The position numbers were made by a program, and so were the translations under genes. Below the pieces are notes generated by a model. That model saw only the letters and a program-made list of their open reading frames with translations. It did no database searches and was not told the DNA's origin. A stretch of 35,640 nucleotides of DNA from positions 1 to 35,640 of the forward strand of contig JAUYBU010000468.1 of NCBI GenBank assembly GCA_030693045.1, written 5' to 3'. Origin of the DNA: Bryobacterales bacterium. Lineage in GTDB: Bacteria > Acidobacteriota > Terriglobia > Bryobacterales > Bryobacteraceae. This document shows, piece by piece, positions 1-35,640 of the stretch. How positions within the stretch are numbered: the first letter of the stretch is position 1; each line of letters opens with the position of its first letter.

Positions 1-555
1 AAGTTCATCATCCGCACGGTGGAGGGCAACGACGATTTTGCGTCGATGCGCGAGGTGATCGGGCGGCGCTACACGCGGCTTAAGGAAGAGGGCCAGCCAA
101 TGCCGGGCCTGGTGCTGGTGGACGGGGGCCTGGGCCAACTGCACGCGGCGGCCCAAGCGCTGGAGGCGGCCGGCATCCTGAACCAGCCGCTGGCTTCGAT
201 TGCCAAGCGCGAGGAATGGATCTACGTGCTGGGGCAGGAAGACGATCCGGTGGTGCTGGACCGCTTCTCGCCGGTTCTGCACCTGGTTCAATCCGTGCGC
301 GACGAGGCGCATCGCTTCGCGGTCACCTTTCACCGCGCGCGGCGGGCGAAGTCGCGGGTGGGCTCGGAGTTGGGCGAAGTGCCGGGCATCGGACGCGCCA
401 CCGCGGACAAGCTGCTCCGCCGCTTTGGCAGCGCCGCCGAAGTGCGCCGGGCGACCGAACACGAACTGGCGCAGGTGATTGGAGGCGCGGCCGCGCGGCG
501 GCTGAAGGGCTATTTCGGGGACAGGCAACGAAATCCCGAAATACCGTCGCGATGA
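1..555 (+). CDS. uvrC: UvrABC excinuclease subunit C, C-terminal part (5' cut by window)
   Basis: The open frame enters from the left edge and gives about 184 residues of the UvrC C-terminus. UvrC makes both incisions in nucleotide excision repair, together with UvrA and UvrB. The RNase H-like endonuclease domain is recognisable from VEGNDDFASM and the LVLVDGGLGQL motif (about residues 37-47 of the fragment), followed by the family's SVRDEAHRFA stretch. A helix-hairpin-helix tail (VPGIGRATADKLLRRFGS) binds DNA. The last codons and the stop lie inside an inverted repeat (510-611), so the extreme C-terminus (about 15 residues) may have been altered by insertion of that repeat. The family assignment is very secure; the N-terminal GIY-YIG domain lies outside the window. 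Confidence 0.96.
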   Translation, partial: KFIIRTVEGNDDFASMREVIGRRYTRLKEEGQPMPGLVLVDGGLGQLHAAAQALEAAGILNQPLASIAKREEWIYVLGQEDDPVVLDRFSPVLHLVQSVRDEAHRFAVTFHRARRAKSRVGSELGEVPGIGRATADKLLRRFGSAAEVRRATEHELAQVIGGAAARRLKGYFGDRQRNPEIPSR

Positions 556-611
556 ATTTGAATCCAGGTACGGCCAGAGTTTCGGGATTTCGTAGCCTGT
601 CCCCGAAATAG
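510..611. repeat. 32-bp inverted repeat, REP-like, overlapping the uvrC 3' end
   Basis: The left arm 510-541 and right arm 580-611 are reverse complements over 32 bases with one mismatch. Each arm contains CTATTTCGGGGACAGGC next to a second block, ACGAAATCCCGAAA. The 38-base loop contains the uvrC stop and a short inner CCGT/ACGG pairing. A related core, CTGTCCC(C)GAAATA, recurs in the hairpin at 10991-11098, so these look like two members of a dispersed repeat family. It may also act as a terminator between uvrC and the permease gene. Confidence 0.8.
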
Positions 612-637
612 GGCCTAGGTGAAATATCATAGAGTCC

Positions 638-3070
638 TTGAGTGTTTTGCTGCAGGATCTGCGATATGCGCTGCGACTGCTGGCGCGCGCTCCGGGCTTT
701 ACCGCGGTGGCGGTGCTGACGCTGGCGCTCGGCATCGGCGTCAACAGCGCGGTGTTCAGCCTGGTCGACGCGGTTCTGCTGCGTCCGCTTTCCTACCCGC
801 AACCGGAGCGGCTGGTGTGGCTGTGGGAGAGCAACCCGGCTCAGAAACTGCTGGTGATGCCCGCCGCGCCAGCCAATTTCGCCGACTGGAGGGAACAGAG
901 CCGGTCATTTGACCGGGTGGCCGCGTGGCGCGACCTCAACCTCACGCTCACCGGTCTCGATATTCCGGAGCGCGTACCGGGCGCGCGAGTGTTCCCCGAG
1001 CTACTCGATGTCCTGGGGGCCAAACCGGCGCTGGGCCGCGGCTTCGCGCGCGGCGAGGGAACGACGGCCGGAGAGCGGGTGGCCATGGTCACCCACGGGT
1101 TGTGGCAGCGGCGGTTCGGGGGCGACCCGTCGCTGGCCGGGCGCACGATTCAGTTGGACGGCATAAACTACACCATCGTCGGCATCCTCGCGCCCGAATT
1201 TCAGTTTCCGTTCAGCCGGGTGGAGGTTCTGATCCCCTGGGCTCCATCGCCGGGCGAGATGCTCGAGCGGGGAGCGAAGTTCCGGTATCTGCGCACGCTG
1301 GCGCGCCTGAGAGCCGGAGTTTCGGTGGAGCAGGCTCGCACCGAGATGATGGGGATCGCGCGCCGGCTGGAACAGGCCTACCCGGCCAGCAACCAGGGCT
1401 GGTCGGTCAATGTCATGCCGTTTCGCGAGTTCTTCATCGCCCAGTTCCGCCTCGGTCTGGTCGCGCTGATGGCGGCGGCGGGGTTTGTGGTTCTCATCGC
1501 CTGCGTGAACGTCGCCAACCTGCTGCTGGCGCGCGCCGCCGGGCGCCGGCGCGAGATCGCGGTCCGCACGGCACTCGGCGCCGGCCGCGGGCGGCTGCTG
1601 CGGCAGCTCCTTACGGAAAGCACCCTGCTGGGACTGATCGGCGGAGTGGCGGGCCTCGCATTGGCGTGGGCTGGAATCAAGCCGCTGATGGCGTTGATCC
1701 CCGAGTTGGACCTGCCGATTCCCGGTCTGGACAGCGTGCGGATCGACCTGCGGGCGGTCTGGTTCACGCTCGGTCTCTCGGTTGTGACCAGTGTGCTGTT
1801 CGGCGTCGCGCCGCTGGCGCAGGCCTCCTCGTCCGGACTTCACGAGGGGCTCAAAGAGGGTGGCCGCGGCGGCGGCGGCGGCGCGCGCAACCGGAGAATT
1901 CGCGCGTTGCTGGTGGTTTGCGAAATCGCGCTGGCGGTGGTCCTGTCGATCGGCGCGGGACTGATGATGCGGAGCTTCGCGCGGATGCAGCGGGTCGACC
2001 CGGGCTTCCGGCCCGAGAACACGCTGACGTTCCGCGTTTCGTTGCCTGCATCCCGGTACGCGCAACCGGCCCGGCAGCGCGCCTTTTTCCATCAACTGGC
2101 CCAGCGGCTGGGAGCGCTGCCGTCGGCTACCGATGTGGGTTTGACGAATCATGTCCCGCTCAGCGGTTCCTGGAGCGTGGTCCGGTTCACCATCGACGGA
2201 CGTCCGGTCTCGCCGGAAGAGACGCCCTCGGCCAGCAATGGAGTAGTGACGCCATCCTACTTCCGCGCGATGGGAATCAAGGTGGTCGCGGGCCGCGCCT
2301 TCACGGAACAGGACGACGGGAACGCCCCGCGCGCGGCGATGGTGAACCAGTCGCTGGCGCGGCGGTACTGGCCGGGAACGGAGGCGCTCGGACAGCGGAT
2401 TCACCTGGAGGGAGAGAGTCCGGACGCTCCGCCGCTGGTGGTGGTCGGCGTGGTGCGCGACATCCATCAACGCGAGTTGTACCAGGAGCCCATGCCGGAA
2501 CTGTACCGCTGTTATCCTCAGGCGCCTACCGCGTCCATGTCGGTCATCCTTCGCGCGGCCTCCGACCCGCTGGCGCTGGCCGCCGCGGCGCGGCGCGAGG
2601 TGGCGGCGCTGGATCCCAACCAGCCGGTCTACAACGTCGAGACTCTGAGCCGGATACTGGAGAGTTCGCTGTGGCAGACGCGGCTGACCGCGGCGCTGTT
2701 CGGAGCGTTTTCCGCGCTCGCCCTGGCGCTGGCCGCGGTCGGCATCTATGGTCTGACGGCGTACACGGTGGCGCAGCGGCAGCGCGAAATCGGCCTCCGC
2801 CTGGCGCTGGGCGCGACCCCCGGCGACGTGCTGCGGCTGGTGCTGGGCAGGGGGCTGGCGCTGGCGCTGGCAGGCGTGCTGGGCGGGACCGTGGCGGCGT
2901 ATCTTCTCACCAAAGGGATGGCGGGGCTTCTGTATGAGATCGGCGTCCTCGATCCGGCGACCTTCCTGACGGCGCCGCTGTTGCTTCTGGCGGTGGCCGC
3001 GGCGGCGAACCTGGCGCCCGCATTGCGCGCGGCCCGCACCGATCCGATGACCGCGCTGCGGCATGAATAG
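638..3070 (+). CDS. ADOP-type MacB/FtsX-like permease
   Basis: An 810-residue inner-membrane protein built from two tandem units of MacB-like periplasmic core domain plus FtsX-type transmembrane domain. The N-terminus ([19 protein letters not shown], then a membrane helix and [16 protein letters not shown]) is the signature of acidobacterial duplicated orphan permeases. The first FtsX block lies around residues 270-400 ([19 protein letters not shown]), the second at the C-terminus ([20 protein letters not shown]). No ATPase gene is adjacent, as is usual for this family, so the transported substrate is unknown. The TTG at 638 is the only nearby in-frame start after a stop at 620-622. The stop overlaps a possible first start of the next gene, so the two are probably co-transcribed. 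Confidence 0.9.
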
Positions 3071-3077
3071 GAATTGC

Positions 3078-4445
<1,368 letters not shown>

Positions 4446-5012
4446 CGGCCCGTCCTTCCGCCGAAGGAGACAGGCCAGGAGGCCCATAGGCGCTAAAGTA
4501 AGCCCGGCTGGCGGATGAAACAGAATCTGAGATTCCTGGCGACGGCCTGAGCCGGAGCGCGCATCGAGATCCCCCTTCTCCGACGAATCGGACCCTCACC
4601 TTCTCTCGTTGTGTCGAGCTTTCCGCTTGCACGAGAAGGGCGTGATACAAGCCGGTTGCCGTTCCGGTAAACATCCGCCGCGCTTGGGCACGGGGGCCAC
4701 TCTTGTGCAGCCTTGACGGCCGGGTTTCGTTCCAGGGGCGCAGCAGTTCTTCATTATCTTGTAGGAATCTGACAATCGTCTCACTTCTGAATCCGGAAAC
4801 GATCTTGTCGATGGTGCATTCGGTTGCGAGAACGCCGCAGAGGTGTGGTTGCGGTCACCATATCGGATCTGCGGACCAGTAACAGACTCCGCTGCCGCTG
4901 TATCCCTTCCCCCGATGCGGCAGGTCGTAGGGGATGGTGAAGTCCTGCTGGGCTGCCGATGTCCTGTTGTGGGCACGGTAGTGAGGGCGACAACCGGTTA
5001 GGCCAGCAGGGA
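4446..5012. other. Gene-free stretch between regulator and two-gene island
   Basis: About 570 bases with no convincing gene. The first 40 bases hold a short hairpin (CCTTC-cgcc-GAAGG) after the regulator stop, without a T tract. The open frames on the - strand (4596-4976, 4781-4993) have low-complexity, Arg/Pro/Ser-rich translations typical of shadow frames. This is probably the boundary of the island that follows; no direct repeats or integrase were seen. Confidence 0.5.
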
Positions 5013-7640
5013 TTATTCTAGGCCATTTGAGAATCCGTCGGAGAGTTCATTCAGAAACTCGGCTAAGGTCCTTCGTGGACCATCGCCAAACCTGGCGGTT
5101 GGAGGTAGGACCGTCTGGTCAAGAAGGCCAGCTATCGGAGTGGTTAGGCTACTCTTGAACCAGCTCTCGTTCTTATTGCCGTACACCCGGAGCACTCGTA
5201 CGTTCATATCCGATGTCCGTTCGGCAGCAGCGATAACAACACAGAAGCCCGCCTTTCCTTGCCACAGCAAATCGCCGGCTCTCAATCTAGTCTGAGAAAT
5301 CCGTTTTGAGATCTCCACCAGACTCTGACCGCTCACCGCCTCTTCCAACCTACGCAGCGCGTGCCCGCGACGAATCTGTCGAAGCCACAATTCATTGAAG
5401 GCATCCAATTCGTCGGCCGTAAACGATCCAGCCTGCGTCAGCAGTTCGGTGAAAGCAAGGCTCAGTTGCTGATGGTCAAGCCCATCCCAAAGCCAGGGTA
5501 ATTGCGCGATCGCAAGTGCTGACCCTAATGCGAATCTCGCATGCTCCGGGCTCCGCCCCCGCGGGGAAACGGCCAACGCCCAACCGGCCAGGGCAGCCAC
5601 CAACTCCGGTGAGCGAAAGGCTGCCGCAAAGTCCGCCTGTGATCGTGCGCTCTCGTGTCGGCGCTGGATCCATCCAGACCCCTCGTCCGAACTATAAAAC
5701 AGGCTCGACCAGATTCGGTGCGTGCTCGTAAAGAACGTCTGTTCATCCAGCCACCCATTGCGGAGCGCGACTCGAAAGAGAATCGACGTGAGCCTGAGGT
5801 CAGCACCGAGCCACTCAGGAGGGCGGTCTGCCAGGAATGAAGACGCAGTCATTGCTTTACACAGCTGTTCAACAATACGGACGGCACGACGGGCCTCTCG
5901 CTTGGTCGGAGCTATCGGGGCATCAGAAGCCGTGTTCTGGCCCGGAAGGTGTTCTGGACGGTCGACCGGCTCCTCGGCATCGCTTTCATTTCCATCACCT
6001 TCCTCCGAACCCCCGGGCTCTTGCGGTGCCACCTCGAACCATCGCAAAAGGAGTTGTTGCAGCAAGTGAACGCGATCCTGCACCGTGTACGGGAAACTTC
6101 GCGCAACCGCACTAAAACGCGGGGGCGAATAGTCCACGGCAAAAACGTCGTCCGCGGTGTATTCCTTAACTACATGCGTCTGTTCGGAACCGCCGTGAGT
6201 GTCCACCGATGCCCGTCGCGGAAGATACGTCAGATGTGAACAGAGGGCTTCGAGCACTTCGGCCCACGCGCCGAAACCCCATGCCTCTGCGCGCACATTC
6301 TTGCGGATCGCGTCGCCCAGACTGCGGCACCTCGCCGTCGATCGTAGCTGCCATTCTTGATCAACCCATCTGGGCGCGGTTCGGGCACGCGCGTTGCCGT
6401 CTTTGCCTTCTAACGTCACCTCGCGGGGAGCCTCGCCAAGTCGAGCGCGAATGCAGCCAAGTCCCAGATGCTCGAACTCCGTGGACAAGCCATCGACCTC
6501 ACACGCGGTAATCTTCCAGCAAGGAGGGGCGTAGGCAACCCGCAGGCAGCCGTTTTCGTAGCTGGCCGCCAACACGCGCAGGGGCGGCACCAGTGGCAAA
6601 GTCATCTCCGGCGCCTCGATAGGGAGTACGGGGACGACGTCAAGCAGATGGAGTTCCGCTTGGAAGCGATCCCGGAATTCGTCGGAGTCCATGCGTTGCA
6701 CTGCCAGCAACTCAGCGTTTCCCTGCTCTCCCGGTATCAATAGTGCGGCACGAGAGCAGTTGGCGCTACCGACAAATACAGTCACATGATCGCCCTGTTT
6801 GAAGGCATAGAACTTCGCATGGATGAACACTTCGCGGGTTCTTTGGTCATCCTCCCGCTGAAACGTGACTGACCTGAGGTGCGCCGCCCCAGCGTTCCGG
6901 CTCCACGCTGCCTCTTTCAGGCCTGTTCGGCCAGGTTGCACCAAAAGGCTGACCTCCGCGCTTGCGGCGTGGCCGATAATGGCAGCGAGCGCTGCTCCGT
7001 CATCGTCGAAATAGGGTGAGCAAACAGTGACTCTGTCAACCGCAGCGGTATCGAGTTGTTCAAACATTTGGCCGAGGAGCGAGGGCCCGGACGATGGCCT
7101 TCCCAACAGTTGGCCGGGCTGACCAAGGCCCGCTGCCCAGGTACGTGTTGCAGGATCAAACGCTTCCTCTATGTCCGTTTGGACCTGCTCTGAAAGGGCG
7201 ACACGCCTAAGGATCAACCTGAGGTATTCTTGAAACGCCGCAAACGGTGCGGGGCCGTCCTCTCCTATTTCGAATCGAAGCCAGTGCTCCGCGTTCTCTC
7301 GCCACCCGCCAAACGTGAGATTTCCGCTGCCAACGCACAGCGTAGCCTCAGAAGGTCCAGAGAGTAGGACGGCTTTGGGGTGGAAGCGAAAGCCGGGCTC
7401 CATCTCAATGGAAACGACCCGAAACCGAACTCCCAGCCCCTGTATTACCGGCGCTTGGGCGGCGTATGACGCAGCCGCGCAGCCAGCATCGGCAAAGACC
7501 GTCAAAGCCGGCTGGCCGCATCGGCGCAATGCCGAGAGGACGACCGTCTGTAGAAAAACGAAGTCAATGTTGTGAGTTAGCACAACTGCATTTGTGACGT
7601 CCTTTTTCTCGTAGATCTCTCGGAGCAGGTCTGCCCTCAT
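5013..7640 (-). CDS. Large PLD-superfamily (HKD) nuclease-like protein
   Basis: An 875-residue protein with two phospholipase-D-type half-sites in its first third. The first is HPK at residues 87-89 with GSGN at 104-107; the second is HAK at 274-276 with GSAN at 291-294, preceded by the family's SPYFDD stretch near 208. The spacing H-x-K then G-S-x-N is that of HKD nucleases, in which two half-sites form one active centre cutting phosphodiester bonds. The remaining roughly 550 residues are not recognised; they include an acidic linker ([16 protein letters not shown]). No membrane segments or signal peptide are visible. The ATG overlaps the stop of the upstream gene by four bases (ATGA), so the two are translationally coupled. 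Codon third positions look less GC-rich than in neighbouring genes, suggesting transfer. A role in restricting foreign DNA is inference. Confidence 0.8.
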
Positions 7641-9187
7641 ATTCTCAATTCACTTGCAAGGAGACCCTGCCCGAGTTTAGTTAGTCTGTAGCGCCCGTCC
7701 GACTGCCATTCCAAGTGGCCGAGGTCAGCCCACATTCTAAGCAAGTTTCCGAGCCTGTCCCCGCTGTAGCCGGCGCGAACCAGCGTACCTGTAGGTCGCA
7801 GAAGGTCTCCTTCCGTGTAGAACCTTAACGAGCACTTCTGTCCCTGGCCCATCTTTCGCAGAGTCGCTGACAGGTGCGGCTCAATCACCGCCTGCTTGAG
7901 GAGGATTGTTAGCGTTTCACCGACCGTCCGACTGCTATCACTCTTCAGGATGCCGAACGTCCGTTCAAGGTAATCCTGGTCCCCGCGCGGCGAGGGCCGT
8001 TGGTCATGTCTAAGACCGGTCGTGCGCTTCGCACACGAAATCAGTAGAGCCAAAGCATAAAGCGCGCGGTTATCGGGGGCTAGATCGCGGGGAGTTCCGG
8101 TGTCTGTCGGTCGGCAAGTGATCGGATCATCATTGAGGATCGCTTCAACTTCGAGAAGAGACGTGGCCATGACCGGGCCATTATGCGGAAGAATGGTGTA
8201 GAGAAATGGCGGCAGCGGTTGGTTCGTATTCCACTCTGCTACGACACGCTCGACAGAACCCGCGGTGAGATCGATCAGCGTATCGGTTAGCGCAGACAAC
8301 AGCAGCTCAAGTCCAAAGTGGACCAAGCGTCGGAGTTCGTATTCCGCCCAGGCGCGGACCGTGGCGTCCGAACCGGCCTGGCTTCCGTTGATGACGGCCT
8401 TATAGGCCGACCGGATCAACTCCCCAGCGGATTGTGGAGCGCCTTGGATTTCACCGAATGCCAAGAGCGTCGTTTTCATAAAGCGCTGACAAGTTCCGAG
8501 GCTCTCAGCAGAATGAGGATTGCGGAACGCCCCCTCCAAGAGGTCTCGCTCGGCTGGACAAGCGACAAGCCCGTTGGCCGAGAAAAGCCTGCCTTCTGCG
8601 TTCAGAGTCGCGGAATCCAGGGTCCCGCCATTGAACACCAGCATTTCGAGCTGTGAGCCTCCGACGAGGTCCTCCCGGGCCTCCCACATCGCTTGGCCGC
8701 GAGCCGTCACACGAACAGGCGGACTTTCTCCGAATCTCGTTTCCAGCAGTCCGAATGAACGGCACGGCATGACGTAGGTGCCGTACAAAGCGCCTCCCCG
8801 ATCACTCGGAACCTCAACACGGCCGTCGTGATTAAGGCGTGTGAGTGTATCTGAGTGGAGATTCGCGCCGAGCACCCCGAAGGTGTTCCCGGACTCGCCG
8901 AATGCCTTCCCCGCGGCAGTCGAGGCCAAAACTACAAATTCAAGACGGGCAAGCGTTTGGCGAAGCTTCTCTGGATCAGATATGGCGTGCCCGCCGCCGG
9001 CGTCGAGTTCTCTTGTGTAGAACTCTTTGAAGATCCACGGCAGTAGGGACAAGTAGCGAGCGCGGAATGAGATCGTTGTGATCCCCGCAACCCAGTCGCG
9101 CTCGATTGCTTGGTCGACCTGGCGCACCCCGAGAATGTCGATTCCTTTGATCTTTTCGCGCTCGCCCGAGTTCCAGAAAGATTCCAT
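7637..9187 (-). CDS. Uncharacterised protein, possibly DUF6361-like, first gene of PLD operon
   Basis: About 516 residues from ATG 9187, or 540 from GTG 9259; neither has a clear ribosome site. I prefer 9187 because the protein then begins MESFW, near the start expected for the resembling family. The stretch [21 protein letters not shown] (about residues 39-59) resembles the N-terminal 'RARYF-PW' signature that I associate with DUF6361-type proteins. This is a from-memory motif match, not a search result. The C-terminal about 100 residues look like a small winged-helix domain ([29 protein letters not shown]). No catalytic motif is seen. Translation couples to the PLD gene through a 4-bp overlap. 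It may be a target-recognition or control partner of the nuclease; that is inference. Confidence 0.65.
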
Positions 9188-9493
9188 TACAGTTGACGAA
9201 CGGATACCTATCCGCGGGTCAGAAGCGTTCGCCTGTCTCGCCCGGCAGCCTGTGAGCACGTGCGAGAGTGCCGCGCTCGCTGAACCCTACTGATAACAAG
9301 TATCGCCCTAAAGGATTACGGATGGAAGTTCACATGGACGCGTAGTCGCCAAGCCGAACAGGTGGACGGCGGCCTACATTTCCCGCGGGATGGCCTTCTG
9401 GGACCGTATCAACGACGAGATCCGGGCGCATCTTGCTCCGGCTAGAGCGCCTGGGAAGCCTTATCTTAACGCCTGTGGGCCGGGAGGCCTGTC

Positions 9494-10558
9494 CTACGTT
9501 AGCAGGGTGACGCAGTCTTCCAGGCGGCTCTGGGCGCCGCCGTCGTTCACGCAGAATCTCCCTTTCCACAGCGAGACCCCGGCGTAGGCGCCGTCCTTGC
9601 GCAGCGCGTAGAACTTGATGTCGAACTTGCGCAGGCGCTCCCGATCGTTGTCGAAGTTGCGGGCGATGCGCTTGAGCACGTCCAGGCCGGCGTCGGTGGG
9701 CGACATGCCGTGGCGCATGTTCTCGACGATGGAATGCGCCCCGGCGACGCGGATGTTTTCTTCGCCTCGCCCGGTGGAGCCGGCGGCGCCGACGTCCTGG
9801 TCCACGTACAGTCCCGCGCCGATGATGGGCGAGTCTCCGACACGTCCCGGAATCTTCCAGGCCAGACCGCTGGTGGTGGTCACGCCGGACATTTCGCCCT
9901 TCGGGTTCAAGGCCAGGCAGTTGATGGTGCCGGTGGGCGGGCGAACGGCCATTTGCCAGGCCCATGCCAGGGTCTCGTCGTCGGCGTCGGGGAACAGGCG
10001 GCGCAGGCCGGAGGTCTTCTTGGGGACCGGCGCGTCCAGGCCGTCGGTCCAGTTGTTGTTGCCGGAGGCGTCGCGCAGGGACCGTTTCCAGACCAGCCAC
10101 GCCAGGCGCGACTTCACGGTCAGCAGGTCCTCCTCCTTGAAGCCGCAGGCGCGGGCGAATCGCAGGGCGCCATCGCCCACCAGCATGATGTGATCGGTCT
10201 GTTCCATCACCAGCTTGGCGACCTTGGACGGCGTCTTGATATTCCGGATGGAGGCCACCGAGCCGGCGCGGCGCGTGGGTCCGTGCATGACGCTGGCATC
10301 CAGTTCGACCACCCCCTCCTCGTTCGGCAAACCGCCGTAGCCGACCGAGGTGTCGTTGGGGTCTTCTTCCACCATGTTGACGCCGGCGACCACGGCGTCC
10401 AGCGTGTCGTGGCCGGCATTCAGCATCTGCATGGCGCGGGCGCAGGCGATCAGGCCGTTGGCGCTTGAGATCACGATGTTCTTGGGAGCGGCGTTTTGCG
10501 CGGCGCGGGCGGCGGCGACGGCCCCCGTGGTGAGCATCCAATTCCTTCGGGTGATCAT
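9494..10558 (-). CDS. N4-(beta-N-acetylglucosaminyl)-L-asparaginase-like Ntn hydrolase, Tat-exported
   Basis: A 354-residue Ntn-hydrolase of the glycosylasparaginase / isoaspartyl peptidase family. These are made as a precursor that cleaves itself before a Thr which becomes the nucleophile. The likely nucleophile is Thr211 in TGTINCLAL, followed by GEMSGVTTTSGLAWK and GRVGDSPIIGAG, which are hallmark substrate-pocket segments. The residue before the Thr is Gly rather than the Asp of characterised glycosylasparaginases. The N-terminus TRRNWMLTTGAVAAARAA is a twin-arginine signal peptide, so the enzyme acts outside the cytoplasm, perhaps on glycopeptides. The start (ATG 10558) is set by this signal; upstream extension of the open frame is antisense to the next gene. 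It is divergent from the 10577 gene by only 18 bases. Confidence 0.88.
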   Translation of the reverse strand: MITRRNWMLTTGAVAAARAAQNAAPKNIVISSANGLIACARAMQMLNAGHDTLDAVVAGVNMVEEDPNDTSVGYGGLPNEEGVVELDASVMHGPTRRAGSVASIRNIKTPSKVAKLVMEQTDHIMLVGDGALRFARACGFKEEDLLTVKSRLAWLVWKRSLRDASGNNNWTDGLDAPVPKKTSGLRRLFPDADDETLAWAWQMAVRPPTGTINCLALNPKGEMSGVTTTSGLAWKIPGRVGDSPIIGAGLYVDQDVGAAGSTGRGEENIRVAGAHSIVENMRHGMSPTDAGLDVLKRIARNFDNDRERLRKFDIKFYALRKDGAYAGVSLWKGRFCVNDGGAQSRLEDCVTLLT

Positions 10559-10564
10559 ATCGGC

Positions 10565-10570
10565 TACACT
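10565..10570 (+). promoter_or_regulatory. -10-like hexamer TACACT six bases before the start
   Basis: TACACT followed by six bases and ATG 10577. Such spacing predicts a transcript that starts at or near the start codon, so no leader. The same arrangement occurs before 11580 and before 16398. Confidence 0.4.
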
Positions 10571-10576
10571 TTCCTC

Positions 10577-10981
10577 ATGAGGAACGTTGTTCCGGTTCTT
10601 CTGGTGGCGCTTGCAACATTGTCGGTCGCGGCCGACAGAAAACGCAACCAGGCGCCTCCCAGGCCGGCCGAGATCGAGATCGTGGAAATCACGGCGCACC
10701 GCGGCGACGGCCGGGTTTCGCTCGATGGACGGGTAAAGAACACGGGAGAGCGCGCCGCCGTGGGCATAGTGCTCTTGTTCGACTTCATGGCGCCGGGCCG
10801 GCAGGTGATTACCACCAAACGGGGCGACCTGGAAATTGCGACGCTCGAGCCGGGCGAGGAAGCCGAGTTTCACGTCTACGCGCCCGAGCCGCCGCGCGCG
10901 GTCGAGATCCGCGTCCAGGTGCAGGACGGCTCCGAACGCGAATTGAAGGTCATCAAGCCCGGACCCTACGCCATCGAGTAG
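10577..10981 (+). CDS. Small secreted protein, FxLYD/CARDB-like single domain
   Basis: A 134-residue protein with a Sec signal peptide (MRNVVPVLLVALATLSVAA) and one predicted beta-sandwich. The domain pattern (GRVSLDGRVKNTGERAAVGIVLLFDF, then LEPGEEAEFHV) resembles FxLYD or CARDB-like domains, which often mediate extracellular adhesion or scaffold contacts. This is a fold-level guess from alternating beta patterns. The open frame extends upstream to 10496, but the signal peptide fixes the start at ATG 10577. The divergent glycosylasparaginase gene begins 18 bases away, so the two promoters must overlap coding sequence. No ribosome site is present, consistent with leaderless translation. A large hairpin repeat follows 10 bases after the stop. 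Confidence 0.75.
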   Translation: MRNVVPVLLVALATLSVAADRKRNQAPPRPAEIEIVEITAHRGDGRVSLDGRVKNTGERAAVGIVLLFDFMAPGRQVITTKRGDLEIATLEPGEEAEFHVYAPEPPRAVEIRVQVQDGSERELKVIKPGPYAIE

Positions 10982-10990
10982 CGCCCCAAT

Positions 10991-11098
10991 AAATGCGTCA
11001 GCCTGGTATGGCCCCTTTTCTGGGACAGACCAGTGTGTCCCTTGCGGACACACCTGTCTGTCCCGAAATAAAAGGGGCCATACCAGGCTGACGCATTT
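10991..11098. repeat. 108-bp near-complete hairpin, REP-like element
   Basis: The outer arms 10991-11019 and 11070-11098 are perfect 29-bp reverse complements (AAATGCGTCAGCCTGG...). Inside, 11022-11040 pairs with 11046-11064 over 19 bases with two mismatches, leaving a five-base loop. The inner part carries TGTCCCGAAATA, close to the core of the repeat at 510-611. It lies between two + strand genes and may act as a terminator for the first. No transposase is nearby; a REP-associated tyrosine transposase acting in trans is plausible. Confidence 0.85.
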
Positions 11099-11107
11099 TT
11101 CTTGAGG

Positions 11108-11126
11108 TTTTACAGTTTTTTTACAG
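11108..11126. promoter_or_regulatory. PHO-box-like 11-bp-spaced direct repeat
   Basis: TTTTACAG occurs at 11108-11115 and again at 11119-11126, exactly 11 bp apart. On the other strand this reads CTGTAAAA-AAA-CTGTAAAA, similar in layout to the PHO box (CTGTCAT repeats at 11-bp period). OmpR/PhoB-type winged-helix proteins bind such one-turn direct repeats. It lies about 60-70 bp upstream of a gene for exactly such a DNA-binding domain, so autoregulation is plausible. Confidence 0.5.
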
Positions 11127-11196
11127 GTCTTTCGCGACACCCGTTCCGGAAAGCCGTAGCATCGAAGCTGAGACGACTGTTATGGAGACCTCTCGT

Positions 11197-11550
11197 ATGG
11201 CCCCCGCCAGATACCAGGACGAGCACCTGACGTTCGATTTCGCCAGCGGCGCCGCGCATTGCGACTCGCAGCCCATGGTCCTGACGCGCAAGGAACAGGA
11301 GCTGCTTGCCATGCTGCTGGGCAACCAGGGCGAGATCGTTCCGCGACAGGTGCTGCTCAGCCGGGTGTGGGGATACCACCTGGAGTGCCGGACGCGAACC
11401 CTGGACGTGCATATCCGGCGCCTGCGCAAGAAACTGGGAGCCCTCGGCGACATCTACATCGAGACGATTTTCGGCGTGGGGTACCGGTTCCAGCGGTATC
11501 GCGAGCCGCGCTACGGGCCGTCCTTCGGGCCGGCGCTGGCCACGGCCTAA
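11197..11550 (+). CDS. Receiver-less OmpR/PhoB-type winged-helix DNA-binding protein
   Basis: A 117-residue protein (122 from ATG 11182) that is essentially only a Trans_reg_C domain. LTRKEQELLAMLL, the recognition-helix region RTLDVHIRRLRKKLG and the wing IETIFGVGYRF are all present. There is no receiver domain and no membrane segment, so activity is not controlled by phosphorylation of this chain. ATG 11197 is preferred because GGAG lies eight bases upstream; ATG 11182 has no clear site. An 11-bp direct repeat suited to this protein family lies upstream. The gene is followed closely by a secreted protein gene with its own -10-like element. The target genes are unknown. Confidence 0.85.
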   Translation: MAPARYQDEHLTFDFASGAAHCDSQPMVLTRKEQELLAMLLGNQGEIVPRQVLLSRVWGYHLECRTRTLDVHIRRLRKKLGALGDIYIETIFGVGYRFQRYREPRYGPSFGPALATA

Positions 11551-11567
11551 CCGGCGCGCCGGCGCGA

Positions 11568-11573
11568 TATGCT
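11568..11573 (+). promoter_or_regulatory. -10-like hexamer TATGCT six bases before GTG start
   Basis: TATGCT, then GGTTGC, then the GTG at 11580. This is the same six-base spacing as at 10565-10577, again predicting a leaderless transcript. No Shine-Dalgarno sequence is visible. Confidence 0.4.
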
Positions 11574-11579
11574 GGTTGC

Positions 11580-12818
11580 GTGCCCGCAACCACGCACGCA
11601 ATCCTGCTCGCCGCCCTGTTGGGCGCCGGTTTCCGCCTGGATGTCGAACAACTGACCTTCGGGCCCAACAACCACTTCTTCGGCTATATCGGCCATGTAA
11701 AGAACATTCCATGGAACGGTAACGGCCGCTACATCGCCGCGCTGCGGACCGGCTTCCAGGACCACATGCCCACGCCCTCCGACGCCGCCGAAGTGGTTCT
11801 CATCGACACCCGGAGCGACAACGCAATCTCGGTCATCGACCGCAGCCGAGGCTGGAATTTCCAGCAGGGAACCATGTTCTACTGGAACCCCCGGGCGCCG
11901 GACACCGAACTGTTCTTCAATGACCGCGATCCCAAGACCAACCACGTCTTCACGGTCCTTTTCGACATCGCGAAAAAGAAGCGCATCCGCGAGTACCGCT
12001 TTGCGGACACTCCCTTCGGCAACAGCGGGGTGGCGCAGAACGGAGGCCGGTTCCTGGGCTTGAATTATGGCCGGCTGGCGCGCCTGCGTCCGGTCACCGG
12101 TTATCCGGAAGCGCACGACTGGGCCAAGGACGCCGCCGCTCCGGCCGACGACGGCATCTTCATCGTCGACGTCGAATCCGGGGCCAAGCGCCTGCTGGTT
12201 TCCTACCGCGCGCTGGCGGACCTGGTGAAGCGCCAGCGTCCGGACGTCGCGGGCAAGCAACTGTTCATCAACCACACGCTTTGGAATCGCGACGACAACC
12301 GCATTTACTTCTACCTGCGTGGCGATTTCGACGTGCCCGACAAACGTCTGGACATCCCGTGCACCATCCGGCCCGACGGAACCGCCCTCACCGCCCACAC
12401 CCTGCACATCGGTGGGCATCCGGAATGGGAGAACGGCGCGCGCATCATCGGCGCCGCCGATGGCAAGCAGATTATTTACGATGTGGACCAGCGGAAAGTG
12501 GTGGACAGCATCGGCGGGCCCGAGGTTTTCCCGAAGCCGGGCGGGGACGTGGCTTTGTCGCCGGACGGGAAGTTGCTGGCCAACGGCTACCGCGAGGGCC
12601 AGGCCAACTACTATGTCGTATTCCGCCGCGACGACGGCGCCTACGCGCGCACGCCCGGTTTTTCGCACCCCGGCCGCACGTCGGGCGATTTGCGCGTGGA
12701 CGGCTCCCCCAACTGGAACCGCACCAACGACCAGATCCTGTTTCCGGGGATTGCCAACGACGCCGGCCACACGCGCCAGCTTTTCCGGATTCGGATCGTG
12801 CCGGCGGCCGCGCGCTGA
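11580..12818 (+). CDS. Secreted protein, predicted TolB/WD-like beta-propeller
   Basis: A 412-residue protein starting at GTG 11580. The N-terminus (VPATTHAILLAALLGAGFRLDV) looks like a short signal peptide. The rest shows repeated blade-like segments: FFGYIGHVKNIPWNGNGRYIAAL, GTMFYWNPRAPDTELFFND, FINHTLWNRDDNRIYFYL, DVALSPDGKLLANGY and GSPNWNRTNDQILFPG. Phrases such as 'SPDGKLLANG' are typical of TolB-like or oligogalacturonate-lyase-like propellers. No catalytic residues are evident, so the role is unknown; carbohydrate or substrate recognition is possible. The open frame extends upstream to 11259 in another frame over the regulator gene, but that part is a shadow. The stop lies 32 bases before aroA. 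Confidence 0.7.
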   Translation: MPATTHAILLAALLGAGFRLDVEQLTFGPNNHFFGYIGHVKNIPWNGNGRYIAALRTGFQDHMPTPSDAAEVVLIDTRSDNAISVIDRSRGWNFQQGTMFYWNPRAPDTELFFNDRDPKTNHVFTVLFDIAKKKRIREYRFADTPFGNSGVAQNGGRFLGLNYGRLARLRPVTGYPEAHDWAKDAAAPADDGIFIVDVESGAKRLLVSYRALADLVKRQRPDVAGKQLFINHTLWNRDDNRIYFYLRGDFDVPDKRLDIPCTIRPDGTALTAHTLHIGGHPEWENGARIIGAADGKQIIYDVDQRKVVDSIGGPEVFPKPGGDVALSPDGKLLANGYREGQANYYVVFRRDDGAYARTPGFSHPGRTSGDLRVDGSPNWNRTNDQILFPGIANDAGHTRQLFRIRIVPAAAR

Positions 12819-12832
12819 ACCACCCGCTCGGC

Positions 12833-12845
12833 TAGAATGAGGGAG
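12833..12845 (+). promoter_or_regulatory. -10-like TAGAAT and ribosome site for aroA
   Basis: TAGAAT at 12833-12838 is followed by GGGAG at 12841-12845, five bases before ATG 12851. A transcript from this element would have a leader of only about six bases. Confidence 0.4.
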
Positions 12846-12850
12846 TCCTC

Positions 12851-14131
12851 ATGGATCAGCGAATCACGCCAGCGAAATCGGTCGGCGGCGCAGTCACGCT
12901 TCCCGGCGACAAATCCATCTCGCACCGCCTGGCGATCCTGGCGTCGATCGCCGAGGGCAAATCCCGCATCCTGAACTACTCGACCGGCGCGGACTGCCAA
13001 TCGACGCTCGGCTGCCTGCGCGCGCTGGGCGTCGAGATCGAGAAGACCGGCGACGATCTGACCATCCGGGGCCGGGGCCTGGGCGGGCTGAGAGCGCCGC
13101 TGGAGGTGCTCGACGCCGGGAATTCCGGCTCGACCATCCGGATGCTCTCGGGGGTTCTCGCGGCGCAGCCCTTCGCCAGCCGCATTGGGGGAGACGACTC
13201 GCTCTCGCGCCGCCCGATGGAGCGCATCATGCGCCCGCTGGGCGAAATGGGCGCATCGATCCGGGCGCGCGACGGCAAGTTTCCGCCGCTTGAAATCACG
13301 GGAACGCGTCTGCGGGCGATCGACTACACGCTGCCGGTGGCCAGCGCGCAGGTAAAGACCTGCGTCCTGTTCGCCGGCCTGTTCGCGCGTGGGCGCACAA
13401 CGGTTCAGGAACCGGTTCGCACGCGAGACCACAGCGAGATCGCGCTGCGCGAGTTCGGCGCGGGCATCGACGTTCAGGGGCCCTTGGTTTCGATTCAGGG
13501 CGGCGTGCCGCTGGCGGGGTGCCAGGTGCGGACGCCGGGCGATCTTTCTTCGGCCGCGTTCTTCCTGGTGGCGGCGCTGGCGACGCCCGAGGCGAACCTG
13601 GTCATTCGCGGCGTGGGATTGAACCCGACGCGTTCGGCGCTGCTCGATTTTCTGATTTCGATGGGCGGCGAGATCAGGGTTCTGAATCTGGACCAGTCCG
13701 GCGGCGAGCTGGTTGGAGACGTGCTCGCGCGCGGCTCGCGCATCCGCGGCGGCCTCATCGAAAAGGACCTCACCGCCGCGCTGATCGACGAGATTCCGGT
13801 TCTGGCCGTGCTGGGCGCCATGAGCGAAAACGGCCTCACCGTGCGCGACGCCCAGGAACTGCGCATCAAGGAGACCGACCGTATCGCCACGGTGTCGGAG
13901 AATCTCAAGCGCATGGGGATCGAGGCCGAGGTCTTCCCCGACGGGTTGCGGGTTCCGGGCCGGCAGCGGTTCCGCGCCGCGGAGGTCGAATCTTTCGGCG
14001 ACCACCGGATTGCGATGGCCTTCGCCGTCGCGGCCTTGTTTGCCGATGGCGAAACCCTCCTGCGGGGGGCCGAGGCGGCGGCTGTCTCGTACCCCGAGTT
14101 TTTCGCTACACTGCGTAACATCGCCGGTTGA
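12851..14131 (+). CDS. aroA: 3-phosphoshikimate 1-carboxyvinyltransferase (EPSP synthase)
   Basis: A 426-residue cytoplasmic enzyme joining shikimate-3-phosphate and phosphoenolpyruvate in the sixth step of the shikimate pathway to aromatic amino acids. Family motifs in order: LPGDKSISHR (residues about 18-27), DAGNSGSTIRML, DDSLSRRPMERI, RTRDHSEIALREFG, PGDLSSAAFFLVAA, LRIKETDRIA and FGDHRIAMAFAVAAL. All expected substrate-binding Lys/Arg/Glu residues appear in place, and the length is normal. The start has a GGGAG ribosome site five bases upstream. The stop overlaps the region of the next gene's start, so the histidine kinase gene is probably co-transcribed, although the two have no obvious functional link. 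Confidence 0.97.
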   Translation: MDQRITPAKSVGGAVTLPGDKSISHRLAILASIAEGKSRILNYSTGADCQSTLGCLRALGVEIEKTGDDLTIRGRGLGGLRAPLEVLDAGNSGSTIRMLSGVLAAQPFASRIGGDDSLSRRPMERIMRPLGEMGASIRARDGKFPPLEITGTRLRAIDYTLPVASAQVKTCVLFAGLFARGRTTVQEPVRTRDHSEIALREFGAGIDVQGPLVSIQGGVPLAGCQVRTPGDLSSAAFFLVAALATPEANLVIRGVGLNPTRSALLDFLISMGGEIRVLNLDQSGGELVGDVLARGSRIRGGLIEKDLTAALIDEIPVLAVLGAMSENGLTVRDAQELRIKETDRIATVSENLKRMGIEAEVFPDGLRVPGRQRFRAAEVESFGDHRIAMAFAVAALFADGETLLRGAEAAAVSYPEFFATLRNIAG

Positions 14132-14151
14132 ACGGGAGGCGCCTGATCGCC

Positions 14152-14802
14152 ATGGACGGGGAACGACGCGCCGACCTGACCCTTGAAGGTCTGGTCCACG
14201 ACCTCAATAACGTCTTCGAGACCATTTCGGAGGCCGCCGATCTGATTGCCGGCGACAGCCGCTCGAAGAAACTCGCCAACAGCATTCACCGCAGCGTCGC
14301 GCGCGGGGAACGCATTGTCGAGAGTTTCGTCGAAACCGCGCGCGGGTCGGTCGAGCTGGCCGGAGTGCTGAGTTGCGCGACCGAATTCGCGCGCGATTTT
14401 CTTTCGACCGGGCGATCGCCGGAAGTCGAATTCGACCTCCAGTTGGAACCCGGCCTCCGTCTCAAGGGTTTGCCGGGGGCGTGGGAACGAGTGTTCGTCA
14501 ACCTGTTCCTCAACGCCGCTCAAGCGATGAAGCAGGGCGGCACGATTCAGGTGCGCGCACGGCTGGCCGGCGGGGGAGTCGAGATCGTCGTCGCCGACCA
14601 GGGACCGGGCATCCCGCCCGAGATTCTGCCCGAGATCTTCAAACCGCACTTCTCGACCAAGTCGTCGCGGCGCTCGGCCTTCAAGGGGCTCGGGCTGCAC
14701 ATCGTCGAGTCGGTGGTTTCGCAGAACGGCGGCGCCGTGGCCGCCGCCAATCGCCCGGATGCCGCGGGCGCGGAATTCACCATCCGGCTGCCGGAGGGGT
14801 AA
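14152..14802 (+). CDS. Soluble sensor histidine kinase, HATPase core without sensor domain
   Basis: A 216-residue protein from ATG 14152 (a TTG at 14128, overlapping the aroA stop, is the alternative). The phospho-acceptor His is about residue 16 in GLVHDLNNVFETI, a HisKA-like box. The ATP-binding domain has the N box (FVNLFLNAAQAM), G1 (VADQGPGIPPEI), the F box (IFKPHFSTK) and G2 (GLGLHIVESVV). There is no membrane segment and no PAS, GAF or other input domain, so it must be recruited by another sensor or respond to a soluble partner. GGGAGG lies 12 bases before ATG, rather far. TACACT at 14106-14111 inside aroA could be its own -10. It converges with a receiver protein gene five bases away. 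Confidence 0.88.
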   Translation: MDGERRADLTLEGLVHDLNNVFETISEAADLIAGDSRSKKLANSIHRSVARGERIVESFVETARGSVELAGVLSCATEFARDFLSTGRSPEVEFDLQLEPGLRLKGLPGAWERVFVNLFLNAAQAMKQGGTIQVRARLAGGGVEIVVADQGPGIPPEILPEIFKPHFSTKSSRRSAFKGLGLHIVESVVSQNGGAVAAANRPDAAGAEFTIRLPEG

Positions 14803-14807
14803 AACCT

Positions 14808-15287
14808 TCAGGCGGTTATTTTGAGAGCCACCTCCACGGAGGCGCGGCGCATGGTATGCGCCACCCCGCGCTGGCGCCAGTGAAGCCACGCGGCGCCGAT
14901 AACGCGGACAACCTCCGCGCGATCGAACGGTTTAGCAAGCACGTCGTAGCCGCCCAGGTTGAGCACTTCGGCCCACAGGTGCTCGTCGGCCTGGTGCGAC
15001 GTAACGATAAGCAGCGGTTCGTCGGAGCGTTGCGCGAAGCGGTTCAATAAGCTCTTCCAGCTTCCGTCCGGCAGAGCGCACTCGCACACCACCACCGGAA
15101 TTCGATTGGATTCGAGGATCTCGAAGGCTTCACGGCATGAACGCGCCGACAATATCCGCCACTTGGAGTGGCGTAAAATCTGATCCAGGCAGCCATGATC
15201 CGCTTCGGAATCGCTGACCACCAGCACGGTGACTGCTCTTTCGGGCGGCGGCGCGCCAGGGTAGAGACAGGCAGGATCCGTCATCAT
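14808..15287 (-). CDS. Receiver-domain protein with phospho-acceptor Asp replaced by Glu
   Basis: A 159-residue single-domain response-regulator-like protein. The receiver fold is visible: acidic site in VLVVSDSEAD, the beta-3 end VVVCECALPDGSW, Thr/Ser switch region LLIVTSHQ, and conserved Lys in DVLAKPFDRAEV. The residue at the usual phospho-Asp position is Glu (the E of CECALPDG), which commonly mimics constitutive phosphorylation or marks a pseudo-receiver. There is no DNA-binding output domain. The start ATG 15287 has a strong AGGAGGTAGG ribosome site. The gene converges with the soluble histidine kinase (gap five bases), so the two could be functional partners, but phosphotransfer to this protein is doubtful without the Asp. 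Confidence 0.85.
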   Translation of the reverse strand: MMTDPACLYPGAPPPERAVTVLVVSDSEADHGCLDQILRHSKWRILSARSCREAFEILESNRIPVVVCECALPDGSWKSLLNRFAQRSDEPLLIVTSHQADEHLWAEVLNLGGYDVLAKPFDRAEVVRVIGAAWLHWRQRGVAHTMRRASVEVALKITA

Positions 15288-15366
15288 CCTACCTCCTGCT
15301 CAAGCTGCCCTTATCATGCGCCGCGGCGCACGCCGTGTCAAGTAAAATTCAGCGGGATTCCTGGGA

Positions 15367-16398
15367 TCAGCTTTGCGGCGAGCGCTGCTTGGCCTGCTCG
15401 ATGGCGATGTGATTTACGTGCGCCAGGGCCTTGGCGCCCGAGGCTCCTTCGATGGCCTTGACGGCGATATCCTGCACCTGCTGCTTGGCCTCGGCGATTT
15501 GCTTTTGAAGCTCGGCAAGCTGGGCCGACTGGCTGGCGATGGTTTCTTCCAGCGTCCGGATCCGGAGTTCCGCCAGGCGTTTATCCGACTCGCCGTCCTT
15601 CTTCAGCATCAGCATCTGCTGCTCGAACCGCAGCTCGGTGTCTTTGGTGGCTTGTTTAGCGGCCTGGTCCGTCTCCTTTTGGAGCCGCGCCGGGAACTGC
15701 TCGGCTTCCTTCTTGAGCCGGAGGAACTCCTCCTCCCTCTCCTTGAGCGCCGCCTCGCGCTGATGCCAGCTCTTTTCGAGGGCTTCCTGCTTCTCCTGGT
15801 TCTTCTTCTCCAGCAGCCGCATTTCCTCGTCGTACTTGTCCTGGGCCTTCTTGCGCTCGAGCGTCTTTTTGTATTCGTAGTCGTCGATTTCGCGCTGACG
15901 TTGTTTCTTCAGGGCATCCTCGAGATCCTTTCGCTCGCGCTCGGCGGTCTCGGTCTCCTGTTCCCAGGCCGCGCGCTGCCCGGCGATTTCGGCGTCCAGC
16001 CGATCCTTCTCGCGGGAGTAGTCCTGGACCAGTTCATCCAGGGCGGTGGCCGCCAGGTCGATCTTGTGGAGCCGCTGCAGTTCGGCGCGCTCGAGTTCGA
16101 CCGCGGCGCGCGCGATGGCCAGGCCGTTCACCTCCTGCACCAGCCTTTCGGAGATGTCCGCCAGCGCCCGGGAGATTTCCAGCCCCAGGCCGCTAAGCTT
16201 CTGAACCACGGCTTCGACGGAAGCGCCCTCGACCGCCTCGCGAATCTCGGCTTCCCGCTGCTGTTCGAGTTCGGCGGCCTTGGCGCCGCCGGTTTCCCGC
16301 GCGGCCGCGACTTCCTTGCGGATTCCGGCGAATTCCTCCTGCACCTGCGCCTTGGAGCGAACCGGCCGCCCCGGCGGTTTCTTGGATGTGGTTGCCAT
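15367..16398 (-). CDS. Long coiled-coil protein with basic AT-hook-like N-terminus
   Basis: A 343-residue protein dominated by Glu/Lys/Gln/Ala-rich heptads from about residue 20 to 320, which predict long coiled coils. The first 16 residues (MATTSKKPPGRPVRSK) are basic and contain a GRP core similar to an AT-hook. There is no signal peptide or membrane segment. The start ATG 16398 is chosen because the upstream part of the open frame is antisense to the next gene's leader and lacks coding character. A -10-like CATACT lies six bases before it. It could be a cytoskeletal, chromosome-associated or scaffold protein; no specific family is recognised. It is divergent from the exported amidohydrolase gene. 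Confidence 0.75.
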   Translation of the reverse strand: MATTSKKPPGRPVRSKAQVQEEFAGIRKEVAAARETGGAKAAELEQQREAEIREAVEGASVEAVVQKLSGLGLEISRALADISERLVQEVNGLAIARAAVELERAELQRLHKIDLAATALDELVQDYSREKDRLDAEIAGQRAAWEQETETAERERKDLEDALKKQRQREIDDYEYKKTLERKKAQDKYDEEMRLLEKKNQEKQEALEKSWHQREAALKEREEEFLRLKKEAEQFPARLQKETDQAAKQATKDTELRFEQQMLMLKKDGESDKRLAELRIRTLEETIASQSAQLAELQKQIAEAKQQVQDIAVKAIEGASGAKALAHVNHIAIEQAKQRSPQS

Positions 16399-16404
16399 GC
16401 TCAC

Positions 16405-16410
16405 AGTATG
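16405..16410 (-). promoter_or_regulatory. -10-like hexamer CATACT six bases before ATG 16398
   Basis: On the - strand the sequence reads CATACT, GTGAGC, ATG. The spacing is identical to that before 10577 and 11580. It lacks the first T of TANNNT, so it is a weaker match. Confidence 0.3.
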
Positions 16411-16440
16411 CCTCAGGTTGTGTCGCGGCGGCGGGTGCGC

Positions 16441-16446
16441 TATCTT
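16441..16446 (+). promoter_or_regulatory. -10-like hexamer TATCTT upstream of the amidohydrolase gene
   Basis: TATCTT ends seven bases before ATG 16454 and 25 bases before ATG 16472. Initiation about seven bases downstream would give a leader of about 19 bases to ATG 16472 with the GGGGAGGG ribosome site, or a leaderless start at 16454. Confidence 0.35.
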
Positions 16447-16471
16447 TGCCCACATGGACCGGGGAGGGCTC

Positions 16472-18025
16472 ATGAAGCTGCGGGCTGGATTGATTGTCCT
16501 GTCTGTTGCGGTGGTTGCGGCGGCCCAGACGCCGCCCGTGGACACGCTGAAGCAGGCCGCCGTCGAGATGGCGGATGGCCGCCGGCAACTGACGCAGCGG
16601 ATTGTCGACTCGCTGTTCAGTTTCAGCGAACTGGGTTATCAGGAATACGAGTCGTCGGCCTACCTTTGCGCGCTGCTCGAAAAGGAAGGGTTTCAGGTCA
16701 CCCGCGGCGTGGCCGGCCTGCCCACGGCGTTCGTGGCCAGTTGGGGATCGGGCAAGCCGGTGATCGGCTTCATGACCGATATCGACGGGTTGCCGTCGAC
16801 GTCGCAGAAGCCCGGCGTGCCGCGCCAGGAGCCGCTGATCGCCGATGGCCCGGGCCACGGCGAAGGCCACAACACGGGCATGGGCGTGAACGTCACCGCG
16901 GCCATCGTGGTGAAGGAATTGATGAAGAAGCACGGCATCCCGGGAACCATCCGGGTTTATCCGGGCATCGCCGAGGAACTCATCGGCAGCCGCACCTACA
17001 TGGTAAACGCCGGGCTGTTCCGGGATCTCGACGTGATGCTGTCGAGCCACGTCTCGGCCGACTTCAGCACCGGCTTCGGCGGACCGTCGGGCACCGGATT
17101 GATCTCGACCATGTACACCTTCCACGGCCGCAGCGCGCACGCCGGCGCCTCGCCCTGGAGCGGGCGCAGCGCGCTGGACGCGGTGGAGTTGATGAACGCC
17201 GGCTGGAACTACCGCCGCGAGCACCTCAATCCGCAACATCGCTCGCATTACGTAATCGTGAACGGCGGCGAGCAGCCCAACGTGGTGCCCCCGCTGGCCA
17301 CCGTCTGGTACTACTTCCGCGAATGGGACTACGAGGCCATCGTGAACCTGCACGAAATCGGAACCAAGATCGCCCGCGCCGCCGCCGAAATGACCGACAC
17401 CACCATGAGCGAGCGTATGCTGGCCTCGGCCTGGCCCGGGCACTTCAACAAACCGATGGCCGAGGCGCTCGACGCCAACATCCAGCGCGTCGGGATGCCG
17501 GCCTGGTCGGAAGCCGATCAAAAGCTGGCGCGCGCGGCGCAGCGCGAGTTGAAGGCCAAGACCGACGGACTCAAGACCGAGGTCGGTAAGCTGAAAGAGG
17601 CCCAGCGCGGCGACAGCTACGGCTCCGACGACATCGCCGAGGTCTCCTGGAACCTGCCCACGGTGGTGCTGCGCTACCCGTGCAATATCCCCGGCATGAC
17701 TGGCCACCACTGGTCCAGCGGCATCGCCGTGGCGACGCCCATCGCCCATCAGGGCGCCACTGCCGGCGCCAAGGTGCACGCGCTCACCGCGCTCGATCTG
17801 TTGCTGAAGCCCGAATTGCTGGCCGCCGCCAAAGCTTACTTCGCCGAGCAGACCAAGACCGTCAAGTGGAAATCGCTGATCCCGACCGACACGAAACCGC
17901 CGATCGACCTAAACCGCGAGAAGATGGAGCGCCTCCGCCCGCAGCTTCAAAAACTCCGCTACGACGAGTCGAAGTACCCGACCTACCTGGAGCAACTGGG
18001 CGTCAAGTACCCGCCGCAGGAGTGA
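16472..18025 (+). CDS. Exported M20-family amidohydrolase / peptidase (AbgB-like)
   Basis: A 517-residue metallo-amidohydrolase of the M20 superfamily, closest in layout to AbgB-type p-aminobenzoyl-glutamate hydrolases. A Sec signal peptide (MKLRAGLIVLSVAVVAAA) puts it outside the cytoplasm. Visible metal-site segments are TDIDGLP (D-x-D-x-LP, about residues 102-108), GHGEGHN (128-134), IAEELIGSR with the catalytic Glu pair (168-169) and SSHVSADF. In M20D enzymes the CGH Cys is a metal ligand; here that position is Glu131. The dimerisation domain follows (HGRSAHAGASPWSGRSALDAV). ATG 16472 is preferred because GGGGAGGG lies just upstream and the signal peptide starts there; ATG 16454 adds six residues. 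The natural substrate is unknown, probably an acyl-amino acid or peptide. Confidence 0.9.
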   Translation: MKLRAGLIVLSVAVVAAAQTPPVDTLKQAAVEMADGRRQLTQRIVDSLFSFSELGYQEYESSAYLCALLEKEGFQVTRGVAGLPTAFVASWGSGKPVIGFMTDIDGLPSTSQKPGVPRQEPLIADGPGHGEGHNTGMGVNVTAAIVVKELMKKHGIPGTIRVYPGIAEELIGSRTYMVNAGLFRDLDVMLSSHVSADFSTGFGGPSGTGLISTMYTFHGRSAHAGASPWSGRSALDAVELMNAGWNYRREHLNPQHRSHYVIVNGGEQPNVVPPLATVWYYFREWDYEAIVNLHEIGTKIARAAAEMTDTTMSERMLASAWPGHFNKPMAEALDANIQRVGMPAWSEADQKLARAAQRELKAKTDGLKTEVGKLKEAQRGDSYGSDDIAEVSWNLPTVVLRYPCNIPGMTGHHWSSGIAVATPIAHQGATAGAKVHALTALDLLLKPELLAAAKAYFAEQTKTVKWKSLIPTDTKPPIDLNREKMERLRPQLQKLRYDESKYPTYLEQLGVKYPPQE

Positions 18026-18320
18026 CGAGCGGGACCGGGGGGCGCCCTGGGGCTGGCCTGTCAGTGCCAACATGCCGAAGAGGCGTTGCGGATGCAGGAT
18101 CTCGCCTTCCGGCAGCAGGTTGCCGGGAATTGCGGCGATGCCGCACCGTGCCACCTCCGAACCAGAGCGTCTGAAGCGCCATCACACTTCCGGGAGATGA
18201 GCCGATAAGCTAGACCGGAGCGTCCTGTAGCCACAGGAATGCATCTATGGGGCTGAACGACCTTCTCCGCAACACTCACTCGGCGTCGACGTCGGCCGTC
18301 ACCGGGGGAATATATCGAGC
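18026..18320. other. Intergenic stretch upstream of the SEC-C gene
   Basis: About 295 bases without a supported gene. On the - strand 18050-18170 translates to a natural-looking piece (AAIPGNLLPEGEILHPQRLFGML), possibly a relic of a lost gene, but it has no start, ribosome site or extension. A perfect sigma-28-type -10 octamer lies at 18201-18208. Confidence 0.4.
18182..18208 (+). promoter_or_regulatory. Possible sigma-28 promoter (GCCGATAA) upstream of SEC-C / radical SAM genes
   Basis: GCCGATAA at 18201-18208 matches the FliA -10 consensus exactly. Eleven bases upstream, TCACACTT matches TAAAGTTT at only four of eight positions. It is about 110 bases before ATG 18321. The same octamer also occurs by chance inside coding DNA at 14895-14902, so the call is weak. 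Confidence 0.25.
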
Positions 18321-18824
18321 ATGAAACCCGGGCGGAACGATGTTTGTCCGCGCGGCAGCGGACGCAAGTACAAGAAGTGCTGTGAGGCCAAGGATGCGCA
18401 ATCGCGGGGCGGGCGGGCGCCGGGCCTGGTGTTTGCACAGGCTTTGCAGGAGCATCAGCAGGGCCGGCTGGAAGAGGCCGAGCGCCTGATTGGCGTGCGC
18501 ATCCATGCCTGGGACGACATGGACCTCAAGAACGACCAGGAGGGGCTCGCTGCGTCGATCCCGGCGCTGGATCTGGTTCTGTCGGCGATCACGGCGGTGG
18601 CCCAGATGGCTGGGGCGGTGGGGGCGCCGGCCTGGGTTCTGTCGCGCCTCGCCGACCAGGGCTGCTGGGGACTGGGAACCGGCCATTGTCCCTGGCACCC
18701 CAGTCCGCGGGCCTTCTCCCGCGGAGCGACCGACGGTTGGGAGCCGGTGCTTGAAAGCGTGGCTTCCGAACTGAGGCTGCTGGTAAGCGCGGGATCGGCT
18801 CCCGTTGAAGCGCTCCTCCAATGA
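18321..18824 (+). CDS. SEC-C motif protein of unknown function
   Basis: A 167-residue protein beginning with a SEC-C zinc motif: GRNDVCPRGSGRKYKKCC at residues 4-21. In the usual motif (CPCGSGxKYKxCC/CH) the second residue after the first Cys is also Cys; here it is Arg, so one of four zinc ligands is missing. The rest is alpha-helical with a Trp/His/Cys-containing segment (GCWGLGTGHCPWHP) that might supply replacement ligands. Its stop overlaps the start of the radical SAM gene by four bases (ATGA), so the proteins are made together and may act together. SEC-C motifs occur in SecA tails and in many small adaptor proteins. No catalytic role can be assigned. Confidence 0.8.
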   Translation: MKPGRNDVCPRGSGRKYKKCCEAKDAQSRGGRAPGLVFAQALQEHQQGRLEEAERLIGVRIHAWDDMDLKNDQEGLAASIPALDLVLSAITAVAQMAGAVGAPAWVLSRLADQGCWGLGTGHCPWHPSPRAFSRGATDGWEPVLESVASELRLLVSAGSAPVEALLQ

Positions 18825-20209
18825 GAGTATTACTCGTAATTTACGACAACGAATCCTATATCAGCTCTCTCCCGTTAGGGGCTGCCTACATTGCGTCGGC
18901 ATTGCGCAACGCCGGGCATCAGGTGTGTGTCTATAACCAGGACGTGCACCACTACCCGGATGAGCATCTCACTCAATACCTGGATGCCAACCAGTTCGAC
19001 GTTGTCGGACTGGGAGTGATCGCGGGGTATTTTCAGTACCGCAGGCTGCTGGGTATCTCGGCCGCCATTAACGCATCCAAACAGCGGCCGTTCTATGTTC
19101 TTGGCGGGCATGGACCATCGCCGGATCCGGCCTATTTTCTCCGCAAGACGCAGGCAGACGCCCTGGTCCTTGGCGAGGGTGAGGAGACGCTGGTCGAACT
19201 CCTTGGCGCTTTGGCCGCGCGGACTTCGCTGACTGAAGTGAAAGGCCTGGCGTATAGAGATGGCAGCCGCGTCGTGGTTAATCTCAGGCGCCCGCTCATC
19301 GCGGACATCGACAAGATTGCCTGGCCCGCCTACGACCTGTTCCTCATGCAATACTACCGTCTGGGGCGTCTGCCACATACGGGGAACACCGATTTCCTGA
19401 TACCGGTCCTGAGCGGACGCGGGTGTACTTTCAAGTGCACCTTCTGCTATCGCATGGATGAAGGCTTCAGGCCCAGAAGCGGCGACGGCATCGTCGAGGA
19501 AGTGCGGTTCCTGAAACAAGATTACGGCATCACCTACATCGACTTCGCCGACGAACTGCTGATGTCCTCGGTCGACCGCACCACGGCGCTGTGTGAAGCG
19601 TTCCTGGAAGCGGCACTCGGCGTCAAGTGGGCCTGCAACGGCCGTCTGAACTACGCCCGCAAGCCGCTTCTCGAACTGATGAAGCGCGCCGGTTGCGTCT
19701 TCATCAACTATGGAGTCGAGTCGATGGATGACCGTGTACTGAGGAACATGAAGAAGAGTCTGTGCACCGCGCAGATCGTCGAGGGCGTGGAAGCGACTCT
19801 CGCGGCGAGGATCAGCCCCGGGCTGAACATGATTTTCGGGAACCTGGGCGATAACCTCGAGACGCTGCGAAAGAGTGTCGAGTTTCTGCTGAAGTATGAC
19901 GATTTGGCGCAACTCCGTACGATACGACCGGTCACTCCGTACCCGGGGTCGGAACTTTACCGCCATGCGGTCGATTCCGGGCTGCTGGAGGGCTGTGAGG
20001 ATTTCTACGAGAGAAAACACACTAATTCGGATCTCTTGGCTGTGAACTTCACCCAGTTGAGCGATGCGGAGTTCCACCGCGCTCTGCTCGACGCGAACAC
20101 GATTCTGCTCAAGAATCAGTTCCAGAAGAGACTCGCTGCGACGATCGGGGACGCCACGCGACTGTACCTGCAGGGCGACGCAACTTTCCGCGGATTTCGG
20201 GCCGTGTGA
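18821..20209 (+). CDS. B12-binding-domain radical SAM protein
   Basis: A 462-residue enzyme with an N-terminal cobalamin-binding-type Rossmann domain (about residues 1-135: LPLGAAYIASALRNAGH, DVVGLGVIAGYF, YVLGGHGPS, ALVLGEGEETL). A radical SAM barrel follows, with the iron-sulfur cluster motif at Cys202, Cys206 and Cys209 (GRGCTFKCTFCYR). Later motifs are FADELLMSS, INYGVESMDDRVLRNMKK and PVTPYPGSELY. The family includes methylases and ring-forming enzymes that use SAM and sometimes methylcobalamin; the B12-binding DxHxxG motif is not obvious, so cobalamin use is uncertain. Translation is coupled to the SEC-C gene. It converges with the sugar cluster's last gene across a 65-bp tandem repeat. 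Confidence 0.92.
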   Translation: MRVLLVIYDNESYISSLPLGAAYIASALRNAGHQVCVYNQDVHHYPDEHLTQYLDANQFDVVGLGVIAGYFQYRRLLGISAAINASKQRPFYVLGGHGPSPDPAYFLRKTQADALVLGEGEETLVELLGALAARTSLTEVKGLAYRDGSRVVVNLRRPLIADIDKIAWPAYDLFLMQYYRLGRLPHTGNTDFLIPVLSGRGCTFKCTFCYRMDEGFRPRSGDGIVEEVRFLKQDYGITYIDFADELLMSSVDRTTALCEAFLEAALGVKWACNGRLNYARKPLLELMKRAGCVFINYGVESMDDRVLRNMKKSLCTAQIVEGVEATLAARISPGLNMIFGNLGDNLETLRKSVEFLLKYDDLAQLRTIRPVTPYPGSELYRHAVDSGLLEGCEDFYERKHTNSDLLAVNFTQLSDAEFHRALLDANTILLKNQFQKRLAATIGDATRLYLQGDATFRGFRAV

Positions 20210-20370
20210 TTGCGACTCAGTCGCCCGCCAGCGGCTTCGCTTCGTCACGGTTGCCGCTGGGGCTGGCGGTGTGATTGCGGCTCACTCGCCGGCCAGCGGC
20301 TTCGCTTCGTCACGGTTGCCGCTGAGGCTGGCGGTGTGACTGCGGCTCACTCGCCGGCCAGCGACTTCCG
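20204..20370. repeat. 65-bp tandem repeat between convergent genes
   Basis: Three copies at a 65-bp period start with GTGTGA at 20204, 20269 and 20334; the third is partial, matching for about 37 bases. The first two differ at only a few positions. The third copy contains the end of the methyltransferase gene, so its final codons appear to have been duplicated outward. Each full unit also has GCCAGCGGC ... GCCGCTGxGGCTGGC, able to fold into a hairpin, so the array may be a bidirectional terminator. Confidence 0.85.
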
Positions 20371-21189
20371 GGCGTAGACCGTGATCACGCTTCTGAAAAA
20401 TGGGGGTGAGAGCCTCTCGCCCAAAGAGTCGATGATGAATCGAACGGCATCCCGCCAGAGTCGTTCGTATGGCGTTCCGAGGTAGGGGTAGCGAACATGC
20501 AGGATTTCGAGTCCGTTCTTCCGGCAGTATCGTGAGAGCGTGGAGCGGGAAAAGTAATAGATGTGCCCGCAGGGATCGACAAGCCTGAATCTCTCTCTGA
20601 AAACGATTCCACAGGGGCCGCCGATATTCGGGACTGTGCTCAATACCAGCCAACCGCCTGGTTTGAGAATGCGACGCGCAGCCTCGAGTTCTCGCTGTGG
20701 GTCCGGGATGTGCTCGAATACACCTCTGAAGTGCACGACGTCGTAAGAGTCATCCTCTAAGCGCACCGAGTGCAGGTCGCCCGCCTGAATATCAACGCCA
20801 AATCTCCGTCGTCCGTAGGATGCGGCCTCCTCCGAGAATTCGATGCCGTGCTTCTCAAACGTGGCGGGCAGGTAGGTCAGAAAGCGCCCGTAAGCGCAAC
20901 CGACGTCAAGAAACCGACCGGACTCGCCCACAATTTGGACCATCTCCTGGATGTCGCGCTCGTACATGCGCCCCCTGACCGGGTCGTCGTCGTAGCCGGA
21001 ATGGTACTCCCCCTTGTAGTACTCCACCCTCTGCTCTGCGTCAAGGCGAGGGTTTGTATAGATCAGCGAACAACTACGGCATTGCACGATGGAGAAGCCA
21101 TTCTTTGTCGCCCAAAGCCGCGTGTCACTGCCACCACAAAGGTTACAGGCGACGACTTCGCGCGGTGTCAGGTCGGGATAACCGCTCAT
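20347..21189 (-). CDS. SAM-dependent methyltransferase with N-terminal zinc-ribbon-like motif
   Basis: A 280-residue class I methyltransferase. An N-terminal pair of Cys motifs (CNLCGG at about 15-20 and CRSC at about 37-40) resembles the zinc-binding start of many sugar or nucleotide-sugar methyltransferases. The SAM-binding glycine loop is FLDVGCAYGRFL; later family segments are DVVHFRGVFEHIPDP and RRILKPGGWLVLSTVPN. It is the last gene of the nine-gene - strand sugar cluster, with its ATG overlapping the aminotransferase stop by four bases (ATGA). It probably methylates the cluster's sugar product. The last three residues lie in the first unit of the 65-bp tandem repeat. Confidence 0.88.
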   Translation of the reverse strand: MSGYPDLTPREVVACNLCGGSDTRLWATKNGFSIVQCRSCSLIYTNPRLDAEQRVEYYKGEYHSGYDDDPVRGRMYERDIQEMVQIVGESGRFLDVGCAYGRFLTYLPATFEKHGIEFSEEAASYGRRRFGVDIQAGDLHSVRLEDDSYDVVHFRGVFEHIPDPQRELEAARRILKPGGWLVLSTVPNIGGPCGIVFRERFRLVDPCGHIYYFSRSTLSRYCRKNGLEILHVRYPYLGTPYERLWRDAVRFIIDSLGERLSPPFFRSVITVYARKSLAGE

Positions 21190-22547
21190 GCCAGGCGCCT
21201 GAAGCCGGCCGCCGCGGGCGCGCCCCGAAGCCGGGACGAGACGTCTCCCTTAAGTCCTGCGTCCGCGATGCTAGCAAACGCTCCATCGCACGCTTCAAGG
21301 TACTTATCCACGTGCGTTGGCGTGTGCGCCAGCATCGAATAGAATCGCGGACCGGCCAGGAACCCTTTATCCAACATGAGTTGCACAAAGTAAGCGTGGA
21401 GCGAGAGAGCTTCCGGACTCTCCAGCGCGAAGTGACTCAGCGGCGGAATGCCGCCAACGTGAATCGGGAGTCCGTGCTTTGCGGCTATCCGGCGCCAGCC
21501 GTCCTGCACCGTGCAACCGAGCGCCACAAGATGCTTCCCCGCATCGGCGCTGCGATGCTTGCGAATCGTTGCGATGGCCGCCGCGGGCCCGATCCGTTCC
21601 GTCCAATAGGTGCTGCTGATGAAAATGCTCTGCGCCGCCTCCATGACGGCGGCCCGGCCGATGATCGCGCCGATCGCATAGCCGTTTCCCATGGCTTTTG
21701 AAAACACGGCGATGTCCGGTTCCACGCCCAATTCGAGGTGTGCGCCCCCGGTATTCAATCGGAAGCCGGAAGAGATCTCGTCAAAGACCAGGACCGCGCC
21801 AATCCGGTCGGCGACCGCTCGAACAGCGGGCAGGAAGCCAGGATCGGGCCGCTGACCGCGGATGGGCTCCATCACAACGACGCCGATTTCCCGCCCGTGG
21901 TTGGCGACAATCGTTTCCAGTTCGTCCAGGCGGTTGTAGCCGAACGGCAACGCCGTGCCGGCCAGCGCTTTCGGCACGCCGGCAGGCTCGAGACCGGGCA
22001 AAAGATGCCCGCCCAGCGCGTCCCCGGCGCCAAGGTTGGCGGCAAGATACCAATCATGCCATCCGTGATAGCCGCAGAAAGCCACGACATCGCGCCCGGT
22101 CGCCGCTCGCGCAATCCGCACCGCTATGGCCATGGACTCGCCCCCGGTTCGCGCATACCGAACACGCTCGGCCCAGGGGTGAAGTTCGATCAAAAGCTCG
22201 GCCAGCACGACCTCTTCGAAGCAGTTGAGCGAACTTGAATTTCCGTTCTGAATGGCCGCCAACACCGCGGCGTTCACGTCCGGATCGCAATAGCCGAGCA
22301 CGTTTGCGCCGATGCCGCTAATGCTCATGTCCAGGTACCGGTTCCCATCCAGATCCCAGACATGCGCGCCCTCGGCCTTGCTGAAATAGCCGGGCCATAC
22401 GCCCGCCGAAAACTGGTCCGGGCGCTTGGACAGCAACTGACTCATTCCGGGAATCAACCGCTTCGCACGGTCCTGCATCTCTAGGCTGCGGGACCGCGGG
22501 GTTCCGCCGTCCGGCTTCTCACATGGCATTGGCTCTTCGAAGACCAT
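21186..22547 (-). CDS. Class III PLP aminotransferase, glutamate-1-semialdehyde-mutase-like
   Basis: A 453-residue pyridoxal-phosphate enzyme from ATG 22547, which has AAGGA seven bases upstream; ATG 22577 would add ten residues and has no site. The fold-type I class III features are YARTGGESMAIAVRIARAATGR, the cofactor-binding GYHGWHDW, VVMEPI, VLVFDEISSGFR and the Schiff-base Lys in VFSKAMGNGY. The overall pattern resembles glutamate-1-semialdehyde aminomutase, but in sugar clusters such proteins act on keto-sugars or small donors. The first 67 bases overlap the 3' end of the cytidylyltransferase gene in another frame. The downstream stop overlaps the methyltransferase start. Confidence 0.9.
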   Translation of the reverse strand: MVFEEPMPCEKPDGGTPRSRSLEMQDRAKRLIPGMSQLLSKRPDQFSAGVWPGYFSKAEGAHVWDLDGNRYLDMSISGIGANVLGYCDPDVNAAVLAAIQNGNSSSLNCFEEVVLAELLIELHPWAERVRYARTGGESMAIAVRIARAATGRDVVAFCGYHGWHDWYLAANLGAGDALGGHLLPGLEPAGVPKALAGTALPFGYNRLDELETIVANHGREIGVVVMEPIRGQRPDPGFLPAVRAVADRIGAVLVFDEISSGFRLNTGGAHLELGVEPDIAVFSKAMGNGYAIGAIIGRAAVMEAAQSIFISSTYWTERIGPAAAIATIRKHRSADAGKHLVALGCTVQDGWRRIAAKHGLPIHVGGIPPLSHFALESPEALSLHAYFVQLMLDKGFLAGPRFYSMLAHTPTHVDKYLEACDGAFASIADAGLKGDVSSRLRGAPAAAGFRRLA

Positions 22548-23296
22548 TCGCGATCCTTCCTGAAAGCCGTTTCCCACCCGGCGTTTCTCACATACTTGGA
22601 GTTCAGCGTCTTGAGCGCCGGCTCCCGATCGAGCAGCGCCAGAATATCCGCGGTAGTGAACTCGGGGTTCTCCGGATACAGTGACTCATAGATACGCCGC
22701 ACGAGGTCGAAATCCTCGCGGTTGTCCACCGTCCAACGTAAGAACGACAGGTCTGGACCGCTGTTGTAGTCACCCAGCGAAAACCGCTTCGGCTGTTCAA
22801 TCATGAAGAAAGTGACGTGCTCCCGGTGGGACGGGAGGACGGCTTCCCTCCAAGCCTGCCCCAGGACTTTGAAACTGAATACTTCCACATCCATGCCGTC
22901 GGGAAAGGCCGGCACTCGCGCATTACTCGCGTAGTCGAACTGGTTTTCTAAGTAGAACTCGAACACCCGGTCAATCAGGTCCGGGTCCGCGAGAGGGCAG
23001 TCTCCAGTCAGGCGGATCACATGATCGGCGGAGGCCTCCTTCGCCGCCTGGTAGTATCGATCCAAGACATCGTCGAGACTGCCGCGGTAGCAGGACACAT
23101 CCAGATCCGCCGCAAGACCAGCGATAGGGTCGTCGTTGGAGCCCGTCGATGTGGCAACGATAAGCCGATCGACGCACTTGGCACGCTGGATTCGCTCGAC
23201 CTGCCGCGCCAGCATCGGCCGGCCGAGAATCGGCAGCAATACCTTGTTTGGCAACCGGCTCGAACTCATGCGCGCCTGAAGAATAGCAGCAGTCAT
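22481..23296 (-). CDS. SpsF/NeuA-type cytidylyltransferase
   Basis: A 271-residue nucleotidyltransferase. The N-terminal motif AAILQARMSSSRLPNKVLLPILGRPML is the CTP-binding signature of SpsF-like and acylneuraminate cytidylyltransferases. VIRLTGDCPLADPDLIDRV and FLRWTVDNREDFDLVRRIYESL are further family segments. It likely activates the NeuB-type product as a CMP-sugar. GAGGG six bases before ATG 23296 supports the start, 13 bases after the previous gene. The last 30 residues (KSQCHVRSRTAEPRGPAA region) are unusual, low-complexity and overlap the next gene, which suggests a late shift of the stop codon. Confidence 0.9.
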   Translation of the reverse strand: MTAAILQARMSSSRLPNKVLLPILGRPMLARQVERIQRAKCVDRLIVATSTGSNDDPIAGLAADLDVSCYRGSLDDVLDRYYQAAKEASADHVIRLTGDCPLADPDLIDRVFEFYLENQFDYASNARVPAFPDGMDVEVFSFKVLGQAWREAVLPSHREHVTFFMIEQPKRFSLGDYNSGPDLSFLRWTVDNREDFDLVRRIYESLYPENPEFTTADILALLDREPALKTLNSKYVRNAGWETAFRKDREWSSKSQCHVRSRTAEPRGPAA

Positions 23297-23309
23297 GGAA
23301 TGCCCTCAC

Positions 23310-24503
23310 TCACTTGAGCCATTTGTGATAGGTCAGTTCGACACGCTTGGTCAAGAAGCCCGCACGCTGGTATAATCGCTGCGCCGCAACATTACGGCCC
23401 TGCGTGACCACTTCCAAACTCGTAACGCCGTCCTTAGCCAGCCATTCGACTGAGGCACGCAAGAAGGCCGCGCCCAGACCCATTCCGTGATGGTCCCGGC
23501 TAAGCCCGAACAGCCCAATGCGGCCGGCGGCCGAATGGCCCCGTTGCAGCTTGACGGTGCAGAATCCGATGGGGCAACCGTTGTCGTAAAGCGCCAGCGC
23601 AAAATCGTCGAACGTGCCCAACACGCCGTTCCTGATCCAGGTACCGTAAAAGGCGCGGAGGGTTTCCTCTTCAAATCCGCCGTCAAAGTAGTACCGGCTG
23701 TCTCGATAGAGATCGCTCCCGATCGAGACGAGAGCGTCGATGTCTTCCTCCCGTGCGACGGCAATGTGCAACTTCCTGTTACTATCGTCGCCGTTGGCGC
23801 GCGGATTCTTGAGTTCGAACGTCACGCGAGTGTCCGCCAGGGAGTACCGATGAGCCTCCGCGGTGGTGACGCTAAGCCGATCACCGCTCCCGCATCGGAA
23901 CTCGATGAATCTCAAGTCCTGATCCGCGGCCTTCTGGCGTACGCGGGCTTCGATAGACTCAGTCAGCCGTAGGCAAGTTACCCGTCCCACTCCGAAACCG
24001 AAGAACGCGCTGTCCCACTTGAGTTTCGCGACCAGCGAGAGAATGTCCGCCAGGGCGGAGTCGACCCGGCTGGAATCAACCACGGCCGTGAGGTCTTGAA
24101 TCGACAAACCGAGCCATGCGGCGATCTGTCCAGCGTCGATCTGCGACAGCACGGCGGCGGGCAGGAACGCCGGTCCCGCAAAACTATCTGTCGAAGGGCC
24201 AGCCAGCGGATCGATCACGATATCGGGCAAAGCCGCGGCTGGCGTTACACGACCCAGCTTCACCAGCACAATCTTCTCGTCGCGCAGCGTCTCCGCGATC
24301 TCGTGGCTAACATCTGTTGTGGTGATCACTTGCGCGGGCTTCTGTTGTGCGATGTACAAACGCAAACGCGTGTCGTCGCAGTCGCTGAGCACGGCGCAGT
24401 CGGGGAATGAACGGATGATGGCTTGAAGTGTCGCCTTGTACACAGCCTGCGAAAGTGCTTCGTCAGGCTGATTCTCGTGTTGAATCAAGGCGACCCGCTT
24501 CAT
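23310..24503 (-). CDS. Two-domain protein: unknown N-terminal half fused to WecD/PseH-like GNAT acetyltransferase
   Basis: A 397-residue protein. The N-terminal about 150 residues (MKRVALIQHENQ, YIAQQKPAQVITTTDVSHEI) look like a Rossmann-type fold but match no family I can name. From about residue 150, KLKWDSAFFGFGVGRV is the hallmark start of WecD-like acetyltransferases. The acetyl-CoA binding loop follows near RDHHGMGLGAAFLRASV, then TQGRNVAAQRLYQRAGF. It probably acetylates an amino-sugar intermediate, the role of SpsD or LegH/PseH in known pathways. The start ATG 24503 is set by the preceding stop, which lies one base away (TGAGATG); the longer open frame runs back into neuB-like coding sequence. 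Confidence 0.82.
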   Translation of the reverse strand: MKRVALIQHENQPDEALSQAVYKATLQAIIRSFPDCAVLSDCDDTRLRLYIAQQKPAQVITTTDVSHEIAETLRDEKIVLVKLGRVTPAAALPDIVIDPLAGPSTDSFAGPAFLPAAVLSQIDAGQIAAWLGLSIQDLTAVVDSSRVDSALADILSLVAKLKWDSAFFGFGVGRVTCLRLTESIEARVRQKAADQDLRFIEFRCGSGDRLSVTTAEAHRYSLADTRVTFELKNPRANGDDSNRKLHIAVAREEDIDALVSIGSDLYRDSRYYFDGGFEEETLRAFYGTWIRNGVLGTFDDFALALYDNGCPIGFCTVKLQRGHSAAGRIGLFGLSRDHHGMGLGAAFLRASVEWLAKDGVTSLEVVTQGRNVAAQRLYQRAGFLTKRVELTYHKWLK

Positions 24504-24504
24504 C

Positions 24505-25365
24505 TCATCTGTTCCGGCGATATTGCAGGATGTCCGCCTCTGTGGCAACTGCGCTCCAAACCGGCTCACCCAACGCCTCTTCCGCAATATGAATGGACTC
24601 AACCATGGCTCTGAATTCGGCCGGCTCCAGGCTCATGGCATGGTCGGGTCCGGAAGCCAGCTTGGAATAGGTGAAGTGTTTCTCAATGAGGGTGGCGCCC
24701 GCCAGCACCGCGAACTGGGGAGCTGTGATGCCGAGAGTATGGTCGGAGAATCCCACCGGGCAGCCATAGCGCTCACCCAGCGCACGAATCGTGGACAAGT
24801 TGAGATCGCCCAGGCTCTTCACAGGGTATGCGGAGACGCAATGAAGAAGCGCGAAAGCCACACGGGCGGCACGCATTATTTCGACGGCGCGATCGAGTTC
24901 CTCCCGGCTCGCCATGCCGCGCGAGACGATCATTGGCCTTTCTTTCGCGGCCGCCCGCCTGAGCAGCGGCAGATTCACAACGTCAAAGGACGCGATTTTG
25001 AAGCAGGGCGCGCCCACCTCGGTCAGAAAGTCCACCGACTCGTCATCGAAGGGAGTCGAGAAACATGTGGCGCCTATCGAGTCCGCATACTCGAACAGCC
25101 GCCGCTGGTCCGCAAAGGGTATCTCGCACTGCTTGAGAATCCCGAAGATCGGTGAGTCTCGGGCGACCCGCTTTTCGGTAAGGTAAGTCTGCAGCTTGAC
25201 AGCATTCGCGCCGGCGGCCTTGGCGCTGTCCATCAGTTCTTTGGCCCGATTGAAGTCACCATTGTGATTAATGCCGATCTCAGCGATTACAAAGGCCGGG
25301 CAGCCCTCTCCAACAAAGTCACGGCCGAGTTGGAACCTCACACGGGGACTTGCCGCTTCCGTCAT
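24505..25365 (-). CDS. NeuB/SpsE-type sugar acid synthase lacking SAF domain
   Basis: A 286-residue TIM-barrel enzyme of the N-acetylneuraminate synthase family, which condenses phosphoenolpyruvate with an amino sugar to form a nonulosonic acid. Clear family motifs are FVIAEIGINHNGDFNRAKELMDSA, ANAVKLQTYL, ATCFSTPFDDESVDFL, FKIASFDVVN, LLHCVSAYPV, VGFSDHTLGI and ATLIEKHFT. The protein ends soon after the barrel; the antifreeze-like SAF domain of about 60-70 residues found in typical NeuB is absent. An AGGAGG ribosome site precedes ATG 25365. It sits between an SDR gene (10 bases upstream) and the acetyltransferase gene. Confidence 0.92.
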   Translation of the reverse strand: MTEAASPRVRFQLGRDFVGEGCPAFVIAEIGINHNGDFNRAKELMDSAKAAGANAVKLQTYLTEKRVARDSPIFGILKQCEIPFADQRRLFEYADSIGATCFSTPFDDESVDFLTEVGAPCFKIASFDVVNLPLLRRAAAKERPMIVSRGMASREELDRAVEIMRAARVAFALLHCVSAYPVKSLGDLNLSTIRALGERYGCPVGFSDHTLGITAPQFAVLAGATLIEKHFTYSKLASGPDHAMSLEPAEFRAMVESIHIAEEALGEPVWSAVATEADILQYRRNR

Positions 25366-25375
25366 TGCGTCCTCC

Positions 25376-26158
25376 TCACCAACATGTCAGACCACCATCT
25401 ATGACCAGGTTCTGACCGGTGATATAACTTGCGCCTTCGGAGGCGAGAAACACGACTCCGGCGACAACGTCCTCCGCCGAGGCCATGCGTCCCATCGGGC
25501 AGCGCGCGGAGTAGTTCGCCACAAAGCCCTCGCCCTGCACGGCGCGGTTCAGGACGCCTCCGGGCGATACGGCATTGACCCTGATGTTGCGCGGCGCAAG
25601 GTGAACGGCGAAGTACCGGGTCATCTGGATGAGGGCGGCCTTGGTGGCGCCGTAGATTTCGGAACTGTTGCGCGCCGTGTCGGTGTAGACACGCGGGTCG
25701 GGAGCTACTACGCCGAAAAGCGATGCGATGTTCACCACGGCGCCTCCGCCCGAGGCGGCGCCAACCTGAAATCGGGAAGCGAAATGCTTGATGCACCACA
25801 GGGGGCCTTTGAGGTTGACCCCGTACACCCAGTCGAGTTCCGGCTCCTTGCGTTCCTCGAAGGGCGTGAATACCGCCACGCCCGCGTTGTTGATCAGCAC
25901 GTCAACACGAGCGTACCGGCGCCATGCCCGTTCGAATCCCGCCGCCACGCTCACCTCGTTCGAAACATCCATCTCCAGAAACTCGGCGCAGGCCGGCGAT
26001 CCGGCGGGCGGCTTCAGATCGGCTCCCAGCACGGTGGCGCCGAGAGAGTGGAATGCATCGGCGAGCGAGGCCCCGAGCTGCCCGGCCGCTCCGGTAATGA
26101 GCACCACCTTGCCCGATGCGCCAATCATTCGGTCGGCAAGACTCGTCTGTGTGGTCAC
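25376..26158 (-). CDS. Short-chain dehydrogenase/reductase
   Basis: A 260-residue classical SDR. The NAD(P)-binding glycine motif is VVLITGAAGQLGASLA near residue 20, followed by LEMDVSNE, VLINNAGVAV (NNAG), a Ser in VVNIASLFG, the catalytic pair YGATK, and the VSPGGV and ITGQNLVIDGG ends typical of the family. In this cluster it probably oxidises or reduces a keto-sugar intermediate. It starts at GTG 26158, whose TGA overlap with the TIM-barrel gene (GTGA) couples translation. Confidence 0.9.
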   Translation of the reverse strand: MTTQTSLADRMIGASGKVVLITGAAGQLGASLADAFHSLGATVLGADLKPPAGSPACAEFLEMDVSNEVSVAAGFERAWRRYARVDVLINNAGVAVFTPFEERKEPELDWVYGVNLKGPLWCIKHFASRFQVGAASGGGAVVNIASLFGVVAPDPRVYTDTARNSSEIYGATKAALIQMTRYFAVHLAPRNIRVNAVSPGGVLNRAVQGEGFVANYSARCPMGRMASAEDVVAGVVFLASEGASYITGQNLVIDGGLTCW

Positions 26159-26928
26159 GAAAGCAGACCCTTGTATCGAAGAAGCGAGTCGATCAGCAGC
26201 TCGGCATCTTTGTAGTATTCGACGCTCACGTACTGGACGGGAAGAGCGCGGGCAAGCGCCACCGCCTGCACGTCCATGTCCTGGCCGGGACAGCGGTGGG
26301 CGTCGGCCGCCATTGGACCCGGCCGCAGTTCCGGTTCGCAGATATGAAGCTGCACGGTTCTGGCCAGCGGCAGCGTCGAAATGTATTCCTCAAAGCGCCG
26401 GTCCGTATTGTGGGCCGTAATCATGGCGTGGGCGACATCCAGCAGCAGCCGGCAGCCGGTCCGTTCGGTCAGCTCGGTCAGAAAGTCCCCGTCGGTTACG
26501 GTCTGGTACGCTTGGGTCGGAAAATAGTTATTGTTCTCGACCGCGATGAGCGCACCCGGCGGTAGCGCCCCGCGCAACCATGCCGTGTTGTCCACGGCGG
26601 CCTGAAGCATTTCCTCCCGGGTGAGCCGGCGCCCTCCGGGCCGGAACATCCCGGAATCTACCGATGGCCGATCGCAGTTGCAAGCCGCATGAAAGCTAAC
26701 CAGTCTCAGTTCCCGCTTGAGTTCGAAAGCGTCAGCCAATTGCCGCTTTCGCGATTCGTCCCAGGGATGAATGATGTTCGCCTCGCTGTGAAACAAGTAC
26801 TGGCGGGGCAGCGCGCTGCCGAGACTCTGCTCGCGGCATTCCAGACAGGCGCTTGCGGAGGCGATTCGCGCCGCGATTTCCGGGTCGTCGAAGAGCTGCG
26901 ATATGGGCGTCGCCAATTCAATCGCCAT
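26155..26928 (-). CDS. MNIO (DUF692)- or xylose-isomerase-like TIM-barrel protein
   Basis: A 257-residue predicted TIM barrel. LIAVENNNYFPTQAY, DFLTELTERTGCRLLLDVAHAMITAHN and ARTVQLHICEPE resemble the metal-site strands of the MNIO/DUF692 family (ENxSSY, LLLDxNN, HLAGH), which also resemble sugar-phosphate isomerase barrels. The third motif reads LHICEP rather than IHLAGH, so it is either a divergent MNIO protein or an AP-endonuclease-type sugar isomerase. The start is either ATG 26928 (11-base overlap with the DegT gene) or ATG 26943, which has AGGG nearby. Metal ligands likely include Glu, Asp, His and Asn in these motifs. In the cluster it may isomerise a sugar; no RiPP precursor is visible. 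Confidence 0.7.
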   Translation of the reverse strand: MAIELATPISQLFDDPEIAARIASASACLECREQSLGSALPRQYLFHSEANIIHPWDESRKRQLADAFELKRELRLVSFHAACNCDRPSVDSGMFRPGGRRLTREEMLQAAVDNTAWLRGALPPGALIAVENNNYFPTQAYQTVTDGDFLTELTERTGCRLLLDVAHAMITAHNTDRRFEEYISTLPLARTVQLHICEPELRPGPMAADAHRCPGQDMDVQAVALARALPVQYVSVEYYKDAELLIDSLLRYKGLLS

Positions 26929-28165
26929 CGTGCACCCAGGCATAGTCGCCCTGTTCGATCCGGGCCCCGGCGCCGGAGCCGGCCGCGATCGGCAACGGCA
27001 GTCTGGCCGCCCGGACACCCAACAGAATCTCCCTGGTTGCCTCGATGACCGACTCCACGTCGGCATCGCTCATCCTGGGCGAGAGCGGGAGACTCACCGT
27101 CCGGCGTCCGATGTTCATTGCATTCCGCCACTGCTGGGGCCGCCAACCGAAGCGGTGCTGATAGTACTCGAACTCCGGTATGGACCGGTAATGGACGCTT
27201 GCCGAGACCAGTCGCTTCTTCATCCGGCGGATGAACTCGTCGCGATCGATTCCGGCCTCGGCCTCGCCGACCTGGATCGTGAACAAGTGGTAGGCATGAC
27301 GCGTATCGCTGACCACGGGCGCGGGCAGGGTAATCGGCAGATCCGCCAGTTCCCGGGAATACGCGGCCCATATTTGCGCGCGCCGGAGCCAGTTCTTCTC
27401 GACCCGGGCAAGCTGATGGATCCCGATGGCCGCCTGAAGGTCCATCATGTTGTACTTGAATCCAGGCTCGGTGATCGTGTAATGAATCTTGTCGGAATCT
27501 TCGAAGCGCTTCCAGGCGTCCCGCGACATTCCATGCAGCGCGAGTTCCCGGATGCGGGCGATCAGTTTCTGGTCGCTCGAGATCACCATGCCGCCCTCGC
27601 CGGTCGCGACGTTCTTCGTTACATAAAAGCTGAATGCGCCGATGTCGCCGAACGTCCCGGCCTTGCGGCCCCGGTATTCCGTCTCGATCGCGTGCGCGCA
27701 GTCCTCGACGATCCGAAGGCCGTGCTCCGCCGCCAGGGCGCAAATCGGATCCATCTCGCAGGCGCGGCCCGCGTAGTGGACCGGCAGCAGCACCTTGGTG
27801 CGCTCGGTGATGCAATGCCGGATGTGGCGCGGGTCGATATTGCCCGTTACCGGATCCACGTCCGCCAGCACCGGAGTTCCACCGGCATGGATGATCGCAT
27901 TCACCGTGGCGCAGAAAGTCATCGGCGTGGTGATGACTTCATCTCCGGGCTTGAGATCCAGAACCAACAGGCTCAGGTGAAGACCGGCACTACAGGAATT
28001 CAACGCCGCCGCATACGGCGCCTCTTTATAGGCGGCAAAAGCGGACTCGAAGCGTCCCACCTTGGGCCCCGTGCCCAACCATCCGCTCCGAAGTGTGTCG
28101 ACAACTTCGTCGATCTCCTCCTGTTCGATCTTCGGCGTGCCAAACACCAACAGATCATCGCGCAT
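26918..28165 (-). CDS. DegT/DnrJ/EryC1/StrS-family sugar aminotransferase
   Basis: A 415-residue PLP-dependent aminotransferase that adds an amino group to a keto nucleotide sugar. Family motifs are SGWLGTGPKVGRFE near the N-terminus, GDEVITTPMTFCATVNAI, ADVDPVTGNIDP, VHYAGRACEM, IVEDCAHAI and the Schiff-base Lys in FSFYVTKNVATGEGGMV. YNMMDLQAAIG and the C-terminal SLPLSPRMSDADV complete the pattern. It is the second gene of the sugar cluster and would be equivalent to SpsC or PseC/LegC. The C-terminal about 30 residues (LPIAAGSGAGARIEQG) are outside the family core and overlap the next gene by 11 bases. Confidence 0.94.
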   Translation of the reverse strand: MRDDLLVFGTPKIEQEEIDEVVDTLRSGWLGTGPKVGRFESAFAAYKEAPYAAALNSCSAGLHLSLLVLDLKPGDEVITTPMTFCATVNAIIHAGGTPVLADVDPVTGNIDPRHIRHCITERTKVLLPVHYAGRACEMDPICALAAEHGLRIVEDCAHAIETEYRGRKAGTFGDIGAFSFYVTKNVATGEGGMVISSDQKLIARIRELALHGMSRDAWKRFEDSDKIHYTITEPGFKYNMMDLQAAIGIHQLARVEKNWLRRAQIWAAYSRELADLPITLPAPVVSDTRHAYHLFTIQVGEAEAGIDRDEFIRRMKKRLVSASVHYRSIPEFEYYQHRFGWRPQQWRNAMNIGRRTVSLPLSPRMSDADVESVIEATREILLGVRAARLPLPIAAGSGAGARIEQGDYAWVHDGD

Positions 28166-28255
28166 GGTGGTGTATCCGCGCTCCTTCGTGCCGCTCGCCA
28201 GCTTGGTTGCGATGCCCGACGCGATTGTCCCGGTCCACTCCTGGCGGCGGCGTTT

Positions 28256-28927
28256 CTAATCCGCGCGTTCGTAGCCGGCGCCCAGGTCCTTATACAGGAC
28301 GACCGAAGACACCCTCTCTTGCTTCTCATCGGCAAAGGCTGATGAAGTATGCGAAAAGCTGAGTTTTTCGACCAAGACGTAATGGGGATAGACCGTGAAC
28401 GGTCTGGAATAGTCCATCTTGTAGGTGTTGACGCCGATGTGGTGCTTGTAAGGCCGGACGAAAGGCGACGGGGGGTCGAAATCCGTTATCCCCAAGAACC
28501 TCCGGTTTTTCAACACGCGGTCGGCCTCGGCGACTACACGCGACAGCAACGACCGATCGATCAAGTACAGACAGAAGCCAAAGAGGACAAAATCGAAGGA
28601 ACCATCGGCAAATTCCAGACGCTCGGCCGTGCCCACCGAGAGGTGCGTGTTCGGAAAGCGGTCGCCTCCGGAACGAACGGCCTTCTCCGATGGATCGACT
28701 CCAAAACACGCACACCCGGCCCGCGTCCGGAGATAATTCAGGTTGTGACCGGAAGAACATCCGATCTCGAGAACTCTGTGATCGGGCTGCAGATAGCGGC
28801 AATAGAAATCGAGGGGCTTTTCGAGGAGTGGAGAAAGGTCCGAATCGTAAGTCCCCACGTGCCGGTCGAAGAAGTTATTGCCTTCGCCGGCGAGAAACGC
28901 GTCTCGTTGGGAAACACTCTCACTCAT
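28256..28927 (-). CDS. Class I SAM-dependent methyltransferase, first gene of sugar cluster
   Basis: A 223-residue methyltransferase. The SAM-binding loop is VLEIGCSSGHNLNYLRT, followed by CFGVDPSEKAV, SVGTAERLEFADGSFDFVLFGFCLYLID and a C-terminal region with repeated Tyr/His. There is no signal peptide. ATG 28927 is chosen because the upstream part of the open frame (Arg/Pro/Cys-rich) does not look coding; no strong ribosome site is visible. It is separated from the DegT gene by 90 bases. It probably methylates the sugar or a carrier. Confidence 0.85.
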   Translation of the reverse strand: MSESVSQRDAFLAGEGNNFFDRHVGTYDSDLSPLLEKPLDFYCRYLQPDHRVLEIGCSSGHNLNYLRTRAGCACFGVDPSEKAVRSGGDRFPNTHLSVGTAERLEFADGSFDFVLFGFCLYLIDRSLLSRVVAEADRVLKNRRFLGITDFDPPSPFVRPYKHHIGVNTYKMDYSRPFTVYPHYVLVEKLSFSHTSSAFADEKQERVSSVVLYKDLGAGYERAD

Positions 28928-29144
28928 TTGCGCACCGTTGCCGAAACAAACACCGAAACGGTGGGGGTGAACACAAGGCTGCACGCGATCCCGGCATGGC
29001 ATCGTTCCGGACTGGCTGGGCTCATCGGCAGCGCGGCCACCGGTCCGGGCCACTGGGAAGACATCCGGGTGGGCGTCCAGGCGCAATGGAATGCCGTTCT
29101 CCAGTCGGCTGGCGACCTCGCGCGCGCCCGACTATTGGCGGAGT

Positions 29145-29450
29145 TCATGGGCCGCACTCCGGCAAGATATTGGCGTCCGCCAGTTTGTTGCCGCTCAGGC
29201 CCGCGCCGGGGACCGGCTCGGCCCGAGACCGGATGCGCTCCACCAGACTCTGAACCGCTTCCGGGGTGACGCCCTGGGCGGCTATCAGGTTCTCCTCGCG
29301 GGTGAACCGGATCTCCTTGCGCAGCACCAGAATCTCTCTGGGGGCCGTAATGCCGAGCTTCACCTTGCCGGGGCCGGCGTCGAGGATCTCGATTTCGACG
29401 TCCTCGCCAATGAGGACCGACTGCCCGGCCCGGCGGCGAATCACGAGCAC
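29145..29450 (-). CDS. csrA: Carbon storage regulator CsrA, C-terminally extended
   Basis: A 101-residue RNA-binding protein that represses translation by covering GGA motifs in mRNA leaders. The GTG start at 29450 gives the canonical MLVIRRRAGQSVLIG beginning, with GGAG five bases upstream. GKVKLGITAPREILVLRKEI holds the family's central strand and the second conserved Arg of the RNA-binding face. Typical CsrA is about 60-70 residues; here about 35 extra residues follow (QSLVERIRSRAEPVPGAG...). The first ten bases overlap the fliW stop, so translation is coupled with its protein antagonist FliW. This is the classic flagellin-control partner switch. Confidence 0.94.
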   Translation of the reverse strand: MLVIRRRAGQSVLIGEDVEIEILDAGPGKVKLGITAPREILVLRKEIRFTREENLIAAQGVTPEAVQSLVERIRSRAEPVPGAGLSGNKLADANILPECGP

Positions 29451-29905
29451 TGAGGCTCCAGGTCCCGGGCCAGCAAGGGATGCTGGTGCGAGTACGACGA
29501 GTCCGCCTGAACCGACTGAACCGCCAGACGCTTCCGCCAATTGATGACGATCGGCGCGAGCAAATTGGCCGTGGCCGGGCGATCCTCGGCAAGCGAGACG
29601 ATCGCCAGGTGAATGACATCCTCGCCGACCACGGGCTGGCGGTCTTCGGCGAGCTCCAGCGTGTGAAGCTCTTCGGCAGTCAGAGTGAGTTCGTAGTCCG
29701 GAAGGATGCCCTGGACCGGCACGGTGATGAAGCACAACTCGGGCCGCGACAAGCTTTGCAGAAAGACGAGAGGCTTGTTGAGTTCCTGCTCGATGAGCAG
29801 GAAGCGGCGCTCGTTCTCGAAACCCGGGAGTCCAACCGGGTATTCGATCACCGACTCGGGCAGGTACGCGATTTCCCCGAAATACCTGGTTTGAAATTCC
29901 GGCAT
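29441..29905 (-). CDS. fliW: Flagellar assembly factor FliW
   Basis: A 154-residue protein that binds either flagellin or CsrA and so ties CsrA activity to flagellin secretion. The N-terminus (TRYFGEIAYLPESVIEYPVGLPGFE) is the family signature; FLQSLSRPELCFITV and ATANLLAPIVIN are further conserved segments. It runs directly into csrA with a 10-base overlap. An AGGAG lies 17 bases upstream of ATG 29905, too far for a good site, so the ribosome site is weak. About 80 bases separate it from motB. Confidence 0.95.
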   Translation of the reverse strand: MPEFQTRYFGEIAYLPESVIEYPVGLPGFENERRFLLIEQELNKPLVFLQSLSRPELCFITVPVQGILPDYELTLTAEELHTLELAEDRQPVVGEDVIHLAIVSLAEDRPATANLLAPIVINWRKRLAVQSVQADSSYSHQHPLLARDLEPQCS

Positions 29906-29987
29906 GGGATTGTTGAGGGAGCTCCTTGGGCGCCCGATAGCCGCCACCTTTCGACGAGCAGTTTTGTGGCCAAAACGCCGCGCGACC

Positions 29988-30791
29988 CTACTTGCCGTGT
30001 GGCGCAGCGGCCGGGCCGGGTTTCTGGGGGGCGTGGGCCGGCTCGGATGCCAGGCCCTTGCTGCCCAGGATGACGAGGTCCACACGCCGGTTCTGGGCGC
30101 GGCCCTCCTCGGTTTCGTTCGAGCCCACCGGGACGTTGTCCGCATAGCCGGCGATCATGATCCGGCCCTTGGGGATTTCAAATCGGGTGGTCAACAACTC
30201 CATCATCGCGATACTGCGCGCGGCGGATAGTTCCCAATTGCTCCGGAAGCGGGGGTTGCTGATGGGCACCGAGTCGGTGTGTCCTTCCAGGCGAACCGGA
30301 TTCGGCAGTTTCCGGACGACACCGGCGATTTTGGCCAGGCTCGGAAATGTCGCCGCTTCGATCGTATCCTGCCCGGAGGGGAAGAAGGTGGCCTGTAGGA
30401 GGCTGACCACAAGCCCGCGCGACTCCAGAGTCAACTTCAGCTTGCCGGCGCGGATCTCGGCTTCCAGCGCTTGCGTCAGGAACTCGAGCGACGGAAGCAG
30501 TTCCACCACCACCGCCGGCGCCGCCTCGTCCGGCTTGGGCGCCTTTGTGACGCTCTTCCCCACCCGCCTCACGTTCCCTCCTCCGAGCACCGCGCTGACC
30601 GCCGCGGCGACGTGACTCTCATTGATCGCGTTTACCACGGACTCGGAAACCTGCTTGGCCTTTTCCTTGTCCATGTTGGAAGAGGCGAACATCACCACGA
30701 AAAACGCGAACAGCAGGGTGACGAAATCCGCGTAGGATATCAGCCACCGCTCGTGGTTTTCGTGGTCCTCGGGTTTCTTCTTTCTCGCCAC
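29988..30791 (-). CDS. motB: Flagellar motor protein MotB (OmpA-like stator)
   Basis: A 267-residue stator subunit. The GTG start at 30791 is supported by GGGAG five bases upstream; the longer open frame is Arg/Pro-rich and overlaps motA. The single membrane segment carries the proton-conducting Asp in SYADFVTLLFAFFVVMF (about residues 18-34). The C-terminal OmpA domain anchors to peptidoglycan: VRLEGHTDSVPI, NWELSAARS and GRAQNRRVDLVIL. It works with MotA, encoded 10 bases upstream. The conserved Asp indicates a functional stator. The C-terminal tail is Pro/Ala-rich. Confidence 0.95.
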   Translation of the reverse strand: MARKKKPEDHENHERWLISYADFVTLLFAFFVVMFASSNMDKEKAKQVSESVVNAINESHVAAAVSAVLGGGNVRRVGKSVTKAPKPDEAAPAVVVELLPSLEFLTQALEAEIRAGKLKLTLESRGLVVSLLQATFFPSGQDTIEAATFPSLAKIAGVVRKLPNPVRLEGHTDSVPISNPRFRSNWELSAARSIAMMELLTTRFEIPKGRIMIAGYADNVPVGSNETEEGRAQNRRVDLVILGSKGLASEPAHAPQKPGPAAAPHGK

Positions 30792-30801
30792 CCGGACTCC
30801 C

Positions 30802-31689
30802 TCAGCTCTTCGCCGGAGCGGGTTTGGGCGCGGCGGCCGGCGCCGTCTTCGCCTTGGCTGGCTTGGCGGCCTTGGCGCTCGCCTCATGGCGGGCGTAGAC
30901 TTCCAGCTTGCTCCGGAGCAGTTTGGGGTTGAGTCCCTCGACGATGGCGCTCACTCCTTCCAGTATCAGTTCCTGCATTTGGATCGCCCGTTGCAGGCGG
31001 GCCTTGATCTTGGCGCCGGCGGGCAGGAAGAACACGTTCGCCACCCCGATGCCGTACACCGTGGCCACAAAAGCCACTCCGATGCCGCGTCCGACCTCGG
31101 CGATGTCCGCAAGGTTTTTCATCACCTGAATGAGCCCCAGCACGGCTCCAATGATGCCAATGGTAGGCGCATAGCCTCCCGCGTCGGCATAAACTTTGCA
31201 TTCCGCGAGAGTGTGATGTTCCTCGACGCTGATCTCCAACTCCATCATTTTGCGGAGTTCTTTCAGTTCCATGCCATCGATGGCCAGGTTCAGCGCCTTC
31301 TTGAGAAACGGATCCTTAATCCCGTCGGCATCCTGCTCCAGCGAGACGATCCCGCTTTTGCGCGCCTTGGTCGCGTACTGGATGATCTCTTCGAGCACGG
31401 CGTCCATGCTCTGGGAGTTGTCGATGAACACCTGGGGCAGTTTCTTGACCGCACCGATCAGGACCGAGACCGGAGTGGTCACCATGACCGCTCCCACGGT
31501 TCCGCCCAGCACGATGAAGGCGGCCGTCACCTGGGAAATATCCTTGATGCTCCCCCCCTCCAGGATCAGCCCGCCGACGATGGCGGAGAAAGCCAGGATG
31601 AGGCCACCGAGCGTGGCCATGTCCAGTTTGCCGCCCGGCGCCTTTTTCTTTGCCGGTGTTTTGTCGGTTGCCGGTGTTTTGTCCGCCAT
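30802..31689 (-). CDS. motA: Flagellar motor protein MotA
   Basis: A 295-residue membrane protein with four predicted helices: LGGLILAFSAIVGGLIL, ITAAFIVLGGTVGAVMV (approximate), GGYAPTIGIIGAVLGLIQVM and VAFVATVYGIGVANVFFLP. The cytoplasmic loop between helices 2 and 3 contains the torque-generating charged region (KDPFLKKALNLAIDGMELKELRKMME). Conserved Pro residues near the pore, including the ADAGGYAPTIG segment, are present. A Lys/Ala/Pro-rich tail (AKAAKPAKAKTAPAA) follows. It forms the stator with MotB and is likely co-transcribed with flbD. Confidence 0.95.
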   Translation of the reverse strand: MADKTPATDKTPAKKKAPGGKLDMATLGGLILAFSAIVGGLILEGGSIKDISQVTAAFIVLGGTVGAVMVTTPVSVLIGAVKKLPQVFIDNSQSMDAVLEEIIQYATKARKSGIVSLEQDADGIKDPFLKKALNLAIDGMELKELRKMMELEISVEEHHTLAECKVYADAGGYAPTIGIIGAVLGLIQVMKNLADIAEVGRGIGVAFVATVYGIGVANVFFLPAGAKIKARLQRAIQMQELILEGVSAIVEGLNPKLLRSKLEVYARHEASAKAAKPAKAKTAPAAAPKPAPAKS

Positions 31690-31698
31690 GTTTGGGGG

Positions 31699-31923
31699 TC
31701 ACGTCCTCTCGTTCTCGGGCGCGGGCTCCCGCAGAGGACATCCAATAAAGACGGAACGGCGGAAGTTCAGGATCTTCTCCACCACCTCTTCGGAAGTCTC
31801 CCGGACCATGATCGTCTCCCCGGTCGTGAGCGAGATCACCGTGTCCGGGGTGACCTCGATGTGCACAATGAGATCCGAGTTCAACACCATCGGCACGCGA
31901 TTGAGCCGTGTGAGCCGGATCAT
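31699..31923 (-). CDS. flbD: FlbD-family small flagellar protein
   Basis: A 74-residue protein with the FlbD-family pattern MIRLTRLNR ... LVLNSDLIVHIEVTPDTVISLTTGETIMVRE (here VLNSDLIVHIEVTPDT). Small FlbD proteins are found next to motAB in many flagellar operons; their biochemical role is poorly known. It starts the operon with motA 9 bases after its stop. A sigma-28-like promoter lies 21 bases upstream. Confidence 0.92.
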   Translation of the reverse strand: MIRLTRLNRVPMVLNSDLIVHIEVTPDTVISLTTGETIMVRETSEEVVEKILNFRRSVFIGCPLREPAPENERT

Positions 31924-31943
31924 CTGGAACCACCCCGAGGATC

Positions 31944-31970
31944 ATATCGGCAACCGGATGAGAACCTTGA
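31944..31970 (-). promoter_or_regulatory. Sigma-28 (FliA)-like promoter for flbD-motA-motB
   Basis: On the - strand: TCAAGGTT (31970-31963), eleven bases, GCCGATAT (31951-31944). The FliA consensus is TAAAGTTT-N11-GCCGATAA; matches are 6/8 and 7/8 with exact spacing. ATG 31923 follows after 20 bases. Confidence 0.6.
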
Positions 31971-32031
31971 GCAGGCGAATAAAGGTTCGAACTCTCCCAG
32001 CACCCGCGGATAAGGTAATTAGGAGAGATTT

Positions 32032-32394
32032 ATGACTCAAAGCACACCCTGGTCCGACACAACGCGGCGCGCCCGTTGGCTTCTGAAGCTTCTCTCCCGA
32101 AACGATGGCGTCTGCCTGGAAGGGAAACTCGATCGCGTGCGCTGGCCGGCGGAGCCGGGGCCGGAGTTGTCCAGCTTCGAAGTCGAGCGTTGGGAGCTTT
32201 TCCAGTGCATCGTCGAGAATCTGCGCGGCGCGGACCCGCTTAAGGGGCCGGGCGACGCCGAGGCAGGGGTTCGCCTCCTCAAGCACTTGGCCGACAGCGG
32301 CTCGCGCGAGCCGGCCACGGCGAGTCTCAAACCGGCTGGATGGCGCCGGCGGGCGAATCCTCGACAAGGAACGCCCTCTTGTTACCGACACTGA
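32032..32394 (+). CDS. Unknown small protein, convergent with and overlapping the fliM 3' end
   Basis: A 120-residue open frame starting at ATG 32032 with an AGGAGA ribosome site five to six bases upstream. Codon third positions are GC-rich as in neighbouring genes over the first about 95 residues; the last about 25 overlap the fliM 3' end on the other strand and look degenerate (WRRRANPRQGTPSCYRH). The protein has Trp-rich and acidic stretches (RWLLKLLSRNDGVCLEGKLDRVRW, SFEVERWELFQCIVENL) and no recognisable family. The reverse strand in this region has a longer open frame (31942-32391), but its translation looks like a shadow. It could be a regulator tied to flagellar genes; that is only positional. 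Confidence 0.5.
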   Translation: MTQSTPWSDTTRRARWLLKLLSRNDGVCLEGKLDRVRWPAEPGPELSSFEVERWELFQCIVENLRGADPLKGPGDAEAGVRLLKHLADSGSREPATASLKPAGWRRRANPRQGTPSCYRH

Positions 32395-33298
32395 CTACCT
32401 GGCCGCAGAACTTCAAATTTCCGTTTACCAGGCCATCCAATGGCTTGCGAACCGGAAAGTCGAACGGCAGTACGTCTCCACATTCCAGGCGCAGCAGATC
32501 GTCGAGCCGTAACGTGGGACCCCGCAGCCTGACATCCAGTTCCAGCGACGACAGCCTGACAAGGCTTAGTATTCGGGCCTGGTCGGCCTCGGTAGAGCGG
32601 CTCTTGCGCCCGGAAGCGTGGTGGCTGAAGTTGCTCCTCATCATCTTGATGAGAAGCGAAGGGATGGCCAGATTCAGCATTCCAGCGGCTTCGCCGATCC
32701 GCACTTCGATGCCGGTGGCTACGTAGGCCTTGCCCGGGTCGGGAACCTGGAGCAATAGAGGGTCGGTCTCAAAGGATTCCACCGTGAAGTTGATCGTGGT
32801 GATGGCTTCCCAGGCCTCCTTCAAGTCCCGAAGGACAATGCACAGCAATCCATCGATTAGATTGCGTTCAATTTCCGTGATCTTCCGGCGGAGTGCACCC
32901 GAGTTCTTGCCTTTTCCTCCCAGCAGAAATTCCAAAATCGGGAACGTCATGTTGGGGTCCAACTCTAGAATCGCAATGCCCTCATAGGGTTGCAGGCCGA
33001 GGCAGGCAAGACAGGTGGGAGATGCCCGGCCTTCGAGAAACTGAGCGTACGAGAGTTGCTCCACGCTCACAAGAGTGACCGCGAGGTAGGTGCGCAGGTA
33101 GGCGGACAGACTGGCGGCGAAGTTTCGGGCGAAGTTCTCGTACAGCAGCCGGATGGCCCCGAGTTGGGAATTCGGAATCAGGTCCAGGCGCCGGAAGTCG
33201 AATGGAACCACCGTCGGCGCGCGGGCCTCCCCGCCGCCGCGACGTGGCACTCCGCGGATTTCAGCGTCGTTCTTCCGTGCCGATTGTTGCCGGTTCAA
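32327..33298 (-). CDS. fliM: Flagellar motor switch protein FliM
   Basis: A 323-residue protein of the flagellar C ring. The middle domain contains the FliG-binding GGxG motif (EFLLGGKG at about 123-130). Family segments include FDFRRLDLIPNSQL and LYENFARNFAASLSAYLRT near the N-terminus, and the SpoA C-terminal domain (LELDVRLRGPTLRLDDLLRLECGDVLPFDF). It starts at TTG 33298 with GAGAGG six bases upstream, and an in-frame TAA lies five codons before. The N-terminus lacks a clear CheY-P-binding LSQxEIDALL peptide; only a faint AEIRGV remains. The 3' end overlaps the convergent 32032 gene. A sigma-28-like promoter precedes it. Confidence 0.93.
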   Translation of the reverse strand: MNRQQSARKNDAEIRGVPRRGGGEARAPTVVPFDFRRLDLIPNSQLGAIRLLYENFARNFAASLSAYLRTYLAVTLVSVEQLSYAQFLEGRASPTCLACLGLQPYEGIAILELDPNMTFPILEFLLGGKGKNSGALRRKITEIERNLIDGLLCIVLRDLKEAWEAITTINFTVESFETDPLLLQVPDPGKAYVATGIEVRIGEAAGMLNLAIPSLLIKMMRSNFSHHASGRKSRSTEADQARILSLVRLSSLELDVRLRGPTLRLDDLLRLECGDVLPFDFPVRKPLDGLVNGNLKFCGQVVSVGNKRAFLVEDSPAGAIQPV

Positions 33299-33318
33299 CA
33301 GGCGCCTCTCTGCTTATC

Positions 33319-33345
33319 AGATCGGCCGGGCCTGGCCGTTCTTTA
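33319..33345 (-). promoter_or_regulatory. Sigma-28 (FliA)-like promoter for fliM
   Basis: On the - strand: TAAAGAAC (33345-33338), eleven bases, GCCGATCT (33326-33319). The core TAAA-N15-GCCGAT of the FliA consensus matches fully. The TTG start is 20 bases downstream of the -10. Confidence 0.55.
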
Positions 33346-33563
33346 GGAGTCTTGTCCGGGGCGCAGGAGCCACTTCCGGTTTGCGCCACCGGTTCACGCT
33401 TGCGGTCACGAAGTTGCCGCTCATTCCTGGCGACAGAAGCCATCGAGCCGGCACGGAAGGCTGTGGAACGAAGGCGGAGTGAGCAAAGAATCCGGCACAG
33501 GCGACGAGAGCCGGTCGCAGACTTGTGGAGACTCCCTAATCCAACGCTTCCGAGGAGGTTGGA

Positions 33564-33615
<52 letters not shown>

Positions 33616-33657
33616 GTCAACTGTTTACATATGTACACTCCGTGTCGTTTCAGTCAC

Positions 33658-33808
33658 TTACCAATGTACCACATCCCGTTTGGTGCCGTTTTGTACCCCC
33701 TTTTCCGCCCGCGTAGCTGTCAGCGTAGCTGTCAATTTTCCACAGCCCCGCTCCAGGCCAAAATCCCCGCTTTGCCAACAGCTTGAAACATCCCCTGGGA
33801 AGTCGAAA
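33658..33808 (-). pseudogene. Possible relic of an integrase C-terminal tail
   Basis: The - strand frame ending in TAA just before the tRNA fragment gives LTATLTATRAEKGVQNGTKRD, which resembles the variable tail after the catalytic Tyr of tRNA-targeting tyrosine integrases. No catalytic Arg/His/Arg/Tyr segment is visible upstream in any frame, so at most a tail remains. A 12-bp tandem duplication (GCGTAGCTGTCA at 33711-33722 and 33723-33734) encodes the repeated LTAT. Low confidence. Confidence 0.3.
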
Positions 33809-34478
33809 AAACGGCGCGAAAAAAGCCCGTAGCCGTCAATTCCTGAAATCCGGGCCGGCCAGCCACTCTCCGAGGCCGGCCGGCTGGATGCCCACTGCCG
33901 GGCCACGGGCCCCGAAGCGGACACTCTGGCTGGGATCTCGCTCCCTCGGGCGCCGCAGGTCGAACGACGGGCGGCGACGGCGCTTTGTGCCGGCCTCCGA
34001 TCTCGCGCCCGGCGCGCGTTCCCTTCGGGCGGCGGGCCCGGCGCGCGGCTGTCGGGCGCCCCCACCTGCCGGGTCCCTGCCTGTGGCCATCCGGGCCGCT
34101 ACCCCCCGGCCGAAAGGCGGCTTCCCCCTCTCGCGGCGATCGGCCGGGGGCCGACGCCGGCTCGCCGGACAACTGCAACGTGCCGCGCTTCGGCTGCCTG
34201 GGGCGCCGGCCACACTCGTGAGTTCAGCTACGCGGCGGCCGGCAACCGGCTGGCCATCCTCAAGCCCGGCGGGGACCGCTTGCCGCCGGGCGGGTGCGGT
34301 TATTCTCCAGTAAAAAGATTTCTGCGCCGAAGCTCCTTCCGGCAACCTGGCCGCAACCTCCGACATCACTCCCAAGAACAACCAAGAATTGACCATGGCA
34401 GACGAAACCACTCCGCGGACACAGGACCAGTAGTCCGGGACCCGGCGGATATACGGTGAATCCTGTACTTCTTTTCTC
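33809..34478. other. Scrambled GC-rich gene-free stretch
   Basis: About 33840-34310 is very GC-rich and has overlapping open frames on both strands with Arg/Pro/Gly-rich translations; none has a ribosome site or a recognisable domain. On the + strand around 34210 a short piece reads FSYAAAGNRLAI, reminiscent of an RHS (YD) repeat, but it stands alone. The last 170 bases are AT-richer and lead into the promoter below. Likely decayed mobile DNA. Confidence 0.45.
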
Positions 34479-34507
34479 TTGACGGGTGTATTCGCTTGTG
34501 GTACAAA
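34479..34507 (+). promoter_or_regulatory. Sigma-70-type promoter for the NusG-like gene
   Basis: TTGACG (34479-34484), a 17-base spacer, then TACAAA (34502-34507). This is a close match to housekeeping promoters. It would give a leader of about 200 bases before ATG 34713. Confidence 0.6.
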
Positions 34508-34582
34508 TTGAGATTCATCGCTGTTCACGGGGCTTGGAGTTCGACCGGTAGGATTCCTGAATTGGGACAGAAGGGGCCGGAG

Positions 34583-34632
34583 GCCGTCCGGAAGACGGCA
34601 GATCGGGAGGATTCCAGCGCCGGTTTCCGGCG
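34583..34632 (+). promoter_or_regulatory. Two perfect hairpins in the leader of the NusG-like gene
   Basis: GCCGTC (34583-34588) pairs with GACGGC (34594-34599) over a five-base loop. CGCCGG (34618-34623) pairs with CCGGCG (34627-34632) over TTT. Specialised NusG paralogues such as LoaP use leader hairpins, so these could be a control site, but neither is followed by a T tract. Confidence 0.4.
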
Positions 34633-34712
34633 TGATCGGACCCGCCCGAGGCGACCCGGAACGATCCGCCTCACTTAGTTTTGCGAGCCCGCCAGAGAGA
34701 AGTGATTTCCCC

Positions 34713-35261
34713 ATGAGTTCCGACGACGCTTCCGTCACGGGTTCCCGGCCGTCCAACTCGAGTCCTTCCTGGTTTTTGCTGACCGTGAAATCCCGAAGCG
34801 AGAAGAAGGTCGCATCCGCGCTTGAGGCCAAGGGATTTGAGGTTTTCCTTCCTCTCTACACGACGATGCGCCAGTGGTCGGACCGAGTCAAAGCGCAACA
34901 ACTCCCATTATTCGCCTGCTTTCTGTTTTGCCGGTACGATCACCCGAAAGATCATCTCCGCGTGGTTTCGACGCCCGGCGTGCTGGTTGGCGTCGGTGCG
35001 GATCCCCTGCCGATCCCGGTTCCCGAGGCGGAGGTCGCCGCCTTGAGGAAAGTCACGGCCTCGGGGTTTGCGGTGGAGCCCGCGCCATACGCCGGGGGCG
35101 GGACGCGAGTGCGCATGGTGTCCGATTCCCTGTCGGGCCTGGAAGGCCTCTTAACCCGGGACGAGAGCACCTGTCGCGTGGTTGTGAATATGAAGACCAT
35201 CGGACGCGCCGTTGCGGTGGAAATTCCCCGCGAATTCGTAACTCCTTTTGTCGAAGCGTGA
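34713..35261 (+). CDS. NusG-family antitermination protein (UpxY/LoaP-like)
   Basis: A 182-residue specialised NusG paralogue. The N-terminal NGN domain is recognisable: WFLLTVKSRSEKKVASALEAKGFEVFLPLYTTMRQWSDRVK, LPLFACFLFCRYD and VVSTPGVLVGVG. The C-terminal KOW domain follows (GTRVRMVSDSLSGLEGLLTRDE). Such proteins bind RNA polymerase and let it read through long operons, typically capsule, lipopolysaccharide or natural-product loci. ATG 34713 is preferred over the upstream extension from 34632, which includes leader hairpin DNA. A promoter and structured leader lie upstream. It probably controls a polysaccharide operon beyond the right edge. Confidence 0.88.
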   Translation: MSSDDASVTGSRPSNSSPSWFLLTVKSRSEKKVASALEAKGFEVFLPLYTTMRQWSDRVKAQQLPLFACFLFCRYDHPKDHLRVVSTPGVLVGVGADPLPIPVPEAEVAALRKVTASGFAVEPAPYAGGGTRVRMVSDSLSGLEGLLTRDESTCRVVVNMKTIGRAVAVEIPREFVTPFVEA

Positions 35262-35302
35262 AATCTTTTTTTTCGAATTCCCCCTCCTGAGGAGGGATGA
35301 GG

Positions 35303-35554
35303 ATGCCAGACAACAAGTCTAAGATCGTTACTTTTCGTCTCACTGACGACGAATTCAAGCAGTTCAAGACGCTGTGCGATGCCAATGGGACGCGCTCCGT
35401 CTCCGAAGTCGCCCGCTTCGCGATTGAAAGTGTGATTCATGGGGACATTGAGTTGCCGCAGGCGCAGCTTCGCGCACAGGTCCGGCAACTTGACGACAAA
35501 GTCGCCGTGTTGGATCGCAAGGTCGAAGACATTGTGCAGCGGCTGGGCAAATGA
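35303..35554 (+). CDS. Small ribbon-helix-helix protein with coiled-coil tail
   Basis: An 83-residue protein. VTFRLTDDEFKQFKTLCDANGTRSVSEVARFAIESVI is a ribbon-helix-helix DNA-binding pattern; the tail (LRAQVRQLDDKVAVLDRKVEDIVQRL) is a short coiled coil for oligomerisation. ATG 35303 is chosen because GGAGGG lies six bases upstream; ATG 35297 would overlap that site. It follows the NusG-like gene by 41 bases, so it may be a companion regulator of the same downstream locus. Confidence 0.8.
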   Translation: MPDNKSKIVTFRLTDDEFKQFKTLCDANGTRSVSEVARFAIESVIHGDIELPQAQLRAQVRQLDDKVAVLDRKVEDIVQRLGK

Positions 35555-35568
35555 CACCTCTCTTGTTA

Positions 35569-35640
35569 ATGCTGGTGATGTTATGGCCACGGATGGACGC
35601 GGATGAACATTTGTCGTACATTTTGGGGGCGGATGATGAG
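35569..35640 (+). CDS. Start of an open frame cut by the window edge
   Basis: ATG 35569 opens a frame of 24 codons (MLVMLWPRMDADEHLSYI...) to the right edge. It has no ribosome site, and the DNA includes GGCCACGGATGGACGCGGATG, which resembles interspersed repeats I associate with environmental genomes. It could equally be non-coding. Confidence 0.2.
   Translation, partial: MLVMLWPRMDADEHLSYILGADDE

Follow-up and report, generated by a model that had tools for sequence, protein, structure and literature searches.

Azaca is an established three-gene defence operon in which ZacA and ZacB are encoded ahead of ZacC, the helicase of the system (PMC12278908). In the literature that we searched, Azaca is named only in lists. 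PLD nucleases are found in other defence systems as well, including DrmC of DISARM, and their fold is shared with tyrosyl-DNA phosphodiesterase 1 (Tdp1); they act without metal, via a phosphohistidine. Among mobile elements, the IS231 subgroup of the IS4 family has the end signature CAT-7-AA-2-TAA and direct repeats of 10–12 bp (PMC2266710 Table 1), and MIC231 cassettes are cited in the same paper.

Here, we analyzed a window of 35,640 nt, which is the whole stretch of contig JAUYBU010000468.1 from a Bryobacterales bacterium that was examined, and focused on two coupled genes, A and B. From sequence comparisons, we read the pair as a helicase-less, Azaca-like module, and we characterized its proteins, its recurrence across bacteria and the element that carries it.

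The A–B gene pair and its proteins

Both open reading frames lie on the minus strand exactly where an earlier note on this DNA had placed them, and the translational coupling that it described, with A first, is borne out: the TGA of A lies within the ATGA of the overlap (ATATGAGG). The start of A is the ATG at 9187, where its homologues align. The pair also stands alone, as had been claimed, with a MacB/FtsX permease and an NtrC regulator on one side and an asparaginase on the other, and no defence genes adjoin it in the window. Its codons were said to be less GC-biased than those of its surroundings, and the comparison agrees: GC3 is 0.64 in A and 0.62 in B, whereas the two flanking genes to one side have 0.84 and 0.91 and the asparaginase gene on the opposite side has 0.90. 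The features are collected in Table 1.

Table 1. Coordinates of genes, motifs and mobile-element features in the window, followed by sister elements in the same genome
Feature	Position	Strand	Remarks
NtrC-type response regulator	3063..4445	+	left neighbour of insertion site
Left flanking direct repeat	4473..4484	+	GGCCAGGAGGCC; presumed target duplication, 11/12 identical to right copy
Transposon-like element with A–B cargo	4485..9477	.	4,993 bp; mobile-insertion-cassette type; empty site in G001, paired ends elsewhere
Left terminal inverted repeat	4485..4504	+	CATAGGCGCTAAAGTAAGCC; IS231-subgroup signature 8/8
Conserved left-end region	4485..4662	+	five further genome copies, 84–90% identity
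Gene B	5013..7640	-	875 aa, ATG start; ZacB-like two-lobed PLD phosphodiesterase, Tdp1-like predicted fold plus C-terminal ~500 aa
Second HxK...N half-site of B	6759..6821	-	H274-K276...N294
First HxK...N half-site of B	7320..7382	-	H87-K89...N107
ATGA overlap	7637..7640	-	A stop / B start
Gene A	7637..9187	-	516 aa; ZacA-like helical protein, translated first
Conserved C-terminal block of A	7724..7876	-	H438...TLRK..GQ.CSLRF...D488
RARY-containing motif of A	9035..9064	-	residues 42–51, 10 letters; common in part to ZacA
Conserved right-end region	9331..9477	+	four further genome copies, 78–85% identity
Right terminal inverted repeat	9458..9477	-	CACAGGCGTTAAGATAAGGC, read on reverse strand; signature 7/8
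Right flanking direct repeat	9478..9489	+	GGCCGGGAGGCC
Asparaginase (Asparaginase_2)	9494..10528	-	right neighbour of insertion site
Sister element (L128)	G000:C243 12536-13740
Sister element (L130)	G000:C269 6809-8669
Sister element (L131)	G000:C5 9215-12692
Sister element (L133)	G000:C167 3768-5203		right end near contig end

Protein B matches PLDc_2 in Pfam over two stretches (1.5e-12) and, among the PADLOC models, ZacB (3e-17) and PDC-M27B (3.8e-10). Two half-sites had been recognized in it previously and both are present, but their type is HKN, as in Tdp1, and not HKD as proposed; none of their six residues (H87, K89, N107, H274, K276 and N294) varies among 15 homologues. The predicted model of B (mean pLDDT 82.9) holds the two HxK half-sites within a two-lobed fold, as is characteristic of PLD superfamily nucleases, and its best matches in the PDB are Tdp1 structures (E 2e-8, probability 1.0, 12–16% identity over ~380 columns), at modest TM-scores of ~0.25 by query and 0.5 by target. 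The other ~500 residues received no family assignment. Because B has the residues required for phosphohistidine chemistry, we propose that metal-free cutting of the PLD type would fit this protein.

Protein A from the window matched no Pfam family. Its match to the PADLOC ZacA model is weak (E 0.002 for the window protein, with matches in 11 of 15 homologues and 1.9e-4 as the best), and a profile–profile comparison with a ZacA alignment of two genuine ZacA proteins gave E 1.3e-6 across residues 15–151, as against 0.028 or worse for the control pairs (A with ZacB, ZacC or B). The homology to ZacA spans only the first ~150 residues, the N-terminal third of A. A motif recalling DUF6361 had been pointed out in this part of the protein; the motif itself is present, but the tie to DUF6361 (PF19888) is distant and ZacA is the better match. 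The window protein did not match that family at its gathering score, and among the 15 A homologues a single one gave a hit to it, at E=0.036.

The predicted model of A (pLDDT 84.5) is mostly helical and has a wHTH-like end, in which residues 422–515 form the succession helix, strand, strand, helix, strand, strand, helix. The model is compatible with the winged-helix-like C-terminus that had been suggested for A, but no HTH family was confirmed there. A fold search with the A model against the PDB and viral structures returned nothing below E 0.1; with no significant structural match, the role of A is a guess. Sequence searches of the PDB with A, with B and with both alignments found nothing significant. 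No relative of A was found in viral contigs and plasmids, and plasmids searched with B yielded only six remote PLD proteins.

Relation to Azaca and other described systems

The pair resembles Azaca in its gene order, in the clear similarity of B to ZacB (3e-17) and the distant one of A to ZacA (1.3e-6 by profile–profile comparison), in the RARY motif, in the PLD half-sites and in the defence context of its homologues. A ZacB match was found in all 15 aligned B homologues. Unlike Azaca, the pair in the window lacks the ZacC helicase, its proteins are longer (516 versus ~400 aa for A and 875 versus ~600 aa for B) and the similarity is only remote.

As positive controls, we took four genuine A–B–C Azaca loci (L098, L099, L100 and L101) from as many genomes of this phylum, and the ZacC profile detected all of them at E=0. 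ZacC is absent from the window and from flanks of up to 10 kb around the homologous pairs, the one exception being a remote SNF2 helicase that lies close to the L024 pair (1.6e-4). Since ZacC is missing while every Azaca control was detected, the pair is akin to Azaca yet fails one of its defining features, and canonical Azaca is ruled out. Proteins with SNF2-type matches to ZacC do occur elsewhere in most of the genomes that carry the pair. Four further, more diverged A–B-like pairs also lack ZacC (L036, L037, L038 and L040); as a group, they are related over the length of A (476 columns, E 2e-19), a relation for which L036 alone gives no support. In two of the Azaca loci, L100 and L101, gene A is broken or partly unread.

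Comparison with other systems gave partial likenesses. B matches PDC-M27B, a component of a PADLOC candidate system, as do 14 of 15 homologues, but A does not match PDC-M27A; PDC-M27A itself had no match in the 11 genomes searched, where no positive control matched either. B shares the PLD fold with HxK half-sites with DrmC and other defence PLD nucleases, but its similarity to DrmC is weak (8.5e-4 in PADLOC and below the NCBIfam cut-off) and no other DISARM genes accompany it. With neither partners nor a helicase core, and with a permease, an NtrC regulator and an asparaginase as neighbours, DISARM is ruled out. The predicted B model has the two-lobed fold and HKN half-sites of Tdp1, but the identity is 12–16%, and B differs in its ~500 extra residues and in its constant partner gene.

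Recurrence and genomic neighbourhoods

We found that A is followed directly by B in 15 of 15 aligned genomes from eight phyla, and every intact copy is arranged in this way. Full-length A occurs in three other genomes of the same phylum, each time with B (396 genomes searched), and among named genomes of bacteria and archaea, loci came to light in Myxococcota, Pseudomonadota (gamma and alpha), Chloroflexota, Bacillota, Eiseniibacteriota, Gemmatimonadota, Campylobacterota and Acidobacteriota, where single phylum labels may be wrong because many of the genomes are metagenome-assembled. The possibility that the genes never recur as a pair, raised in the earlier note, can therefore be set aside.

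The 15 intact helicase-less pairs fall into two deep clades. The trees of A and of B recover the same main groups, which conflict with taxonomy and cut across phyla. Because the two trees agree with each other but not with the species, both genes must travel together between lineages.

The note had also allowed for housekeeping enzymes that close relatives conserve. Neither the same-genus genome nor any of 23 further genomes of the family (24 in total) yielded a close relative of A, and the same-genus genome has an empty site; a housekeeping operon is ruled out by this absence. In a genome of the same family (G012), a remote A-like fragment lies at a contig edge.

Broken remnants were found in a Kordiimonadales genome (L032) and in an Acidobacteriota genome (G090). 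On the Kordiimonadales chromosome (L032 8526-11158), A appears interrupted, its N-terminal piece lying ~1 kb from the rest, and no B was found. G090 holds A fragments without B (L041 66-650 and L042 10890-11105), and its flanking genes look like those of the intact pair L030 in a congeneric genome, an apparent loss of the module.

The homologous pairs are often near known defence genes, as the suggested survey of neighbourhoods revealed. Counting matches at 1e-15, 159 PADLOC models were matched by 87 neighbour proteins, a figure that exceeds the number of defence proteins because several models can match one protein; in the control, 81 proteins encoded far from the pairs in five of those genomes gave one PADLOC match. 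A type I restriction enzyme is near the pair in L025 and a type III restriction enzyme near that in L031. Mokosh MkoA is near the pair in both Sorangium loci (L019 and L026), the latter also having a DrmC-like protein, and the neighbours in L024 include an HKD+Snf2/DrmD-like helicase and a mad6-like protein. Lamassu LmuB adjoins the distant pair L038, and E1-E2/JAB is a neighbour in L020. There, directly upstream of the pair, two unassigned genes come after an E1-E2/JAB fusion (L020 2104-6183), a stretch that is possibly a ubiquitin-like defence operon.

The carrier element

In the same-genus genome G001, the NtrC and asparaginase genes are adjacent, their stop codons separated by fewer than 25 bases, where the window has 5 kb. 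The insert is bounded by terminal inverted repeats and by a presumed target duplication, and a direct-repeat match of 11/12 has a probability of 7e-5 for random positions. The arms of the inverted repeats are short and imperfect; a search for repeats within the insert did not pick them up, and they were recognized by comparing sister copies. The cassette ends resemble CATAGGCGYTAA. There is no transposase inside the element, which is why we assign it to the mobile-insertion-cassette kind. An Rfam search over the insert found nothing, and an integron cassette or intron is ruled out by the ends, the direct repeats and the Rfam result.

The element is like those of the IS231 subgroup and MIC231 in its CAT...AA..TAA ends, its direct repeats of 10–12 bp and its passenger genes, and its size falls within their range of 1450–5400 bp (PMC2266710). 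It is unlike them in that it has no transposase, its host belongs to the Acidobacteriota and not to Bacillus, and its cargo is a putative defence pair.

Three sister elements in the same genome (C243, C269 and C5), of 1.2, 1.9 and 3.5 kb, share both end regions of the window element, oriented alike. Their cargoes are a two-gene unit for small unassigned proteins, a radical-SAM protein together with a DUF6375 protein, and a PadR regulator together with an FtsX-type permease; that of C167 is a DUF4238 protein. The direct repeats of the sister elements match at 10/11, 8/11 and 9/12 positions, each in its best register of 11 or 12, and in two of these elements the right end agrees poorly with the signature (3–4/8). 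This genome thus holds a family of transposase-less cassettes with shared ends and differing cargo. The mobility that had been attributed to the A–B pair is supported by the empty site, the inverted repeats with their IS231 signature, the 12-bp direct repeat, the foreign GC3 of the pair and the sister elements with other cargo.

At the insertion point, window positions 4460-4484 and 9478-9493 form a short G+C-rich palindrome of the GGACAGGCC...GGCCTGTCC type, which has many copies in the genome. The flanks suggest that the insertion target may have been a REP-like palindrome.

DISCUSSION

We consider it reasonably probable that A–B is an anti-invader module of two proteins that moves horizontally on an IS231-type cassette and is related to Azaca but has no helicase (ZacA–ZacB without ZacC). 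The earlier reading of a mobile defence or DNA-processing module is supported, and its defence part would follow from the homology to ZacA and ZacB and from the neighbourhoods of the homologues. In the proposed mechanism, the two HKN half-sites of B would form one active site, in a Tdp1-like build, and B would most likely cut DNA in a metal-independent reaction with a phosphohistidine as its intermediate. A, which is made first and is helical with a wHTH-like end, would most likely bind DNA and restrain or direct B; that it is made first and in step with B, with which it shares its evolutionary history, is our reason for proposing a DNA-binding controller. Jointly, A and B might attack invading DNA or damage the DNA of infected cells. 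Because there is no helicase, recognition would not be expected to depend on ATP-driven translocation, unlike in Azaca. The 5-kb mobile insertion cassette would carry the pair and need a transposase in trans. We infer the nuclease activity of B, the sensor or regulator role of A, the antiphage effect and the mobilization in trans.

Several other mechanisms could account for a coupled gene pair of this kind. A could silence a nuclease toxin B, as in a toxin–antitoxin pair, so that addiction maintains the module on its mobile cassette and phage defence is incidental. The translation of A ahead of a coupled B, the location of the pair as cargo of a small mobile element and the presence, on one sister cassette, of another two-gene unit of small proteins would all suit such an arrangement. 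However, A and B are both large (516 and 875 aa) and are conserved jointly, their relatives sit in an established three-gene defence operon and their homologues lie in defence neighbourhoods; we regard this explanation as unlikely, yet the least unlikely of the three considered here. Alternatively, B could process or repair DNA ends by stripping covalent protein–DNA adducts like Tdp1, with A recruiting it to damage and the defence neighbours being incidental. Tdp1 structures do match the B model best and both half-sites are HKN, but PLD nucleases in general have the same fold, and a patchy, horizontally spread distribution with defence neighbourhoods ill suits housekeeping repair, which makes a repair enzyme improbable.

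The kinship to Azaca could also be explained by an incomplete operon, in which ZacC has been lost and the system is decaying, or in which a helicase encoded elsewhere is used. A and B are relatives of ZacA and ZacB, and their genes follow one another as in Azaca; SNF2-type matches to ZacC are found elsewhere in most of these genomes. Yet the 15 helicase-less pairs are intact, form two deep clades, keep their catalytic residues invariant and bear only remote similarity to ZacA and ZacB, which argues for a long-standing separate lineage and not a recent loss; an incomplete Azaca has, in our judgement, as little chance of being correct as a repair enzyme. Returning to the helicase-less anti-invader module, we put forward more tentatively that A–B may constitute a distinct, helicase-independent two-component antiphage system, with ATP-free recognition by A and a PLD nuclease B, that is a sister lineage of Azaca moving on IS231-type cassettes. 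In the literature searched, we came across no IS231-type mobile insertion cassette described as carrying defence genes.

A compact module of a nuclease and its partner, spread over eight phyla, would be missed by a ZacABC definition, and defence surveys would therefore probably omit such pairs. The pair would have to act without the Azaca helicase, and it thereby offers a simple route to probing the functions of ZacA and ZacB. Within one genome, several cassettes lack a transposase and share their ends while differing in gene cargo, and small defence modules could plausibly jump in this way.

Follow-up and report, generated by a model that had tools for sequence, protein, structure and literature searches.

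TANNNT boxes adjoining start codons were predicted for Acidobacteria already in 2011, so the phenomenon itself is known. In the survey by Zheng et al. (2011), who named such genes TA-led, each of the 3 Acidobacteria genomes had them, at 9.7-19.4% of genes (PMC3160421). In M. tuberculosis, promoters carry TANNNT, often with [G/C][A/G]N before the box, and no -35 consensus; with mapped transcription start sites (TSSs), 26% of the genes that have a primary TSS are leaderless (Cortes et al. 2013, PMC3898074). A -10 motif adjoining open reading frames (ORFs) was described in Deinococcus-Thermus and reporter-tested in Deinococcus, and it concerns about one third of D. radiodurans genes (Zhong et al. 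2025, PMC12340547), most Deinococcus genes with the motif being without a -35 element (PMC12340547). The StartLink authors put at 21.6% the share of bacterial species for which GeneMarkS-2 predicts leaderless transcription (PMC9581028). A gene caller restricted to Shine-Dalgarno (SD) sites misses leaderless genes or misplaces their starts. Acidobacteriota are abundant and hardly studied at the RNA level, and no transcription-start map for the phylum was found in the open-access literature searched; a leaderless prediction is therefore useful as well as testable.

The window analysed here is a stretch of 35,640 nucleotides from a metagenome-assembled genome (MAG) of Bryobacterales (Acidobacteriota), comprising 6.48 Mb in 624 contigs. 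The closest aroA matches are from Bryobacterales/Bryobacteraceae of the same phylum, at 60-69% identity; no 16S gene was found on searching the genome. A first-pass annotation of the window had read five hexamers as a recurring -10-like element, and taken them as a sign of frequent leaderless or very short-leader mRNAs. All five are present at the positions it gave. They are, however, a mixed set: two of them, TACACT and TATGCT, are TANNNT boxes 6 nt before plausible starts (10577 and 11580), and the others are CATACT, a TATCTT before the doubtful start 16454, and a TAGAAT 12 nt from aroA.

Genome-wide counts were made on a sample of 1.16 Mb (121 stretches, 18% of the MAG, 63% G+C) containing 879 called starts. 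Genes were called with a three-periodic Markov model in which the choice of start is blind to upstream sequence, and the spacer was defined as the number of nucleotides between the last T of TANNNT and the start codon. TANNNT occurs 28 times at spacer 6 and 26 times at spacer 7, as compared with about 9.5 times per spacer on average over spacers 10-40 and 1-6 times at spacers 0-4, in a profile smeared by the start errors of a simple gene finder. The 54 of 879 starts with the motif at spacers 6-7 compare with 12.9 +/- 3.4 in shuffles that preserve dinucleotides (z = 12.0). At spacers 5-8, the range in which the first-pass annotation had expected enrichment over shuffles, the count is 75 vs 24.3 (z = 10.5), which clearly bears that expectation out. 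The peak holds whichever of four start rules is applied (P = 3.6e-5 to 3.9e-11) and persists with the window excluded. TANNNT at spacers 6-7 is found chiefly in genes that come first in their unit, 41/455 (shuffles 8.2), and is only mildly raised in close downstream genes, 8/283, those at most 25 nt from an upstream gene on the same strand (shuffles 2.2). Subtracting shuffled from observed counts leaves about 51/879 genes (6%) and about 40/455 unit-first genes (9%), estimates that apply to the strict motif and are probably lower bounds. What had been called frequent is thus a real habit, but that of a minority, roughly 6-9% by this motif, and SD-type starts are far commoner. TANNNT also exceeds shuffles at spacers 14-17 and 22-25, an excess that represents leadered promoters.

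In high-G+C genomes starts tend to be A/T-rich, and the hexamers might on this account be chance A/T-rich strings. Such an origin would suit the mixture of TANNNT with CANNNT and of spacings of 6, 7 and 12 nt in the first-pass set, as well as the weak excess in an annotation-free count (3.6-3.75 vs about 2.7 TANNNT per thousand before ATG), which takes in every ATG and is too diluted for a decision. It is contradicted genome-wide by the dinucleotide shuffles and by a peak limited to two spacers, and also by orthologue conservation far above shuffles and by the clustering of start types on a gene tree (both below), so that chance is very unlikely as the general explanation.

The boxes have a promoter-like composition, the commonest being TATAAT, TAGAAT, TATGAT, TACACT and TACAAT. 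Position 4 is A in 53%, vs 14% in coding TANNNT, and the C typical of coding sequence is less frequent at position 3; the free letters thus shift from a TAC-rich coding pattern to the sigma70-type -10 consensus. G is enriched 2 nt (48%) and 4 nt (55%) before the box. In 75 TA-led genes, spacers 15-19 gave no clear sign of a -35 element (TTGACA about 17 bp upstream), spacer 18 being slightly raised at most. SD sites are present in 3-4% of TA-led genes vs 35% of others; however, control hexamers in the same place also exclude them (0-20%), and their absence was dropped as independent evidence. CANNNT is not enriched at leaderless spacing in the genome sample (18 vs 23 expected) and was dropped as an accepted variant of the box. 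GANNNT, in contrast, is mildly up 6-7 nt before starts (36 vs 24 expected), and GATAAT may be an accepted variant.

The observed motif, spacing, enrichment and conservation make leaderless or near-leaderless transcription well supported for a minority of genes. Very probably, a minority of unit-heading genes, including 10577 and 11580, carry a housekeeping-type -10 box 6-7 nt before the start and give leaderless mRNA. Under the proposed mechanism, TANNNT (at best TATAAT, TAGAAT or TACACT), with its last T 6-7 nt before the start codon, would serve as the -10 box, and RNA polymerase would initiate at the opening base of ATG or GTG, or within 1-2 nt of it. Since transcription would begin at or near the start codon, the mRNA would have no room for a leader or SD site, and would be translated as a leaderless message. 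The start nucleotide and the mode of translation are proposed here from the motif together with studies of other phyla.

In the window, 3/30 called starts have TANNNT at 6-7 nt (10577, 11580 and the doubtful 16454). The probability of this is 0.01 if starts carry the motif as often as in shuffles, and 0.28 if as often as in the genome itself; thus the cluster is non-random, and its density is ordinary for this genome.

The gene at 10577-10981 (plus strand) encodes a 134-aa secreted-type protein, without a match in a Pfam search, that opens with a signal-peptide-like MRNVVPVLLVALATLSVAA. Its -10 box TACACT (10565-10570, plus strand) lies 6 nt before ATG 10577. Among 29 Bryobacteraceae orthologues (the window's own included, identity down to about 36%), TANNNT stands 5-9 nt before the start in 20, vs 1.9 expected from shuffles; as these shuffles permute single bases, expected counts for this and the other orthologue sets are approximate. 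The orthologue boxes are mostly TACACT, TAAACT and TAGACT, and the rest of the flank has diverged. Judged from sequence, 10577 is a strong example of a gene that is probably leaderless. It diverges from an Asparaginase_2 gene (9494-10558, minus strand; PF01112, E = 7.8e-62), whose ATG 10558 opens a Tat-like MITRRNWMLTTGAVAAA. A same-genus locus (L189) keeps MITRRNWM with differences in third codon positions only. The Tat-like signal and this conservation make ATG 10558 the likely true start, and the gap of 18 bp between the divergent ATGs, which the first-pass annotation had pointed out, is therefore probably genuine. In the asparaginase direction no clear -10 box turned up at leaderless spacing; a TATGAT overlaps that gene's own start codon.

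The second example, a gene for a 412-aa protein (11580-12818, plus strand) also without a match in a Pfam search, has TATGCT as its -10 box (11568-11573, plus strand), 6 nt before GTG 11580 and within an intergenic gap of 29 bp. TANNNT is found at leaderless spacing in 8/27 orthologues vs 1.3 expected from shuffles, and a same-genus orthologue (L219) has TATGCT 6 nt before an ATG. It is a good candidate, and this gene too is probably leaderless. The boxes could also be promoters whose transcripts lose the first codon, through processing or through initiation several nucleotides downstream, with an internal start being used. However, the orthologues of 10577 and 11580 offer no well-conserved alternative start further on. 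Direct mapping has shown leaderless transcripts with TANNNT in M. tuberculosis (PMC3898074), and in Deinococcus the motif has been reporter-tested (PMC12340547). This explanation is hardly credible beside initiation at the start codon.

Two repeat families were observed in the window. A long near-perfect palindrome (10988-11099) lies between the genes at 10577 and 11182, with a predicted fold of -93.7 kcal/mol for a 130-nt stretch. Its outer arm, GGGGCCATACCAGGCTGACGC, has 105 copies in the genome (57 forward, 48 reverse), most of them paired in inverted orientation at distances of about 10-160 nt around a middle that varies, and zero copies in the same-genus genome and 29 other relatives; the palindrome is an element of REP- or MITE-like type that has spread recently. 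The second family, GGGATTTCGTAGCCTGTCCCCG (515-605), likewise forms inverted pairs. The 1.16-Mb sample contains 30 exact copies and 41 near ones, and some of these directly precede start codons and TANNNT boxes. A weak tRNA match was seen at 33567-33638 on the minus strand (29.4 bits vs the Rfam threshold of 29).

For the M20-family peptidase (PF01546, E = 9.7e-8), the called start 16454 was replaced by the in-frame ATG 16472 (gene 16472-18025, plus strand), which opens a signal-peptide-like MKLRAGLIVLSVAVVAAAQ, is where the orthologues begin, and is preceded by a Shine-Dalgarno site, GGGGAGGG (16461-16468, plus strand). A same-genus orthologue (L249, 89% identical) has TAC and no start at the equivalent of 16454, and has a start at the equivalent of 16472 with an SD-like GAAAGGGA before it, which places it in the same SD class. 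Start 16454 is thus most likely a start-calling error. The possible -10 box TATCTT (16441-16446, plus strand), 7 nt before 16454 and 25 nt before ATG 16472, could give a leader of about 18 nt.

This case raises the possibility that the boxes elsewhere are likewise ordinary -10 elements, with true starts further downstream behind a short SD-bearing leader, and short-leader versions are indeed common among the orthologues of 16398 (below). However, the signal peptide of 10577 opens at the ATG itself and dissimilar orthologues keep a spacing of 6-9 nt, while for 11580, in both same-genus genomes, no other start lies closer to the conserved N-terminus. Misplacement, apparently true of 16454, is unlikely to account for the class as a whole, and the leaderless reading is kept for 10577 and 11580.

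The aroA gene (EPSP synthase, 12851-14131, plus strand; PF00275, E = 1.5e-104) has TAGAAT (12833-12838, plus strand) 12 nt before ATG 12851, and directly after it a Shine-Dalgarno site, GAGGGAG (12839-12845, plus strand). The first-pass remark that several of these genes lack a ribosome site therefore does not hold for aroA or for 16472. Both are classed as SD-led, and the first-pass reading of leaderless or very short-leader mRNAs is retained for 10577 and 11580 and given up for 16454 and aroA.

The called ORF at 15367-16398 (minus strand) encodes a Gln/Glu/Lys-rich, coiled-coil-like protein of 343 aa, without a match in a Pfam search. CATACT (16405-16410, minus strand), 6 nt before ATG 16398, is a doubtful -10 box: it had been counted as the same motif, and is an instance of the unenriched CANNNT. 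Only 1/21 orthologues is TA-led (1.1 expected), and 13/21 are SD-led, most of these with TANNNT about 20-28 nt upstream. In the window the gene may have lost its own leader, or CATACT may be there by chance, and the chance explanation may still apply to this gene.

Orthologues of the M20 peptidase (L248-L277) are TA-led in 16/29 (1.0 expected) and SD-led in 11/29, the genes of the window and its same-genus relative both being SD-led. By these upstream sequences, some Bryobacteraceae clades have the gene in leaderless form and others in SD-led form. In the protein tree, 3 changes of mode suffice, vs 8.8 with shuffled labels (0/500 as low), a count that is approximate in a quick tree with several open forks. 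Since few changes are needed, the mode appears inherited, unlike chance hexamers. Whether this extends to Bryobacteraceae at large, with the mode of each gene (leaderless or SD-led) an inherited, clade-specific trait that changed in few switches through shifts in the distance between -10 box and start codon, is evenly balanced. If so, the family would be a natural set for the study of leader gain and loss.

Contigs around aroA from other Acidobacteria, taken with a crude start rule and in a small sample, suggest a spacer-6 peak for Terriglobales (12/120 starts) and a broad rise of TANNNT in Bryobacterales. The boxes resemble those of the TA-led genes of Zheng et al. (2011), in which TANNNT precedes the start codon by about 10-12 bp (PMC3160421). 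The present results differ in coming from a Bryobacterales MAG, in the stricter definition of motif and spacing, which yields about 6% of genes overall and 9% of those first in their unit, and in adding conservation at the level of orthologues for Bryobacterales genes. With M. tuberculosis the boxes share TANNNT, the lack of a -35 consensus and a G/C-type preference just before the box; the leaderless starts of this MAG are, however, predicted from sequence and of lower frequency. With Deinococcus-Thermus, another phylum, they have in common a TANNNT that precedes the ORF by a few bp at a specific spacing, usually with no -35, the leaderless layout of this MAG being predicted from sequence.
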